This document shows positions 1 through 64,000 of a stretch of 64,000 bases of DNA, one piece after another. Below the pieces are notes generated by a model. It had not been told where the DNA came from. It saw nothing but the letters and a program-made list of their open reading frames with translations, and did no database searches. The position numbers and the translations under genes are program-made. Location of the stretch: contig DASUHB010000066.1 in assembly GCA_036273715.1 (NCBI GenBank), positions 1 to 64,000 of the forward strand, read 5' to 3'. Every line of letters starts with the position of its first letter. Position 1 is the stretch's first letter. This stretch comes from Gemmatimonadaceae bacterium. GTDB lineage: Bacteria; Gemmatimonadota; Gemmatimonadetes; Gemmatimonadales; Gemmatimonadaceae.

Positions 1-165
1 ATCGCCTAACCGACGGCGCGACGGCAACTTCCCACCCGCCGATCATACAGAGGCAACGGAAGGGGGCAGTTCACCCAGGAAGACCCGTTAGGACTCGCCG
101 GAGGGATGAACGCGTATGGGTTTGCGAATGGGGATCCTGTGGATTTTAGCGATCCGTTTGGGCTC
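1..165 (+). repeat. Rhs module repeat, copy 1
   Basis: First of three related blocks (others at 1408-1633 and 2671-2899). Each contains a GCCTAACCGA motif, a stop codon in the Rhs frame, a degenerate stretch, then the conserved Rhs core end: FTQEDP, [I/L]GL, GG, MN.YGFA.GDPV.F.DPFGL. Here the core is open from after the TAA at 7-9, and the left part of the repeat is cut off by the window edge. Such conserved core DNA normally provides homology for exchange of Rhs tips. That role is inferred from the family, not shown here. Confidence 0.75.
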
Positions 166-429
166 TTCTGCTGCACCGAGGAAGAACAGCGTAAGATCTT
201 TCTTGGCGTGGCGCGGGAAACCGCGCCCCTCGTCAAGCTAGAGCCTGCGATGCTCGCGGTTGCAAACCTACCAACGTTTGGTTTGTCAGAAGCTGCTCCT
301 GGAACGCTGGGGATCGGTCGCGCAGAGACGACTGTGAAAACAGTTACCGCGGGCGTTATTCTCTACTGGGTCGTAAGCGAGGGCTCACGGGTACTATTCC
401 CCCCGCGCAATCTTATACCAGTTCCTTGA
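106..429 (+). CDS. Orphan Rhs C-terminal tip, module 1 (short, possibly truncated)
   Basis: Begins with the end of the RHS-repeat-associated core (MNAYGFANGDP..DFSDPFGL, residues 1-20), so it is the detached C-terminal tip of an Rhs/YD-repeat polymorphic toxin rather than a whole protein. The variable part is only about 87 residues: a CC-containing segment and a hydrophobic stretch near residues 85-95, ending PRNLIPVP. No catalytic motif of a known toxin is visible, so this tip may be truncated or a pre-toxin remnant. Its stop overlaps the start of the next gene by four bases (TTGA), as expected for a toxin/immunity pair. The ATG is chosen because the same Met starts modules 2 and 3. A stop lies upstream in frame at 7-9. 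Rhs tips act in neighbouring cells after delivery; whether an orphan tip is ever expressed is unknown. Confidence 0.6.
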   Translation: MNAYGFANGDPVDFSDPFGLFCCTEEEQRKIFLGVARETAPLVKLEPAMLAVANLPTFGLSEAAPGTLGIGRAETTVKTVTAGVILYWVVSEGSRVLFPPRNLIPVP

Positions 430-1013
430 CCGACTCATCATTTATGCGCGCGCTGCGACCTCAAGAAGCCTCAGCATGGTGCATTGAGCGAGCCGTCTCG
501 GTCAGATCGCATAGCCGACCGTGTCTGAGCTTCGGGCGGCAGGAGCACTACTGTGCTCAGATGCTGCTCCCACACGACGCCCCCCGCTTGGTGTCTCTTG
601 GGCAGGCGATGCTGACGACCTTCATTGGGGACGATGACCGACGAAAATTTGATGGGAGCATGTTGTGGATTACGCGTTGGGACATCTGGAGCGAGAGCAT
701 TGAGCAAGTGGGCTATTCGCTAGTCGAGAATACACGGCGGGCGAATCTCGTGACGTCAGCGCTTGCAGATGCTCCAGCTACGCTCTTCGAGCCGGACGAA
801 GAGTTAGCCGCTCGAGTCGCGCTGGTATTGCCGCTGGTCTTTCAATGGGATGCGTACGTAATACCGTCCTCGGGCCGCCATTTCTTTTTCTCATCGCACG
901 ACGGAGTGTTGTACGCAGTCGTTCGCAATCGACTCGACTTGAAGCAGATGATCTCACGCTTCAGCAGCTTCACTCCGACTGAGCGTTGCCCGCCGTCCCT
1001 GGCGCCTTCTTGA
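426..1013 (+). CDS. Probable immunity protein of Rhs module 1
   Basis: A 195-residue soluble protein starting at a TTG that overlaps the stop of the Rhs tip by four bases, which argues for translational coupling. An in-frame ATG at 444 is an alternative start. The centre carries a tryptophan-rich, aromatic motif (LWITRWDIWSES, about residues 79-90) followed by a helical R-rich stretch and a C-terminal FQWDAYVIP..G..FFF..HDG segment. This pattern resembles uncharacterised conserved proteins found next to polymorphic toxins. I do not recognise a named family with confidence. The role as cognate immunity protein is inferred from position and size. No signal peptide or membrane segment is seen. 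Confidence 0.55.
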   Translation: MTDSSFMRALRPQEASAWCIERAVSVRSHSRPCLSFGRQEHYCAQMLLPHDAPRLVSLGQAMLTTFIGDDDRRKFDGSMLWITRWDIWSESIEQVGYSLVENTRRANLVTSALADAPATLFEPDEELAARVALVLPLVFQWDAYVIPSSGRHFFFSSHDGVLYAVVRNRLDLKQMISRFSSFTPTERCPPSLAPS

Positions 1014-1064
1014 CGATCCGCACAAATGTCTCGTCGCTGGCCAACACAGACGCGCGGCGTGGGC

Positions 1065-1222
1065 GGCGACTCGATCGCCTCCGGCGCCGCGGGCCGCGTG
1101 AGCCGCATCCAGGATGTGTGACGCAGAACTGGTTCCGGTACTACATCGATAAGTTCGGCCGGCCTCACACCGTGACCAAGCCCAACGGCGCGGAGCTCAT
1201 CAGCACGTACGACGTCTCGCCC
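1065..1222 (+). pseudogene. Broken Rhs/YD-repeat fragment
   Basis: From about 1065 one frame reads SGAAGRVSRIQDV and meets a TGA at 1119-1121. The neighbouring frame, from 1118, continues RYYIDKFGRPHTVTKPNG followed by a ..STYDV segment. The GR..TVTKPNG...YD pattern is typical of YD/RHS repeats, so this looks like one repeat unit of an Rhs core broken by a single frameshift at about 1116-1120. It ends in a run of twelve C. It has no start and no surrounding open frame, so it is a relic of a larger Rhs gene left during module displacement (inference). Confidence 0.55.
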
Positions 1223-1231
1223 CCCCCCCCC
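1220..1231 (+). repeat. Homopolymer run of 12 C
   Basis: Twelve consecutive C directly follow the YD-repeat scrap. Such tracts are prone to slippage and to sequencing error. It lies in non-coding or decayed DNA, so there is no evidence for phase variation of a gene. Confidence 0.8.
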
Positions 1232-1407
1232 GCGTCGGGCCTAACGGCCCGTGCATAACGAAATTATGCAAATCTCAGTCGCGGGCAACAGCCAGCGCTC
1301 GGCGCGCGCCGCACTGAGTCCCCTCGCCCCGCTCGCGTCCGCAATCGCGTCCGACGCGTCCTCGGCATGGTGTACTTCATTGCGCAGGGGCCGACGTACG
1401 AGTGTCG

Positions 1408-1633
1408 ACGTCCCAAAGTGCACCGCTGGGCCTCGACACCAAAAGTATGATGGACACTCCGACAGCCTAACCGCCTAACCGACGACGCGACGCCAGCTTC
1501 CAACTCGCCGGTCAGACGGAGGCGGTGGAAGGGGTCAGTTCACACAAGAAGACCCATTGGGACTTGCGGGAGGGATGAACGCATACGGCTTTGCGAATGG
1601 GGACCCAGTCAATTTCAGCGATCCCTTTGGCCT
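1408..1633 (+). repeat. Rhs module repeat, copy 2
   Basis: Shares with copy 3 the segment GTGCACCGCTGGGCCTCGAC followed by a variable 25 bases, then tandem GCCTAACC words (1465 and 1473), then the degenerate lead-in to FTQEDP and the Rhs core end. The unit runs from non-coding DNA straight into the conserved 5' end of the module 2 tip gene, so the repeat marks the whole upstream flank of each module, not only the protein core. Confidence 0.75.
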
Positions 1634-2129
1634 GACGTGTTTGGTTCGAGGCAATTGCACACAGTCTGATGGACCGGCTCCGGAGGCGCCTCAAGAACCT
1701 GGGCTGGAACACGATGAGCTGGGAACGGATTTAGCGGCGGCCGGTTTTGCCTACGTTTTGATGACCGGGCGTGGACTGGTCTCGATGGCAAAGGGCCTAT
1801 TTTCCAGTGGCGCGCCAAGCACAGAGCAAGCGGCTCAAGTTGGAGTTGGGACCAAGGTTTATCGTGTCTACGGCGGAAAGGCGACGCAACTTGGCAGGTC
1901 CTGGACGACGGTCGATCCCAATGCGACTCCGGACTACGCTGCTCACGCAGGGTTGCCAGCCGAGAATTCGAGGACGAGCGTTGTCACCGGCGTCATCACT
2001 GACATGACGGACGTAAGCGTCACAAAAGCGGCGCCGGGCGCGAGTGGCCCTGGCGGTATAACGGAAGTAGTCATACCAAACGCCGCCAAGCAACTGAAAG
2101 TGACGAGCGTCGACCCATTTCACGAGTAA
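1575..2129 (+). CDS. Orphan Rhs C-terminal tip, module 2, ADP-ribosyltransferase-like
   Basis: 184 residues from the ATG shared by all three modules; a TTG at 1557 in the same frame is an alternative start. Residues 1-20 are the Rhs core end (..NFSDPFGL). Residues 21-90 are a linker with a glycine-rich hydrophobic patch. Residues 95-184 form a compact domain with VYRVYGG (R97), GRSWTTVDP (S109-T112) and TEVVIP (E164). The order Arg, Ser-x-Thr, Glu fits the R-S-E pattern of ADP-ribosyltransferase toxin tips. Assignment rests on this pattern only. A downstream gene of probable immunity function starts within 10-40 bases. If active, the tip would modify a target in a competitor cell after delivery by a full-length Rhs protein, which is not in this window. 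Confidence 0.6.
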   Translation: MNAYGFANGDPVNFSDPFGLTCLVRGNCTQSDGPAPEAPQEPGLEHDELGTDLAAAGFAYVLMTGRGLVSMAKGLFSSGAPSTEQAAQVGVGTKVYRVYGGKATQLGRSWTTVDPNATPDYAAHAGLPAENSRTSVVTGVITDMTDVSVTKAAPGASGPGGITEVVIPNAAKQLKVTSVDPFHE

Positions 2130-2137
2130 AGTGCAAA

Positions 2138-2524
2138 TTGCACAAAAGGACACTCAGCAATCGGCATGCTATGCGCAATCCTACGCAGCGGAACGAGGCA
2201 CGAATTGAGTTCCTAGGTGAGCAGGACGGAGTCCCCGAACGTGAACTCAAAATCGCTTTGGAATCCGCACTCGCAGACTTCCGGGACGTCGAGCGAGCAT
2301 ACTTAGCCCGTATCGGCTTTGGACCTAATCAAAGAACCGGTATCGCGCTTTGTTTGGCACCACCGTCAAAACAGGCCGCCCTCATTGTGCGACGTGTCGC
2401 CGAAGTGTTTTCAAACCTGTTTTCGCGCGACGCACACTTGGATGTGATCTTCGTTTCCGATGAGCAGGAACTTGATCTCCGCCGAGTCTGCACTCCTTTT
2501 TTTCGGCGGGTTTGTGAGACGTAG
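2138..2524 (+). CDS. Probable immunity protein of Rhs module 2 (SseB C-terminal-like)
   Basis: A 128-residue acidic, soluble protein directly downstream of the module 2 tip. The TTG at 2138 or the in-frame ATG at 2171 may be the true start; neither has a clear ribosome-binding site. Residues from about 55 onward read VERAYLARIGF, a GIALCLAPP segment, RRVAEVFSNLF and HLDVIFVSDEQE, ending VCTPFFRR. This order (AYLA, ALCL, VF..LF, LDIIFL.D.QE, V..PFY) is what I recall of the SseB C-terminal domain, which also occurs beside polymorphic toxins. Assignment by recalled pattern, so moderate. Its position makes it the likely cognate immunity protein. Confidence 0.55.
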   Translation: MHKRTLSNRHAMRNPTQRNEARIEFLGEQDGVPERELKIALESALADFRDVERAYLARIGFGPNQRTGIALCLAPPSKQAALIVRRVAEVFSNLFSRDAHLDVIFVSDEQELDLRRVCTPFFRRVCET

Positions 2525-2839
2525 TGCGGGAAGCGCGGCGATCGCCCTGGCGTGACGTGGACCGGTACGCTCGCGGCCGATCTCTTCGAGCGCTGAGCGC
2601 CACGCCCGTCCGACGCGGCACCTCGGCACGGTGCACATCGCGCGTGCGCGGGACACCGACTCGCGCGCGGGAATGTCCCAAAAGTGCACCGCTGGGCCTC
2701 GACACCTCACGAACGATGAAAATCGGACGGCCTAACCGCCTAACCGATTACGAAACGGTAATTTCCCAACCGCGAATCATACGCAGACGACGGAAGGGAT
2801 CACTTCACGCAGGAAGACCCCATTGGGCTCGATGGCGGC
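2525..2839. other. Gene-free spacer between Rhs modules 2 and 3
   Basis: About 315 bases without a gene. The first 150 resemble 1300-1400 in pattern (CCTCGGCACGGTGCACAT versus CCTCGGCATGGTGTACTT). The rest is copy 3 of the module repeat. No promoter or terminator is obvious. Confidence 0.65.
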
Positions 2840-2899
2840 ATGAATCTGTATGGGTTTGCGGAGGGCGACCCGGTGAACTTCGCGGACCCGTTTGGCCTG
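2671..2899 (+). repeat. Rhs module repeat, copy 3
   Basis: Carries GTGCACCGCTGGGCCTCGAC, tandem GCCTAACC words at 2730 and 2738, an in-frame TAA, then the FTQEDP, IGL and GG..LYGFA segments of the Rhs core end. It differs from copies 1 and 2 by many substitutions, so the three copies are not a recent tandem duplication. Confidence 0.75.
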
Positions 2900-3382
2900 A
2901 AAGTCTGCTTCCAAGGTTCGGGAGCTGAGATTTCTGATCTCAAGAAGACAACCGAGTCCGCAACGAACACCACGTTCTCGCTGGACAAGAAGAACTGCGT
3001 TGATCCGGCGAGTGTGCGGTCAGGAGGAGACAAGCGCTTCGACGCATTGCGGGCTGGCTTCAGTGACCTGGTTGGTTCGGACGCTACTTTCAGCGTTGCG
3101 TTCGGTGCGGAGGCGGAGTCGCCACAGTACAGTCCCTATAAGATCAGCATCTTTAGAGATGCCGATGCCTTGGCATACTCCACCGGTGCATGGGGTAAGT
3201 GCGATGGTGGTCGAGCGGCGTTTAGCTTCCCTCAAGTGATGGCTCACGAGCTCAATCACCATTTCCCTGTCGCTCGTGGAGGGAAAATGACGAGCGGCAC
3301 GCGTGGAGAGAACGACGCCGTAAGGAAGGGGGATAACATCTACAACGCCGCGAGTGGAAGGCCATTAAGATGCCGTTATTAG
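2840..3382 (+). CDS. Orphan Rhs C-terminal tip, module 3, zinc-metallopeptidase-like
   Basis: 180 residues. Residues 1-20 are the Rhs core end (MNLYGFAEGD..NFADPFGL). The variable part contains MAHELNHHFP with the zincin signature H136-E137-L-N-H140, and a downstream GENDAVRKGDN..N segment whose E157 is a plausible third zinc ligand. It ends RPLRCRY, a tail often seen in metallopeptidase tips of polymorphic toxins. The predicted activity is proteolysis of a host-cell protein. Target and delivery route cannot be read from the sequence. The 3' end overlaps the next gene by 13 bases, again the toxin/immunity arrangement. The length and intact HExxH suggest an undamaged domain, unlike module 1. 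Confidence 0.65.
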   Translation: MNLYGFAEGDPVNFADPFGLKVCFQGSGAEISDLKKTTESATNTTFSLDKKNCVDPASVRSGGDKRFDALRAGFSDLVGSDATFSVAFGAEAESPQYSPYKISIFRDADALAYSTGAWGKCDGGRAAFSFPQVMAHELNHHFPVARGGKMTSGTRGENDAVRKGDNIYNAASGRPLRCRY

Positions 3383-3942
3383 ACTATTCGAAGTGCCGTC
3401 AGGGTCGAGGTGGCAGAAACCGACTCGGGCGTGGCATCGGCGCTTGGCTGGCCGTCCTTGTCCTTGTCCAATCGAGCGCGTGCGCCAAGGCTGAGCAACG
3501 TCACGACGAATCGCAGGCCAGCGTGCGAGAAACAGTACGATGCCCGCAGTATGAAAGTTCGACGCGCGATTGGCACACCACTCCGACGGCGGATGGTTCG
3601 CTGGTTTTGCTGCTACCTCCCGACTATCAGATAGTACAGACAGATTCTGGGCAGATGTGGGCCAGCCAAGTCGCGAGTATCAGTTATCGGCGTGGTGCCG
3701 AACAGACTCCGGACACCACGTCGGCTAATCCGGAGGCGCACCTATGTTCTGAGTCGCTTGGCGACGGAGCACGACTGCGGTATTACCACGCTCGAGCTGC
3801 AACAGGTGAGGGGCATTATCTCCAAGCATATTTCAAGCTGGCCAACGGAACTGCCCTTCGTCTGATCGGTTTTTCGCAGGACTCAGCCGATGGCACAGTG
3901 CTCCTTGCGATCGCGCGAGCTGCGCGAGTAAGCACTCGATAA
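3370..3942 (+). CDS. Probable immunity protein of Rhs module 3, exported
   Basis: 190 residues overlapping the metallopeptidase-like tip by 13 bases. After a basic start (residues 1-22) comes a hydrophobic helix (AWLAVLVLVQSSA) and a cysteine, which could be a lipobox (SSAC, an imperfect match) or a signal peptidase I site. The mature part has two further Cys and motifs like VLLLPPDY and GARLRYYHA, with an alternating strand pattern. I recognise no family. An exported immunity protein would imply that the module 3 toxin acts in or passes the periplasm; this is inference. A strong terminator follows at 3964. Confidence 0.55.
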   Translation: MPLLDYSKCRQGRGGRNRLGRGIGAWLAVLVLVQSSACAKAEQRHDESQASVRETVRCPQYESSTRDWHTTPTADGSLVLLLPPDYQIVQTDSGQMWASQVASISYRRGAEQTPDTTSANPEAHLCSESLGDGARLRYYHARAATGEGHYLQAYFKLANGTALRLIGFSQDSADGTVLLAIARAARVSTR

Positions 3943-3963
3943 CCTTCGTCGCAGATAATAGCG

Positions 3964-3999
3964 GCCCGGCCGGAGCGATCTGGCCGGGCTTTCTCTTTA
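3964..3999 (+). terminator. Rho-independent terminator after Rhs module 3
   Basis: Stem GCCCGGCC (3964-3971) pairs with GGCCGGGC (3982-3989) around a 10-base loop, followed by a T-rich tail (TTTCTCTTTA). It ends the Rhs module array transcript. Confidence 0.75.
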
Positions 4000-4132
4000 T
4001 CCGCTGAGGACGGCGCGGTAGCGCTGGTAGAAGTCGCGCGCGATGGTCGCGAGATCGCCGTGCGCCAGCTCGTCGTCGGTGAGGTCGCGCGTGATCCACG
4101 CGTCCCCGCCCGCGCGCACGAGGCGCGCGCAC
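3997..4132 (-). pseudogene. 3' remnant of an unknown gene
   Basis: The minus strand is open for about 45 codons ending at a TAA (3997-3999): a segment GGDAWITRDLTDDELAHGDL followed by ATIARDFYQRYRAVLSG. Codon choice is that of a real high-GC gene, but there is no start, and upstream it runs into the duplicated kinase fragment. It is best read as the last part of a deleted gene. No family recognised. Confidence 0.45.
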
Positions 4133-4186
4133 TAACTCTTCGACACCCGCAACACATACGCCCCGCTCGGCACCGCGATCGGCGTC
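4125..4186 (-). repeat. Partial duplicate of the kinase gene 3' region
   Basis: This stretch matches 5064-5125, in the C-terminal domain of the Ser/Thr kinase gene, with only a handful of mismatches over about 60 bases (for example CATACGCCCCGCTCGGCACC in both). It encodes a broken version of the VPSGAYVLLVSKS segment. A short orphan duplicate 0.9 kb from its source is evidence for a local rearrangement. Confidence 0.75.
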
Positions 4187-4269
4187 AACGCCCGGGCCGA
4201 GCAGACCCCGAACTACTTTTTATATAGCTGAGCTCGCCGACCCCGTCCGGGGTGCCCTCGGAAGCAGGG

Positions 4270-4320
4270 TTGACCTGGCTGTGAAACAGTTATACTGTGA
4301 CATATGAAGAATATCACAGT
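4270..4320 (+). promoter_or_regulatory. vapBC promoter with palindromic operator
   Basis: TTGACC (4270-4275) and TATACT (4291-4296) lie 15 bases apart, and the ATG at 4304 is only seven bases past the -10, so the transcript may be leaderless. The palindrome ACAGT-TAT-ACTGT (4286-4298) covers the -10 box. A second inverted repeat, ACTGTGA (4294-4300) and TCACAGT (4314-4320), overlaps the start codon. ACTGT half-sites in this arrangement are what an autorepressing ribbon-helix-helix antitoxin would bind. Confidence 0.7.
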
Positions 4321-4558
4321 TTCCGTGGACGCCGACCTCTATCACCGCGCGCGTGTCCGCGCCGCCCAGAAGCACAGCACCATTTCCGCGCTCGTCCGTG
4401 AGTTCCTCATCCATCTCGTCGAAGAGGAGCCCGAGTTCGAGCGCCTCCGCCGCGAGCAGCACGAAATCATCGCGCGCATTCGAGCATCGAAGCCCGGGTT
4501 CTCGGCGTCCAAGCGCCTCTCCCGCGACGACGTCCACAAGCGCCGTGCGGTTCGTTGA
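4304..4558 (+). CDS. Ribbon-helix-helix antitoxin, VapB-type
   Basis: 84 residues. The N-terminus MKNITVSVDADLYHRARVRA, followed by AAQKHSTISALVREFL, is the classic strand-helix-helix pattern of an Arc/MetJ-like DNA-binding fold. The charged C-terminal tail (about 50-84) would wrap and block the toxin. It overlaps the next gene, a PIN-domain toxin, by 14 bases, so the two form a type II toxin-antitoxin operon. The palindromes at 4286-4320 overlap its promoter and start, consistent with autoregulation. The toxin partner and fold are clear; the exact antitoxin subfamily is not. Confidence 0.8.
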   Translation: MKNITVSVDADLYHRARVRAAQKHSTISALVREFLIHLVEEEPEFERLRREQHEIIARIRASKPGFSASKRLSRDDVHKRRAVR

Positions 4559-4952
4559 TACGAATGTCCTGCTCTACGCGGTAAGCTCCGCGAAGGCGGA
4601 TCGCGCCAAGGCGGAGCGCGCCGCTACGCTCCTCGACGAGCCAGACCTCGCGCTGTCGGTGCAGGTCCTGCAAGAGTTCTACGTCCAGGCGACGCGGACT
4701 GGTGCGACCGCGGCATTGTCCCATGAGTCCGCCGTCGCGTTCATCGCGACGCTGTTGCGCTTCCCGGTCGAGGAGCTCACCGTGCCGCTGCTGCGCGCGG
4801 CCCTCGCAACGCGAGCACGCTGGCGAATCAGCTACTGGGATGCCGCCATCGTGGAGGCGGCGCGGATCGCTGGCTGCGACACGATCTGCACAGAAGACCT
4901 GCAGCATGGTCAGGACTTCGACGGCGTGCGCGTGGTCAATCCATTTGTCTAA
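4545..4952 (+). CDS. PIN-domain ribonuclease toxin, VapC-type
   Basis: 135 residues from a GTG inside the antitoxin gene (14-base overlap). The PIN fold is recognisable from MRFVDTNVLLYAVSS with acidic D5, LQEFYV with E44, YWDAAIVEAA with D99 and CTEDLQHG with E117/D118, the four-acid Mg-binding set. VapC toxins cut specific RNA, usually tRNA or the rRNA sarcin-ricin loop, when the antitoxin is degraded; the target of this one is not predictable. It ends VVNPFV, typical of the subfamily. The gene is convergent with the kinase gene and 35 bases from it. Neither gene of the pair contains the GTTAGGC word common elsewhere, in keeping with horizontal acquisition. Confidence 0.85.
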   Translation: MRFVDTNVLLYAVSSAKADRAKAERAATLLDEPDLALSVQVLQEFYVQATRTGATAALSHESAVAFIATLLRFPVEELTVPLLRAALATRARWRISYWDAAIVEAARIAGCDTICTEDLQHGQDFDGVRVVNPFV

Positions 4953-4986
4953 GCAGCGCTCCGCTTTCCTGCGGGTAATCCCTCGC

Positions 4987-6609
4987 CTACTGCCCGCAGA
5001 TGAGCCGAACGCGCTCCTTGTGCGTTCCGTCCGCCGGCACCGCAATCCGCGCCCGATAATCCGCGCAGTAACTCTTCGACACCAGCAGCACATACGCCCC
5101 GCTCGGCACCACGATCGGCGTCGCCTGCGGAATCGCCCCGTCCGCCACGCTCGCCCCATCGACAGTCGACAGGTCCCACCGCGCCCCGTTAGGCTCGGCG
5201 TCCACCGACACCGTCCCGCACGGATGCGGCGCCAGCTTCACCCGCACCTCGCCGTGGTCCGGCACCTGCGCGATCGCGCTGTCCGTCGCGCCCGCGCACC
5301 CCGCAATCGTGTGCACGACAGCCACCACCCGATGGTCGCCGGCCGCGAACCGGGTCCCGCTCCAGTTGCCATGCCCAACGACCTTCCCATCCACCCGCAC
5401 CTGCGCGTCGTTAGGCGCGACGATGCGCAGAACGGGCGGCGGGGCAGGGGCGGCCGGAGGCGGCGCCTGCGGCACGATCGCCGATGCCGACTCCACATGG
5501 GTCGCGGGCTGCGTCACCGGCGCCGACGCAACGGTCGAATCGGACACATGCGCCACCGGCGGCGCCACGGCGTGCGCCGCCTCGGCCTTGCCCCGGCTCA
5601 ACGCCAACGCCGAGATGACCGCCACCGCGCCTAACGCACCGGCGGCCGCCACCCAGCGGGGCCGCCTCGCCCACCGCCGCCACCAGTCGGTCACGATCTC
5701 GACACCGGTCTGCATCGCCACGCCGGCCACGGGCGTCGGAATCATGACCGTCGCTTCCGTGTCGGGCGTCGACGCCCTGCCTAACAATTGGATGAGCTCG
5801 GCGTGCAGGGCATCGCCCGTCGGATAGCGCGCGGCGGGATCCTTCTCCAGACACTTGAGGATCACGCGCTCGACCCCCCGCGACAGGGCAGGGTTGAACG
5901 ACCGCGGCTTGGGCGGCAGATCCTCCACGTGCTGGCGCGCGATCTCGTACCAGTCCTCGCCCTGGAACGGCAGCACGCCCGTCCCGGCCCGGAACAACGT
6001 CACGCCTAACGAATAGATGTCGCCGCGGCCGTCGAGCGCCAGGCCGCGCGCCTGCTCGGGCGAGAAATAGTGCGGCGTCCCCACCACCATGTTCGTCCCG
6101 GTCTGCTCGATGTAGCCCGTCACCGCGCGCGCGATGCCGAAGTCGGCCACCACCGCGTTGCCGTGCTCGTCGAACAGAATGTTGTCCGTCTTGATGTCGC
6201 GGTGAATCACCCCCTCGCGATGCGCGAACCCCAACGCAGCGGACACATCCATGCCCAACCGGATGAGCAGCGTCTCGGGCAAGGTGCCCATGATCTTGAG
6301 CCGCTGGTCGAGGCTGGTGGGCAGAAAATCCATCACGAAAAAGACGGCGTCGGCCTCGCGACCCACCGCCAGAATCCGGATGATGTTCGGATGCCTGAGC
6401 TTCGCCGCCGTCGACGCCTCGCGCCGAAACCGGCTCTCGAAGGTCTCGTCCCCCGCGTACTGGGGCTTCAACACCTTGATGGCAACGGGAATCTCGAGCT
6501 CGGGATCGTATCCGCGGTATACCCACGCGAAACCACCCGACCCGACGACCTCGTCGATGCGGAAGCGACCCAGCTGCTTGCCGACGTAGCGCTCAGGCAC
6601 GACGCTCAA
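4987..6609 (-). CDS. Membrane Ser/Thr protein kinase with extracytoplasmic PEGA-like domains
   Basis: 540 residues. The kinase domain spans about 14-275: glycine loop GSGGFAW, catalytic Lys45 in AIKVLK, HRDIKTDN (Asp138), DFG (156-158) and SPE in place of APE. A proline-rich linker precedes one membrane segment (about 319-337), then an alanine/proline-rich stretch. The outer part has two PEGA-like segments (VRVDGKVVGHGNWSG and VSVDAEPNGARWDL) that probably sense the envelope. The start is a TTG at 6609 with AAAGG almost adjacent; a GTG at 6600 is also possible. It is divergent from rpsO. A scrap of its 3' end is duplicated at 4125-4186. Substrates are unknown. Confidence 0.9.
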   Translation of the reverse strand: MSVVPERYVGKQLGRFRIDEVVGSGGFAWVYRGYDPELEIPVAIKVLKPQYAGDETFESRFRREASTAAKLRHPNIIRILAVGREADAVFFVMDFLPTSLDQRLKIMGTLPETLLIRLGMDVSAALGFAHREGVIHRDIKTDNILFDEHGNAVVADFGIARAVTGYIEQTGTNMVVGTPHYFSPEQARGLALDGRGDIYSLGVTLFRAGTGVLPFQGEDWYEIARQHVEDLPPKPRSFNPALSRGVERVILKCLEKDPAARYPTGDALHAELIQLLGRASTPDTEATVMIPTPVAGVAMQTGVEIVTDWWRRWARRPRWVAAAGALGAVAVISALALSRGKAEAAHAVAPPVAHVSDSTVASAPVTQPATHVESASAIVPQAPPPAAPAPPPVLRIVAPNDAQVRVDGKVVGHGNWSGTRFAAGDHRVVAVVHTIAGCAGATDSAIAQVPDHGEVRVKLAPHPCGTVSVDAEPNGARWDLSTVDGASVADGAIPQATPIVVPSGAYVLLVSKSYCADYRARIAVPADGTHKERVRLICGQ

Positions 6610-6612
6610 GCC

Positions 6613-6641
6613 TTTACAGAGAAGTCGACCGCAACTAAATT
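6613..6641 (+). promoter_or_regulatory. Promoter of rpsO
   Basis: TTTACA (6613-6618), 17-base spacer, TAAATT (6636-6641): a good sigma-70-type match, about 55 bases upstream of the rpsO ATG, which has a GGGGGA ribosome-binding site. Confidence 0.6.
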
Positions 6642-6698
6642 ACTGTGCTTCAACGAATTCGGCCAACGAGAGAGTAACGCGTCGGGGGAATATACATA

Positions 6699-6959
6699 AT
6701 GGCGTTTGTCAAAGCTCCGGTCATTGAAAAGTACCGCGCACACGAGACGGATAGCGGGTCGTCAAAGCTACAGGTAGCGCTCCTCACCGAGCGGATCAAC
6801 TACCTCACCGACCATTTCCGCATCCACCAGAAAGACAACCACTCTCGGCGTGGTCTGCTCAAGATGGTCGGGCGTCGTCGCAGAATCCTCGACTACATGA
6901 AGCGGACGGACCTTCAAGGGTATCGCCAGCTCATCACCGAGCTTGGACTGCGTCACTAA
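6699..6959 (+). CDS. rpsO: 30S ribosomal protein S15
   Basis: 86 residues, slightly shorter than the common 88-89. It has the family core ..[40 protein letters not shown] and [11 protein letters not shown]15 binds 16S rRNA early in assembly of the 30S platform. A ribosome-binding site (GGGGGA) lies 8 bases before the ATG. It is followed by pnp, the usual rpsO-pnp pairing, with a terminator hairpin between them. In enterobacteria S15 also represses its own mRNA; no such element was identified here. Confidence 0.97.
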
Positions 6960-6978
6960 ATCACCGGCTTACGACTTC

Positions 6979-7019
6979 CGCGCGGGCGCCACATTCCTGG
7001 TCCCCGCGCGTTTTGTGTT
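6979..7019 (+). terminator. Terminator or attenuator between rpsO and pnp
   Basis: CGCGCGGG (6979-6986) pairs with CCCGCGCG (7003-7010), 16-base loop, then TTTTGTGTT. It would let rpsO be transcribed in excess over pnp. A hairpin here could also be a processing site, as known for pnp leaders. Confidence 0.65.
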
Positions 7020-7037
7020 CCCGCTACGAGTACAACC

Positions 7038-9311
7038 ATGATGCAACGACTAGAAAAAGAATTCGCCGGCCGCAAGCTGGTGATCGAGACCGGCCGGATG
7101 GCCAAACAAGCCGCCGGGTCCGCCCTCGTCCAGTACGGCGAAACGATGGTGCTGGCGGCAGTCACCGTCAGCGACAGCCTGAGCCCCCTGCCGTTCTTCC
7201 CGCTTACCGTCGAATACAAAGAGCGCACCTATGCCGCCGGGAAAATTCCCGGCGGATTCATCAAGCGCGAGGGGCGCCCGCACGACGAAGAAATTCTCTC
7301 CGCGCGCATCATCGATCGCTCCATTCGCCCGCTTTTCCCGGAAGGCTTCAAGAACGAAGTGCAGGTGTTCATCTACGTTATCTCCGCCGACCAGGAGAAT
7401 GACGCCGACGTGCTGGCACTGCTCGCGACCTCGTTCGCGCTCAACGCGTCCCGCATCCCGTTCCTCGGCCCCATCGCCGGCGTCCGGTTAGGCCGCCTCC
7501 AGGACAAGTGGGTGGTCAACCCCACCTTCCAGCAGCTCGCGTTCAGCGACATGGACGTCATCGTCGCCGGCTCCAAGGACTCCATCGTCATGGTGGAAGG
7601 CGGCGCGCTCGAAGTCTCCGAAGAAGACGTCATCGAAGGGTTAGGCATCGCGCACCGCGCCATCCAGGAGCTCATCGGCTTCCAGAAGGAGCTGCTCGCC
7701 AAAGTCAAAGTCGAGAAGATGCAGTGGACCCGCGCCGACCATCCGGAAGAGCTCCAGGCCCGCGTCAAGGATCTGGCCGAAGGCCGGATCGGTGAAGCGA
7801 TCAATCGCAAGGACAAGCACGAGCGCATCGACGCCATCGAGCTCGTCAAGCGCGAAGTGATCGCCGCGGTCACCACCGACTTCCCGGACAACGCCCGCGA
7901 CATCGCCGACCTCGTTGGCGACGTCGAATACCGCGCGCTCCGCTCGCAAGTGCTCGAACGCGGCGAGCGCGTGGACGGCCGCAAAGCCAACGAAGTCCGT
8001 CCGATCACCATCCAGACGGGCATCCTCCCGCGCGCCCACGGCTCGGCGCTGTTCACGCGCGGCCAGACGCAGGCCCTCGTCGTCGCTACGTTAGGCACCG
8101 CCAACGATGTCCAGCGCCTCGACTCGATCGACGATCCGGCCGAGACGACCAAGACGTTCATGCTGCACTACAACTTCCCGCCGTTCTCGACCGGCGAGGT
8201 GCGGCCGATGCGCGGCACGAGCCGCCGCGAAATCGGCCACGGCAACCTGGCCGAGCGTGCGCTGCAGCCCCTGTTGCCCGACTTCGAGAAGTTCCCGTAC
8301 ACCATTCGCGTCGTATCCGACGTCCTCGAGTCCAACGGATCGTCGTCCATGGCGAGCGTGTGCGGCGGATCGCTCGCGCTGTTCGATGCCGGCGTGCCGT
8401 ACCAGGCGCCCGTGGCAGGCGTCGCCATGGGCCTCATCAAGGAAGGCGATCGCTACGCCATCCTAACGGACATACTCGGCACCGAGGACCATTTAGGCGA
8501 CATGGACTTCAAGGTGGCGGGTACGGAAACCGGCATCACGTCCATCCAGATGGACATCAAGATCGAAGGCCTCGATCTCAAGATCATGCGCGAAGCGCTC
8601 GCCCGCGCGCGTGAGGGACGGCTGCACATCTTAGGCGAGATGAACAAGGTGCTCGCCCAACCGCGGCCCGATCTCTCGCCGTATGCGCCGCGCATCGTCA
8701 CCCTGATGATCAACCCGGAGAAGATCGGCGACCTCATCGGACCCAAGGGCAAAACGATCCGCGGGATCCAGGACGAGACGGGCGCCGAGATCACGGTGGA
8801 GGACACAGGCCTGGTCACGATCGCCGCCGTGGGCGGCGAGGCAATGGAGAAAGCGCGCTCGCTGGTGCAGGCGCTCACCAAGGAGCCCGAGATCGGCGCC
8901 ACCTACGACGCCGTGGTCAAGAGCACCACGCCGTTCGGTGCCTTCGTCGAGATTCTGCCGGGCACGGAAGGCCTGGTGCACATCTCCGAGCTCCAGCACG
9001 GCCGCACCGAGAAAACCGAAGATGTGGTCAAGAAGGGCGACACCGTCCGCGTGAAGCTCATCGATAAGGATGAACGCGGACGCTTGCGTCTTTCGATGAA
9101 GGCGCTCATTCCGAAGCCGGAAGGGACGCCCGACCAGCCCAACGAAGGCCGCGGCGAGCGGCAGCGCAGCGAACGTCCGCAGGGTGGCGGCGATCGCGAA
9201 CCCGCGGCCGCCGGCGCGGGCGGCGGAGAGGCGGAGCCCCACAACGGCGGCGACGCCGCCGAATCGCACGGACGCCCGCGCTCGCGTCGCGGAGGTCGCT
9301 CGCGGCGGTGA
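7038..9311 (+). CDS. pnp: Polyribonucleotide nucleotidyltransferase (PNPase)
   Basis: 757 residues (ATG at 7038 or 7041). Two RNase PH domains flank a helical domain, followed by KH (MINPEKIGDLIGPKGKTIRG, about 555-610) and S1 (ATYDAVVKSTTPFGAFVEIL, about 625-695) RNA-binding domains. The low-complexity Arg/Gly/Glu-rich tail (about 700-757) ends RSRRGGRSRR and may tether RNA or degradosome partners. PNPase degrades RNA 3' to 5' by phosphorolysis in the cytoplasm. The FATGEVRPMRG-type segment (here FSTGEVRPMRGTSRREIGHG) marks the active core. The stop overlaps the start of the M16 peptidase by four bases. Confidence 0.97.
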   Translation: MMQRLEKEFAGRKLVIETGRMAKQAAGSALVQYGETMVLAAVTVSDSLSPLPFFPLTVEYKERTYAAGKIPGGFIKREGRPHDEEILSARIIDRSIRPLFPEGFKNEVQVFIYVISADQENDADVLALLATSFALNASRIPFLGPIAGVRLGRLQDKWVVNPTFQQLAFSDMDVIVAGSKDSIVMVEGGALEVSEEDVIEGLGIAHRAIQELIGFQKELLAKVKVEKMQWTRADHPEELQARVKDLAEGRIGEAINRKDKHERIDAIELVKREVIAAVTTDFPDNARDIADLVGDVEYRALRSQVLERGERVDGRKANEVRPITIQTGILPRAHGSALFTRGQTQALVVATLGTANDVQRLDSIDDPAETTKTFMLHYNFPPFSTGEVRPMRGTSRREIGHGNLAERALQPLLPDFEKFPYTIRVVSDVLESNGSSSMASVCGGSLALFDAGVPYQAPVAGVAMGLIKEGDRYAILTDILGTEDHLGDMDFKVAGTETGITSIQMDIKIEGLDLKIMREALARAREGRLHILGEMNKVLAQPRPDLSPYAPRIVTLMINPEKIGDLIGPKGKTIRGIQDETGAEITVEDTGLVTIAAVGGEAMEKARSLVQALTKEPEIGATYDAVVKSTTPFGAFVEILPGTEGLVHISELQHGRTEKTEDVVKKGDTVRVKLIDKDERGRLRLSMKALIPKPEGTPDQPNEGRGERQRSERPQGGGDREPAAAGAGGGEAEPHNGGDAAESHGRPRSRRGGRSRR

Positions 9312-10573
9312 GCCCGGTTAGGCGAAAGCCCGACACCGGGCTGCGCCGCACCACGCTGCCCAACGGACTGACCGTGCTCTCGGAGTACATGCCGGGAGTG
9401 CGGTCGGTCAGTTTCGGAGCCTGGGTGCGCGCGGCATCGGTCCACGAGCCGCGCGACCGCATGGGCGTCTCGCACCTGCTCGAGCACATGGTCTTCAAAG
9501 GCACGCGCTCCCGCTCGGCCCGCGAGATCGCGCTGTCGCTCGAAGTGTTAGGCGGATCGCTCGACGCCTACACCGCACGCGAGCACACGTCGTACCAGGC
9601 GCGCGTGCTGGATGAACACCTGCCGCAGGCGGCCGACGTCATCGGCGACCTCGTGTTCCAGCCGCTGTTGCGCGCCGAAGACCTGCGTCTCGAGCGCAAA
9701 GTCGTCCTCGAGGAAATCGGCATGGTCGAAGACACGCCCGATGACCTCGTGTTCGAACTGCACAACGAAGCGATGTGGGGCTCGCACCCGTATGGCTATT
9801 CGATCCTCGGCACGCGCGAAACGGTGAGCTCGCTCGGCGTCCGCGAGCTGCGCGAGTTGCATTCGCGCGCGTACCACCCGCCGCAGGTCGTCGTGGCCGC
9901 GGCCGGCAACGTGGATCACGATCGGCTGCTCGAGATTCTCGAGCAAACCGGTTGGGGCGCCGTCGCGCGCGGGGATGCGGCGCCGCTCGAAACACCGGCA
10001 CTCGTCGCGGCGCCGCCGTCGGAGCGTCACGTGCCGCGCGAAGGTGCGCAAACGCACATCGTATTCGGTTCACCGACCGTGGCGCACAGCGATCCGCGCC
10101 GATACGCCGTCGTGCTCGTGGACACGGTCCTCGGCGGCGGGATGAGCTCGCGGCTTTTCCAGCGTGTGCGGGAAGAACTCGGTCTCGCGTACTCGGTCTA
10201 TTCATTCCAGAACTTTCATCCCGAGACGGGCTCGCACGGCGTTTATGTGGGCACCGCGCCCGAGACGGCGGTCGAGGCGCGCGCCGCGATCTTCGACGAG
10301 CTGGCGCGCCTTACCGCCGACAGCCTCACGCCCGGGGAAATTGCGGAAGGGAAGAGCCAGCTCAAGGGACAAGTCACCCTGTCGCTGGAAAGCCCGTCGT
10401 CCCGGATGTATCGTGCTGCCGGCGTCGCGCTGTACGACGAGCCGTTTCGCTCGCTCGACGACGTTCTGGCCCTGATCGATGCGATCACGCCCGAGTCGGT
10501 GGCCGAGGTGTCGCGAGCGTACTTCGATCCGGACCGACAAACCGTGCTGGCGTTGGGCGACGGCGACTGGTAG
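9308..10573 (+). CDS. M16 family zinc peptidase (YmxG/mitochondrial processing peptidase-like)
   Basis: 421 residues from a GTG overlapping the pnp stop. The inverted zinc motif HLLEH (H56, E59, H60) and a downstream acidic segment (VLEEIGMVEDTPDD) are intact, so it should be catalytic. Two M16 lobes are visible: residues 15-210 and a second with ..HIVFGSPTV... and FQRVREELGLAYSVYSF. Pnp followed by an M16 peptidase is a conserved pairing in several phyla. It probably cleaves peptides in the cytoplasm or periplasm; no signal peptide is seen. Substrate unknown. Confidence 0.92.
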   Translation: MSPVRRKPDTGLRRTTLPNGLTVLSEYMPGVRSVSFGAWVRAASVHEPRDRMGVSHLLEHMVFKGTRSRSAREIALSLEVLGGSLDAYTAREHTSYQARVLDEHLPQAADVIGDLVFQPLLRAEDLRLERKVVLEEIGMVEDTPDDLVFELHNEAMWGSHPYGYSILGTRETVSSLGVRELRELHSRAYHPPQVVVAAAGNVDHDRLLEILEQTGWGAVARGDAAPLETPALVAAPPSERHVPREGAQTHIVFGSPTVAHSDPRRYAVVLVDTVLGGGMSSRLFQRVREELGLAYSVYSFQNFHPETGSHGVYVGTAPETAVEARAAIFDELARLTADSLTPGEIAEGKSQLKGQVTLSLESPSSRMYRAAGVALYDEPFRSLDDVLALIDAITPESVAEVSRAYFDPDRQTVLALGDGDW

Positions 10574-10635
10574 CATCCGCCGGCGGCCAATCCGCCTTTC
10601 ACTTTCCGACAACCTGTACACCACCATTTCGAGCC

Positions 10636-11751
10636 ATGCTCATCGGCGTTCCGAAAGAGATCAAAACGAACGAAAACCGCGTCGCGCTGGTGCCGGCGGG
10701 TGCGGAGTCCCTGGTCGCCAGCGGTCACACGGTGCTCGTCGAGAAATCGGCGGGTGAAGGCAGCGGGTTCGCGGACGATCTGTACGTGAAGGCGGGCGCG
10801 ACGATCGCGCCGGGCGCCGACGCGGTCTGGAAGCAGGCCGACATGATCATGAAGGTGAAGGAGCCGATCGAGGTGGAGTGGAAGCGGATGCGGAAGGGGC
10901 AGACCATCTTCACGTACTTCCATTTCGCGGCGGACGAGCGGTTGACGCGCGCGCACATGCAGAGCGGCGCGACGTGCATCGCGTACGAGACGGTGCAGTT
11001 GCCTAACGGGGAGCTGCCGCTCCTGACGCCGATGTCGGAGGTGGCGGGCCGCATGGCGGTGCAGGAGGGTGCGCGCTACCTGGAGAAGCTGCACGGCGGC
11101 CGCGGCGTTCTGTTAGGCGGTGTGCCCGGCGTGCCGCCGGGCAAGGTCGTGATCCTGGGCGGCGGCGTGGTGGGCACGCACGCGGCCAAGATGGCGGCCG
11201 GGTTGGGCGCCAAGGTCACGATCCTCGACATCTCGCTCGAGCGGCTCCGCTATCTCTCCGATGTGATGCCGGCCAACGTGACGCTGGTGTACTCCAACCG
11301 CCACACGATCCTCGAGCAGATCGCGACGGCGGATCTCGTGGTGGGCGCGGTGCTCGTGACGGGCGCCAAGGCGCCGAGGCTCGTGCGCAAGGAAGACCTG
11401 AAGATCATGCAGCCCGGCTCGGTGATCGTGGATGTGGCGATCGACCAGGGCGGCTCGGTGGAGACGATTCACGCGACGACGCACGAGAATCCGGTGTACG
11501 TGGTGGATGGCGTGATCCACTACGGCGTGGCGAACATGCCGGGCGGCGTGCCGCGCACGTCGACGCTGGCGCTGACCAACGCGACGTTCCCGTACGCGCT
11601 GCAGCTGGCGAACAAGGGGTGGAAGCGCGCGCTGTGCGAGAACGCGTCGTTGGCCAAGGGGCTCAACGTGGTGGACGGCAAGGTCGTCTATCCGGCGGTG
11701 GCCGAAGCCTTCGGCCTGGACTACACGCCGGTGGAACGCGCGTTGGCGTGA
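10636..11751 (+). CDS. ald: Alanine dehydrogenase
   Basis: 371 residues, the normal family length. N-terminus MLIGVPKEIKTNENRVAL, the substrate site with a MKVKEP lysine and the TYFHFA histidine, Rossmann loop VVILGGGVVGTHAAKMAAGL (about 170-190) and DVAIDQGGSVET. It catalyses NAD-dependent interconversion of alanine and pyruvate plus ammonia in the cytoplasm. The stop codon overlaps the next gene's GTG by four bases. A 60-base gap separates it from the M16 peptidase gene, so it may share the upstream transcript. Confidence 0.96.
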   Translation: MLIGVPKEIKTNENRVALVPAGAESLVASGHTVLVEKSAGEGSGFADDLYVKAGATIAPGADAVWKQADMIMKVKEPIEVEWKRMRKGQTIFTYFHFAADERLTRAHMQSGATCIAYETVQLPNGELPLLTPMSEVAGRMAVQEGARYLEKLHGGRGVLLGGVPGVPPGKVVILGGGVVGTHAAKMAAGLGAKVTILDISLERLRYLSDVMPANVTLVYSNRHTILEQIATADLVVGAVLVTGAKAPRLVRKEDLKIMQPGSVIVDVAIDQGGSVETIHATTHENPVYVVDGVIHYGVANMPGGVPRTSTLALTNATFPYALQLANKGWKRALCENASLAKGLNVVDGKVVYPAVAEAFGLDYTPVERALA

Positions 11752-12560
11752 CGCCGCCGTGCATCCTGTGCTACCACAAGGTCGACCGGCGCGTTGAGTT
11801 CGGCGTCACGCGCCTGTCGCCCCGGCGGTTCGCTCGGCAAATGGAGCGGCTCGCGCGCACGGGATACACCACCCTCACGCTCGCCGAGCTCCGTGCGTGC
11901 CTAACGGGCGTCCGGCGGCCCGCGCGCACCGAGATCGCGATCACGTTCGACGACGGCTATCGGGCACTGCGCGACCACGCGTTCCCGGTGCTCGCCGCGC
12001 ACGGCTTCACCGCGATCTGTTTCGTCGTCACGGACTATGCGGGGAAGCTCAACCGCTGGGACGTGGCGTACGGCGGCCGCCGATTCGCGCACCTCGCGTG
12101 GCGCGACATGCGGCGCTGGCAATCACGCGGCATCGAGTTCGGGTCGCATACTGCGACGCACCCGCGTCTCACGTGGCTCGACGAACGCGAGGTGACGCGC
12201 GAGCTCGCGCAATCCCGCGGCGACCTGCGCGCGGCACTCGATGTTGACCCGTACGCTCTGAGCTGGCCGTTCGGCGCGCACGCCCAACGCGAGCGTGCGA
12301 TTGCCCAACGCGAGGGCTACGAGCTCGCGTTCACGATCGGCGGCGCACGGAGCTGCACCGGCGACCTGTTCGCGGTCCCCCGACACCCGGTCTATATGTG
12401 GTCGCCGCCGATGCCCGGCGTCGGGCATCTTCGGCGCGCCGACGCACTCGCGGGCACCCTCGCCAATCGGTGCGCGATTGGTACGTCGATTATTCGGCGC
12501 CGCAGCGGAGCAGACGCGGTGCGCAGTCGCCTGCGGGAGGTAGCACCAGCTGTAGAGTAG
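11748..12560 (+). CDS. Polysaccharide deacetylase (NodB-type, CE4)
   Basis: 270 residues from a GTG that overlaps the ald stop (GTGA). CE4 motifs: CYHKV near the N-terminus, ITFDDGYRALRDHAFP with the metal/catalytic Asp pair, GSHTATHPRL with the two metal His, and SWPFGAH in place of the R.PY motif. No signal peptide is seen, so the protein is probably cytoplasmic or membrane-associated and acts on a glycan precursor or surface polysaccharide. The last 60 residues are Arg-rich. The exact substrate cannot be told. It converges on the flavoprotein gene. Confidence 0.87.
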   Translation: MTPPCILCYHKVDRRVEFGVTRLSPRRFARQMERLARTGYTTLTLAELRACLTGVRRPARTEIAITFDDGYRALRDHAFPVLAAHGFTAICFVVTDYAGKLNRWDVAYGGRRFAHLAWRDMRRWQSRGIEFGSHTATHPRLTWLDEREVTRELAQSRGDLRAALDVDPYALSWPFGAHAQRERAIAQREGYELAFTIGGARSCTGDLFAVPRHPVYMWSPPMPGVGHLRRADALAGTLANRCAIGTSIIRRRSGADAVRSRLREVAPAVE

Positions 12561-12625
12561 CCCGCCCGCCACTTCGCGCAAATCCCTGCCCGGTTCTGTA
12601 ACGCACGGACACGACCAGCCGACGC

Positions 12626-13807
12626 CTAAACGAAGTACTTGGCCACGACGGGAAACAGCGCCGGGTGCCTCACGAGGGCGCGCGCGAAAATCTTGCCTAG
12701 GGTGCGGCGCCTTTCCGGAATTCGATTCACCGACCGTGCCAGCTTGTCGAAGAACACGTCGTCGAACCGCGCCAGAGCTTCCTTGATCCGATAGAAGCGC
12801 ACGTGGTCGTCGCCTAACAGACGCATCCAGTCGGCGTGGTACTTTGCGAGGCGCGCAGCGCTCGTGTCGCCCGCGTGCAGCGCCGCGTTGGCAACGTGCG
12901 CCGCCAGTCGGCCGGCCTTCATCGCGTTTACGATCCCGCCGCCCGACAACGGATTGATCATGTGCGCCGCGTCGCCGCAGAGAATCATCGCGTCGGTCAC
13001 CGTGCGCGCGAGCGTCGGCGATACGATCACCCCACCCACCGTGTAGCCCGTGCGCACACCCGTGGGGAAATAGGACTCGAGATATCGATCGAGATACGCG
13101 CGCGCGCTCCGCCCGCGCTCGCCGCGCAGGGCGACGATCCCGAGTCCGACGTTCGCCACGCCGACGCCCTTCGGAAACACCCACGCGTAGCCGCCGGGTG
13201 CGATATCGTGGCCAAAGTGCAGGTAGATCGCGTCCGGATCGAACGCGATCCCGCCCACCACGTACTGCGCGCAGCTCTCCATGTCGCGGGCCGGCACGCG
13301 CGTGTCGAGACCCGCCCAGCGCCCGACCATACTCTCCACGCCGTCGGCCGCGATCACGAGGTGCGCGTCTACGCTGCCGGAGCCCGAGGGACCCCGAGTC
13401 GCCACGCGCCAACCACCCTCGGTGCGGGTGACACCCGTCGCCTCGGTCGCGATCACGACCTCGGCGCCGAGCCGGCCTGCTTGCTCGGCGATCGCCGGCT
13501 CCAGGCGCGACCGGTCGAGCACGTAGCCCACGTCGCCCTCGGCCACGCGCACCTGGGTGCCGTCCGGCGCGACGAATACCACCCGCGTGATGCGTCGCGA
13601 CACCCACGGCGCGTCCCGTGGGTCCATGAACTCGGCGATGCCGCCGTGGCCAACGCCCTCGCCGCAGCGGATCGGCGCGCCGACCGCGCGGTCGCGCTCG
13701 AGCACCATCACGTCGAGGTCCGGCGCAGCGGCAGCAAGGTCGCGGGCGGCAATCAAGCCAGCCGGTCCTGCGCCCACGACGAGTACGTCGCAGCGACGAG
13801 AGCTCAC
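12626..13807 (-). CDS. Geranylgeranyl reductase family FAD flavoprotein
   Basis: 393 residues from a GTG overlapping the ferredoxin stop by four bases. FAD-binding CDVLVVGAGPAGLIAARDLA, the family CGEGVG segment with its cysteine, GGYAWVFPKGVGVANVGLG (substrate-pocket motif of GGRs) and ILCGDAAHMINPLSGGGI. Members hydrogenate isoprenoid chains of chlorophyll, archaeal lipids or menaquinone. In a non-phototrophic bacterium a menaquinone side-chain reductase is the most likely role. Coupling to a dedicated ferredoxin suggests that as electron donor. An unrelated FAD hydroxylase is less likely given the WVFPKG motif. The stop TAG sits in a GTTTAGGC word. Confidence 0.85.
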   Translation of the reverse strand: MSSRRCDVLVVGAGPAGLIAARDLAAAAPDLDVMVLERDRAVGAPIRCGEGVGHGGIAEFMDPRDAPWVSRRITRVVFVAPDGTQVRVAEGDVGYVLDRSRLEPAIAEQAGRLGAEVVIATEATGVTRTEGGWRVATRGPSGSGSVDAHLVIAADGVESMVGRWAGLDTRVPARDMESCAQYVVGGIAFDPDAIYLHFGHDIAPGGYAWVFPKGVGVANVGLGIVALRGERGRSARAYLDRYLESYFPTGVRTGYTVGGVIVSPTLARTVTDAMILCGDAAHMINPLSGGGIVNAMKAGRLAAHVANAALHAGDTSAARLAKYHADWMRLLGDDHVRFYRIKEALARFDDVFFDKLARSVNRIPERRRTLGKIFARALVRHPALFPVVAKYFV

Positions 13808-14079
13808 GCGGGTGCGCCGTTCATAGTCGGCACCGCTTCTCGCGAGATCATCGCGAGCGCGCCCACCGGACAGGGCGCGATGCACTTGCGACACCCAGTG
13901 CAGATTGAATCGTCAATATGGAGCCCGTCCCGACGGAGCATGATCGCGGCGGGCGGGCAGAGCGGCAAACAGAGTCCGCACGCATCGCAGACCGACGGAT
14001 CGACGATCGCGACTTCGGCGGCGCGGTGGGGAGCGGGAGACGACGACGATGGGGCACGAGTTGGAGGGATGCCGCTCAT
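13804..14079 (-). CDS. 2[4Fe-4S] ferredoxin
   Basis: 91 residues. Two classical clusters: CDACGLCLPLCP (about 33-44) and CTGCRKCIAPCP (about 62-73), preceded by a 25-residue Ser/Pro-rich extension. A small cytoplasmic electron carrier. It is translationally coupled to the geranylgeranyl-reductase-like gene, so it most likely feeds electrons to that enzyme. It is divergent from mreB, with about 145 bases between them. Confidence 0.93.
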   Translation of the reverse strand: MSGIPPTRAPSSSSPAPHRAAEVAIVDPSVCDACGLCLPLCPPAAIMLRRDGLHIDDSICTGCRKCIAPCPVGALAMISREAVPTMNGAPA

Positions 14080-14125
14080 GCGCGCGAGCTTATCGACATA
14101 CGCTAGGTACTGTCAAGCCAACACC

Positions 14126-14154
14126 TTGCTGCAATTTGTCTGCGCGACTAGTTT
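14126..14154 (+). promoter_or_regulatory. Candidate promoter of the mreB operon
   Basis: TTGCTG (14126-14131), 17-base spacer, TAGTTT (14149-14154), 70 bases before the mreB ATG. A partial match to the sigma-70 consensus. Confidence 0.4.
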
Positions 14155-14223
14155 AACCGCGACCGTGCAAGCTCCCACCTGCTGCTCACCGCGTTCCGCC
14201 AGGAACGCTAGCCTGGTTTTCTG

Positions 14224-15261
14224 ATGCGCTGGCCCCTCTTCAAGGCGGGATCCCTTTTTCCCGCAAACGCGATCGCCGTCGACCTCGGTACGGCGAACAC
14301 CCTCATCTACGTGAAGGGCGAGGGGATCGTGCTCAACGAACCCTCGGTGGTCGCGATCGATCGCGCCTCGGGCAAGATCAAAGGCGTGGGACTCGAGGCC
14401 AAGCGCATGTTAGGCAGGACGCCCGATGGCGTCCAGGCCGTGCGTCCGATGAAGGACGGCGTCATCGCCGACTTCGACGTGACGGAAAAGATGCTCCGCT
14501 ATTTCCTCACGCTCATCATCGACAACCACGTGTTCAAGGTGAAGCCGCGCGTCATCGTGTGCGTGCCGAGCGGCATCACCGAAGTGGAGAAGCGCGCGGT
14601 GCGCGACTCCGCGTTAGGCGCGGGCGCCAAAGAAGTCTTCATGGTGGCCGAGCCCATGGCGGCGGCCATCGGCGTCGGGCTGCCGGTCGAAACGCCCACC
14701 GGCAACATGGTGATCGACATCGGCGGCGGCACCACCGAAATCGCGGTCATCGCGCTCTCCGGCATCGTGAGCGACACGTCCATCCGCACCGGCGGCGACG
14801 AGCTCGACACGGCCATCGTGCAGTTCATGCGCAAGAACTACAACCTCCTCATCGGCGAGCCCACGGCCGAGCAGATCAAGATCCAGATTGGGTCGGCGGC
14901 GCCGGTGGGTGAAGAGCGCGAGATGGAAGTGAAGGGACGCGACCTGGTGTCGGGCATCCCGAAAACCGTACGCGTCCACTCGAGCGAGATCCGCGAAGCG
15001 ATCCAGGAGCCCATCCAGCAGATCGTCGACGCGGTGCGCCGCGCCCTCGAGATTACCCCGCCCGAGCTGGCGAGTGACATTGTGGACCGCGGAATCGTGA
15101 TGACGGGCGGCGGCGCGCTCATCCGCGGCCTGGATCTGCTCCTCAGCCAAGAGACCAACTTGCCGATTCACGTGGACGAAGATCCGCTCACCTGCGTGGT
15201 GCGGGGAACCGGCCGGATCCTGGACGACGAGGACAAGTACTGGTCTGTTCTCCAGTCGTGA
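14224..15261 (+). CDS. mreB: Rod shape-determining protein MreB
   Basis: 345 residues of the actin fold: phosphate-1 [40 protein letters not shown] (phosphate 2) and [13 protein letters not shown] (adenosine motif). MreB filaments on the inner face of the membrane guide side-wall peptidoglycan synthesis. First gene of a complete mreBCD-mrdA-rodA set; the distance to mreC is 7 bases. Implies a rod-shaped or elongating cell. Confidence 0.98.
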
Positions 15262-15268
15262 TGGCGCC

Positions 15269-16402
15269 GTGACCAACGTTTCCCGCACCTATGGTCGCCG
15301 GGACAGCATCCTGTTCGTAGTCTGTGTCGTGCTTGCCTTCGTCGCACAGTTTCTCCCCGAACATTTTCGCGATCCATTGACAGCGGCGCTGCGGCACACG
15401 GTGCTGGCGCCGCTGGTGTCGCTGCAGCACGATGCCGAGATGACGCGCCAGGCGTGGCTCACACGCGAGGCGCGCATCACGGCGCGCGACAGCGTCGAGC
15501 TGCAAGCGATGACCCTGGATGCGCTCAACGCCGAAAACGACCGGTTGCGCAAGACGCTCGAGTTAGGCGCGCGCCTCAAGTGGGGATTCGTGCCGGCGGA
15601 GGCGCTCCAGGGCCGCGACATCGGCGAAGAGTACACGGTGACGTTGTCGGCGGGGTCGAACGCCGGCGTGCGGGTGTTCAGCCCGGTGGTGGCGCCCGAA
15701 GGGCTCGCCGGCATGGTGAAAACCGTGGATCCGACGATGAGCATCGCGATCGTCTGGGCGCATCCGGATTTCCGCGTGAGCGCGATGGCCGAAGATGGCA
15801 GCGCGTTTGGCATCGTCGCGGCGCACGAAGGCAGCGATCCCGAGCGGTACTTGCTGGAGATGCGCGGCGTGCCGGTGCGGAGCACCCTCAAGCCGGGCAC
15901 CCTCATCGTGAGCTCCGGACTTGGCAGCACGTTTCCGCGCGGCATCCCCGTGGGCACCGTGTTAGGCGAGCTCAAGACGTCGGAGCTGTGGGCGCGAACG
16001 TATCTGTTGCGGCCGTCGGTACTGCCGCACGACATGTCGACCGTGATGATCCTCCTGCCGCAGCGCACGGTGGCGGGCGTCGATGGCGTGTGGCAGAGCG
16101 GACGCGGCACAGACGCCGCGGTCAAGGCCATCGTGGCGGCGGGCGACTCACTCGAACGCGCATCGCGTCTCGCTCGCGGCGACACGGCGCAGGCCGACAG
16201 CACCGTTCGCTCCTTCGTGGCGGAGCCGCTGCGCCGCGACACCGTGCACCGGGTCCGGCGCGACACGCTGCCGCACACGATGCGCGACGCCTCGCGGCCG
16301 GCAGCCGTCAGGCCGGATTCGTCGCGTGCGCCGGACACGATGCATCGCGCGACGGCGACGCCGGCCGCGCCGCCGGACAGCGTCACGAGGCGCCCCCGAT
16401 GA
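15269..16402 (+). CDS. mreC: Rod shape-determining protein MreC
   Basis: 377 residues from a GTG. One N-terminal membrane helix (ILFVVCVVLAFVAQFL, about 11-27), a coiled-coil segment (about 50-95, ending LNAENDRLRKTLELG) and the periplasmic beta-barrel domains with SAGSNAGVRVFSPVV. The C-terminal 90 residues are an unusual low-complexity Arg/Asp/Ala/Pro tail, longer than in most MreC. MreC links MreB, MreD and PBP2 in the elongasome. Overlaps mreD by four bases (ATGA). Confidence 0.95.
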   Translation: MTNVSRTYGRRDSILFVVCVVLAFVAQFLPEHFRDPLTAALRHTVLAPLVSLQHDAEMTRQAWLTREARITARDSVELQAMTLDALNAENDRLRKTLELGARLKWGFVPAEALQGRDIGEEYTVTLSAGSNAGVRVFSPVVAPEGLAGMVKTVDPTMSIAIVWAHPDFRVSAMAEDGSAFGIVAAHEGSDPERYLLEMRGVPVRSTLKPGTLIVSSGLGSTFPRGIPVGTVLGELKTSELWARTYLLRPSVLPHDMSTVMILLPQRTVAGVDGVWQSGRGTDAAVKAIVAAGDSLERASRLARGDTAQADSTVRSFVAEPLRRDTVHRVRRDTLPHTMRDASRPAAVRPDSSRAPDTMHRATATPAAPPDSVTRRPR

Positions 16403-16887
16403 GGCCGACCGATCTCGCGCGGACGATCCTCGCCTTCGTCGTGCTGGTCCTGTTGCACTACACGCTCCGGCCGATGCTCGGCTGGCACGCCAGTCCCGAC
16501 TTTCTCCTCATCGCGCTGCTCCTCGTCGCGATCCGGGTGCGTCCGGGCAGCGCGGCGCTCCTCGGCCTCGTGATGGGCCTCGTGGCCGATTCGTTGGAGC
16601 CGCACGCGTTCGGCGCCGGCGCGTTAGGCATGTGCCTGGTCGGGTTCGGCGCGTCGTGGCTCAAGGCGGTGTTCTTCGCCGACGACGTGGTGCTCAACGC
16701 GTTGTTCTTCTTCTGCGGCAAGTGGGCGTTCGATGTGATCGTGCTGTTGGCGGCGCACCAGATGTCCGGCGGCGCGTTGTTGGTCGAACTGCTGGTGTGG
16801 TCGCCGCTCAAAGGCGTCGTCACCGCATTGTTCGGATTGCTGACGCTCCTCATTCTGCGCCCCATTCTGCGGGCGCCGGCGACGTGA
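16399..16887 (+). CDS. mreD: Rod shape-determining protein MreD
   Basis: 162 residues, almost entirely membrane helices (about five), e.g. TILAFVVLVLLHYTLRPMLG and LLIALLLVAIRVRPGS, with a GLVMGLVADSLEPHAFGAGA segment typical of MreD. Start ATG overlaps the mreC stop; its stop overlaps the GTG of mrdA. Integral inner-membrane part of the elongasome. Confidence 0.93.
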   Translation: MRPTDLARTILAFVVLVLLHYTLRPMLGWHASPDFLLIALLLVAIRVRPGSAALLGLVMGLVADSLEPHAFGAGALGMCLVGFGASWLKAVFFADDVVLNALFFFCGKWAFDVIVLLAAHQMSGGALLVELLVWSPLKGVVTALFGLLTLLILRPILRAPAT

Positions 16888-18659
16888 GCTTCCATCCGAA
16901 CGAAGTCGCGCGCCGCGGCCGCGTCGTCTCGGGAGCGCTGGCCGTCTTGTTCGTGCTGCTGCTGGGCGCGTTCTTCCGCACGCAGATCGTCGAGAACTCG
17001 CGCTACGCGCTGCAGTCGGAGGAGAATCGCCTGCGCGAGGTGCCGCTGCCCGCGCCGCGCGGCATCATCTACGACCGGCACAACGAGGTGCTCGCCGAGA
17101 ACGTGCCCGGCTACTCGGTGTCGCTGTTGAGTCCGAGCGCCGATTCGCTGCGCGCGTCGCTCGAGCGCCTGGCCACGATGGTCCCGCTCAGCCCGGAAGA
17201 GATCGATCTTTCCGTTAGGCGGTATCGCCGCGCTCCGTATCGTCCGACCGTCGTGCTGTCGGACGCCTCGTTCGACGTCGTCTCGGTGCTCGAGGAGCGG
17301 CGCATCGAGTTTCCAGGGTTGATCATTCAGTCGGCGCCCAAACGCTACTATCCCGACGGCGCCGCGGTCGCGTCCTTCATGGGATACGTCGGCGAAATCA
17401 CCGAAGCCGAGCTCGCGTCGCCGGACTATCGCGGATACAAAACCGGCCAGCAGGTAGGCAAGGGCGGTCTCGAAAAGGAGTACGAGGATTCGCTGCGCGG
17501 CACGGAGGGCGTCCGCTTCGTGGAGGTAGATGCCCGCGGGCGCGTCGTACGCGAAGCCGGCGCGCGACAGGACCTGCTCCCCAAATCCGGTCCGCCGCTC
17601 TACACGAACATCGACCTCGAGCTGCAGAAATACACGGCATCGCTCTTTGCCGACTCGCTGCAGGGCGGTGCGATCGCGCTCGATCCGAAAACCGGTGGCG
17701 TGCTCGCGCTCTACAGCGCGCCGTCGTACGATCCCAATCGCTTCATCGGCGGCATCCCGCAGGATCTCTGGAAGGCGCTCAACGATGACCCGCGGCGGCC
17801 GCTCTACAACAAGGTCATCCAGGGGCGCTATCCGCCCGGGTCGACGTGGAAGCTGGCGACGGCGGCGATCGCGCTCGAGAGCGGGATCGTGACCCTCGAC
17901 GACCGCATGCCGGAGCCGTGCACGGGCGGCTTCCAGTTCGGCAACCGCTACTTCAAGTGCTGGAACCACAAAGGGCACGGCGACCTCACGCTGGCCCAGG
18001 CGATCGAGCAGTCGTGCGACGTCTATTTCTATCAGTTAGGCCTCAAAGTTGGCCTAACGCGGTTGGTCGCCGGCGGCATCCGCTTTGGCGGACGCGACCG
18101 CTCCGGCATCGACCTCCCCGATGAGTCGCGCCCGCTCTTCCCGTATGCGGACGCCGAAGAGTATTACGATCGGAAGTACGGCAAGCGCGGGTGGAGTCAG
18201 GCCGTGCTCCTCAACCTGGCCATCGGCCAGGGCGAGAACGCGCAGACGGTGGCCAACATGGCGCGCTTCTACACGGCGCTGGCCACGGACGGCACCGAGT
18301 CCCGCCCCGAAATCGCGCGGCACAAGCCCGATCGCACGCGCGTGTTCACGCTGAGCGAAGACCAGTTCGCGGGATTGCGCGCCGCGCTGGCGGGTGTGGT
18401 CTCATCGGGTACGGCGCGCAGCGCGCAGATCCACGGCACCGTGCTCGCCGGCAAGACGGGCAGCGCGCAGAACTCCCAGGACCGGACGCGCGACCACGCC
18501 TGGTTTGTCGGATTCGCACCCGCGGATGACCCCAAGATCGTCGTGGCCGTGCTGATCGAGTTCGGCGGACACGGGGCGCGCGCGGCGCGCATCGCGTCGG
18601 AGATCATTCAGTCGTACCTGAAGGTCGCGCCGGCCGAGCACATCAACACCGAGGGATGA
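16884..18659 (+). CDS. mrdA: Penicillin-binding protein 2 (peptidoglycan transpeptidase)
   Basis: 591 residues: a membrane anchor (about 16-32), the pedestal with RGIIYDRHNEVLAENVPGYS, and the transpeptidase domain with PPGSTWK (nucleophile Ser about 320), SCDVYFY (SxD) and AGKTGSAQ (Lys about 524). It cross-links side-wall peptidoglycan in the periplasm with RodA as its polymerase partner. Start GTG overlaps the mreD stop, and the end overlaps rodA by four bases. An insert with two cysteines (MPEPCTGG...YFKCWNHKGHG) sits between SxxK and SxD, as in many Gram-negative PBP2. Confidence 0.97.
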   Translation: MSFHPNEVARRGRVVSGALAVLFVLLLGAFFRTQIVENSRYALQSEENRLREVPLPAPRGIIYDRHNEVLAENVPGYSVSLLSPSADSLRASLERLATMVPLSPEEIDLSVRRYRRAPYRPTVVLSDASFDVVSVLEERRIEFPGLIIQSAPKRYYPDGAAVASFMGYVGEITEAELASPDYRGYKTGQQVGKGGLEKEYEDSLRGTEGVRFVEVDARGRVVREAGARQDLLPKSGPPLYTNIDLELQKYTASLFADSLQGGAIALDPKTGGVLALYSAPSYDPNRFIGGIPQDLWKALNDDPRRPLYNKVIQGRYPPGSTWKLATAAIALESGIVTLDDRMPEPCTGGFQFGNRYFKCWNHKGHGDLTLAQAIEQSCDVYFYQLGLKVGLTRLVAGGIRFGGRDRSGIDLPDESRPLFPYADAEEYYDRKYGKRGWSQAVLLNLAIGQGENAQTVANMARFYTALATDGTESRPEIARHKPDRTRVFTLSEDQFAGLRAALAGVVSSGTARSAQIHGTVLAGKTGSAQNSQDRTRDHAWFVGFAPADDPKIVVAVLIEFGGHGARAARIASEIIQSYLKVAPAEHINTEG

Positions 18660-19912
18660 TGTCGTCGCGACGGATCGTCGTTGATGTCCCGCTCGTCCTG
18701 ACCGCGCTGCTGCTGTCGGCGTACGGCATCTGCATGGTGTATTCGGCCGGCCAGACCGACGTGCCGACGTCGGCGACGCATGCATGGGCGTCGCAGATCC
18801 GATGGCTCATTTTCGGCATCGTGGCGGCGTATGCGGTGAGCCGGGCGTCGGTGCGCTTTTTCGAATGGGCGGCGCTGCCGACCTACCTCATGTCGCTCGT
18901 GCTGCTGGCGCTGCTCCTGGTAATCGGGAAGGGCGCCGGCACCGCGGCGAGCCACAAGAGCTGGATCGCCATCGGCGGTGTTCGGTTAGGCCAACCCTCG
19001 GAGCTGGCCAAAGTCACCGTGGTGCTCATGCTCGCGCGCGTGCTCGCGGCGCGGCGAGAGCCGCCCAAATCGCTGCTCGACTTGTGGCAGCCGGCGCTCG
19101 TGGCGTTCCTCCCCTGGGCGCTGATCATGATGCAGCCGGACCTCGGCACCGGGCTCGTGTTCATCGGCATCTTCTTCGCGATGCTCTACTGGTCCGGCGT
19201 GCCGTTTCCGCTGCTCGTGCTCGTGGCGTCGCCGGCGGTGAGTCTCATCCTCGCATTCAACACCAGCCTGTGGGGCGCGTGGTTCCTGCTGCTGCTGGCC
19301 CTCGTCCTCTGGTACAAGCCGTTCATGCTCGAGGGCGTGGGCTTGATGCTGGCCAACGTCGTGATGGGTGTCGTAGCGCCAGTGCTCTGGGAGCGCTTGG
19401 CACCGTATCAGCGGCACCGGCTGCTGGTATTTCTGGATCCGTCCATCGACCCGCGCCGCTCCGGCTGGCACGTGATCCAGTCCCAGGTGGCGATCGGATC
19501 GGGTGGCTGGTTAGGCAAGGGCTTTCTGATGGGCACGCAGAAGCGTCTCGCGTTCCTGCCCGAGCAGCACACGGACTTCATATTCGCGGTGTTAGGCGAA
19601 GAGCTGGGCTTCATCGGCGTGACGGTGGCGCTGATGCTGTTCCTGTTCCTGCTGCTGCGCGCCGTGCGCGTGGCCGAGCGCGCCAACGACTCGTTCAGCA
19701 GCCTGGTCGCCATGGGGCTCGCGTCGAGCTGGCTCGTACACATCATCGTGAACGTCGGCATGACGCTCAACCTCATGCCGATCACGGGCATTCCGCTGCC
19801 GTTCTTCTCCTACGGCGGGTCGTTCATGCTCGCGTGCTGGCTGGCGATCGGGCTCCTGTCCCGCATCTCGAGCGAGGGCCGGGGCGCGAGGGTGGGAGAG
19901 CTGGCGATCTAA
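18656..19912 (+). CDS. rodA: RodA, SEDS peptidoglycan glycosyltransferase
   Basis: 418 residues with about ten membrane helices. SEDS landmarks: MQPDLGTGLVF, HVIQSQVAIGSGGWLGKGF, LPEQHTDFIFAVLGEELGF, and MPITGIPLPFFSYGGSFML near the C-terminus. Polymerises lipid II for elongation together with PBP2. Last gene of the mre operon and convergent with the orphan permease; the 24-base gap contains a GC-rich palindrome (AGCGCGCGCTCGCGCGCT) without a T tract. Confidence 0.97.
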   Translation: MMSSRRIVVDVPLVLTALLLSAYGICMVYSAGQTDVPTSATHAWASQIRWLIFGIVAAYAVSRASVRFFEWAALPTYLMSLVLLALLLVIGKGAGTAASHKSWIAIGGVRLGQPSELAKVTVVLMLARVLAARREPPKSLLDLWQPALVAFLPWALIMMQPDLGTGLVFIGIFFAMLYWSGVPFPLLVLVASPAVSLILAFNTSLWGAWFLLLLALVLWYKPFMLEGVGLMLANVVMGVVAPVLWERLAPYQRHRLLVFLDPSIDPRRSGWHVIQSQVAIGSGGWLGKGFLMGTQKRLAFLPEQHTDFIFAVLGEELGFIGVTVALMLFLFLLLRAVRVAERANDSFSSLVAMGLASSWLVHIIVNVGMTLNLMPITGIPLPFFSYGGSFMLACWLAIGLLSRISSEGRGARVGELAI

Positions 19913-19936
19913 CGGAAGCGCGCGCTCGCGCGCTCC

Positions 19937-22354
19937 TCAGGCTTTCATCGCGTCCGCGGCGCTGACGTCGAGCGCTCGCTTGGCCGGCAGCATCGCGGCG
20001 GCCGCCGCCACGATCACCAGCAGCGCCGCCGTGCCGGCGAGCGTGATCGGATCGATCGCGGGCACGTCGACGAGCATCGACCGAATGGCGCGCCCAACGC
20101 CGGCCGTTGCGATGAGCCCGATGGCGATCCCGACGACGGCCACGCGCATCGCTTCCGCCATGACCAGCAGCATCACCGCCTGGTCGCCCGCGCCGAGCGC
20201 CTTCCTCACGCCGATCTCGAAACCGCGCTGCTCGACGCCGTAGGAGACGACGCCGTACGTCCCGACGCCGGCGAGTACTAACGCAAGCACCGCGAACCCG
20301 GCCAGAAGCGCGGTCGTGAATCGCCGGCTCGACACGGAGGTCGCGACCACCTCGTCGAGCGTCCGCACCTCGGAGAGCGGCGCGCCCGCGTCGAGCGAAT
20401 GGAGAATCGCCCGAACCGCTGCGGCCTTGGCGCCGGGGTCGTGGTCGACGCGTATGACCAGCTTCATCTGGCGGGGCTGTGCATAGGCGCTGATGCCGCT
20501 CTGCGCATAGGGAAAGAACATCGTCGCTTCCGGCGCGTCGTCGAAGCCGCGAGAGCGGAAGTCGCCTGCCACGCCAACCACGGTCATGTCCGGCGAGTCG
20601 CCGCCGAGGCGGAAGCGTTTGCCTAACGGATCCTGTGCCGGCCAGGTGGCGTCGGCGAAACCGCGGCTCACGATTGCGACCAGCAGCGAACCCGGCCGGT
20701 CGGCGTCGGTGAACGAGCGTCCCGCGAGCACGGGAATGCCCATCGCCGCGAGCGCGCCCGGCGTGATCTGCTGCGGCACGGCATCGGGCCAGCGCGTGGT
20801 GCTGTAGTCCGTGCCTTCGGCACGATAGCCCCAGAGGCCACCGGCATCTACCACGGGCAGCCACCCGACGGCGCCGACGTCGCGGACACCAGGCAGCACC
20901 CGGATGCGCTTCACCAACTCGTCGAAGAACACTGCCGCGTGCGCGTCGTCATAGTCGGTGCGCAAAATCGAGACGCCGGCGGTGAGAACGTTGTGCGGGT
21001 CGAAGCCGAGCCGGTGCGACTGGAGGTTCCACAAACTGCGCAAGAGCATCCCGGCGCCGCCCACGGCCACCACCGCCAACGCGACCTCGGCCATCACCAG
21101 CACACGCCTAACTGAACGTCCGCCGGCGTGCGCTCCGACCACGCGGCCCGCATCCTTGAGCACCTCGCCGGCCGGCACGCGGGACGCGCGCAGCGCCGGC
21201 AGCACGCCGGTGACCAGCGCCGTGACGCACGCGACGACGCCCGTGAACGCCACCACCCTCCAGTCGATGGCGATCGCGTCGAGGCGCGGGATGGTCGATG
21301 GAGCGAGCGCACGCAGCCCGCGTCCGCCGGCCCACGCGAGGGCCAGGCCTAACGCAGCACCGCCCAGCGCCACCAGGCTGCTCTCGGCCAGGAGTTGCCG
21401 CGTGAGACGCGCCCGCGAGGCGCCGATCGCGCTCCGCAGCGCCATCTCCTTCTGCCGACCTTCGCCGCGCACGAGCAGCAGATTCACGACATTGGCGCAC
21501 GCGATCATGAGCACGAAGCTCACCGCGCCGAGCAGCGCGAACAGGTACGGTCGCGTCTTGCCGACGAGATCGTCGGACACCGCCGAGAGGTGCGGCACCA
21601 GTGGACGCGACGGATCGAAGTTCTGGGGGTTGTCGCGCATGATCCGGTGGGCGATCGCGGCCGCCTCCGCCGCCGCGTGCCCCAGCGTGACTCCAGGCTT
21701 GAGCCGCCCGACCATGAAGAGATCGTAGTTGCTGCGATCGGCCAGGCTGTCGGGGTTGAAGTTAGGCAACGGCATCCACACGTCGGTGCGCGCTTCGGGA
21801 TAGTCGAACCGCCCCGGCATCACGCCCACGATCACGCGGGACACGCCGTCCACGCGAATCGTCCGCCCGATCACGGAGGGATCGGCGCCGAAGCTCCGCC
21901 GCCAGAGCCCGTTGCTCAACACCGCAACCTGGGCCGGACGCGGCACGTGCTCGTCGGCCTCGAAGGTCCGGCCGAGCATCGCAGGGATGCCTAACACGCG
22001 GAAGAAGCCTTCGCTGGCACGTACCAGGCGGACGCGCTGCGGATTGTCTCCGTTGGTCAGCGTCGCTTCGCTGCGCGTGTACGCCGAGAGGCCCGAGACG
22101 GACGTCATCTCGCGCCGATAGTCGAGATAGTCGGGTTCCGACGTGAGCCACTCCGGCGCCTCGTGACCAAACGAGAAAACCTGCTCGGCGTGGGGGTAGG
22201 GAAGCGGCCGCAGCAGTATCCCGCTCACCACGCTGAAGATCGCAGCGTTCGCTCCGACACCGAGCGCAATGGTGGCGACGACGATGGTCGTGAACGCCGG
22301 TCGGCGCGTGTATGCGCGCGCGCCGTGCCGCAGATCGCGAAGAATCCCGTCCAT
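19937..22354 (-). CDS. Orphan ABC-type permease, duplicated FtsX/MacB (ADOP family)
   Basis: 805 residues, two FtsX-like halves, each with a MacB-type periplasmic core. Start: MDGILRDLRHGARAYTRRPA, TIALGVGANAAIFSVVSGIL, LRPLPYP, a signature of the Acidobacterial duplicated orphan permease family. The four-helix sets lie around 20-45, 260-400 and 690-790. There is no ATP-binding subunit gene beside it, hence orphan. Members are presumed to take part in efflux or lipoprotein/antibiotic export with ATPases encoded elsewhere; substrate unknown. Such genes are numerous in Acidobacteria and Gemmatimonadota, which supports the taxonomic guess. Confidence 0.9.
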   Translation of the reverse strand: MDGILRDLRHGARAYTRRPAFTTIVVATIALGVGANAAIFSVVSGILLRPLPYPHAEQVFSFGHEAPEWLTSEPDYLDYRREMTSVSGLSAYTRSEATLTNGDNPQRVRLVRASEGFFRVLGIPAMLGRTFEADEHVPRPAQVAVLSNGLWRRSFGADPSVIGRTIRVDGVSRVIVGVMPGRFDYPEARTDVWMPLPNFNPDSLADRSNYDLFMVGRLKPGVTLGHAAAEAAAIAHRIMRDNPQNFDPSRPLVPHLSAVSDDLVGKTRPYLFALLGAVSFVLMIACANVVNLLLVRGEGRQKEMALRSAIGASRARLTRQLLAESSLVALGGAALGLALAWAGGRGLRALAPSTIPRLDAIAIDWRVVAFTGVVACVTALVTGVLPALRASRVPAGEVLKDAGRVVGAHAGGRSVRRVLVMAEVALAVVAVGGAGMLLRSLWNLQSHRLGFDPHNVLTAGVSILRTDYDDAHAAVFFDELVKRIRVLPGVRDVGAVGWLPVVDAGGLWGYRAEGTDYSTTRWPDAVPQQITPGALAAMGIPVLAGRSFTDADRPGSLLVAIVSRGFADATWPAQDPLGKRFRLGGDSPDMTVVGVAGDFRSRGFDDAPEATMFFPYAQSGISAYAQPRQMKLVIRVDHDPGAKAAAVRAILHSLDAGAPLSEVRTLDEVVATSVSSRRFTTALLAGFAVLALVLAGVGTYGVVSYGVEQRGFEIGVRKALGAGDQAVMLLVMAEAMRVAVVGIAIGLIATAGVGRAIRSMLVDVPAIDPITLAGTAALLVIVAAAAAMLPAKRALDVSAADAMKA

Positions 22355-22382
22355 GAGAAAATCCCGTCAGGGAGATCGTAGA

Positions 22383-22411
22383 TTGGACACGGAAACGCGG
22401 GCAAAAATAGT
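22383..22411 (+). promoter_or_regulatory. Weak candidate promoter of the accD-guaA run
   Basis: TTGGAC (22383-22388), 17 bases, AATAGT (22406-22411), about 70 bases before the accD ATG. Only 4 of 6 match in the -10. Confidence 0.3.
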
Positions 22412-22479
22412 TTGGAAGCCCGACCGGAGGGAAGCGCGCCCGGCTTCCGTACGCGGCCCCGACGGCGCACATTACTCAG

Positions 22480-23343
22480 ATGGTCTGGTTCAGAAAGGAG
22501 CGCAAACCCCGGCAGCCGCGGCGGGAAAAGCTCGAAATCCCGGCAGATGCCTGGGAAAAGTGCGAAGCATGCGGTCACACCGACTTGCGGGAGAAGTTCG
22601 TCCGCAATCTCAACGTGTGCCCGCAATGCGACTACCACCGGAGTGTCCGCGCCAGCGACTACGTGAACATCCTCATGGATGACGGGTCCTGGGAGGAATT
22701 GGACGTCGACTTGAGGTCGGTGGACCCGTTGGCGTTCCCGGACTATCCGGCGCGTCTCAAGAAGGCCCTGGCCAAGGCCGGCGATGGCGACGCAATCGTC
22801 ACTGTGGGCGGCACCCTGGGCGAGATGCCGATCAACTTGGGGGTGCTCGACTTCGCGTTCATGGGCGGATCCATGGGATCCGTGGTCGGCGAAAAAATCG
22901 CGCGGCTCGGGCAGCGCTCGCTCGAGCGCAAGTATCCGCTCGTGCTCGTGTCCGCTTCGGGCGGCGCGCGCATGCAGGAAGGCATCCTGTCGCTCGTGCA
23001 GATGGCCAAGACGTCGGCGCTCCTCGCCCAGCTCGCCGAGCGTCGCATTCCATACGTCTCGATTCTCACCAATCCGACCATGGGCGGCGTGAGCGCCAGT
23101 TTTGCGATGTTGGGCGACGCGATCATCGCCGAGCCAGGTGCGGTGATCGGGTTCGCCGGTCCGCGCGTGATCAAGCAGACCATCGGTCAGGATCTGCCCG
23201 AGGGATTCCAGACCGCCGAGTTCCTGCTCGATCATGGAATGCTCGACGTCGTGTCGCATCGGCGCGATCTCAAGAGCACGGTCGGGCAGTTGTTGCGCCA
23301 CATGAGCGGTCAGCCGGCGGCGGCAGGGTGGACATCGGCCTGA
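22480..23343 (+). CDS. accD: Acetyl-CoA carboxylase carboxyltransferase subunit beta
   Basis: 287 residues. N-terminal zinc ribbon CEACGH...CPQC (about 28-50), then the crotonase-like carboxyltransferase domain with SASGGARMQEGILSLVQMAK and the NPTMGGVSASFAMLGD segment. With AccA it transfers carboxyl from biotin to acetyl-CoA, the first step of fatty acid synthesis; accA is not in the window. Overlaps folC by 16 bases; accD-folC adjacency is a common arrangement. Confidence 0.97.
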   Translation: MVWFRKERKPRQPRREKLEIPADAWEKCEACGHTDLREKFVRNLNVCPQCDYHRSVRASDYVNILMDDGSWEELDVDLRSVDPLAFPDYPARLKKALAKAGDGDAIVTVGGTLGEMPINLGVLDFAFMGGSMGSVVGEKIARLGQRSLERKYPLVLVSASGGARMQEGILSLVQMAKTSALLAQLAERRIPYVSILTNPTMGGVSASFAMLGDAIIAEPGAVIGFAGPRVIKQTIGQDLPEGFQTAEFLLDHGMLDVVSHRRDLKSTVGQLLRHMSGQPAAAGWTSA

Positions 23344-24626
23344 CGACCCCCGCGACGTATCACGAGGCGCTCGCCACACTCTTTGCCCGCGTCAGCGGCG
23401 GGTGGAAACTCGGCCTCGACACGACACGCGCGCTCCTCGCTTCTTTAGGCAACCCGCACGACGGGCTGCGCGTGCTGCACGTCGCCGGCACCAACGGCAA
23501 AGGCAGTGTGGTGTCCACGCTGGACGCGCTGCTCCGCGCCGAAGGCCTTCGCGTCGGACGATACACGTCGCCGCATCTGGTGGATTTTCGCGAGCGTATC
23601 GTCGTGAACGGCGTGCCGATCGGTGAAGATGCCGTGGTCGATTTCATCGCGCGTTGGACGCCCGAAGTCGAGCGGTTGGGCGCGACATTCTTCGAGGCGA
23701 CGACGTGTATGGCGTTCGAGCACTTCGCGCGTGCGAACGTCGATGTCGCCGTGCTCGAGGTGGGACTCGGCGGCCGGCTGGATGCGACTAACGTCGTAAC
23801 GCCCGACGCCGCCGGCATCACGTCGATAGGGCTCGACCATCAGCAGTATCTGGGCGACACGACCGAAGCCATCGCCATCGAGAAGGCCGGCATCTTCAAG
23901 CCCGGCGTGCCGGCGGTGATCGGCGAGGCGGATCCGGCGATTCGCGCGCAGCTCGCGGCGCTCGCACGCGCCGCAGGCGCAACGCGCGCGTTGGTGATCC
24001 ACGATGAGTGGACGCTCGATGCGATCGATGTCGATGCCGGCGGCACGTCGTTCACGCTCGGCGCGCACGGAACAGAGCGCCGCTTGCGCACGCCGCTCGT
24101 TGGGCGATACCAGGCATCGAATACGGCCACCGCGATCGCAATGCTCGAGTTGGCGGGAGGACGCTACGCCGATGCTGCCGCGCGCGCGGAAATGACGCTT
24201 GCCAACGTCGCCATTCCCGGGCGGTTTCAGTGGTGCGGCGGCGTGATCTTCGATGTCGCGCACAATCCGGCCGGGACAACGGTGCTGTGCGACACGCTGG
24301 CGACGCTCACGCCGCCGCGCCCGCTCGTGTGTCTTCTCACCGTGCTGCGCGACAAAGACTGGCGCAGCATGATGGCCACGCTCGCTTCGCACGTCGATCG
24401 GTTCGTGCTCACCGCGCCGCCGAGCGTTCCGTCAGACCGCGCGTGGGTGTTGTCGGACGCTGTCGACTTCGCGCATGCCCATGGGTGGTCGGCTGTCGCA
24501 GACGCGGATTTCGATCGTGCGCTGGACGTCGCGCGCGCCGGCGCGGCGACGACGCTCGTCACCGGTTCATTCCATACGGTGGGCGATGCAATGGCGCGCT
24601 TGCAGGTGTCTCCGTTCGCCGGATAA
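23328..24626 (+). CDS. folC: Folylpolyglutamate/dihydrofolate synthase
   Basis: 432 residues from a GTG inside accD. Mur-ligase fold: P-loop VLHVAGTNGKGSVVSTLDAL (about 45-65), GRYTSPHLVDFRERIVVNG, EVGLGGRLDATNVV, and ITSIGLDHQQYLGDT. Adds glutamate to dihydropteroate and to tetrahydrofolates in the cytoplasm, so it both completes folate synthesis and retains folate. Folates feed the purine pathway encoded at 42-50 kb. Confidence 0.95.
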   Translation: MDIGLTTPATYHEALATLFARVSGGWKLGLDTTRALLASLGNPHDGLRVLHVAGTNGKGSVVSTLDALLRAEGLRVGRYTSPHLVDFRERIVVNGVPIGEDAVVDFIARWTPEVERLGATFFEATTCMAFEHFARANVDVAVLEVGLGGRLDATNVVTPDAAGITSIGLDHQQYLGDTTEAIAIEKAGIFKPGVPAVIGEADPAIRAQLAALARAAGATRALVIHDEWTLDAIDVDAGGTSFTLGAHGTERRLRTPLVGRYQASNTATAIAMLELAGGRYADAAARAEMTLANVAIPGRFQWCGGVIFDVAHNPAGTTVLCDTLATLTPPRPLVCLLTVLRDKDWRSMMATLASHVDRFVLTAPPSVPSDRAWVLSDAVDFAHAHGWSAVADADFDRALDVARAGAATTLVTGSFHTVGDAMARLQVSPFAG

Positions 24627-24635
24627 ATTGCATGG

Positions 24636-25946
24636 ATGGTCTCAGGTGCACTGCCCGGATTCCGCGACTTCTATCCCGCCGAGCTCGCGGAACGCACGCA
24701 CATTTTTGCGACGTGGCGTGAGGTAGCGCACCGGTTCGGGTTCGTCGAATATGACGGGCCGCCGCTCGAACCGCTCGAGTTGTACACGAAGAAGAGCGGC
24801 GACGAGATCGTGGGCCAGTTGTACAACTTTGTCGACAAAGGTGATCGTGCGATCGCGCTGCGACCGGAGATGACGCCGACGCTGGCGCGGATGGTGGCCG
24901 CGCGGGCGAACGCGCTCCGCAAGCCGGTGCGCTGGTTTTCGATTCCGCAGCTGTTTCGGTACGAGCGTGCGCAGCGCGGGCGGTTGCGCGAGCACTTTCA
25001 GTTGAACATGGACATCGTTGGCGAGTCGGATGTCACGGGCGACGCCGAGCTGCTCGCGGCCGCCATCGAGATCATGCGGCTGTTGGGCCTGGGGCCCGAC
25101 GACGTGCGTGCACGGGTGAGCGATCGCCGGATCCTGCACGGCTACTTGCTGGCGAAGGACGTTCCCGACGTTGCCATGCCAGGCGTCCTAGCAGTGCTCG
25201 ACAAGTTTGATCGCCAGCCACAGGAGGTATCCGAAGCGAAGCTCGGTGCTCTGGGGTTAGACAAAAGAGCGGTGAGTACGGTGATGGAAATTCCCAGGCA
25301 CCACAGCCTCACCTCGATTAAAGCGCTTGCTGTGCCGGAAAACGAGCGGGCCGTCGCCGAATTCTTTCGGTATGCAGAATATCTCGAGGCGCTTGGGTGC
25401 AGCGAATACTTCCAGCCGGATCTATCCGTCGTTCGCGGCCTGGCGTATTACACGGGGATCGTGTTCGAGTTGTTCGACGCGAAAGGCGAGTTGCGCGCGA
25501 TCTGCGGCGGCGGCCGCTACGACAATCTGCTCAAGCAGAGCGGGGGGCCGGATCTGCCTGCGTTAGGCTTTGGCATGGGCGACGTCGTGTTGGGCGAGCT
25601 GCTCCGCGCCAGGACCTTGATGCCGGCGCAGGCGGCCGGCCTCGACGTCTGGGTGGCGTTCGGCGAGTCGGCCGGGGTCAGCGACGCCATGCGCGTGTCG
25701 TCGCGGCTCCGCGCCCGTGGGTTGAGCGTCGAGTATGCGTTAGGCGGCCAGCAGTTGTCGCGCCAGCTCAAGGCGGCCGCCGCGGCGGGCGCGCGCGAGG
25801 CGGTCATCCTCGGCGCGCCCGACGTTGCGCCCGATGAGGCGACCGTCCGCCGGTTGGATGACGGGCACGAGCGCCGCGTCCGCCTCGATGAATGGATCGA
25901 CGAAGCCGGGCCGGCTGCCGCGGCCCGTTCAACAACACACTCCTAA
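24636..25946 (+). CDS. hisS: Histidine--tRNA ligase
   Basis: 436 residues, class II synthetase. Motif 2 WFSIPQLFRYERAQRGRLRE, the histidine-specific LSVVRGLAYYTGIVFE and motif 3 ALGFGMGDVVLGELL, followed by an anticodon-binding domain (about 330-420). A second ATG at 24632 is out of frame. The stop shares one base with the proS start (TAATG). The Ala-Tyr version of the RG.DYYTG motif is a mild variation, so paralogues such as HisZ were considered; the complete motifs and C-terminal anticodon domain favour HisS. Confidence 0.92.
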   Translation: MVSGALPGFRDFYPAELAERTHIFATWREVAHRFGFVEYDGPPLEPLELYTKKSGDEIVGQLYNFVDKGDRAIALRPEMTPTLARMVAARANALRKPVRWFSIPQLFRYERAQRGRLREHFQLNMDIVGESDVTGDAELLAAAIEIMRLLGLGPDDVRARVSDRRILHGYLLAKDVPDVAMPGVLAVLDKFDRQPQEVSEAKLGALGLDKRAVSTVMEIPRHHSLTSIKALAVPENERAVAEFFRYAEYLEALGCSEYFQPDLSVVRGLAYYTGIVFELFDAKGELRAICGGGRYDNLLKQSGGPDLPALGFGMGDVVLGELLRARTLMPAQAAGLDVWVAFGESAGVSDAMRVSSRLRARGLSVEYALGGQQLSRQLKAAAAAGAREAVILGAPDVAPDEATVRRLDDGHERRVRLDEWIDEAGPAAAARSTTHS

Positions 25947-27394
25947 TGTCCGACGAGAAGAAGCTCACGCCCCGCGCCGAGGACTTCAGCGCCTGGTACA
26001 ACGACGTCGTCCTCCGGGCCGAGCTCGCCGATTACTCGCCGGTGCGCGGCTGCATGGTGATCCGCCCCGACGGCTACGGCATTTGGGAGCGCATGCAGCG
26101 CGCCCTCGATGACATGTTCAAGGCGACGGGACACCGCAACGCGTACTTTCCGCTCTTCATCCCCGAGAGCTATCTCCGCCGCGAAGCCGAACACGTGGAA
26201 GGCTTCGCCCCCGAGACGGCCGTCGTCACGCGCGGCGGCGGGAAGGAGCTCGAGGAGCCGCTGGTCGTTCGCCCAACGTCCGAGACCATCATTTACGCGA
26301 TGTTCGCGAAGTGGGTGCAGAGCTATCGCGATCTGCCCCTGCTCATCAACCAGTGGGCAAACGTGGTGCGCTGGGAGATGCGGACGCGGCTCTTCCTGCG
26401 CACGCTCGAGTTCCTGTGGCAGGAAGGGCACACCGCGCACGCCACGCACGACGAAGCAGAGGCCGAGGCGCGTCAGATGTTAGGCGTGTACCGGCAGTTC
26501 ATGGAGTCGTTCATGGCCATGCCGGTGGTCACCGGGCGCAAGACGGACGCCGAGCGATTTGCCGGCGCGCTGCGCACGTACTCCTGCGAAGCGATGATGC
26601 AGGACAACAAAGCGCTGCAAGCCGGCACGTCGCACAACCTCGGCCAGAATTTCGCGAAGGTGTTCGACCTCAAGTTCCAGACGGAGAGCGGGGGCACCGA
26701 CTTCGCATGGAACACGAGCTGGGGCGCTTCGACGCGACTGGTCGGTGGCCTGGTGATGACCCACGGCGATGATTCCGGGCTGCGCGTGCCTCCGCGCCTT
26801 GCGCCCACCGAGGCGGTGGTCGTTCCCATCTGGCGCACCGATGAAGAGAAAGCGCGCGTGCTCGACGCCGCTCATGCCGTACGCGCCGATCTCGCGGGTC
26901 GCGTGCGCGTCCACGTCGACGCGCGCGACACGATGAAACCCGGCGCCAAATACTACGAGTGGGAGCTGCGCGGCGTACCCGTACGCATCGAGCTCGGCCC
27001 CCGCGATCTGGACAAGTCGCAGGCGGTGGTCGTGCGGCGCGACACGCGAGCCAAGCAGCCGGTTGCGTTAGGCGGCTTGGCCGCCGAGCTCGTGACGCTG
27101 CTGGTCACGATCCAGGATGACATGCTTGCCGCCGCGCGCACGCGCCGTGAAGAGCACAGCGTCCGCGGCCGTATCACGTACGATGCGTTCCGGCAGCGCA
27201 TGGAAGGCGACGGCGCGTTCGTGTATGCCGGATGGTGCGGCGACGGCGCGTGCGAAGCCGCGATCAAGGAGGAAACGAAAGCCACGATCCGTGTGCTGCC
27301 CGACGAAGAGTTTCGTTCGCCGGAAGCGCCTCCCACGTGTCTCAAGTGCGGCCGTCCCTCCACCGGCGAGGCGCTGTGGGCGAGAGCGTATTGA
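25946..27394 (+). CDS. proS: Proline--tRNA ligase, archaeal/eukaryotic type
   Basis: 482 residues. Class II core with PLFIPESYLRREAEHVEGFA, VRPTSETIIYAMFAKWVQSY and FLRTLEFLWQEGHTAHAT. It lacks the large editing insertion of typical bacterial ProRS and instead has the C-terminal zinc-binding domain (GWCGDGACE ... CLKCG) of the archaeal/eukaryotic type, which a minority of bacteria use. Charges tRNA-Pro in the cytoplasm. Placed between hisS and lysA with overlapping ends (TAATG and TTGA). Confidence 0.96.
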   Translation: MSDEKKLTPRAEDFSAWYNDVVLRAELADYSPVRGCMVIRPDGYGIWERMQRALDDMFKATGHRNAYFPLFIPESYLRREAEHVEGFAPETAVVTRGGGKELEEPLVVRPTSETIIYAMFAKWVQSYRDLPLLINQWANVVRWEMRTRLFLRTLEFLWQEGHTAHATHDEAEAEARQMLGVYRQFMESFMAMPVVTGRKTDAERFAGALRTYSCEAMMQDNKALQAGTSHNLGQNFAKVFDLKFQTESGGTDFAWNTSWGASTRLVGGLVMTHGDDSGLRVPPRLAPTEAVVVPIWRTDEEKARVLDAAHAVRADLAGRVRVHVDARDTMKPGAKYYEWELRGVPVRIELGPRDLDKSQAVVVRRDTRAKQPVALGGLAAELVTLLVTIQDDMLAAARTRREEHSVRGRITYDAFRQRMEGDGAFVYAGWCGDGACEAAIKEETKATIRVLPDEEFRSPEAPPTCLKCGRPSTGEALWARAY

Positions 27395-28659
27395 CCGCTG
27401 GCTTTGCTCCAGCCGACGGCGCGTTGGCGTGCGAGGGCGTGTCGCTCGAGACCATCGCGCACGAGGTAGGCACGCCGGTGTTCATCTACAGCGCCGGCGC
27501 GATCCGCGATGCGTACACGAGGCTCGATCGCGTGCTCGCGCCGGTGCCGCACCGGCTGCACTACAGCGTGAAGGCCAACTCGAGCCTCGCCGTGCTGGCG
27601 CTGATGCACTCGTTAGGCGCGGGGGTCGACATCGTCTCCGGCGGCGAGCTCTATCGTGCGCGCCTCGCCGGCCTCGCGGGACCGGACATCGTCTTCAGCG
27701 GTGTCGGCAAGACGGAGCACGAGCTTCGCGAGGCGCTCGCGGCCGGCATTCTGCTCTTCAACATCGAGTCGGAGGGCGAGCTGCGGCTGCTCGATCGCGT
27801 CGCCGGCGACATGCGGCTCACGGCGCCCGTCGCGCTCCGTGTGAATCCCGAAGTCTCCGTCGACACCCCGCACCATTACACGCGCACCGGCGAGCGCGGC
27901 GACAAGTTCGGCGTGCCCTATGGTGATGCGCTCGCCGTCGGCCGTCTCGCCTTCACGCTGCCGCATACCCGCCTGCTCGGCCTCGACATGCACATCGGGT
28001 CGCAGGTGTCGAGCGTCGATCCGTACCGCGATGGCATGCTGCGCCTGCTCGAGCTGGTGGACGACCTGCGCGCGGCGGGCGCGCCCGACTTGCGCTATCT
28101 GGACATCGGCGGCGGGCTGGCGGTGACGTACGACGCCGAAGACCCGATCGACCTCGACGCGTACGCGGCGGCCGTATTGCCTAACGCGGCGGCGGCGGCG
28201 CTCAAGCTCCTCGTCGAGCCGGGGCGCTATCTGGTGGGCAACGCGGGCGTGCTGTTGACGCGCGTGTTGTACCGCAAGGAAGGCGGCGGACGCGAGTTCG
28301 TGATCACCGACGCCGGCATGAACGACCTGCTGCGCCCGTCGCACTACAACGCCTACCACCGCATCGATTCCGTGCGGCCGCGGGGCGGACGCACGCGCGC
28401 CGACATCGTCGGCCCCGTGTGCGAGAGCGGCGACTTCTTTGCGTTAGGCAGGGAGGTGGACGACGTGCGGCCGGGCGACCTCCTGGCCATCCGGTCGGCG
28501 GGCGCGTACGGGTTCGCGATGTCGTCCAATTACAACTCCCGGCCGCGTGCCGCCGAGGTGATGGTGGATGGCGACCGGTTCGCGGTGATCACGGCACGGG
28601 AGCAGTACGAGGACCTGGTTCGGCGCGAGACGGTCCACCCGACGTGGAGGACAGCGTGA
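27391..28659 (+). CDS. lysA: Diaminopimelate decarboxylase
   Basis: 422 residues from a TTG overlapping the proS stop (an in-frame GTG at 27376 is an alternative). PLP lysine in HRLHYSVKANSSLAVL, GGGLAVTYD, LVEPGRYLVGNAGVLL, VCESGDFFALGREV and ..GAYGFAMSSNYNSRPRAAEV mark alanine-racemase-fold decarboxylases of the LysA type. Converts meso-diaminopimelate to lysine. The stop overlaps the following phosphoesterase start. Confidence 0.95.
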   Translation: MTAGFAPADGALACEGVSLETIAHEVGTPVFIYSAGAIRDAYTRLDRVLAPVPHRLHYSVKANSSLAVLALMHSLGAGVDIVSGGELYRARLAGLAGPDIVFSGVGKTEHELREALAAGILLFNIESEGELRLLDRVAGDMRLTAPVALRVNPEVSVDTPHHYTRTGERGDKFGVPYGDALAVGRLAFTLPHTRLLGLDMHIGSQVSSVDPYRDGMLRLLELVDDLRAAGAPDLRYLDIGGGLAVTYDAEDPIDLDAYAAAVLPNAAAAALKLLVEPGRYLVGNAGVLLTRVLYRKEGGGREFVITDAGMNDLLRPSHYNAYHRIDSVRPRGGRTRADIVGPVCESGDFFALGREVDDVRPGDLLAIRSAGAYGFAMSSNYNSRPRAAEVMVDGDRFAVITAREQYEDLVRRETVHPTWRTA

Positions 28660-29168
28660 TGCTCGTGGGCGTGCTGGCGGATACACACGATCGCCTGCCG
28701 GCGATCGCCGAGTTTACCAAGCGGTTCCGCGAGGCCGGTGTGGGCCTCGTGCTCCATGCCGGCGACTTCTGCGCCTCGTGGTCGTTGCGTCCCATCATCG
28801 CCGCCAACCTCGCGTTGGCGGGCGTGTACGGCCGCAACGACGGAGACCGCGAAGGCCTGCGCGCCGAAGCGGCCAAGGGCATGGGCACCGAGATCTACGA
28901 GGGACCGCACAGCGTCGAGGTGAACGGCGCGCGCATCTTGCTCGTGCACGACATCGGCGACGTGAGCGACCGCTCGGTGAGCGGACATTCCGTGGTGATC
29001 CACGGGTACACCCACAAGTGCCGCCGCGAGGTGACGGGAGACACGCTGCTGCTCAACCCGGGCGAAGCGTGCGGCTGGTTGTACGGTACGCCCGGCGCCG
29101 CGCTCCTCGACTTGGACACCAAAGAGGTCACGTTCATCACGCTCGAGGGCGAGCAGTGGCGCTGGTGA
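28659..29168 (+). CDS. YfcE/MJ0936-type metallophosphoesterase
   Basis: 169 residues (ATG at 28659, or GTG one codon earlier). Binuclear metal motifs of the calcineurin-like superfamily: GVLADTHDRLPA, LHAGDF, VYGRNDGD, LLVHDIGD and HGYTHKCRRE. The family hydrolyses phosphodiesters such as cyclic nucleotides; the physiological substrate is usually unknown. Cytoplasmic. It sits in the middle of the accD-guaA run, overlapping lysA by one to four bases. Confidence 0.88.
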   Translation: MLVGVLADTHDRLPAIAEFTKRFREAGVGLVLHAGDFCASWSLRPIIAANLALAGVYGRNDGDREGLRAEAAKGMGTEIYEGPHSVEVNGARILLVHDIGDVSDRSVSGHSVVIHGYTHKCRREVTGDTLLLNPGEACGWLYGTPGAALLDLDTKEVTFITLEGEQWRW

Positions 29169-29184
29169 CCGTTTCCGTTAGGCC

Positions 29185-30741
29185 ATGACGCAGCCCGGCG
29201 CATCGCGCATTCTCGTTCTCGATTACGGGTCGCAGTTCACGCAGCTCATAGCGCGGCGCATTCGCGAAGCGCGCGTCTACTGCGAGATCCATCCGCCGAC
29301 GCGCACGATCGACTGGATCCGGGACTGGCATCCGACCGGCATCATCCTGAGCGGGGGGCCGGCCTCGGTGTACGGCGACGACGTGCCGACCGCCGACCCC
29401 GCGCTCCTCGAGATCGCGCCGGTCCTCGGTATCTGCTACGGGATGATGCTCATCGCCCAACTGGAGGGCGGCAGCGTGTCGCGGGCCGGCCGGCGAGAAT
29501 ACGGTCGCGCCGAGCTCGAGATTCTCGAGCCCGAAGGCGTGTTCGCGGGATTCGCGCGCGGCGAGGAGATCACGGTATGGGCGAGCCACGGCGACTACGT
29601 GGAAACCCCGCCGCCTGGTTTCGAAGTGATCGCGCGCAGCGCGAACGCACCGATCGCCGGTATTCGTCATAGGTCCCGTCCGATCTCGGGTGTGTTGTTC
29701 CACCCCGAAGTGCAGCACACGCCGCGCGGTGGCGAGATCATCGCGAACTTCCTCTTCAATGTCTGCAAGGCCGAGCCGGGTTGGACGACCGGCGCATTCA
29801 TCGAGGAAGAAGTGGCGCGGATCCGCGACCGCGTCGGCTCGGCGCGGGCGATCTGCGGGCTCTCGGGCGGCGTCGATTCGTCGGTGGCGGCGGCGCTCGT
29901 GCACCGCGCGATCGGCGACCGGCTCACGTGCATCTTCGTCGATCACGGTCTGTTGCGCCTGCACGAGCGGGAGCAGGTGGAGCGTACGTTCCGCGCGAAC
30001 CTGGGCATCGACCTGGTGACGGTGGACGCCGCCGACAGATTCCTAACGGAGCTGTCGGGCGTCGACGACCCGGAGGAGAAGCGGCGGCGCATCGGTCACA
30101 CGTTCATCGACGTGTTCGAGGACGCCGCGGCGCAGGTGGGCACAGGCGTGGAGTTCCTGGTGCAGGGCACGCTCTACCCCGATGTGATCGAATCCATCTC
30201 GCCGCGCGGCGGTCCATCGGTGACGATCAAAACGCACCACAACGTGGGCGGCCTCAAGCCGGGGATGTCGTTCAAGCTGATCGAGCCGCTGCGCGAGTTG
30301 TTCAAGGACGAGGTGCGCCAGGTGGGCAGGGAGTTAGGCCTGCCGGAAGAAATGGTTGGGCGGCACCCCTTCCCGGGCCCGGGCCTCGCCATCCGGATCT
30401 TGAGCGATGTCACGCGCCAGAAGCTCGAGGTGCTCCGTAAGGCAGACGCGATCTACCTCGAGGGAATTCGCGAAGCCGGACTCTACGACGACATCTGGCA
30501 AGCGTTCGCCGTGCTCCTGCCCGTGCGCAGCGTGGGTGTAATGGGCGATGCGCGCACGTACGACAACGCCGTCGCGCTCCGGGCGGTGACGAGCTCCGAT
30601 GGTATGACAGCCGACTGGTTCCCGTTCCCGCCGGACGTGCTGGCCAACATCTCGAGCCGCATCATCAATGAAGTCGATGGCGTGAACCGCGTGGTGTACG
30701 ACGTGAGCTCGAAACCGCCGGCGACCATCGAATGGGAATGA
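29185..30741 (+). CDS. guaA: GMP synthase (glutamine-hydrolysing)
   Basis: 518 residues. Amidotransferase domain (1-195) with [17 protein letters not shown] carrying the nucleophile Cys and a LFHPEVQHT His-Glu; ATP pyrophosphatase loop [20 protein letters not shown] (about 225-245); C-terminal dimer domain ending KPPATIEWE. Makes GMP from XMP. Its leader carries the genome-wide GTTAGGC word 4 bases before the ATG (29175-29181), where the ribosome-binding site should be. Last gene of the accD-guaA run. Confidence 0.98.
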
Positions 30742-30774
30742 GCGGAACCGCCGGCGACGCGTCAGTGGTGATGC

Positions 30775-31416
30775 CTATCGGCCGAGCACGATATGCGTGG
30801 CGTGCTCGGTCGCCTGGTGTTCGGTGACGCGGTACCCGAGCGCCGGGAGGTCGATCCCGGAGAACATCGCTTCGCCTCGTCCCAGCATGACCGGCGAGAA
30901 TGCGAAATGCAGTTCGTCGATGAGTCCGGAGCGAAGATATTGGCGCACCGTCTCGACGCCGCCGCCGATCTTCACGTCGCGCCCATTGGCGGCGCGCCGT
31001 GCCTGATCCAGGGCCGCCTCGATTCCGTTAGTCACGAAGAAGAAGGTGGTGCCGCCTTCCATCTCGATTGGATCCCGCGGATAGTGCGTCAGCACAAACG
31101 TCGGCGCGTGGTAGGGCGGATTCGAACCCCACCAACCCTTCCAGTTCTCGTCCGGCCAGGGTCCGCGCACCGGGCCGAACATGTTGCGGCCCAGGATGAA
31201 CGCGCCGAACCCATCCATCGAGCGGCGCGCATAGTCATCATCGACACCGCCTGCGCCGCCGCTCTTGCCGATCATGGCCTGGAAGAAGCGCGTGCGGACG
31301 AGCCAGGGATGCAGAGCCTGCCCACCCTTGCCGAGCGGATTTTCGAGGCTCTGCTCCGGTCCTGCTCCGAAACCGTCGAGCGAGACGGAAAAGCCCCCAA
31401 CGCGCACTCTCGTCAT
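30775..31416 (-). CDS. DHFR-like reductase (RibD C-terminal domain family)
   Basis: 213 residues from the ATG at 31416. Features of the RibD_C/YyaP-type stand-alone reductases: RVGGFSVSLDGFGAGP, RRSMDGFGAFILGRNMFGPV, a VLTHYPRDP.. strand, and NGRDVKIGGGVETVRQYLRS (NADPH site) with IDELHFAFSPVMLGRGEAMF. Small cytoplasmic NADPH-dependent oxidoreductase; unlikely to be the housekeeping DHFR or RibD. Convergent with guaA. Substrate unknown. Confidence 0.85.
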   Translation of the reverse strand: MTRVRVGGFSVSLDGFGAGPEQSLENPLGKGGQALHPWLVRTRFFQAMIGKSGGAGGVDDDYARRSMDGFGAFILGRNMFGPVRGPWPDENWKGWWGSNPPYHAPTFVLTHYPRDPIEMEGGTTFFFVTNGIEAALDQARRAANGRDVKIGGGVETVRQYLRSGLIDELHFAFSPVMLGRGEAMFSGIDLPALGYRVTEHQATEHATHIVLGR

Positions 31417-31589
31417 GACGCCTCCCAATGATTGTGCATTGCCAACGATTGCTGCGCACTTGAATATGGATTGTCCGTCGTTCGGCGTTTTTCGGCCGAA
31501 CAGGGAATCGTCGTTAGCATCAATGGCGCGCACAGCGGAACACATCGTTGGGCAATGCGGAGCGCGCCAGGGCCGAACGGAGCGTGACC

Positions 31590-31802
31590 ATGACATCGTT
31601 CAACGTGGGCGATCACGTCAGCTGGAATTCCGAAGCCGGCCGGGTGCGCGGCCGGATCGTGCGCATCCATACGCGGGACGTGACGTACAAGGGTTACGTG
31701 CACCACGCGACCAAAAGCGATCCACAATACGAAATCAAGAGTGACACGACCGACCACGTCGCGCTCCACAAGGGCAGGGCGTTGCGCCGTCTTCGGCGCT
31801 GA
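31590..31802 (+). CDS. DUF2945 / HVA1-type TUDOR-like small protein
   Basis: 70 residues: FNVGDHVSWNSEAGRVRGRI, HTRDVTYKGYVHHATKSDPQ and YEIKSDTTDHVALHKG, a single SH3/TUDOR-like barrel of the hypervirulence-associated protein family. The family is common in soil bacteria and fungi; its function is not established. Cytoplasmic. It stands alone; the next 170 bases hold no clear gene. Confidence 0.85.
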   Translation: MTSFNVGDHVSWNSEAGRVRGRIVRIHTRDVTYKGYVHHATKSDPQYEIKSDTTDHVALHKGRALRRLRR

Positions 31803-31971
31803 CGGCCAGTGCGGCGCGAACGGAATTGCAGCGGGTCGCCCACTCATGGATGTGGGACGCACCGGGCGGTACACCGCCGGAGACGCCGCGATGCGCGAGT
31901 TGCCGGCGCCCTGACGTCCGGACCGAGCTCGGCGTGCGCCGTCTCAGATCCGGGCTGGCATCATCCTGCTC

Positions 31972-32322
31972 TCAGTCGGTGTAGTAAATGAACCGCCCGC
32001 AGCTCTCGCAATTCCGGAGCTCGCTGTTCCGCTCCTGATCGCGGCCCTTGCTCGTCGGCACGTGGACGAAGCAGCCGTAACAGACGCCGTTCAGCACCGG
32101 CGCCACGACCCGTTCGTGCCGCTTGAGGATGCGGCGATACGCCGATTGCGTGCGCGGCGACAGCTGCTGCTCGCGCTCGACGATGCGTTCGCCTAACCGT
32201 GCGCTGAATTCCTCCACGTTCACCGGAATCCCTGCCGCCGCGTATTCCGCCACCGCGATATCCCGCCGCAACGTCTGTAAGTCTTGAATCTCGAGCAGAA
32301 TTTCCAGCTCGGCATGCAACAT
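31972..32322 (-). CDS. Coiled-coil zinc ribbon protein (CdsZ/zf-RING_7 type)
   Basis: 116 residues. The N-terminal two thirds form a helical hairpin (LEILLEIQDLQTLRRDIAVA ... AYRRILKRHERV). The C-terminus is a four-cysteine ribbon, NGVCYGCFVHVPTSKGR then NCESCGRFIYYTD. The family is widespread and proposed to bind nucleic acid or aid complex assembly. It overlaps the PTS IIA-like gene by one base, so the two are co-transcribed. Confidence 0.82.
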   Translation of the reverse strand: MLHAELEILLEIQDLQTLRRDIAVAEYAAAGIPVNVEEFSARLGERIVEREQQLSPRTQSAYRRILKRHERVVAPVLNGVCYGCFVHVPTSKGRDQERNSELRNCESCGRFIYYTD

Positions 32323-32774
32323 CAGACACCCTTCTCCTCCAACAAGGTCAGGAACTGGCCCGGTTGCGTCAACGACAACAACCGCTGCGGCACATCCGGC
32401 TCCTTGCTGAACTGTGCAATCTTCCCGAGTACGGGAAGATATTGGTTAGACACCTCGAGGGGCGGCGCCACGATGAGGAAGAAAAAGAAGACCGGCTTCT
32501 CGTCGATTGCCTTGAAATCGACGCCAGCCGGCTTTCGCCCAAACGCCACGCGAAGCTTGTTCACGACCAACGAGCGGCAGTGCGGGATCGCAATCCCGCG
32601 CCCGATGCCCGTCGATCCCAGGTTCTCGCGCCGCTTGAGCATCTTGTACAGCATTCCTTCCGACTTCTCATCCAACTTGAGAAGCGAGATCAGTTCCTTG
32701 AGGATGTCATCCTTGGTGCTCCCCTCGAGCGCCAGTTTGATCCCGTCTTCGGTAAAGAATTGTCGTAATTCCAT
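32322..32774 (-). CDS. PTS IIA domain protein, PtsN-like
   Basis: 150 residues, one PTS EIIA type 2 domain. LKRRENLGSTGIGRGIAIPH with the phosphorylatable His (about residue 67), and KPVFFFFLIVAPP..SNQYLPVLGKIA. No EIIB/EIIC genes are near, so a regulatory nitrogen-PTS role like that of PtsN is more likely than sugar transport. Co-transcribed with the zinc ribbon gene and divergent from dusB. Confidence 0.85.
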   Translation of the reverse strand: MELRQFFTEDGIKLALEGSTKDDILKELISLLKLDEKSEGMLYKMLKRRENLGSTGIGRGIAIPHCRSLVVNKLRVAFGRKPAGVDFKAIDEKPVFFFFLIVAPPLEVSNQYLPVLGKIAQFSKEPDVPQRLLSLTQPGQFLTLLEEKGV

Positions 32775-32872
32775 CTATCTCCCCGGGAGCGAATATCTAC
32801 CTCGAATCAGCCGCGTCTTCGCGGGAAACCACGCAACTTACCCCGTGTGCAAAACAGTGTCAAATAACGACG

Positions 32873-32901
32873 TTGCATGGAGTTGCCGGTCAGAGTAACT
32901 T
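32873..32901 (+). promoter_or_regulatory. Candidate promoter of dusB, possibly leaderless
   Basis: TTGCAT (32873-32878), 17-base spacer, TAACTT (32896-32901). The dusB ATG is at 32908, seven bases beyond the -10, and no ribosome-binding site precedes it. Confidence 0.45.
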
Positions 32902-32907
32902 CATTCC

Positions 32908-33933
32908 ATGGCATTCCCATATTCCACCGCGTTCCCGGTGCCGCTTTACCTCGCACCGATGGCCGGCGTGTCGGAGTCGCCATTTCGCCGACTCTGCCGA
33001 CGCTTCGGCGCAGACGTGGTGGTCACGGAGTTCTTGAGCGCCGAAGGCATCCGCCGAGAGAACCCGGCAACCATCGAAAAGCTACGCTTCGGAGCGGACG
33101 AACGCCCCATTGGCGTCCAGATTTTCGGCGCCGACCCCGCCGCGATGCGCGAGGCAGCGGCCTTCGTCACCGACGTCTTTGCGCCGGAATTCATCGACAT
33201 CAACTTCGGATGTCCGGTGAAGAAGGTGGTGAAGCGCAACGGCGGCTCGGGATGTCTCAAGGATCTCGGGCTCGTCACCGACGTAATCCGCGCCGTCATC
33301 CAGGGCACGCACCTGCCGGTGACGGTGAAAATCCGCAGCGGCTGGAACGAGGAGATGCGCGACCCGGTGTCGATCGCGCTGCGCTGCCAGGACGCGGGCG
33401 CCCGTGTCCTAACGCTGCACCCGCGCACGCGCGCACAGATGTACTCGGGCGACGCGCGCTGGGACGAGATCGCCGCGGTCGCGAGTGCGCTCGACATTCC
33501 CGTCATCGGAAATGGCGACATCAAATCCGCCGAAGACGCGGTGCGCATGTACCGGGAGACGGGATGCGATGGCGTCATGATCGCGCGCGGATCGTTCGGA
33601 CAGCCGTGGGTGTTCACGCAGGCGCGCGCGTTGCTCGAGGGCAAGCCGATGCCGCCCGCGCCGCCGGTCGAAGAGCGTTTCGCCATCGCCTCCGAACACG
33701 CGCGCATGGCGCAGGCGTACGAGAACGATCCGCGCGGCGCGGCCATCGAGTTCCGCAAGCACCTCGGCTGGTACGTGAAAGGCCTGCCGGGGTCGGCCGA
33801 CATCCGCCGCAAGCTGCACCTCGTGGAGTCGCTCGCCGCCGTGGACGACATCTTCGCCGAATATCTCGCTGCCCGCGCCCGCGGGGAGGTCGAGCCGTCC
33901 GACGGAGCGCTCGCCGAGGCTCGGGCGGCGTGA
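32908..33933 (+). CDS. dusB: tRNA-dihydrouridine synthase (DusB-type)
   Basis: 341 residues, FMN-dependent TIM barrel. LAPMAGVSESPFRRLCRRFG, a VQIFGADP strand, the INFGCPVKKVVKRNGGSG motif with the catalytic Cys, TVKIRSGWNEE, TLHPRTRAQMYSGDARW and IGNGDIKSAEDA. Reduces uridines in the tRNA D-loop. The first gene after the divergent ptsN-like gene. Its TGA overlaps the GTG of larB. Whether it is DusB or another Dus subgroup is inferred from the FGCPVKKV signature. Confidence 0.94.
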   Translation: MAFPYSTAFPVPLYLAPMAGVSESPFRRLCRRFGADVVVTEFLSAEGIRRENPATIEKLRFGADERPIGVQIFGADPAAMREAAAFVTDVFAPEFIDINFGCPVKKVVKRNGGSGCLKDLGLVTDVIRAVIQGTHLPVTVKIRSGWNEEMRDPVSIALRCQDAGARVLTLHPRTRAQMYSGDARWDEIAAVASALDIPVIGNGDIKSAEDAVRMYRETGCDGVMIARGSFGQPWVFTQARALLEGKPMPPAPPVEERFAIASEHARMAQAYENDPRGAAIEFRKHLGWYVKGLPGSADIRRKLHLVESLAAVDDIFAEYLAARARGEVEPSDGALAEARAA

Positions 33934-34688
33934 GACGGGAGCGCGTTCTGGCGCTCCTGCGCCAGGTCGCGTCCGGCGAAGTCGATGCCCAGGCAGCCCT
34001 CGGTGCGTTAGGCGCGCTCGAGTTGCCAGCCACCGAGTCGCTCGGCTTCGCCACCGTCGACCATCACCGCGCGCTCCGGCAGGGCTATCCCGAAGTCATC
34101 TTCGCCGCCGGCAAGACCACCCCTCAAGTGCTCGCGATCGCCGAGCGCATCGCGGAGCGCGGCGAAGGCGTCCTGATCACGCGGCTCGGGCCCGAGATGC
34201 ACGCCGCGCTGCTCGAGCGGTTCCCGTCCATCGACATCAATCCGCTCGGCCGCACGGCCTTCCTTGCGCCCAACGTGCCGGCACCGGTCGGCCGCGGCAC
34301 CATTCTCGTGATCACGGCAGGCACGAGCGATCTCCCCGTTGCCGAAGAAGCCGCGGTGACCGCGCGCTCGCTCGGCAACACGGTGGAGAGGCTCACCGAC
34401 GTCGGGGTGGCCGGGCTGCATCGACTGTTGTCGCAGAGCCGCGCGCTCGAGGACGCGGCGGTGATCATCGTCGTGGCCGGTATGGACGGCGCTTTGCCCT
34501 CCGTGGTGGGCGGCTTGGTGTCGGTGCCCGTGATCGCGGTACCGACGAGCATCGGCTACGGCGCCAGCTTCGGCGGCGTGGCCGCCCTGCTTTCCATGCT
34601 CAACAGTTGCGCCTCGGGCGTGACGGTCGTCAACATCGATAACGGGTTTGGAGCGGCCTTCGCGGCATCGCGAATCACGCACGCCTAA
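33930..34688 (+). CDS. larB: LarB-type carboxylase (nickel pincer cofactor biosynthesis)
   Basis: 252 residues from a GTG overlapping the dusB stop. The C-terminal domain is PurE-like: ILVITAGTSDLPVAEEAAVT, RLTDVGVAGLHRLLSQS, VVAGMDGALPSVVGGLVSVP and IAVPTSIGYGASFGGVAALL. LarB carboxylates nicotinic acid adenine dinucleotide in the synthesis of the nickel-pincer cofactor of lactate racemase-like enzymes. larC, larE and larA are not in the window. The stop TAA lies in a GCCTAAC word. Confidence 0.92.
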   Translation: MRRERVLALLRQVASGEVDAQAALGALGALELPATESLGFATVDHHRALRQGYPEVIFAAGKTTPQVLAIAERIAERGEGVLITRLGPEMHAALLERFPSIDINPLGRTAFLAPNVPAPVGRGTILVITAGTSDLPVAEEAAVTARSLGNTVERLTDVGVAGLHRLLSQSRALEDAAVIIVVAGMDGALPSVVGGLVSVPVIAVPTSIGYGASFGGVAALLSMLNSCASGVTVVNIDNGFGAAFAASRITHA

Positions 34689-34733
34689 CCCAACATCCTG
34701 TCGACATCGCCGAGTTTGTCCCCCGAGAGCCAC

Positions 34734-36545
34734 GTGCCTTCTCGCATCGGCGCGCTCGCACTCTCGGTCGCGCTGACTATCATCGCCACGAGCGTCGTGC
34801 GATCTCCGATCGCCGCGCTGCTGGCGTGTCTCATCGCCGCGCTCGCCTGGCGCGCCGGTGGGCCGTACGCGATCGGCGTCGCGCTTGCATCCGCCCCGAT
34901 ACTCGCCCACTTCGACCCGTTTCTCGCCGCCATGAGCGAGGACTCGCGGTGGATTCGGCTGGCGTGTCTGCTGGCGGCAGGCACGGCGACCGGATTCATT
35001 GCTCGCGCGTCGAGCCGCATCGGCACCGCGGACGCGTGGCTCGATGGCAGCCCGGATCTGCCGCCGTCGTCGCGCACGCCGTCGGTCGAGCGCCTCATGC
35101 GCGACCATGCGTTGGGCCGCGCCGTCGAACGCGATGCGATCGAGCGGCTGCTCGCCGATGCCCAACAATCGCTCGGCGCCGACGATGTGACGCTGTGGCT
35201 GCGCACGGACTCGGGCGCGGCGCGTCCGGCGCTCACGATGCCGGCTGGCGCCCAGCGCGAGCGGCGGACCACGCCGCCGGCGCCGGAGCTGGTTGCGTGG
35301 TCCATGGCACAGGGCATCGTCACCGCAAACCAGGACACCGAGGGCAGCGCGCTCATCGCGGCGCCCCTCGCCGGGTCGGAAGATGAACAGGCCGGCGGCG
35401 TCCTCACGCTGTACGCGGCCAATCGCCACCGGCTGCCGTCGACCGTCCGGCAGGAGCTGACCGCCCACGCCGCCCGGTTAGGCGCATTGCTCGGCCTCCT
35501 GCGCGACGGCCGTGAAACGCGGCAGTACCGCGGCAAAGCCGAGCGCCTTGCCCGGGCCGCCGAGCGGGTGCAGAGCAGCCACGACGTGGCCGGGTTAGGC
35601 CACGCCGTCTGCGACGCGGCGCTCGAGTTGTCCGGGGCCACGCGCGCGGCGTTCGTCGTGTGGGACGAGCGGGAGGAAGTGGGCACGGTGGCGAGCGTTT
35701 CGATGGGGCACGCGGTGCCGGTCGGCTTCGAGGTGACGCCGTCGTCGTTCATCGGCACGGCATGCCGCGAGCGCCAGCGGTTCACGTTGAGCGAGGTGGA
35801 CGCTGCGTCGCAGTACGCGGTGTTCGGCGAAGCGGAACCGCCGCGACGGCTGGGGTCGCTGGCGGTGGTGCCGCTGGTGCGCGAGGGCCGCCCGTTAGGC
35901 GCGGTGGCCGTGGAAGGCGACGAGGCCGGTCAGGTCTCCGTGGTGGAGTCGTCGTTGCTGCTGCTGCTGTCGTCGGTGTCGGCGGCGGCCTTCGTGAACG
36001 TGCGGCATCTCGAGATTGCCACCGTCGAGTCGCGCACCGACCCGCTCACGAACCTGGCAAACCGCCGGGTGTTCGACGAGCGTTTTCGCCAGCACCTGGC
36101 CGAATGCGACCGCAACGGGCAGGTGCTGTCGCTGATACTCGCCGACCTCGACCACTTCAAGCAGATCAACGACACGTACGGTCACACGGCCGGCGATCGT
36201 GTGCTGGCCGCGGTAGCAGCCGCTGCCAAGCGCACGATCCGCGGCATCGACCTGTGCACGAGATACGGCGGTGAAGAGCTGGCGATCTTGCTTCCGCAGA
36301 CGCCAATGGAGCGTGCACGCGAGGTGGCCGAGCGCATCCGCCGCACGTTCGAATCGGCTCGTGTGGAGGTGGACGGACACGTGATCGGTGTAACGGCGTC
36401 GTTTGGGGTGGCGAGCTTCCCGACGAGCACGGGTCGCCACGACTCGCTCTTCTCGGCCGCCGACCGGGCGCTGTACGAGGCCAAGACGGCTGGTAGAAAT
36501 TGCGTGAGGTGCGCCCACGAAAGCAATTTTGCCGTAAAAGCTTAG
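34734..36545 (+). CDS. Membrane diguanylate cyclase with GAF domain
   Basis: About 603 residues from a GTG preceded by GAGAG; a TTG at 34716 is an alternative start. Two or three N-terminal membrane helices (about 5-70), a weakly conserved sensor region, a GAF domain (about 260-410) and a GGDEF domain (about 430-590): DPLTNLANRRVFDERF, ADLDHFKQINDTYGHTAGD, and RGIDLCTRYGGEELAILLP. The active site GGEEL is intact and the RxxD inhibitory site (RGID) is present, so it should make c-di-GMP with product inhibition. An HD-GYP phosphodiesterase is encoded at 61107-62603. Confidence 0.92.
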   Translation: MPSRIGALALSVALTIIATSVVRSPIAALLACLIAALAWRAGGPYAIGVALASAPILAHFDPFLAAMSEDSRWIRLACLLAAGTATGFIARASSRIGTADAWLDGSPDLPPSSRTPSVERLMRDHALGRAVERDAIERLLADAQQSLGADDVTLWLRTDSGAARPALTMPAGAQRERRTTPPAPELVAWSMAQGIVTANQDTEGSALIAAPLAGSEDEQAGGVLTLYAANRHRLPSTVRQELTAHAARLGALLGLLRDGRETRQYRGKAERLARAAERVQSSHDVAGLGHAVCDAALELSGATRAAFVVWDEREEVGTVASVSMGHAVPVGFEVTPSSFIGTACRERQRFTLSEVDAASQYAVFGEAEPPRRLGSLAVVPLVREGRPLGAVAVEGDEAGQVSVVESSLLLLLSSVSAAAFVNVRHLEIATVESRTDPLTNLANRRVFDERFRQHLAECDRNGQVLSLILADLDHFKQINDTYGHTAGDRVLAAVAAAAKRTIRGIDLCTRYGGEELAILLPQTPMERAREVAERIRRTFESARVEVDGHVIGVTASFGVASFPTSTGRHDSLFSAADRALYEAKTAGRNCVRCAHESNFAVKA

Positions 36546-36583
36546 TGGCGCGTGATCGTGGCCGAGCACGAGGCGGCGGCGCA

Positions 36584-36612
36584 TTGACCGGCTGGGCCAA
36601 TTGATCTAGATT
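36584..36612 (+). promoter_or_regulatory. Promoter of tmRNA
   Basis: TTGACC (36584-36589), exactly 17 bases, TAGATT (36607-36612). It ends 9 bases before the mature 5' end. Confidence 0.75.
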
Positions 36613-36621
36613 TTGTGTCGA

Positions 36622-36974
36622 GGGGGCGACTGGCTTCGACGGGGTAGGTGAAGCGGTGGCCGCGTGCCCAGGTCCTCGAGCCCTGGTAAATCACTCGGGA
36701 AATTTCATAACTGCCAACAACAACTTGGCTCTGGCTGCGTAACTCCGGTTACTGCACCTGCCCGTTGGGAAGCTCGCCTGAGGCGGCTTGACGGGTAACG
36801 AAAATTCGGGCTAGCGCGCCGTTGCGTCTTCCGGCGGTGCGCAAAATCAAAGAAGACTCGTCCAGCAGTGGGCGGCCCATTGGCCAGCGGCTGGAGACCT
36901 CAATCGATGGGCTACGCACGTAGACGCTGCTTTGGATCTTGTCTCGGACCGGGGTTCGAATCCCCGCGCCTCCA
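36622..36974 (+). ncRNA. ssrA: Transfer-messenger RNA (tmRNA)
   Basis: One-piece tmRNA of about 353 nt. The 5' end GGGGGCGACTGGCTTCGACG and the 3' end with T-arm CGGGGTTCGAATCCCCG and CGCCTCC are characteristic; GGGGGCG pairs with CGCCTCC as the acceptor stem. The 3' CCA is not encoded. The tag frame at 36713-36742 reads ANNNLALAA then TAA. With SmpB it rescues stalled ribosomes and tags the products for proteolysis. It has its own promoter (36584) and a very strong terminator (36982). Confidence 0.96.
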
Positions 36975-36981
36975 TGGTGTC

Positions 36982-37021
36982 CAACGGCCGGCTCGGCACT
37001 CGAGCCGGCCGTTGGCGTTTT
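36982..37021 (+). terminator. Rho-independent terminator of tmRNA
   Basis: A perfect 14-base stem, CAACGGCCGGCTCG (36982-36995) with CGAGCCGGCCGTTG (37001-37014), loop GCACT, followed by GCGTTTT. The strongest hairpin of the window. Confidence 0.88.
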
Positions 37022-37040
37022 CCGCACGTACCTTTGCCTG

Positions 37041-38096
37041 ATGCCCAGGCCGCGCACACCGCAGGAACGCGCACCCGCCGCGGCGCCGACGGTACACGAC
37101 CCCGGTGTCGAGGATGCGCGCGAACGCGCGTCCCGGCTCGCGGCGCCCGGCGCGGCGCCGCTGCGTACGCCTAACGGATCGATCGTCAGATTCGGCACCG
37201 CGTCGTGGACCGACCCGACGCTGGTGCGCTCGGGTGTGTTCTACCCCAGCCAAGCGACGTCGGCCGAGGCGCGGCTCAAGTATTACGCATCGCAGTTCTC
37301 GATGGTCGAAGTCGACTCGCCGTACTACGCGCTGCCGGCGCGACAAACTGTGGAAGCGTGGGCGGACCGCACGCCCGAGACGTTTCGGTTCGACGTCAAG
37401 GCGCACGCGCTCATGACCGGCCAGCCGTCTGAGGTCGCACGCCTGCCAGCGGAGCTTCGCGAGGCGCTGCCCGCTCCGCTCGATCAGAAGCCGCGCGTCT
37501 ACGCGAAAGACCTGCCGCCCGAGGTGGCCGACGCCGTGTGGTCGACCTTCATCGACGCGCTGCTGCCGCTCCGCGAGACGGACAAGTTAGGCGCGGTGCT
37601 GATGCAGTACCCGCGGTGGTTCCTCCCCGGGCACGCGAGCCGCGACCAGATCCTCGATGCGCACCATCGTTTTGGCGACGTGCCGTTCACGGTCGAGTTG
37701 CGGAATGCGCTCTGGTTCAACGCGCGGAACGCCGAGCATACGCTGCGGTTCTTCGAGGATCACGGCATCCCGTTCGTGATGGTCGACGAGCCGCAGGGGC
37801 TCAAGAGCAGCGTGCCGCCGGTGGTGGCCGTGACGGCGCCGCGTCTCGCGGTGATCCGGTTTCACGGGCGCCGCGCCGAGACGTGGGAGCGCACGGGTGT
37901 CACGACGACGGAGAAGTTTCGCTATCTGTACGACGCGCGCGAGCTCGAGGCGTGGGCGCCGCGCGTCGGCGAGATCGCCGGGCGCGCGCAGGAGGTGCAC
38001 GTGGTGATGAACAACTGCTACGCGAACTACGGGACGACGAACGCGATCGAGTTGGCGGCGATGGTGCGCCACGTGTACGAAGGCGGACCAAGTTAG
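37041..38096 (+). CDS. DUF72 (YecE-like) TIM-barrel protein
   Basis: 351 residues. VRFGTASWTDPTLVRSGVFY, YASQFSMVEVDSPYYALPA, FRFDVKAHALMT, a LMQYPRWF strand, FTVELRNALWFN, VIRFHGRR..TWERTG, and VVMNNCYANYGTTNA are hallmark DUF72 strands. The first 45 residues are a Pro/Ala/Arg-rich extension. Function of the family is unproven; relation to sugar-phosphate-type TIM barrels and to nucleic acid repair has been suggested. The TAG stop lies inside AGTTAGGCG. Convergent with the MBL-fold gene. Confidence 0.88.
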   Translation: MPRPRTPQERAPAAAPTVHDPGVEDARERASRLAAPGAAPLRTPNGSIVRFGTASWTDPTLVRSGVFYPSQATSAEARLKYYASQFSMVEVDSPYYALPARQTVEAWADRTPETFRFDVKAHALMTGQPSEVARLPAELREALPAPLDQKPRVYAKDLPPEVADAVWSTFIDALLPLRETDKLGAVLMQYPRWFLPGHASRDQILDAHHRFGDVPFTVELRNALWFNARNAEHTLRFFEDHGIPFVMVDEPQGLKSSVPPVVAVTAPRLAVIRFHGRRAETWERTGVTTTEKFRYLYDARELEAWAPRVGEIAGRAQEVHVVMNNCYANYGTTNAIELAAMVRHVYEGGPS

Positions 38097-38177
38097 GCGC
38101 TCGGGCGGGAGCCGGTGCGGCCGGACGGACAGCAACATCGAATTCGCGGCTCGCTCGGCCGCCGGGCATCGTGATGC

Positions 38178-39122
38178 CTACCGATAGACGTCGAGGTCCC
38201 GCGCCACGACGAACGGCCCAGCGTAGAGCGCCCGCAGTCTCGCGTAGCTCCGCTCCGCCGCGGGGCCGTCGGGCCGCTGGTGATACAGCACCAGGAGCTT
38301 GGGCTGCGTCGCCGTAGCGATCGCCGCCAAGTCTTCGACCGTGGTATGAAAGTGCTTGAAGTAGGGCGTCGCATCCTCCTCGAGCACCGTCCCGCCCTCG
38401 TGGAGGAGCAGGTCGCACCCATGACACTGGCCTAACACACCCGACGGCGGACCCGTGTCACCCGACAGCACGATGTCCTTGTCCGGCGTCGTGATGCGGA
38501 AGCCGAACGCCTGCGCCCAACTCCCGTGATGCTCGAGGAAGGCGGTCACCGTGACGAGCGAGTCGCGATAGACCACACCGGGACCGATCTCGTGTACGCG
38601 CACCACGGGGCCCGCCTCGCCTTGATGCTCACCACCGCGCCCGGTGCGCACCGCGATGTCTTCGGCATAGGCGGCGATGAGATGATCCGTCATCTGCTGC
38701 AGCCCGCCGGGCCCGTACACGTCGAGCGGCGCGTGCCGCGCGCCCTCGAGCGTCCACGACGTGAAGATGAGGTCGGCGTAGCCTAACGTATGGTCGGAAT
38801 GCAGGTGCGTCACGAAGGCCGTGCGCAGAGCCGATGCGCCGGTCGGCGCGAGGCCCATGCCTAACGCCGCCGCCCAACGCCGCATCACGCCCACGCCGAT
38901 GTCGAAGAGATACGGCGTCGCGTCGACGATGACGACGACCGCCGGCCCGAAGCGGTCGGGATCTGCCGGCGGCGCACCGGTGCCGAGCATCACCACCCGC
39001 GTTCGGCCGTATGCGCTCGGAGCTTGCGCGCACAACCTTGCCGTCGACGCGGCGCCCAGTGCGAGCACGCCGACCGCGGCTGCGCGAATTGCCATCCTGA
39101 CCTGTGATCCGGGTCGCATCAT
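38178..39122 (-). CDS. Exported metallo-beta-lactamase-fold hydrolase (arylsulfatase/RNase Z-like)
   Basis: 314 residues from the second Met of an MM pair, chosen because GGGGGA lies 8 bases upstream; upstream in-frame ATGs exist (39131, 39227). A signal peptide (about 1-33, ending RLCAQ) is followed by RVVMLGTGAPPADPDRFGPA, the metal site THLHSDHTLGYADL, EHHG, VLSGDTGPPSG and LLHEGGTV. The layout matches secreted members of the RNase Z/arylsulfatase branch with both metals retained. Probably a periplasmic hydrolase; substrate unknown. Confidence 0.85.
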   Translation of the reverse strand: MMRPGSQVRMAIRAAAVGVLALGAASTARLCAQAPSAYGRTRVVMLGTGAPPADPDRFGPAVVVIVDATPYLFDIGVGVMRRWAAALGMGLAPTGASALRTAFVTHLHSDHTLGYADLIFTSWTLEGARHAPLDVYGPGGLQQMTDHLIAAYAEDIAVRTGRGGEHQGEAGPVVRVHEIGPGVVYRDSLVTVTAFLEHHGSWAQAFGFRITTPDKDIVLSGDTGPPSGVLGQCHGCDLLLHEGGTVLEEDATPYFKHFHTTVEDLAAIATATQPKLLVLYHQRPDGPAAERSYARLRALYAGPFVVARDLDVYR

Positions 39123-39278
39123 GATCGCCATCCCCCGATGTGCAGCTACGGCCGTCCATCCGCTGGTCCCGATTCTATGCGGCAAGGCGCGCGCACGCCA
39201 GAGCTCGGCACTGGAGCGGCGCGCCATCCCGCGGCGCCTAACGGACTGCGGCGCGACCCGGAGGCGCGGCGGCAGTCG

Positions 39279-41951
39279 TTACTGCGACTGGTTCGCCAGC
39301 GCGGCCTGGGCGGCGGCCAGCCGCGCGATCGGTACGCGGAACGGTGAGCACGACACGTAATTGAGCCCGGCCTCCTGACAGAACCGAATCGACTTCGGTT
39401 CGCCACCGTGCTCGCCGCAGATGCCGGTCTTGAGCCCCGGTTTGACGCGCCGCCCTTCGGTGACGGCGTACCGAATGAGCTTGCCCACGCCGACCGTGTC
39501 CAACACCTGGAAGGGATCTTCGGCCAGAATCCCCTTGTCGACGTAGAACGGCAGGAAGCGGCCGGCGTCGTCGCGGCTCAGGCCGAACGTGGTCTGCGTG
39601 AGATCGTTGGTGCCGAAGGAGAAGAAGTCGGCCTTGGCGGCGATCTCGTCGGCGGTGAGCGCGGCGCGCGGCAGCTCGATCATCGTGCCAATCGTGTAGG
39701 GCACGTCTTCGCCCATGGCGCCCAGCACTTGCCGTGCGGCCTCTTCGAGGATGGCGCGCTGGTTCTCGAACTCCTTCACCGTCGAGACCAGCGGGATCAT
39801 GATCTCCGGCTGGACGTCGATGCCGCGCCGCTTGCTGCGCACCGCGGCCTCGAAGATGGCGCGGCCCTGCATCTCCGTGATCTCGGGATACGTGATGCCC
39901 AACCGGCAGCCGCGGTGGCCGAGCATCGGGTTCACCTCCCGCAGCGACTCGACGATGCGGCCGAGCTCCTCGCGCCGCATGCCTAACGTATGGGCGAGGC
40001 GCTTGGCGTCTTCGCCGCCGTGCGGCAAGAACTCGTGCAGCGGCGGGTCCAGCAGCCGGATGGTGACCGGAAGGCCGGCCATCGCTTCGAAAATTCCGTC
40101 GAAATCCTGGCGCTGCATGGGCAGCAGCTTGGCCAGCGCGCGCCGGCGGCCGCCTTCATCGCGGGCGACGATCATCTCGCGCATCGCCACGATGCGGTCG
40201 CCCTCGAAGAACATGTGCTCGGTACGGCAGAGTCCGATCCCTTCGGCGCCGAAGCCGCGCGCGATCCGCGCGTCCTGCGGCGTGTCGGCGTTGGCACGCA
40301 CGCGGAGCGTGCGCATCTCGTCGGCCCAGCCTAACAGACGGGCGAACGATTGGTACGTCGCCGAATCGGCGCCGCGCATCGTGCCGGAGAGCACGCGCAC
40401 GACGTCGCTGGGCATCGTGGGCAGATGCCCCGCGAACACGCGGCCGCTCGCGCCGTCGAGCGTGACCCAATCGCCCTCGTCCACCGTTTTGCCGTCCACG
40501 GTGAAGCGGCGGTGCTCGAGATCGACGTGGATGTCCTTGCAGCCCACCACCGCACATTTGCCCATGCCGCGCGCGACGACGGCCGCGTGACTCGTCATGC
40601 CGCCGCGTGCCGTTAGTACGGCGCGCGCGGCGACGATGCCGTGAAAGTCCTCGGGCGTCGTTTCTTCGCGCACGAGGATCACGGCCTCACCCCCTGCGGC
40701 GCGCTGCTCGGCCGCGTCGGGGTCGAACACCGCGCGCCCGCTCGCCGCGCCGGGGCTGGCCGGGAGACCGGTCGCGATCGGCTTTGCGTGCGCCGACGGA
40801 TCGATGATCGGATGAAGCAACTGGTCGAGCTGCGACGGATCGACGCGCTGAACCGCCTCGCGCTTCTGAATCAGCCCTTCGCTCACCATCTCGTCGGCAA
40901 TGCGCACGGCCGCCGCCGACGTGCGTTTGCCCGTGCGCGTCTGCAGCAAGTACAGTTTGCCGCGCTCGACGGTGAATTCTATGTCCTGCATGTCGTGGTA
41001 GTGCTGCTCCAGACGCTCCTGCGTCGCCATGAGCTCTTCGTACGCACCGGGCAAGCGTTCGGCCATCTGATCGATGTGCAGCGGCGTGCGAATGCCGGCC
41101 ACGACGTCCTCGCCCTGCGCGTTCACGAGGAACTCGCCGAAAAACCGCTTCTCGCCGGTGGAGGGATCGCGCGTGAATGCGACGCCGGTGCCCGAGTCGT
41201 CGCCCATGTTGCCGAACACCATCGCGACGACGTTGACGGCCGTGCCTAACGTTTCCGGAATGCCGTTGACCTTGCGGTAGTCCACGGCTTTCTTGAGCGT
41301 CCACGATTTCCAGACCGCCTCGATCGCGCCCCACAGCTGCACCTGCGGATCCATGGGGAACTCGGCGCCCAGTGTTCGCTGCACGAGCGACTTGTACTCT
41401 TCGACGAGATTGCGCAGCGCGTCTTCGCTCAGCTGGGCGTCGGTCTCCACGCCCTGGTGTTCGCGTTTGGCGGTGAGCAGCCGCTCGAACTCGTGCATCG
41501 GCACCCCCAGCACGACGTCGCCGTACATCTGGATGAACCGGCGATACGAATCGTAGGCGAAGCGCGCGTTGCCGCTCTCGCGCGCCAGGCCGACCACGGT
41601 GCGGTCGTTGAGGCCCAGGTTGAGGATGGTCTCCATCATGCCGGGCATCGAGATCGGCGCGCCGGAGCGCACCGACACGAGCAGCGGCGAAGCGGCGTCG
41701 CCTAACCGGCGGCCGGCGGCCTGCTCGAGATGCTCGAGCTGCGACGCCACCTCCTCCCGGAGGCCCACCGGCTCCTGTTTGGTCTGCAGATACGACACGC
41801 ACGCTTCGCAGGCGATCGTGAATCCGGCCGGCACGGGGACGCCGAGGTTGGTCATCTCGGCGAGATTGGCGCCCTTGCCGCCGAGCACCGCCTTCATGTC
41901 CTTGGTGCCGTCAGCTGTGCCGTTGCCGAAGAAATAGACGAGCCTGGACAC
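39279..41951 (-). CDS. ppdK: Pyruvate, phosphate dikinase
   Basis: 890 residues, full length, GTG start. N-terminal ATP-grasp (LVYFFGNGTADGTKDMKAVL ... GGKGANLAEMTNLGVPVPAGF), a swivelling domain with GGMTSHAAVVARGMGKCAVV (phosphorylatable His) and a C-terminal PEP/pyruvate TIM barrel (GLCRTEHMFFEGDRI ... LKTGICGEHGGE). Interconverts pyruvate, ATP and Pi with PEP, AMP and PPi, giving flexible glycolysis/gluconeogenesis. Lies downstream of purF on the same strand with a 57-base gap, so it may be the last gene of that transcript. Confidence 0.97.
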   Translation of the reverse strand: MSRLVYFFGNGTADGTKDMKAVLGGKGANLAEMTNLGVPVPAGFTIACEACVSYLQTKQEPVGLREEVASQLEHLEQAAGRRLGDAASPLLVSVRSGAPISMPGMMETILNLGLNDRTVVGLARESGNARFAYDSYRRFIQMYGDVVLGVPMHEFERLLTAKREHQGVETDAQLSEDALRNLVEEYKSLVQRTLGAEFPMDPQVQLWGAIEAVWKSWTLKKAVDYRKVNGIPETLGTAVNVVAMVFGNMGDDSGTGVAFTRDPSTGEKRFFGEFLVNAQGEDVVAGIRTPLHIDQMAERLPGAYEELMATQERLEQHYHDMQDIEFTVERGKLYLLQTRTGKRTSAAAVRIADEMVSEGLIQKREAVQRVDPSQLDQLLHPIIDPSAHAKPIATGLPASPGAASGRAVFDPDAAEQRAAGGEAVILVREETTPEDFHGIVAARAVLTARGGMTSHAAVVARGMGKCAVVGCKDIHVDLEHRRFTVDGKTVDEGDWVTLDGASGRVFAGHLPTMPSDVVRVLSGTMRGADSATYQSFARLLGWADEMRTLRVRANADTPQDARIARGFGAEGIGLCRTEHMFFEGDRIVAMREMIVARDEGGRRRALAKLLPMQRQDFDGIFEAMAGLPVTIRLLDPPLHEFLPHGGEDAKRLAHTLGMRREELGRIVESLREVNPMLGHRGCRLGITYPEITEMQGRAIFEAAVRSKRRGIDVQPEIMIPLVSTVKEFENQRAILEEAARQVLGAMGEDVPYTIGTMIELPRAALTADEIAAKADFFSFGTNDLTQTTFGLSRDDAGRFLPFYVDKGILAEDPFQVLDTVGVGKLIRYAVTEGRRVKPGLKTGICGEHGGEPKSIRFCQEAGLNYVSCSPFRVPIARLAAAQAALANQSQ

Positions 41952-42008
41952 GACGATCGGGTCTCCGCGATGAATGTCGGAGGGCCGCCGGACGGGCGGC
42001 CCAATTGC

Positions 42009-43388
42009 CTAACAACCGCAGCCGAAGCGCAGCTTGTCCGGATCGGTGGGCGGCGGCGTCGGATAGTCGCCCGAGAAGCACGCGTGGCAGAAGCCGTCGG
42101 GGCCGCCCGGCACCGCGGCCAGCATCCCCTCGAGCGACAGGTAGCCGAGGGAGTCGACGTCGATGTGGCGCGCGATGTCGTCCACGGACAGGTTGGCGGC
42201 GATCAGCTCTTCGCGCGAGGGCGTGTCGATCCCGTAGTAGCACGGCCCGGTGACGGGCGGCGACGCGATGCGAATGTGCACCTCGCGCGCGCCGGCGGCA
42301 CGGACGAGCGACACGAGGCCGCGCGTGGTGGTGCCGCGGACGATGGAGTCATCGATCATCACCACCTTCTTGCCCTCGAGCACTTCGCGCACGGGGTTGT
42401 ACTTCACCTTCACCTTGTGGCTGCGTCCGGCCTGCGACGGCTGGATGAAGGTGCGGCCCACGTAGTGATTGCGGATGAGTGCGAGCTCGAGGGGCAGTCC
42501 CGTTTCCTCGGCGTAGCCTAACGCGGCGGCGTTGGCCGAATCGGGGACGCCGAACACCAGGTCGGCGCCGGGCGCCGGGCACTCGCGGCCCAGCTGCCTG
42601 CCTAACGCGCGCCGTGCGCGATCCACCGACCCGCCGTCGAAGATGCGGCTGTCGGGCCGGGCGAAGTACACGTACTCGAACACGCAGCGCCTGGATTCGC
42701 GCGGCGTCAGCGCCTGGCGGCAGCGCAGGCCGTCGGCATCGACGATCACGATCTCGCCCGGCTGCACGTCGCGCACGTGCGCGGCCCCGACGATGTCGAG
42801 CGCGCAGGTTTCGGACGCGAACACCACTGCGCCGCCCAACCGGCCGATGACCAACGGACGCCAGCCGCGCGGGTCGCGCGCGGCCATGAGCGTGCTCCCG
42901 CTGGCGACGACGAGCGAGAACGCGCCCTCCACGCCTTGCAACGCCTCGGCGAGCTGGTCTTCCGGACGGTCGGACTTCGACCGGGCCATGCGGTGCACCA
43001 GCACTTCGGAGTCCATCGTCGAGCTGAAGATCGAACCCTCGTCTTCGAGCTCGCGGCGCAGCTCGCTCGCGTTGACGATGTTGCCGTTGTGGGCGAGCGC
43101 GATGTACCCGCCGCGAAAGCGCACCAGCACCGGCTGGGCGTTGTCGATCGACGACGAGCCCGCCGTGCTGTACCGCGTATGGCCGATGGCGAGCGTGCCG
43201 GCGAGCTCGTCGAGCGCGCTCATGCCCTCGGACACCAGGCCCATCCGCCGCTGCGCGCGAGCGACGCCGTCCGCATCGACGGCGACGATGCCCGCCGATT
43301 CCTGGCCGCGATGCTGCAGCGAATAGAGTCCCAGGTGCACGAGCCCTGCGGCGTCCTGGGCTCCGTGCACTCCGAAAATTCCGCACAT
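42009..43388 (-). CDS. purF: Amidophosphoribosyltransferase
   Basis: 459 residues. The ATG is followed directly by CGIFGVHG, so Cys2 becomes the N-terminal nucleophile without a propeptide. GHTRYSTAGSSSIDNAQPVL in the glutaminase domain, and the PRPP loop KVVMIDDSIVRGTTTRGLV. First committed step of purine synthesis. Directly follows purL with a 3-base gap. The stop TAG falls in a GTTAGGC word. Near the C-terminus CHACFSGDYPTPP and CGC give extra cysteines compatible with an Fe-S cluster, as in the Bacillus-type enzyme. Confidence 0.97.
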   Translation of the reverse strand: MCGIFGVHGAQDAAGLVHLGLYSLQHRGQESAGIVAVDADGVARAQRRMGLVSEGMSALDELAGTLAIGHTRYSTAGSSSIDNAQPVLVRFRGGYIALAHNGNIVNASELRRELEDEGSIFSSTMDSEVLVHRMARSKSDRPEDQLAEALQGVEGAFSLVVASGSTLMAARDPRGWRPLVIGRLGGAVVFASETCALDIVGAAHVRDVQPGEIVIVDADGLRCRQALTPRESRRCVFEYVYFARPDSRIFDGGSVDRARRALGRQLGRECPAPGADLVFGVPDSANAAALGYAEETGLPLELALIRNHYVGRTFIQPSQAGRSHKVKVKYNPVREVLEGKKVVMIDDSIVRGTTTRGLVSLVRAAGAREVHIRIASPPVTGPCYYGIDTPSREELIAANLSVDDIARHIDVDSLGYLSLEGMLAAVPGGPDGFCHACFSGDYPTPPPTDPDKLRFGCGC

Positions 43389-43391
43389 GGA

Positions 43392-45752
43392 TTACGATGC
43401 CGATGGTTGAGGGTGTTGCTCCAGCACGGCCGTCTCGCCGGTCGCCCGCGACATGATGCGTGGAATCGCGTCGTGGTACGCGCCCGCGAGACGCGCGAGC
43501 GGCGCCGTGAAGCTCCGGGTGCCGACACGAATCTCGAGGGCCTGTGCCGCTGCACGCACCGTGCCGATACGCGCCGCGGGGACGCCGCGTGCGCGTGCGG
43601 CCTCGACCACGCGGTCCGGCGCCGCGGTGCTCACGACGATGCGCCCCTGCGCCTCGCCGAAGAGCAGCGCCCGCAGCGGCAGGCCGCTCCATCGCGTCAG
43701 GTCGATGTCGGCGCCTAACGGACGCTCGGCGTCGCCGATGGCGCACTCGGCGAGCGCCACCGCCAGGCCGCCGTCGCTGCAGTCGTGGGCGGTGTGCACC
43801 GCGCCGCCCGCAATCGCCTCCAGCAGCACGTCGATCAGCGCGCGCTCGCGCGCGAGATCGCAGGCGGGCGGCGCACCGGCCACCACGCCGTGCACACGCG
43901 CGAGATATTCGCTCGCGCCGATCTCATCGGTCGGCTCGCCCAACAGCACGATCGCGTCGCCATCCACGTGGAACGCGGAGCGCGTGACGTGCGAAAGCGA
44001 ATCCACCAAACCCACCATGCCGATGATCGGCGTCGGATAGACCGCGCCCGTCGGGCTCTCGTTGTAGAGCGACACGTTGCCGCCCGTCACCGGCGTGCCT
44101 AACGCTCGGCACGACTCGGCCATACCGGCTACTGTTTCGCGAAACTGGTAGAACACCTCGGGCCGGCGCGGGTTGCCGAAGTTGAGGCAGTTGGTGATCG
44201 CCATCGGCCGCGCGCCGACGCACGCGACGTTGCGCGCGGCTTCCGCAACCGCGATGCGGCCGCCGGTACGCGGATCGAGGTACACATACCGGCCGTTGCC
44301 GTCCGTCTTCATCGCGATCGCCTTGTCGGTCCCGCGGAGACGCATCACCGCCGCGTCGCCCTCACCGGGCGACACCACGGTGTTCGTCCGGACGGTCGTG
44401 TCGTACTGGCGGTACGCCCACCGCTTGCTCGCGATCGTCGGCGACGACAGCAGACGCTCGAGCGTCCACACCGGATCGCGCTCTTCGGGACGTTCGGCGA
44501 TCGCGTGCACGTCGCGCTCGCGCAGAGCGCGAATGGATGCGCTCTCCGCCGCCGGCGGCGTGTAGACGGGGCAGTCGGTGACCAACCGCGAGCCGGGAAA
44601 CTCGGCCACCACGCGCGCGCCTTCGGTGACGCGATACACCGGCTCGGCAATCACTTCGCCGATCACCTCGGCCGCGAGATCCCATTTGGCGAGAATGTCG
44701 CGCACCGCGCGCTCGTGTCCCTGCTTCGCGACCACGAGCATGCGCTCCTGCGATTCGCTCAGCAGGATTTCGTACGGCGTCATGCCTTCTTCGCGCACCG
44801 GAACGCGCGTCACGTCGATGGTGACACCGACATCGCCGCGCGCCGCCATCTCGGCCGACGACGACGTTAGGCCGGCAGCGCCCATGTCCTGAATCGCGAC
44901 GATGTGCCCGCTGTGAATGAGCTCGAGGCTCGCCTCGAGCAGCAGCTTCTCGGTGAACGGGTCGCCGACCTGCACACGCGGACGCTTCGCATCGCTGGCC
45001 GCCGAGAGATCTTCGGAAGCGAAGGACGCGCCGTGAATCCCGTCGCGACCCGTACGCGCGCCCACCGCCATGATCGGATTGCCCACGCCTTCGGCTTTGG
45101 CGCGAATGAGATCGCGCTCGTGCATGAGCCCGACGCACATCGCGTTCACGAGCGGATTGCCTTCGTACGCGTCGTCGAACACCACGTCGCCCGCCACCGT
45201 CGGAATGCCGACGCAGTTGCCGTAATCGCCGATGCCTTTCACGACGCCGCCGAACAGATAGCGTTGGCGCGGCGAGTCGAGCGAGCCGAACCGGAGCGAA
45301 TCGAGCATCGCGATCGGCCGCGCGCCCATGGTGAACACGTCGCGCAGAATACCGCCGACACCCGTGGCCGCGCCCTGATACGGCTCGACGGCCGACGGGT
45401 GGTTGTGCGACTCGATCTTGAACGCCACCGCGAGGCCGTCGCCGATCGCGATCACGCCGGCGTTTTCTCCCGGGCCCTGCAGGACGTACGGCGCCTCGGT
45501 GGGCAGCGTTCTGAGCACGGGTCGCGAATGCTTGTAGGAGCAGTGCTCGTTCCACAGCGCGCTCACGATGCCTAACTCGGTGAACGTGGGCTCGCGGCCC
45601 AGCATGCGCACGAGGCGGTCGTACTCGTCGGCGGTGAGCCCGTGCTCGGCGACGAGCGCCGGCGTGATGGCCGGATCGCCGGGGCGCGGTTCCACGGCGC
45701 GCGCGTGGCCTGTGGCGGTTGCGGGCGGAGTGCGCCGGTCGACGTCGGTCAC
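43392..45752 (-). CDS. purL: Phosphoribosylformylglycinamidine synthase, small PurL
   Basis: 786 residues, the size of the PurS/PurQ-dependent form. [56 protein letters not shown] and [20 protein letters not shown]. Uses ammonia from PurQ to make FGAM. Start GTG overlaps the purQ stop by four bases. The adjacent purS and purQ complete the three-subunit complex. Confidence 0.98.
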
Positions 45753-46441
45753 GCGGATACTCGAGCGAGCATTGATTGAAATATACCCAACCCGTCGTTC
45801 GATCCGACCAGCGATTCCACGGCGCGCTCGGGGTGCGGCATGAGACCCATCACGTTGCCTTCGGCGCTCACGATGCCGGCGATTGCGCGCTGGGAGCCGT
45901 TCGGGTTCGATTCCGCGTCGAGCCGGCCGTCCGCGTTCACGTACCGGAACGCTACTTGTCCTTCGCCTTCGAGTCGGTTCAGTGTGTCCTCGTCGGCGGT
46001 AAAGCGGCCTTCGCCGTGGGCGATCGGGATGCGCAGGATCTGTCCCGGCGCATACCGATTGGTGAACATCGTGTCGATGTTCTCGACGCGCACTCGCACG
46101 AATTGGCCGAGAAACGAGAGGCTGGCGTTGCGGAGCAGCGCGCCCGGCAGGAGGCCTGCTTCACACGCGATCTGGAATCCGTTGCACACCGCGAGCACAG
46201 GACCACCGCGGCGCGCGTGCGCCGCGACCTCACGCATGATCGGGCTGAAGCGCGCGATGGCGCCGGCGCGCAGGTAGTCGCCGTACGAGAAGCCGCCGGG
46301 CAGGATCACGACATCCACGCCCTGGAGGTCGTGATCCTTGTGCCAGAGATAGACGGCGTGCTCGCCCAACACGTCGGCCACGGCGTGAAACGCGTCGTAG
46401 TCGCAGTTGGAGCCGGGGAAGGTGACGACGCCGAACTTCAC
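45749..46441 (-). CDS. purQ: Phosphoribosylformylglycinamidine synthase, glutaminase subunit PurQ
   Basis: 230 residues, GTG start overlapping the purS stop. [38 protein letters not shown], the nucleophile in [20 protein letters not shown] and the His-Glu of [12 protein letters not shown]. Class I amidotransferase that hydrolyses glutamine and channels ammonia to PurL. Confidence 0.98.
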
Positions 46442-46698
46442 GACAAGCCCTCGACGCGCGCGATCTCGTAGTCTTCGGTGACGGGGTTGGCGAGCAGGCG
46501 CTCGCACATCTGGCGAACGGCGTCGCCGGCGGCGTCGGGCGTGCGCGCGGCGACGTCGAGCACGACGTGGCGGCCGATGCGCGCGTCCTCGACGTCGCGA
46601 AAGCCGAGCGTGTGCAGGGCGTCGGCCACGGCCTTGCCCTGCGGATCGAGAATACCTTTCCGCGGCACGATGTGCACGGACACTCTATAGCGGCTCAT
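46438..46698 (-). CDS. purS: Phosphoribosylformylglycinamidine synthase, subunit PurS
   Basis: 86 residues. [53 protein letters not shown]. PurS dimers bridge PurL and PurQ. Overlaps pssA upstream and purQ downstream by four bases each. Gene order purS-purQ-purL-purF is conserved in many bacteria. Confidence 0.96.
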
Positions 46699-47594
46699 TC
46701 ACGCTCCTCTTCGGACCCCGGGCTGAACGGATGGATTTGGTCGCCTAACGGAGGGCCGCGGCGGCGGCGGCGCCGCCGCCGGTGCGGATGCTCGGCGAGC
46801 TCGATGGGCCGCGCGGTCTCTTCTTCCTCGTCGTCGTCCATCAGCGGATCGGTGCTCGGCACGCGGTCGAAGACGCCTAACACAAAGGTCCGGAGCAGCC
46901 CGTAGGCGACGTACGCGACCATCGCCGGAAAGGCGTAGCGCTTGTGGTCGATGATCACCAGCACGATGGCGGCGATGAAGGCGGCGCCGAGCACGATCGT
47001 GCCCGGTTTGCGCAGGCTGATGTTCGGCGGCGCCGGATAGAGCACGTGGCTGATCATGAGAAAGCTCAGCACGAGCATCACGGCCAGGAGCACCGTGTGC
47101 CACGGCCAGCCGCTCACCAGGTTGAACAAGCTCGTCTGGCTGAACCACCAGTAGGTGGCGAGCGTCATGCCGGCCGCGGGGCTGGGCAGGCCGTGGAACT
47201 GCGTTTTCGCCCGGCCGCCCTGTTCGATGTTGAAGCGCGCCAGCCGCATCACCGCGCAGGCGATGTAGATGAAGCAGACGAAGACGCCCAGGTTGTCGTG
47301 GTTGAGCGCCGCGAAGTACATGATGAATGCGGGCGCCACGCCGAACGTGACCGCATCGACCAACGAATCGAGCTCGACGCCGAATCGGCTGGACGTTCGC
47401 GTCATGCGCGCCACGCGACCATCGAGCGTGTCCATGACGCCGCCGAAGACGACGAACCAGCCCGCCCACTCGAAGTCGCCCCGCGAGGCGGCGGTGATCG
47501 CCAGCACGCCGAACAACAGGTTGCCCAACGTGAATCCGTTAGGCAGCAGCACCACGGCGCGGCGCATGTCGGGGCGGGGAATCGCCGGTCTCAC
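46695..47594 (-). CDS. pssA: CDP-diacylglycerol--serine O-phosphatidyltransferase
   Basis: 299 residues from a GTG overlapping the psd stop (an ATG nine codons on is an alternative). The CDP-alcohol phosphotransferase motif is DTLDGRVARMTRTSSRFGVE followed by LDSLVD, within about seven membrane helices. Makes phosphatidylserine, which the adjacent psd product decarboxylates to phosphatidylethanolamine. The cytoplasmic C-terminus is unusual: an acidic patch (DDDEEEE) followed by HPHRRRRRRRR, then GPPLGDQIHPF. Confidence 0.94.
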   Translation of the reverse strand: MRPAIPRPDMRRAVVLLPNGFTLGNLLFGVLAITAASRGDFEWAGWFVVFGGVMDTLDGRVARMTRTSSRFGVELDSLVDAVTFGVAPAFIMYFAALNHDNLGVFVCFIYIACAVMRLARFNIEQGGRAKTQFHGLPSPAAGMTLATYWWFSQTSLFNLVSGWPWHTVLLAVMLVLSFLMISHVLYPAPPNISLRKPGTIVLGAAFIAAIVLVIIDHKRYAFPAMVAYVAYGLLRTFVLGVFDRVPSTDPLMDDDEEEETARPIELAEHPHRRRRRRRRGPPLGDQIHPFSPGSEEERE

Positions 47595-48241
47595 TGCGGC
47601 AGCTCCGCGAGCACCGTCACGCCGGCTACGGGACGCTCGCCGACGCGCGTGCGGATGGTCGCGTCGGGCGGCACGAACACGTCCACCCGCGAGCCGAAGC
47701 GGATGATGCCCATGCGCTCGCCCTGCACGGCCGGCGCGCCGAGCTTGGCATACGTCGCGATGCGGCGTGCGATGAGTCCGGCGATCTGGCGCACCAGCAC
47801 CTTGTGCGACCCGCCGTTGATGCCCACTGACATCTGCTCGTTCTCCAGGCTCGCCTTCTCCGCGGCGGCGTTGAGGAACTTGCCGGGATTGTAGTGTTCG
47901 TACGCCACCGTGCCGTTCACCGGATATCGGTTCACGTGCACGTTGAAAATGTTCATGAAGATCGAAATACGGATGGCGCGTCCGTGCACGAAGTCCGGCT
48001 CCTCGACGGGCGTGATCATCACGACGCGACCGTCGGCGGGTGCGATCACGAGGCGATCGCCGCGCGGGCCGACGCGCTCGGGATCGCGAAAGAAGTACGC
48101 GACCCAGATCGCGATGATGAGCACGAGAATGCCCGCCACCCACAGCGGCCACGATCGAAACGCCAGCGCCAGCGCAAACACGATCACGACCGCCGCGGCG
48201 CCGCCGAGGATGAACACCGTGCCTTCGCGCGCGAAGCTCAT
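47591..48241 (-). CDS. psd: Phosphatidylserine decarboxylase proenzyme
   Basis: 216 residues, the short PSD-A form. Two N-terminal membrane helices (about 10-50), [38 protein letters not shown], and [16 protein letters not shown], where the Ser after Gly is the self-cleavage site that becomes the pyruvoyl group. Produces phosphatidylethanolamine at the inner membrane. Overlaps purC and pssA by four bases. Confidence 0.94.
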
Positions 48242-49164
48242 TGCAATTCGCTCACGTCGAGCGACTCTCCCGTTAGGCGACGATACGCATCGAGATACCG
48301 GGCGCTGGTGGCGCGGACCACGTCATCCGGGAGCGCGGGTGCCGGCGCTTCGCCGTTCCACCGGCGCGCGCGGCGCTCGCCGTCGAGATAGTCGCGCAGA
48401 GGCTGCTTGTCGAAGCTCTTCTGCGGGCCGCCGGGCGCGTACGAATCGGCGGGCCAGAAGCGCGAACTGTCGGGCGTGAGCAGCTCGTCGATCAACACGA
48501 TCGACCCATCGGCGCCGCGGCCGAACTCGAGCTTGGTGTCGGCCACGATGATCCCACGGTTCTCGGCGATCGCGCTGCCGCGCGCGAAAATCGCGCGGGT
48601 GAGCCGCTCGAGCTCCGCACCGACGTCTGCACCGACGATTTGCCGCATGCGGCTCACGGTGATGTTTTCATCGTGTCCCGTTTCGGCCTTGGTGGCGGGA
48701 CTGAAGATCGGCTCCGCCAACCGGTCGCTCTCGCGAAGCCCCTTGGGCAGCGGCTCGCCGGCCAGGGTGCCCGATGCCGCGTACTCCTTCCACGCCGAGC
48801 CCGAAATATATCCTCGAATGACACACTCGATCGGGATGACCGCCGCGCGGCGGCAGAGCATCGCGCGTCCGGCGAGCATGCTCCGAAACGAGTCGAGAGC
48901 GGGCACCAGACGCACGATGTCCGATGTGCGCGCCGTGATGAGATGCGTCGGCACGACGTCCGCGACCTTGCCGAACCACCACGCGCTCAACTGCGTGAGC
49001 ACGGCGCCCTTGAAGGGAATCGTTTCTCGCATCACGACGTCGAATGCGCTCACACGATCGGTCGCCACGAGCAGCAGGCGCGAGGCATCGACCTCGTAGA
49101 TGTCGCGCACTTTGCCGCGGCCCAGGCGCCGCAGGGGGAGATCGCTCGAGACCATCGGCGTCAT
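48238..49164 (-). CDS. purC: SAICAR synthase (PurC)
   Basis: 308 residues, the longer yeast-like form of the enzyme. [74 protein letters not shown] and [17 protein letters not shown]. Ligates aspartate to CAIR in purine synthesis. Overlaps purB (ATGA) and psd. Confidence 0.97.
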
Positions 49165-50600
49165 ACGCGGGGCTCCTCGGCATCGGGGGCGGCCGCGGGC
49201 GCGGCAGCAAGGATGGGCGCGATCACGTCGCGCAGAAATTCGTCGACCTGGCGGGGCGCGCGTCCCAGATAGCGAGCCGGATCCCCGGCCTCGCGCAGGT
49301 CGTTAGGCGAAAGGCCGGCATCGGCATCGGCGGCGAGGCGCTCGAACAGATCGTTGCGCGGCGCCCCGTCCTTCACGGCTTGCGCCGCCGCCAGGCTGTG
49401 ACGGCGGATGCGCTCGTGCGCCGCCTGGCGATCGCCGCCCGCCTGCACACTCTGCACGATGAGCGCTTCGGTCGCCATGAAGGGCAGCTCGTCGGCCACG
49501 CGGCGCTGGATGCGCGCCGGGTGGACCTCCAGGCCCGACGCGATGTTGGCCATCAACAACAGAATCGCATCCACCGCCAGAAACGACTCGGGAATCACCA
49601 GTCGCCGGTTGGCGCTGTCGTCCAACGTGCGTTCGAAGAACTGCGCGCCGTGCGTCAGGTTCGCGTTCTCCTCGATGGAGATCACGAACCGGGCGAGCGA
49701 CGAAATCCGTTCGGCGCGCATCGGGTTGCGCTTGTAGGCCATGGCCGACGAGCCGATCTGCTCGGTCTCGAACGGCTCTTCGATTTCGCCGAACGACTGC
49801 AGCACGCGGACATCGCCGGCGAATTTCGCCGCGCTCGCCGCAATGCCGGCCACTACGCCGAGGACCATCGCATCGAGCTTGCGGCTGTAGGTCTGTCCGG
49901 TCACCGGCAGGACGTGATCGAAGCCTAACCGGCGAACCACGAGCCGTTCGAGGCGCAGCACCTTGTCGTGGTCGCCGTCGAACAGCTCGAGAAAACTCGC
50001 CTGCGTGCCCGTCGTGCCTTTGACGCCGCGCAACGGCAGCGTCGCCGCGCGGTGATCGAGATCGGCGAGGTCGAGCACCAGGTCCTGCATCCACAGCGTC
50101 GCTCGCTTGCCGACGGTGGTCAGCTGCGCCGGTTGGAGGTGCGTGTACGCCAGCGTCGGCTCTTGGCGCCAGTGTTCGGCGAACGCGGCGAGCGCGCGCA
50201 GTACGGCGACGATTTCGACGCGCAGCAGCGCGAGTCCGCGCCGCATGAGGATGAGATCGGCGTTGTCGGTGATGAACGCGCTCGTGGCGCCGAGGTGAAT
50301 GAAGGCGCGCGCCTTTGGCGCGACGGCGCCGAAGGCGTGGACGTGCGCCATTACATCGTGCCGGAACCGGCGCTCGAAGGCCGCGGCGGCATCGAAGTCG
50401 ATGTCGTCGAGGTGGGCGCGCATCTGGGCGAGCCCCTCGTCGGTCACCGCCGTCACGCCTAACTCCTGCTGCGCTTCGGCGAGCGCCAGCCACAGGCGGC
50501 GCCACAGCGCGTGCCGCTCCTGCGGCGACCACAGTGTGAGCATGGCGCGGGACGCGTAGCGTTGGGCGAGCGGTGAGGTATACCGCGTCGCGTCGCTCAT
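49161..50600 (-). CDS. purB: Adenylosuccinate lyase
   Basis: 479 residues, fumarase/aspartase superfamily: [18 protein letters not shown], the catalytic His in [33 protein letters not shown], and the signature [20 protein letters not shown]. Catalyses two steps, SAICAR to AICAR and adenylosuccinate to AMP. Overlaps htrA upstream and purC downstream by four bases. Confidence 0.97.
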
Positions 50601-52030
50601 CGCACCATGAAGTCGGTGGTGTAGATCTGGCCTCCGCGCTCGAAGTACATGTGGATCACGCTCCGTCCGGCGAGGGCGTTCAACGCCTTCTGCACATCCT
50701 GCGCATTCTCGATCGGCAGCTGGTTGATTTGCACGATCACGTCGCCTTTGGCGATGCCCAGGTCATCGGAGACGCGCGGGCTCACCTGATAGATGAGCGC
50801 GCCGTGCGAGCTCCGAATCCCGCGCTCGGCGCGGATCGCCGGGGTGACGGTCACGAGCTCCAGCTCCTTGAGCACCTGCACCTTGGGCGCGCTCTCGTCG
50901 GGCAGCGACGCGACGGTGACGGTCACCGGGAATTCCCGCTCGCCGCGCTTGACCGTCAACTGCACGCGTTCGCCGACGCGCAGGTCGAGCTTCTCGGCTT
51001 CCCAGTCGAAGGGATTGTGGAGCACGCGGCTCCCGGCCCGCACGAGCGTATCGCCCGCTTTGATGCCCGCGGCGGCCGCGGGCGAGCCGGGCACCACGGC
51101 GCGGACGTTGACGCCGAACCGGAGCGCGCCGAGCGGGCTGTTGGTTTCGGGCAGCACGAGCCTGATGCCTAACCACGGCTGCCGGACCACGCCATGGAGC
51201 AGCAGGTCTTCCATCACGCGCTTGACGCGATTGATCGGGATCGCGAAGCCGAGTCCGACGGACCCGCCGGACGGCGAAAAGATCGAGCTGTTCATGCCGA
51301 TCACTTCACCGACCGCATCGACCAGCGGGCCGCCGGAGTTGCCGTGGTTGATGGCCGCGTCGGTCTGGATCATGTCGACGTAGGTGGCGCTGCCTTCGTT
51401 AGGCGACGCCAGGTTGCGGCCGGTGCCGCTGATGACGCCCGTGGTGACGCTCGGTTCGGAATTGCCGAGATAGAATCCGTACGGGTTGCCGATCGCGATG
51501 GCCCATTCGCCGATGAGCAGACTGTCGGAGTTGCCGAGCTCGGCGACGGGCAGGTTCTTGGCGTCGATCTTGAGGACGGCGATGTCGTTGGTTTCGTCCT
51601 TGCCGACGAGGCGCGCTCGATAGGGCGTGCCGTCGCGCAGGGCGACCGAAATCGTTTTCGCGTCGTTGACCACGTGCGCGTTGGTGACGATGACGCCGTC
51701 GGACCGCACGATGAACCCGGTGCCGAGTCCCTGCAGCACGCGCTGGCCGCCGCCGCCCCCGCCGAAGAAGGCATCGAATGGATCGACGGGCGCGTTCTGC
51801 ACGACCTCGGTCTGCACCGTGACCACGGCGGGCGACACCTTGGCGACGGCATCGGTGAGCAGGGTGCGGCGGCGCGGGTCGATGGAATCGACGCGGGTCG
51901 CGGCGTTGGCGCTCTCCACCTGCAGCGCCGTGGCGACGGACGAGGGCGGCGCCGCGTTGCCGTTCGGCCGGGCGTCGCCGCGGCACGCCGCGGCGGCGGC
52001 GGCGACCGCGAGCACGGACCAGGCGCGCAT
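50597..52030 (-). CDS. HtrA/DegP-family periplasmic serine protease with two PDZ domains
   Basis: 477 residues. N-terminus with a short hydrophobic run ending AAAAACRG, consistent with a lipoprotein signal. Trypsin-like domain: His in VIVTNAHVVND, Asp in DETNDIAVLKID, Ser in AAINHGNSGGPLVD. PDZ1 about 285-375 (PWLGIRLVL ... AAAAGIKAGDTLVRAGS) and PDZ2 about 390-475. Envelope protein quality control. Embedded in the pur chain without an obvious functional link; both junctions overlap. Confidence 0.94.
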   Translation of the reverse strand: MRAWSVLAVAAAAAACRGDARPNGNAAPPSSVATALQVESANAATRVDSIDPRRRTLLTDAVAKVSPAVVTVQTEVVQNAPVDPFDAFFGGGGGGQRVLQGLGTGFIVRSDGVIVTNAHVVNDAKTISVALRDGTPYRARLVGKDETNDIAVLKIDAKNLPVAELGNSDSLLIGEWAIAIGNPYGFYLGNSEPSVTTGVISGTGRNLASPNEGSATYVDMIQTDAAINHGNSGGPLVDAVGEVIGMNSSIFSPSGGSVGLGFAIPINRVKRVMEDLLLHGVVRQPWLGIRLVLPETNSPLGALRFGVNVRAVVPGSPAAAAGIKAGDTLVRAGSRVLHNPFDWEAEKLDLRVGERVQLTVKRGEREFPVTVTVASLPDESAPKVQVLKELELVTVTPAIRAERGIRSSHGALIYQVSPRVSDDLGIAKGDVIVQINQLPIENAQDVQKALNALAGRSVIHMYFERGGQIYTTDFMVR

Positions 52031-52698
52031 CAGGCGTCACTCCGGGCCACGCCTAACCGCGTGCCCCAGTCCCGCAGGAAGCCCTGAAGCCCGACGTCGG
52101 TGAGCGGGTGCACCAGCATCGCGCGCAGCACGGCCGGCGGAACGGCGGCTGCATCCGCGCCTAACTTGACCGCATCGACGAGCCGCCGCGGGCTGCGCAC
52201 CGAGGACGCGAGGATCTCGCACTCGGGCGCGAAGCGGTCGAACATCGCCCGGATGTCGGCGACGAGCGCGCCGCCATCGCCGCCGGCGTCGTCCAGGCGG
52301 CCGATGAACGGGCTCACGTACGCGGCGCCCGCTTTGGCCGCGAGCAGCGCCTGCGCCGCGGTGAACACGAGCGTCATGTTCACGATCGCGCCTTCGGGCA
52401 CGAGGCGCCGCATCGCCACCAGGCCGTCCTCGACCATCGGAATCTCGACCACCACGTTGTCGCCGATGCGCGCCAGATCGCGGGCCTCGCGATAGATGCC
52501 CTCGGCGTCGGACGAGATCACCTGCACGGTCACCGGTCCGGAGACCGCGCGCGCTATTGCCGTGACGTGCTCGGTCGGATCATCGCCGTCGAGCTCGCGC
52601 GCGATGAGCGTCGGGTTGGTGGTCACTCCATCGATGAGCCCCGTGGCGAGCGCCCACTGGATCTCATCCAGATTCGCAGTATCGAGAAACAGTCTCAT
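52030..52698 (-). CDS. Transaldolase/fructose-6-phosphate aldolase family protein lacking the Schiff-base lysine
   Basis: 222 residues, length of the FSA/short TAL group. LFLDTANLDEI, GVTTNPTLIARE, a SPFIGRLDDAGGDG segment, ILASSVRSPRRLVDAVKLGA and HPLTDVGLQGFLRDWG are well conserved. At the place of the catalytic Lys (K85 of E. coli FSA, VVKVP) the sequence reads VVVEIPMVEDG, with Glu85; the codon is GAG at about 52444-52446. Either catalysis has changed or been lost, or another residue serves. Overlaps htrA by one base and truA by four. Transaldolase function should not be assumed. Confidence 0.85.
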   Translation of the reverse strand: MRLFLDTANLDEIQWALATGLIDGVTTNPTLIARELDGDDPTEHVTAIARAVSGPVTVQVISSDAEGIYREARDLARIGDNVVVEIPMVEDGLVAMRRLVPEGAIVNMTLVFTAAQALLAAKAGAAYVSPFIGRLDDAGGDGGALVADIRAMFDRFAPECEILASSVRSPRRLVDAVKLGADAAAVPPAVLRAMLVHPLTDVGLQGFLRDWGTRLGVARSDA

Positions 52699-53471
52699 GC
52701 CGTGGTCGAATAAAGGTCGTGCGGATAGGTGACCGCTTCGAGAAACAGCGCATGCGGCGGCGCGGGCGCGGACGTTTCGCGATTGTCGCTCGCGCCTAAC
52801 AGAAGGGACACGGAGTCCGGATCGCGGCGCCCGCTCGCGGCATCGGCCATCGTGCCCACGAGCAGGCGCACCATGTGGTGCAGAAACCGGTTGGCTTCGA
52901 TCTCGAACACGAGGCCGCCGGGACGTTCGCGCCACTCGGCGCGCGTGATGGTGCAGCGATGGGCGTCGCGCTCGGGCGCGGTGCCTTTCACGGCGAACGC
53001 GCGAAAGCAGTGCTCGCCTAACAGCGCCGCGGCGCTCATGGCGAGAATTCGCAAGTCGAGCTCGCGGTCGAGCGCCCACTCGACGCGGCGGCGAAAGGGC
53101 GAGCGCGCGGCGTCGTCAGTGCCGATGTAATAGCTGTACCGTCTCGATTTGGCATCGAAGCGTGCGTGAAAGGCCGGCGCCATCTCGTGCACCGCGGCCA
53201 CCCACACGTCCCGCGGCAGCACGCCATTCAGCGCGCGTCTGAGCGCCGACGGGGTCCACCGCTCCGGAACTCGGACTCCGACCGCCTGGCCGCGTGCGTG
53301 CACGCCCGCATCGGTTCGGCCGGCGCCGAGCGCGGCCACGGGTCGCGCACAAATGTGGCCCAACGCGTCCTCGAGCTCCCCTTGCACGGTGCGCTCGCGC
53401 GGCTGTCGCTGCCATCCGGCGAACCCGGCGCCATCGTAGTGCAGCACCAGTTGCACGGTGCGCTCCGGCAT
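52695..53471 (-). CDS. truA: tRNA pseudouridine synthase A
   Basis: 258 residues. LVLHYDGAGFAGWQRQPRER, the catalytic Asp in ALGAGRTDAGVHARGQAVGV, RRYSYYIGTD and FLHHMVRLLVGTMADAASGR. Forms pseudouridine at positions 38-40 of the tRNA anticodon stem. First gene of the long minus-strand chain down to purF; divergent from the GAF-domain gene with about 140 bases between them. Confidence 0.97.
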   Translation of the reverse strand: MPERTVQLVLHYDGAGFAGWQRQPRERTVQGELEDALGHICARPVAALGAGRTDAGVHARGQAVGVRVPERWTPSALRRALNGVLPRDVWVAAVHEMAPAFHARFDAKSRRYSYYIGTDDAARSPFRRRVEWALDRELDLRILAMSAAALLGEHCFRAFAVKGTAPERDAHRCTITRAEWRERPGGLVFEIEANRFLHHMVRLLVGTMADAASGRRDPDSVSLLLGASDNRETSAPAPPHALFLEAVTYPHDLYSTTA

Positions 53472-53612
53472 GCCACGGAAACTATCCGCGTGCCCTCTGG
53501 TGTCAAGCGAGATGGAGAGAGCGAACCGATTGACAGTTCGATACCTACGCCTCTAGTTTGACGAACCCGCTCAAGCGTCACAGCCCCGTCTCGCCGCGGC
53601 TCACCCGACCAC

Positions 53613-54926
53613 ATGCCTCCACGTACACTTGCGTCCCTGGCGCACGCGCTCGGTGCAGCCTCGGACCTGGACGCCGCCTTCGTGGCGTTGGGCGAGGCGT
53701 TGGCGGAAATCGATCGGTCGACGCATCTCGTCCTGCTCTCGTTCGACATGCGGCGCCAGCTTTTCACCGAGAAACGGACGCCGGAGAACGGACGCGTGCT
53801 CCGTGCGCGGGTGGATACGACGTTCGATCACCTGCCGGCGCGCCTGCGCGCGACGATCAACGCCGGCGGCCAGTTCGCCGATGCCGGCGATGAGTCCGAT
53901 GAATTCGCGCGCTTCTTCGGCCTCGAGCATGCGCTGAACGAAGAAGGGTTGCTCGCGCTGCGCGGCATTCTCGTGGACGGCCATCTCAATACGATCGTCG
54001 TGCTCTACGAACCGCGCCGGTTTTTCGGGACCCGCGTCGTAGAGCGATTCGCACCGTACGTCGCGCTGTTCGAGCTCGCCTTCGCGCGATTCTCCGAGCA
54101 CGAGGCACGCAATGAAGCGGTGCGCACGCTCGAGGATGTCACGCAGCGCGTGCACGGCGAATACGTGAAACACCTCGCGCGACTGGAGAGCGACCTCGCG
54201 GAGGCGCGCAACACCCCGGCAAACGCGAGCGTCGTCGAGCCGGCGCGGCTCGTCGCGCTCGAGGCGGAGGCCGCGCGCGCACGCGAGGATGCGCGCCGCG
54301 CCACGCGACGCGCCGAGGCCGTGGAAGGGCAGGTGGCCGCCGCCGTTGGGCAGCTCGAGCAGGCGCACGTCGAGCTGCACCGCCGCAGCGAGACCCTGCG
54401 TCAGAAAACGCGCACGCTCTATCTCATCGATCGCGTGTTGTCCCTCGATGCATCGACCGCCGATCCGCGCCAGCTCGCCGACGGACTCCTAGCGCTCGTG
54501 GGCGATGACATGCAGGCCCAACGCTGCTCGCTCGTGCTGCGCGTGCCCGATGCGCAGGAGTTGTACATCGCGGCGGCCAAGGGACTCTCGCCGGACGTGA
54601 CCGAGGGCAAGCGCATCGCGATGGGCGTTGGGGTGTCGGGCAAAGTCGCAGCGAGCCGGCAGCCCGTGTTGGTCACCGACGTCGCGCAGGCGCGCGGCCA
54701 TCCGCTCATCGGGGACGAGTACTTCACGACGGGCTCGTTCATCAGCTTTCCGTTAGTCTATCACGACGACCTGGTCGGCGTGGTCAATCTCACCAATCGC
54801 GTCCAGCGCGGTGTGTTCATGGACGAGGATGTGGAGCGCGTGCGTCTGCTGGCGCTCGTGATCTCGCTCGTCGCGTCGCACGCGGCGCTGCGCGAACGGT
54901 TGTTCGAGACGATCGGTGTCCACTGA
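53613..54926 (+). CDS. GAF-domain sensor protein with central coiled coil
   Basis: 437 residues. An N-terminal domain of about 180 residues (possible degenerate GAF), a long charged coiled coil (about 185-265; LARLESDLAEARN ... ALEAEAARAREDARRATRRA), then a clear GAF domain (about 275-430): LYLIDRVLSLDAS, RCSLVLRVPDAQELYI, MGVGVSGKVAASRQPVLV and LVYHDDLVGVVNLTNR. No output domain or membrane helix, so it may signal through a partner. Ligand unknown. Overlaps trpD by 11 bases, an odd neighbour for a tryptophan gene. Confidence 0.8.
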   Translation: MPPRTLASLAHALGAASDLDAAFVALGEALAEIDRSTHLVLLSFDMRRQLFTEKRTPENGRVLRARVDTTFDHLPARLRATINAGGQFADAGDESDEFARFFGLEHALNEEGLLALRGILVDGHLNTIVVLYEPRRFFGTRVVERFAPYVALFELAFARFSEHEARNEAVRTLEDVTQRVHGEYVKHLARLESDLAEARNTPANASVVEPARLVALEAEAARAREDARRATRRAEAVEGQVAAAVGQLEQAHVELHRRSETLRQKTRTLYLIDRVLSLDASTADPRQLADGLLALVGDDMQAQRCSLVLRVPDAQELYIAAAKGLSPDVTEGKRIAMGVGVSGKVAASRQPVLVTDVAQARGHPLIGDEYFTTGSFISFPLVYHDDLVGVVNLTNRVQRGVFMDEDVERVRLLALVISLVASHAALRERLFETIGVH

Positions 54927-55956
54927 CGCACTGGCGCACGCGCTGCGGCAGCTGGCCGACCATCACTCGCTGACGGAGGACGAGACCGCCGCCGCGTTCG
55001 ATGTGATCATGCGCGGCGACGCCACGGCATCGCAGGTGGGCGCGATGCTGATGGGGCTGCGCGTGAAGGGCGAAACTCCTGCGGAGATCGCCGGCGCCGC
55101 GCGCGCGCTCCGCGCGGTGATGGTACGGCTTCCGGTGGACGACCCCGATGCGTTGGTCGACACCTGTGGCACGGGCGGCGGGAAGGTGACGACGTTCAAC
55201 ATCTCGACCGCCGCCGCATTGGTGGCGGCGGGCGCGGGCGTGCGCATCGCGAAGCACGGCAATCGGTCGTTCACGACGCGATCCGGCAGCGCCGACGTGC
55301 TGGAAGCGTTAGGCGTCGACATCGCGCAGTCGGTGGAGGCGATGCAGCGGACGCTGGAATCGGCGGGGATCGTGTTCATGTTCGCGCCGCGCATGCATCC
55401 GGCGATGAAGCACGTGGGGCACGTGCGGAGCGAGCTGGCGATCGGCACGCTCATGAACATGGTGGGTCCGCTCGCCAATCCGGCATCGGCGGGGCGGCAG
55501 GTGGTGGGGGTCTCCGATCCGGCGCGGCTGGAGCTCCTCTCGGCGGCGCTGGCTGCGTTAGGAAGCCGCCACGCGCTCGTCGTGTACGGCGAGCCGGGCA
55601 TGGATGAGATGTCGCCGATCGGATGCACCGACGTGCTCGAGGTGCGCGACGGGAAAGTCGAAACGCGCTGGAAGCTCGAGCCGACCATCGAGGCTCCGCC
55701 GTCGGCGTCGCAGACGGTCGCGGACTTGGCCGGCGGCTCGCCGCACGACAACGCGGAAATCATCGAGCGGATCATCGGCGGCCGCGGCACGGGCGCCGCG
55801 TCCAGAGCGGTGATGCTCAATGCCGCCGCCGCGATTTACGTCTCGGCGCGGGCGCCGTCGTTTGGAGACGCCCTCCGCCAGGCGGAGGCGGCCCTGCGCG
55901 ACGGGGTGGGCGCCGCGGCCCTCGAACGCCTCCGCGCCGCCAGCCGCCGCGCCTAA
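54916..55956 (+). CDS. trpD: Anthranilate phosphoribosyltransferase
   Basis: 346 residues from a GTG within the previous gene. LMGLRVKGETPAEIAGAARA, DTCGTGGGKVTTFNISTAAA, KHGNRSFTTRSGSADVLEAL and the GPLANPASAGRQVVGVSDP segment. Transfers phosphoribose to anthranilate, second step of tryptophan synthesis. trpE/trpG are not in the window. The stop TAA lies in GCCTAAC. lexA on the opposite strand separates it from trpC. Confidence 0.97.
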   Translation: MSTDALAHALRQLADHHSLTEDETAAAFDVIMRGDATASQVGAMLMGLRVKGETPAEIAGAARALRAVMVRLPVDDPDALVDTCGTGGGKVTTFNISTAAALVAAGAGVRIAKHGNRSFTTRSGSADVLEALGVDIAQSVEAMQRTLESAGIVFMFAPRMHPAMKHVGHVRSELAIGTLMNMVGPLANPASAGRQVVGVSDPARLELLSAALAALGSRHALVVYGEPGMDEMSPIGCTDVLEVRDGKVETRWKLEPTIEAPPSASQTVADLAGGSPHDNAEIIERIIGGRGTGAASRAVMLNAAAAIYVSARAPSFGDALRQAEAALRDGVGAAALERLRAASRRA

Positions 55957-55958
55957 CG

Positions 55959-56567
55959 CTAATAGCGCCTGAGCACGCCCACCACGACGCCTTGGATGGT
56001 CACGTCGTTCTCGTGAACGTAAATCGGCGACATCGTCTCGTTCGCCGGCTGCAGGCGAATGCGCCCGTCGCGCTCGCGATAAAACTTCTTGACCGTGGCC
56101 GCCGCGTTGTCGATGAGCGCAATCACCGTGTCGCCGTTGTCGGCCGCGTGTCGCTCGTTGATCACGACGAAATCGCCGTCCCGAATCTGCTCGTCGATCA
56201 TCGAGTTGCCTCGGACGCGCAGCACGAAGTGATTGCCCGCGCGCCCAATGAACGACTCGGGAACACTCACCGTCTCGTTCACCTCGATCGCCTCGATCGG
56301 CATGCCGGCGGCCACGCTGCCCAACAACGGCAGCTCGACCGCGCGCGGATACGCATCCGATGGTAGAATCTCGATCGCGCGGCTTTCGTTGTACGCGCGC
56401 TTGATGTACCCCTTGCGCTCGAGATTCGTGAGGTGCTCGTGCACCGTGGCCAGCGAGTTATAGTTGAACTGTCGCGCGATTTCCTCGAAGCTCGGCGCGT
56501 AGCCGTTCTGCTCCGCGTACGCGCCGAGGTAGGTGAGGATCTCCCGTTGCCGCTTCGTGAGCGCCAT
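55959..56567 (-). CDS. lexA: LexA repressor
   Basis: 202 residues. Winged-helix N-domain MALTKRQREILTYLGAYAEQ, ATVHEHLTNLERKGYIKRA; self-cleavage site in LLGSVAAGMP (A87-G88); catalytic Ser122 in RGNSMIDEQIRDGD and Lys160 in AATVKKFYRE. Represses DNA damage genes and cleaves itself when stimulated by RecA filaments. Its stop is 2 bases from the trpD stop (convergent), and its promoter region is shared with the 5' end of trpC. Confidence 0.97.
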   Translation of the reverse strand: MALTKRQREILTYLGAYAEQNGYAPSFEEIARQFNYNSLATVHEHLTNLERKGYIKRAYNESRAIEILPSDAYPRAVELPLLGSVAAGMPIEAIEVNETVSVPESFIGRAGNHFVLRVRGNSMIDEQIRDGDFVVINERHAADNGDTVIALIDNAAATVKKFYRERDGRIRLQPANETMSPIYVHENDVTIQGVVVGVLRRY

Positions 56568-56650
56568 GCTGTCCCCGCGTGAGAGACCAGTTTGTTGGAG
56601 GCACCGGCGTGCCCGCCCTCGAGCGTGCCGATCCTAGCCGTCCGTCCCGA

Positions 56651-57535
56651 ATGAACTCCGAATTGGACAATAGCCGAACATCGACCGAAGTGCAAGCCTC
56701 CCCATCCTTTAGTATCTGGACCCCGCCTACCGGTGTGTTGGGCGGAATCGTCGCCGAGGCGTATGAACGCGTCGAACGGCTCCGCGCCGACCGCGCGCTC
56801 GTTGCTGCGCTCGAGCGGGCGGCGGCGGATGCGCCGGGTGCGCCGTCGTTTCTCGCGGCACTGCGGCGCCCAACGGTATCGGTCATCGCGGAAGTGAAAC
56901 GACGCTCGCCGTCCAAGGGAGCGATCAATCCATCGCTATCGGCCGCCGCGCAGGCGTCGGCGTACGTCGAGGGCGGCGCGGCGGCAATCTCGGTCCTAAC
57001 GGAACCGCTGCACTTTGCCGGCTCGCTCGACGACCTCCGCTCGGCGCGCTCGGCAGTCGCCGACGGCGCGCCCCTCCTCAGGAAAGACTTTCACGTGGAT
57101 GAAGTGCAGCTGCTCGAAGCGCGCGCCGCCGGTGCGGCGGCAGCGCTCTTGATCGCCAGGGCGCTGGCGCCCGACGCGCTTCGGCGGCTTGTCGCGTTCG
57201 CTCGTTCGCTGCAACTCGAGCCGCTGGTCGAAGTGCGCAGCGCGGCCGAGCTCGAGCGGGCGCTCGCCTCGGGCGCCCGGGTGATCGGCGTCAACAATCG
57301 CGATCTCGAAACGCTGATCATCGAACCCGAGGTCGGCGCAGCACTCGTGCCGCTGGTTCCACCGGACTGCATCGCGATCGCGGAGAGCGGCGTGCGGGAT
57401 GTGTCCGATGTCGAACGCGCGTCGGCGAGCGGCGCCGACGCCGTGCTCGTCGGCTCGAGCATTTCCGCGGCGGCAGACCCCGTCGCGGCAGTGCGGGCCC
57501 TGACAACGGTGCGACGGAGTGCACGTGGCGGTTGA
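56651..57535 (+). CDS. trpC: Indole-3-glycerol phosphate synthase
   Basis: About 294 residues from the ATG at 56651; a GTG at 56579 and a GTG at 56735 are alternatives, the last giving a length nearer the family norm. SVIAEVKRRSPSKGAINPS, ISVLTEPLHFAGSLDDL, PLLRKDFHVDEVQLLEARAA, VIGVNNRDLETLIIE and AIAESGVRDVSDVERA. Closes the indole ring. The first 35 residues from 56651 overlap the lexA promoter and look non-conserved, so the start is uncertain. Confidence 0.93.
   Translation: MNSELDNSRTSTEVQASPSFSIWTPPTGVLGGIVAEAYERVERLRADRALVAALERAAADAPGAPSFLAALRRPTVSVIAEVKRRSPSKGAINPSLSAAAQASAYVEGGAAAISVLTEPLHFAGSLDDLRSARSAVADGAPLLRKDFHVDEVQLLEARAAGAAAALLIARALAPDALRRLVAFARSLQLEPLVEVRSAAELERALASGARVIGVNNRDLETLIIEPEVGAALVPLVPPDCIAIAESGVRDVSDVERASASGADAVLVGSSISAAADPVAAVRALTTVRRSARGG
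56667..56695 (-). promoter_or_regulatory. lexA promoter with possible autoregulatory repeat
   Basis: On the minus strand TTGCAC (56690-56695), 17-base spacer, TATTGT (56667-56672), about 100 bases before the lexA ATG. The spacer carries CCGAA twice (56674-56678 and 56685-56689), 11 bases apart, about one helical turn. This could be a LexA operator; the LexA box of this phylum is not known to me. Confidence 0.5.
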
Positions 57536-58181
57536 CATCAAGTTCTGCGGTCTCACCCGTCCGTTAGACGCCGCGTTGGTCGGACCGTTGGGCGCCGGCT
57601 ACGCGGGGGTAGTGCTCGCCAGCGGCCCCCGACGCCTCGATGCGGCGCGAGCGGCGCTCGTGCTCGACGCGTTGACGCCCGGCGTCAAGCGCGCGGCGGT
57701 GTTCGGCCCGCAACGTGTCGACGAGATCGCCGACCTGTCGCGCCGTCTCCGGTTAGACGTAGCGCAGCTGCACGACGGGCCGGCGCCGGACACCGTGCGC
57801 GCGCTGCGTCAGGCTCTCGAGTCGCCGACAGCCGTCTGGGCCGTGGTCCGCGTGGCCGACGCCGACGCCGCCGCACACCGCATCGCCGAGCTCGATGGCG
57901 TGGCCGATGGCATCCTGCTCGATGCCGCAGCGGCGGGAAGCCTGGGCGGAGCGGGCGTCGCCTTCGACTGGAGCGCGTTTCCCGCTCATGCGCATCCACG
58001 CCGCAGCACGTTCATCATCGCCGGGGGACTCACGCCGGCGAACGTGGCCGCGGCCGTTCGCACCTTCCATCCCGATGTCGTCGACGTGTCGTCCGGCATC
58101 GAGCGCACGCGCGGGGTGAAAGACCGCGAACTGATGAGCGCCTTCGCGCGCGCCGTCCTACTCGAGAGCCAACGCCTATGA
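57525..58181 (+). CDS. trpF: Phosphoribosylanthranilate isomerase
   Basis: 218 residues. [20 protein letters not shown] with the catalytic Cys, [61 protein letters not shown] and [14 protein letters not shown]. The GTG at 57525 is preferred because GGAG lies five bases upstream; a GTG at 57519 is in frame. Overlaps the trpC end by 11 bases and trpB by four. Confidence 0.94.
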
Positions 58182-59368
58182 CCATCGTGGAACGACAGGA
58201 TCGCTTCGGAGTCTTTGGCGGGCGCTATGTGCCCGAGACCCTCGTCCCAGCCCTCGACCAACTCGAGGAAGAGTACGATCGCGCGATGGCCGACAGAGGA
58301 TTTCGGGCCGAGCTGAACAGTTTGCTCTGCACCTACGTCGGTCGTCCATCCTCGTTGAGCGATGCGCCGCGCTTCTCCGCGCTGGTTGGAGCACCCGTCT
58401 ACCTCAAACGGGAAGACCTCAACCACACGGGCGCCCACAAGATCAACAACACCGTCGGCCAAGCGATGCTCGCCCGGCGGATGGGCAAGCGGCGGATCAT
58501 CGCCGAGACCGGCGCCGGTCAGCACGGCGTGGCAACGGCGACGGTGTGCGCGCGGTTCGGTCTCGAGTGTGTGGTGTACATGGGCGAGGAGGACATGCGG
58601 CGCCAGGCGCTGAATGTCTTCCGGATGAAGCTGATGGGCGCGGAAGTGCGTCCGGTGACGTCCGGGACGAGGACGTTGAAGGATGCCACGAGCGAAGCGA
58701 TTCGCGACTGGGTAACGAACGTGACTGATAGCCATTACATCATTGGCTCGGTGGTCGGGCCGGCTCCCTATCCGCGCATCGTGCGCGACCTGCAATCGGT
58801 GATCGGTACAGAGGCGCGCGCGCAAATGCTCGAGCGGGCTGGCCGATTGCCGGCGACCGTCGTGGCGTGTGTCGGCGGCGGATCGAACGCGATGGGCATC
58901 TTTCACGCGTTCGTTCCTGATCGCGAGGTGGAGCTGGTTGGCGTCGAGGCGGCGGGCGAGGGGCTCGAGACCGAGCGTCACTCCGCATCCCTGTCCCGCG
59001 GCACGCCCGGCGTGCTGCACGGATCGCTCAGTTATCTGCTGCAGGACGAACACGGCCAGGTGCATCCGGCCCACTCGATATCGGCCGGCCTGGATTATCC
59101 GGGTGTTGGGCCCGAGCACTCACACCTCAAGGATTCGGGCCGCGCGATGTACGTCTCGGTGACGGACGCCCAGGCGCTCGACGGTTTCCAGACGTTGAGC
59201 CGCCTCGAGGGGATCATTCCGGCGCTCGAGACGGCGCATGCGGTGGCGTGGGTCGCGTCTCAGCGCGGCCGTTGGGCGGAAGACGCGCCGGTGCTCATCT
59301 GCGTGAGCGGTCGCGGGGACAAGGACGCGACGCAAGTGAGCGAGCTCCTCGCGGCCGTGGACGCGTGA
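58178..59368 (+). CDS. trpB: Tryptophan synthase beta chain
   Basis: 396 residues. [23 protein letters not shown] lysine in [54 protein letters not shown] and [20 protein letters not shown]. The type 1 enzyme that needs TrpA. Its partner trpA comes only 3.2 kb later, after two unrelated genes. Its stop overlaps the next GTG by four bases. Confidence 0.98.
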
Positions 59369-61110
59369 CCGCCACGTCGCTCTCGGCCGGGGCCGCCGGG
59401 CTGACCGCCGACCCATCGCTCCCCGAGCCGCCGTTCTCGCCGCAGCTGGTCGAGGAGTTCGTTAGGCATTTCGTGCGCGCCGTGAAGACGCACCAGCTCT
59501 ACCTGCCCAACAATCCGATCTACCAGCGGTCGATCGACGGCTTGCGCGCGTCCTTCGTCCCCATGTGGGAGGTCACGACGGAGCTGGTGCTGCAGATCTC
59601 CGAGTCCGAGTTCCGGTGGATGGGCCGCAGCGTCCACCACGAGAGCTCGCGGTCGGAGAGTCTGCCGTGGGTGTTCTACAAAGACGGTCTGCGCGAGCTG
59701 ACGATCATGCAGGGGTTCGAGCAGGACGAGGTCGCCACCCTGCTCGACATCATGCAGCGGGTGCGTAAGGCATCGCCCGATGAAGACGATCTGCTGACGC
59801 TGCTCTGGGAGCAGGAGTTCGCGTACCTGCGCTACCGCTTCATCGACATCAGCGAGGGCATGGGCGCCGATGTGGTCGAAGCGGCCGAAGCGGCGGCCGC
59901 CGCGGCGAGCGATCCGTCGCATCCGCCGCCGGTCATTCCGGTGGCCGACATTCAGAACGACGTGGCGAGCCAGACCGACCAGAACGGCTTCGTCAAGATG
60001 GAGGACCTCGACGGGTCGCTGTACTTCCTCGACGAGCAGGAAATCGATTATCTGCGCGAGGCGGTGCAGAAAGAGCAGACGCTCAATCTTCGGCGCAACG
60101 TGCTCGGCATTCTGTTCGACATTGCGGAGACGCAGCCCTCGCCCGAGGTGCGCGAGGAAGTCTGCACGATTCTCGAGCAGCTCATGCCGCACCTGCTCGC
60201 GGCCGGCGACTACGGCGCCGTCGCGGCGTTGTTGCGCGAGGCATCGGTCGTGGTGTCGCGCGCCGGCGATCTCCTGCCGGCCCACCGGGCGAGGCTCCAG
60301 GCCCTGCCGGGGCTCATCAGCAGTCCGACGGTATTGTCGCAACTGTTGGCGGCGCTCAACGATGCGACAGTGGTGCCTCCGCAAGAGGACCTCGACGCGC
60401 TGTTCGAGCAGCTGCAGGGCGATACGTTAGGCACCATCCTCTCGGGGCTCAAGCAGACACAGCGCCCCGAGTTGCGCACGATGCTCGAGCGCACGGCGGC
60501 CCGGCTCGCCTCGTCCAACACGGCCGAGCTGCTCAAGCTGATCGCGGCCGACGATGAGCAGGTGGCGGTCGAAGCGATGCGGCGCGCGGCCGACCTCAAG
60601 ACGCCGGCGGCCGTCGGCCATCTGCTCAAATGCCTGTCGCATCAGAGCGTGGGCCGCCGGTTAGGCGCAGTGCAGGCGCTGTCGGAGATCGGGTCGCCCG
60701 GCGCGCTGCGCGCGCTCGAATCGGCGCTCGATGACTCGGACCGCGAGGTCCGCCTCACGGCCGTACGGACGCTGAGCACGCGCGGCCACCGCGCGGCCCT
60801 GCCCAAGGTGGAAGCGGTGGTGAAGGGAAACGCCGTCAAGGATGCCGACCTCACCGAGAAGATGACGTACTTCGAGGCGTACGGCATGCTGGCCGGCGAT
60901 GCGGGCATTCCGCAGCTGGATGCGCTGCTCAACGGGCGCAGCGCGCTGCTGCGCCTGCGCGTGGATCCGGAGCTGCGCGCGTGCGCGGCGATGGCGTTAG
61001 GCCGCATCGGATCCGACCAGGCGTTCGAAGTGCTGCGCAAGGCCGCCGACGACAAGGACGTGCGCGTCCGCAGCGCCATCAACAAGGCGCTGCGCGGAGG
61101 CGCGGCGTGA
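59365..61110 (+). CDS. HEAT-repeat protein with a shared N-terminal domain
   Basis: 581 residues from a GTG overlapping the trpB stop. The N-terminal 200 residues ([20 protein letters not shown] ... [20 protein letters not shown]) resemble the N-terminus of the next gene. The C-terminal part (about 370-580) is a run of HEAT/PBS-lyase-type repeats: [60 protein letters not shown]. Soluble. Likely a protein-protein scaffold acting with the HD-GYP protein; not a tryptophan enzyme. Stop overlaps the next start by four bases. Confidence 0.8.
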
Positions 61111-62603
61111 CGAGCGCGCAACCGGTGCCGGCCGCTCGCGCCGGCTTCGCGCCGCCGATGCCGGAAATCGGCGAGCGGGGCAGCGACGGCTACATCCGCA
61201 AGGTGGGACGCGAGCTGCTCATGGCGATGTACGGCGCGCTCCGTACGGTCAAGATGTATCCGCCCGACAACCCGGTGGTGCAGAAGGCGCTCGAGGATCT
61301 CGTCCGTCTCACCAACGACGTGTGGCGACGCGAGCGGGACGTGGACATCCGCGTGACCGGCGAATTCATCTTCATCAACGGCACGCGCCTCCGGCTCGAC
61401 CTGGACAACTACGCGACGTTCAGCCGCATCATCTCCGCCTTTCGGGAATCGGGCGCCGGCGTATGCCGGGTGCGGGGCGACACGTCGACGCGCGACTGGG
61501 TGGTGTTCCTGACGGTGCTGCAGCAGCCGGAGCAGGGCGATCCGGACGAGCGCCTGCATGCGTTAGGCACGAAGCTCGCCGATGCCAACGTCGGCGTCTT
61601 CGAGCTCGGACCGTTCTCGGCGGCCGACGCGGCCGACGCCGCCAGCCAGATGCAGGCCAAGGAAGCCGCGAAGCGCACCTACGCGCAGTCGGTCTCGGTG
61701 ACGAAGGATGTCATCAACTCCGTGCGCATGGGCCGGAGCCCGAACATCAAGAAGATCAAGCGCGTGGTGCAGGGCATCGTCGACCAGATCCTGAACGAAG
61801 AGACGTCGCTCATCGGGCTGACGACGCTGCGCGACTACGACGAGTACACGTTCACGCACAGCGTGAACGTCTGCATTTTCTCGGTGGCGTTAGGACGCAA
61901 GCTCGGTCTCACCAGGCTCCAGCTGTACGATCTGGGCGTGGGCGCGTTGATGCACGATGTCGGCAAGGCGCGCGTGCCGCTCGAGATTCTCAACAAACCC
62001 GGCTCGCTCGACGAAGACGAGTGGCGGATGGTGTGCAACCACCCGTGGATGGGCGTGCTGCAGCTCTTCCAGATGCGCGGCCAGAACGACATCCCCTACC
62101 GCGCCATGGTCGTCGCGTTCGAGCACCACAAGAAGACGGACCTGAGCGGCTATCCGCGCCACGTTAGGCCTCGCGAGCTGAGCATCTACAGCAAAGTGGT
62201 GGCCGTGTCCGATGCGTTCGACGCCGCCACGTCGCGGCGCGTCTACCAGACCGTGCCGCTCACGCCCGCCGACGTGCTCCAGGAGATGCGCGTCAACCCG
62301 CGCCGCGGCATGGACCAGGTGCTGGTGAAAGCGTTCATGAGTCTCGTCGGCCACTATCCGGTGGGCACGCTGGTCGTGCTCGATACGTTCGAGCTCGCGC
62401 TGGTTCATGCGGCCAGCCCCTCCCCGGATTCGATCTCGCGCCCTATCGTAAAGGTCGTCAGCGACGAGCGCGGCAACGTGCTCTTCCCGGGCACGCTCGT
62501 GGATCTCACGGAACGGGATGCAGGCGGCGTGTTCAAGCGCACGATCATCAAGGTGGCAGATCCCGACCGCTATGGTATCCGCGTCAGCGACTACTACATC
62601 TGA
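61107..62603 (+). CDS. HD-GYP domain phosphodiesterase with shared N-terminal domain
   Basis: 498 residues from a GTG. The N-terminal 180 residues (ALRTVKMYPPDNPVVQKALE ... GEFIFINGTRLRLDLDNYAT) are akin to those of the HEAT protein before it. The HD domain has THSVNVCIFSVALGRKLGL, MHDVGKARVPLEIL (HD about 284), and EHHKKTDLSGYPRHVRPREL with GYP. The catalytic set looks complete, so c-di-GMP hydrolysis is likely. The usual DGSGYP is DLSGYP. It overlaps trpA by 32 bases. Confidence 0.88.
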   Translation: MTSAQPVPAARAGFAPPMPEIGERGSDGYIRKVGRELLMAMYGALRTVKMYPPDNPVVQKALEDLVRLTNDVWRRERDVDIRVTGEFIFINGTRLRLDLDNYATFSRIISAFRESGAGVCRVRGDTSTRDWVVFLTVLQQPEQGDPDERLHALGTKLADANVGVFELGPFSAADAADAASQMQAKEAAKRTYAQSVSVTKDVINSVRMGRSPNIKKIKRVVQGIVDQILNEETSLIGLTTLRDYDEYTFTHSVNVCIFSVALGRKLGLTRLQLYDLGVGALMHDVGKARVPLEILNKPGSLDEDEWRMVCNHPWMGVLQLFQMRGQNDIPYRAMVVAFEHHKKTDLSGYPRHVRPRELSIYSKVVAVSDAFDAATSRRVYQTVPLTPADVLQEMRVNPRRGMDQVLVKAFMSLVGHYPVGTLVVLDTFELALVHAASPSPDSISRPIVKVVSDERGNVLFPGTLVDLTERDAGGVFKRTIIKVADPDRYGIRVSDYYI

Positions 62604-63381
62604 CCCGATCGCTCATACCTTCGCCGCGCTGGCCGAGCAGCGGCGCAAAGCACTCGTTGCCTACATCACCGCAGGACACCCGGACCGCGCGCGATCGCTG
62701 GCGCTGATTCGCGCCATCGCGCGCGCCGGCGCCGACATCATCGAAGTCGGTGTGCCGTTCTCGGATCCGTTGGCCGACGGTCCCACCATCCAGGCCAGCT
62801 CGCAAACGGCGCTCGCCAATGGCATGACGTTCGACGGAGCGCTCGAGCTCATCAGCGAAGCGGCTGTCGAAGTTCCGACCGTCGTGTTCACGTATCTCAA
62901 TCCGCTGCTGGCGGCAGGCCGGGACGCGCTCGTTCGCGCGGCCCGGGCTGGAGCGAGCGGGTTGCTGCTCACCGATCTCCCGGTGGGCGCCGATCCTGAG
63001 CGAGAGGCGCGGATTGCGGCCGGGCCGCTCGCGTTCGTCCGGCTCGTGGCGCCGACGACGCCCGCAGCGCGCATGGCCGACATCGCGCGACACGGCAGCG
63101 GGTTCGTCTATCTCATCAGTCGGTTAGGCGTCACCGGCGCGCGGGACGACATCCCGGCCGATCTGCCGGCCACCGTTGCTCGCCTCCGCTCCGCGACGTC
63201 GCTGCCGATCTGTGTCGGCTTCGGCATCGCCCGGCCGGAGCAGGCGGTGGCCGTCGGACGCCTGGCCGATGGCGTCGCGGTGGGCAGCGCGCTGGTTCGA
63301 CGCGCGGGCGAGAGCGTGGACGCGGCGGCGGCGTTCGTCGCATCGCTCCGCGCCGCGCTCGACGCCGGCGTCCGTGGATGA
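62572..63381 (+). CDS. trpA: Tryptophan synthase alpha chain
   Basis: 269 residues from the ATG at 62572 inside the HD-GYP gene. ALVAYITAGHPDRARSLALI, ADIIEVGVPFSDPLADGPTI with the catalytic Glu, a VVFTYLNPLLAAG strand, GLLLTDLPVGAD with Asp, YLISRLGVTGARDDI and CVGFGIARPEQAVAVG. Releases indole to TrpB. The start is set by the lack of a later Met; residues 1-12 are Ser/Thr-rich and probably not conserved. Confidence 0.95.
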   Translation: MVSASATTTSDPIAHTFAALAEQRRKALVAYITAGHPDRARSLALIRAIARAGADIIEVGVPFSDPLADGPTIQASSQTALANGMTFDGALELISEAAVEVPTVVFTYLNPLLAAGRDALVRAARAGASGLLLTDLPVGADPEREARIAAGPLAFVRLVAPTTPAARMADIARHGSGFVYLISRLGVTGARDDIPADLPATVARLRSATSLPICVGFGIARPEQAVAVGRLADGVAVGSALVRRAGESVDAAAAFVASLRAALDAGVRG

Positions 63382-63426
63382 CCTGCCGGTCGGCCTAACG
63401 CATCTCCCCCGAATCCCATCGATGCC

Positions 63427-63945
63427 ATGATTGTCCGCCTCTCGCTCCTGGGCGCGCTCGCGCTCGCCTCGCTGGTCACGGTGTCCGCATCGGCGCAGTA
63501 CGCGCACCCACGCGGCCAACCCATCGATGGCATCGCCTGCGACGCGCTCGAGGGACAGCGCATCCACATTCACCAGCATCTGGCGATCTATGATCACGGG
63601 ACGCCGGTGGACGTGCCGTACGACGTGGGCCGGCCGCACGACGTCCCGTGCCTCTACTGGCTGCACACGCACACGCCGGACGGCATCATCCACATTGAAG
63701 CGCCGGTGAACCGATCGTTCACGTTAGGTAACTTCTTCGACGTGTGGGTGCAGCCGCTGAGCCGGACGGAGGCGGCGAGCGCCGAGCTCGCAGCGGGCGA
63801 GCAGATGCGGGTGTGGGTAAACGGGACGCCGTACACCGGGGACCCGCGGGCCATCGCGCTCGGGAACCACACCGACATCGTGATCGAGGTCGGACGGCCG
63901 TTCGTCACACCGCGGCCGTTCACGGCGTGGAACGGCGCGCAGTGA
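63427..63945 (+). CDS. Exported histidine-rich conserved protein
   Basis: 172 residues with a clear signal peptide (about 1-23, cleaved after SASA). The mature protein has RIHIHQHLAIYDHGTPVDVP, CLYWLHTHTPDGIIHIEAP and a FTLGNFFDVWVQ segment. The clustered HxHxH and HTHxxxxxxH suggest a metal site in a beta-rich fold. I recall similar uncharacterised secreted proteins but no assigned function. It follows trpA after 45 bases with its own start. Confidence 0.7.
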   Translation: MIVRLSLLGALALASLVTVSASAQYAHPRGQPIDGIACDALEGQRIHIHQHLAIYDHGTPVDVPYDVGRPHDVPCLYWLHTHTPDGIIHIEAPVNRSFTLGNFFDVWVQPLSRTEAASAELAAGEQMRVWVNGTPYTGDPRAIALGNHTDIVIEVGRPFVTPRPFTAWNGAQ

Positions 63946-63952
63946 CGCGCGC

Positions 63953-64000
63953 CTAACGGGAGTCGCGCAGCGCCCGCTCGAGCGCGTCGTCGGGACGCAC
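63953..64000 (-). CDS. C-terminal end of a minus-strand gene (partial)
   Basis: The minus strand is open from the window edge for 15 codons, VRPDDALERALRDSR, to a TAG at 63953-63955 that lies in a GTTAGGC word. The charged amphipathic end and the stop in the common word make it a plausible gene end. Too short to identify. Confidence 0.4.
   Translation of the reverse strand: MRPDDALERALRDSR

Follow-up and report, generated by a model that had tools for sequence, protein, structure and literature searches.

Among the closest described systems is that of Methanosarcina acetivorans, whose geranylgeranyl reductase (GGR) saturated lipid in Escherichia coli only when supplied with the ferredoxin encoded upstream of it (Isobe et al. 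2014; PMC4244643, PMC10821996), whereas the same study found that the GGR of Sulfolobus acidocaldarius could do without a ferredoxin. GGR loci of several archaeal orders, some accompanied by ferredoxins and some not, are discussed in PMC10821996. The general statement made in a first-pass annotation of the DNA described here, that known archaeal relatives use ferredoxin, thus stands for the Methanosarcina enzyme and fails for that of Sulfolobus. On the bacterial side, orthologs of GGGP synthase (GGGPS) and DGGGP synthase (DGGGPS) are reported from all 12 FCB phyla surveyed in PMC6431249, in a table that includes Gemmatimonadetes. Metagenome-assembled genomes (MAGs) of Cloacimonetes carry GGRs, and the Cloacimonetes GGGP and DGGGP synthases made lipid in E. 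coli optimised for GGPP and G1P (PMC7852524).

The window analysed here, a stretch of 64,000 nucleotides from a Gemmatimonadaceae genome, carries a ferredoxin and a GGR-like flavoprotein on its minus strand, as the first-pass annotation had it. The first gene of this pair (P0002, positions 13804-14079) encodes a 91 aa ferredoxin with two 4Fe-4S motifs, matched by Fer4-type models, and the second (P0001, 12626-13807) a 393 aa flavoprotein of the GGR family, matched by TIGR02032 and GGR_cat and read from a GTG start. The arrangement, a ferredoxin gene upstream of a GGR gene in one locus, is that of M. acetivorans, where the ferredoxin requirement is experimental and not, as here, predicted. The four-base overlap announced earlier is the sequence GTGA (13804-13807, minus strand), in which the GGR start meets the ferredoxin stop; a longer GGR reading frame of 422 aa is a read-through back into the ferredoxin gene, and the GTG within the overlap is the start adopted. 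Such an overlap suggests that the two genes are translationally coupled. Since an mreB-like gene (named by eye), running from 14224 on, is divergent to the pair and a polysaccharide deacetylase gene (PF01522), ending at 12560, is convergent with it, ferredoxin and GGR probably form a two-gene transcript. A promoter scan around the pair returned no promoter-like site, and two terminator-like sites were found (1.1 expected), the minus-strand one sitting inside the GGR gene. Elsewhere in the window, three ORFs (106-429, 1557-2129 and 2840-3382) have a nearly identical stretch near their start, MN(A/L)YGFA(N/E)GDPV(N/D)F(S/A)DPFGL, followed by differing tails, and by eye resemble RHS/YD-repeat cassettes.

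The ferredoxin has eight cysteines, arranged in two CX2CX2CX3CP motifs: Cys31, 34, 37 and 41 form the first CX2CX2CX3C motif (13957-13989, minus strand) and Cys60, 63, 66 and 70 the second (13870-13902, minus strand). Both Pfam Fer4 and Fer4_7 score above their cut-offs, as befits a two-cluster (2[4Fe-4S]) protein, the clusters themselves being predicted from the protein sequence.

The flavoprotein belongs to the GGR family by TIGR02032 (195.1 bits against a cut-off of 158.8) and by Pfam GGR_cat, PF22578 (81.2 against 27). It falls short of the equivalog models for DGGPL reductases, NF041160 (201 against 780 bits), NF041080 (128.7 against 580) and NF041385 (96.8 against 700), and is therefore classed as a protein working like a DGGPL reductase and not as a member of that group. 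A bacteriochlorophyll role of the BchP type was rejected, since TIGR02023 gives 118.5 bits and has its cut-off at 343.3. The closest solved structure is the Thermoplasma acidophilum DGGPL reductase 3oz2, the top match both by sequence (E 1.5e-57) and by fold (32% identity over 402 columns), followed by the Sulfolobus GGR; unlike the Thermoplasma enzyme, the window GGR lies outside the archaeal clade and far under the Thermoplasmatales equivalog cut-off. An AlphaFold model of moderate quality (mean pLDDT 78.1), for which the first seven matches of a fold search are all GGRs, goes no further than confirming the GGR fold. A second GGR-like flavoprotein is encoded elsewhere in the same genome (G000:C63:8145-9077; L010, L158:2-1093); it scores 143.7 bits, under the TIGR02032 cut-off of 158.8, and adjoins an ORF that looks radical-SAM-like by eye.

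Within the window GGR, an alignment of 20 sequences places the conserved residues in four stretches, all on the minus strand. The FAD-binding GAGPAG loop (residues 12-17, 13757-13774) has G12, G14, P15 and G17 invariant. The CGEGVG motif, seen in the first-pass annotation and located at residues 48-53 (13649-13666), has C48 and E50 to G53 invariant, with G or A at residue 49; Cys48 aligns to the cysteine of KPCGD in the Sulfolobus GGR (SaGGR; alignment to 4opt), and an active-site cysteine is described for GGRs in PMC6309074 and PMC10821996. The WVFPKG motif, likewise seen earlier, corresponds to residues 209-214 (13166-13183) and is the core of a YXWXFPX7-8GXG pattern, with Y207, W209, F211 and K213 invariant and P212 nearly so. 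A GGG motif as in archaeal GGRs occupies residues 289-291 (12935-12943), G289 and G291 being invariant and G290 nearly so. According to PMC6309074, YXWXFPX7-8GXG and GGG are motifs of archaeal GGRs, from which the Streptomyces GGR diverges. The window protein conforms to the archaeal pattern, with YAWVFP (Y207, W209, F211, P212) followed eight residues later by GLG.

The association of the two genes is close to obligate in the window's order, which we sampled by an even draw of 201 genomes, a part of the order that includes the window's own genome. A GGR is present at E<=1e-40 in 39 of them; in a phylum-wide draw of 298 genomes, all 31 genomes with a GGR fall within the same order. The ferredoxin search (E<=1e-12) matched 38 of the 201 genomes, every one of them among the 39 GGR carriers, and none of the 162 GGR-negative genomes of the draw. 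The one carrier without a match (G160) has its GGR 4 bases from a contig end. The ferredoxin lies immediately upstream of, or overlaps, the GGR in 29 of 30 loci of the order that were inspected, the window included, the remaining one being cut by a contig edge. At 27 of these 29 loci, again with the window, there is an overlap of 1, 4 or 8 bases between the ferredoxin stop and a GGR start codon; at the other two the range scanned contains no GGR start.

To look beyond the order, named relatives of the GGR were collected with two peptide patterns and the best 80 of 518 were kept, so that all counts from this set cover close relatives. The closest of these 80 is 92% identical to the window GGR and bears the title Gemmatimonadaceae, as do those that rank after it. 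Three of the 80 loci are cut off upstream (L070, L109, L114), leaving 77, among which a two-cluster ferredoxin motif precedes the GGR in 73, three of them fusions; the window's clade contributes all of its 41 loci, other bacteria 20 of 24 and archaea all 12. Not all of these loci are independent: L051-L065 overlap part of L021-L050 and L068-L109, and the archaeal GGRs include two identical rows. No adjacent ferredoxin was found at L110, L128, L133 and L138 (4 of the 77 usable loci from the best 80 of 518), and in the archaeal L145 and L146, from the same set, the upstream protein is a polyferredoxin, about 230 bases from the GGR. Also among the best 80, loci of Methanocellales, Methanosarcinales and Methanoperedens have the same layout as the window, with GGRs 36-42% identical to its own over the best segment. 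In many relatives of the order the GGR is succeeded, on its own strand, by an enoyl-ACP-reductase-like gene, at L055:11319-12221 (PF13561 in L055) and at 18 other loci, some of them overlapping; the window has no such gene after its GGR.

In three MAGs, ferredoxin and GGR are joined in a single reading frame: a Latescibacterota protein in which Pfam recognises both domains (L111:7704-9167), and two Anaerolineae proteins whose GGR part passes TIGR02032 (L134:7695-9005 and L144:575-1879). None of these genomes has a full GGGPS match (weak for L111, none for L134 and L144), which makes the substrate of the fusions less clear than that of the pair. The first-pass annotation had suggested that the ferredoxin is a dedicated electron donor, and the near-obligate linkage, the natural fusions and the Methanosarcina acetivorans precedent all speak for it. 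That the ferredoxin is the dedicated donor of this GGR is a well-supported prediction.

What this enzyme would reduce may be approached from the other lipid genes of the genome. A GGGP synthase is encoded on contig C17 (PF01884, 98.9 bits against 23.9); it passes TIGR01768 (130.8 against 113.25), misses the equivalog TIGR01769 (122 against 161.55), and has a GGGPS, 4jej, as its closest solved protein. It carries the motif YLDAGSGA (L157:5789-6517), the two best-aligned solved relatives, 4jej and 5nf1, having YLEAGSGA; YLDAGSGA or YVDAGSGA occurs in 13 of 18 scanned Gemmatimonadota GGGPS loci, two of which overlap others; L149 has E in place of D, and four gave no match to the motif. Contig C73 encodes a DGGGPS-like UbiA protein. 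Among its three best NCBIfam models are two for geranylgeranylglycerol-phosphate transferases, both scoring below cut-off (125 against 296 and 88.1 against 353 bits). Of the other two UbiA proteins of the genome, one is a heme o synthase (above cut-off) and one, matched by TIGR01475, resembles MqnP; two polyprenyl-synthase family matches are present as well. The GGR pair, the GGGPS gene and the DGGGPS-like gene lie on three separate contigs (C66, C17 and C73).

Two steps of the pathway were not found in this genome. For G1P dehydrogenase (G1PDH; EgsA/AraM), the sole PF13685 match (37.1 bits) is a 3-dehydroquinate synthase, scoring 355.4 with the AroB model (cut-off 305) and 44.3 with the G1PDH model (cut-off 413); PF13685 is an unspecific probe for this enzyme, with matches in 182 of the 201 genomes and in 13 of 14 control genomes. 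For CarS (CDP-archaeol synthase), there is no PF01864 match in the genome. G1PDH and CarS are also reported missing from four Cloacimonetes MAGs (PMC7852524), and GGGPS, GGR and DGGGPS or a DGGGPS-like protein are present in both; in Cloacimonetes, however, GGGPS and DGGGPS are co-localised.

Across the 201 genomes, the GGR tracks GGGPS and the DGGGPS-like protein. Strong GGGPS matches were defined by E<1e-15 (33 genomes), which dropped 27 weak partial ones from the 60 obtained at E<=0.001; seven of these 27 exceed Pfam's cut-off, all of them GGR-negative. Strong matches occur in 31 of the 39 GGR-positive genomes against 2 of the 162 GGR-negative ones (Fisher test, 1e-26, ignoring shared ancestry), the two latter genomes being 80% and 71% complete; by Pfam's cut-off, which includes short partial matches, the GGR-negative count rises from 2 to 9 of 162. 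The DGGGPS-like UbiA protein is similarly distributed (31/39 against 4/162; Fisher test, 1e-24, again ignoring shared ancestry), with all 35 genomes kept in this count and the weak G032 and G052 omitted only from the list of DGGGPS genera. At genus level, strong GGGPS matches are found in 13 of 15 GGR genera and in none of the 54 others, and DGGGPS in 15 of 15 and in 1 of 54 (a weak match), counts that likewise make no correction for shared ancestry.

The set is not always complete: GGR, GGGPS and the DGGGPS-like protein occur together in 26 of the 39 GGR genomes, five have GGGPS without DGGGPS, five DGGGPS without GGGPS, and three (G003, G012, G160; one of them 95% complete) neither, which leaves eight of the 39 without a GGGPS match. 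Ten of the 13 genomes missing at least one synthase are less than 90% complete and three (G002, G003, G125) are not. Outside the window's clade, the best 80 of 518 relatives include 24 other bacterial GGR genomes, of which 18 gave a full match to GGGPS, 1 a weak one and 5 none. The pair has a UbiA gene as neighbour at 10 of these 24 loci, before it in L113, L115, L121, L122, L124, L127, L130 and L136 and behind it in L133 and L138, and at 9 of the 24 a CDP-alcohol phosphatidyltransferase follows it (domain checks on L122 and L133).

As for the origin of the GGR, a tree of 51 rows, drawing on 48 of the 80 named loci and having 4opt, L136, 3oz2 and L119 as long rows, unites the window with 13 Gemmatimonadota rows in one clade (100/100), apart from the archaeal rows; these form one group with Thermoplasma (91/94). 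The tree does not resolve how the bacterial groups branch at depth. L112, although titled Gemmatimonadetes, is placed away from the window's clade. The position of this clade lends no support to a recent transfer from archaea, and an ancient archaeal transfer or common descent is possible. Contamination of the bin appears unlikely, as the pair has an mreB-like gene (by eye) close by, both in the window and at 53 other loci retrieved, among genes that we took by eye for housekeeping genes.

In our assessment it is likely that Gemmatimonadota have an ether-lipid pathway of archaeal type in which the pair carries out the ferredoxin-driven hydrogenation, a reading drawn from sequence comparison. 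Reduced ferredoxin would hand electrons singly to the FAD of the GGR; once reduced, this cofactor, next to the conserved Cys48, would in turn reduce double bonds of two geranylgeranyl chains. The substrate, DGGGP or a later ether phospholipid, would lie in the YXWXFP cavity, and the reaction would yield archaeol-type lipids, saturated in part or completely, alongside the normal fatty-acid lipids.

MenJ, an enzyme of actinobacteria, saturates part of the menaquinone side chain, and the first-pass annotation had considered menaquinone as a possible substrate, in which case the pair would act in a MenJ-like manner with ferredoxin as donor. The genome may indeed make menaquinone, its MqnP-like UbiA protein scoring above the TIGR01475 cut-off but below those for MqnP, and menaquinone is among the substrates reported for GGR-family enzymes (PMC6309074). 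The window GGR shares a flavoprotein superfamily with MenJ, but its match to the MenJ model NF045655 is weak (52.8 bits, the cut-off being 700), the motifs from which the Streptomyces GGR diverges (PMC6309074) are intact in it, and no quinone gene was recognised by eye among the window ORFs. As the GGR is moreover restricted to 39 of the 201 genomes and co-occurs with genes of archaea-like ether-lipid synthesis, such lipids are more likely than menaquinone to be what the pair saturates; menaquinone as the earlier suggestion had it is not borne out, partial saturation of its side chain seems improbable, and MenJ-type reduction was rejected as the main role, with menaquinone still conceivable as an additional substrate.

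A different prenyl substrate (GGPP, geranylgeraniol, a polyprenyl carrier or a one-chain lipid derived from GGGP) would suit the 13 of 39 GGR genomes with an incomplete synthase set and the fusion genomes that have no full GGGPS match, and GGRs are promiscuous in vitro (PMC6309074). The DGGGPS-like gene of the window's genome, moreover, adjoins a UppP-like ORF (by eye; L160:8845-10536). Yet both synthases accompany the GGR in the 26 other genomes, low completeness marks ten of the 13, and UbiA and CDP-alcohol phosphatidyltransferase genes often stand beside the GGR in the other bacteria among the best 80 relatives, all of which makes such a substrate unlikely. For FCB bacteria without G1PDH the possibility has been raised that GGGPS and DGGGPS work in reverse, in catabolism (PMC6431249), and that dehydrogenase was not found in the window's genome; the gene set would then degrade or remodel archaeal lipids from the surroundings, with the flavoprotein as a dehydrogenase. 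A near-obligate ferredoxin would suit reduction better than oxidation, however, and the Cloacimonetes synthases produce lipid in E. coli (PMC7852524), so that breakdown seems very improbable. The ether-lipid hydrogenation step is thus the reading retained. Its wider form, in which a patchy set of Gemmatimonadota makes both saturated archaeol-type and fatty-acid lipids, that is, a natural mixed membrane, with a ferredoxin that serves this GGR alone in a partnership shared with archaea and fused in some bacteria, is one on which we find ourselves evenly divided.

GGGPS and DGGGPS in Gemmatimonadota and GGR in Cloacimonetes are already published, and the fresh element is the dedicated, sometimes fused, ferredoxin. 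The ferredoxin-GGR unit is absent from the main texts of PMC7852524, where the word ferredoxin occurs once, in a reference title, and of PMC6431249, where it never occurs; among the titles listed in searches of the open literature, none concerns such a unit in Gemmatimonadota.

Whether any living bacterium has a mixed archaeal and bacterial membrane is the question behind the 'lipid divide'. The pair described here is a candidate for the saturation step of such lipids in Gemmatimonadota, with its likely electron donor named, and the case of Methanosarcina acetivorans illustrates that in E. coli a GGR can remain inactive unless its own ferredoxin is supplied. The natural ferredoxin-GGR fusions offer proteins for biochemical testing, and the combination of ferredoxin, GGR, GGGPS and DGGGPS provides a genomic marker by which Gemmatimonadota may be chosen for culture and lipid analysis.
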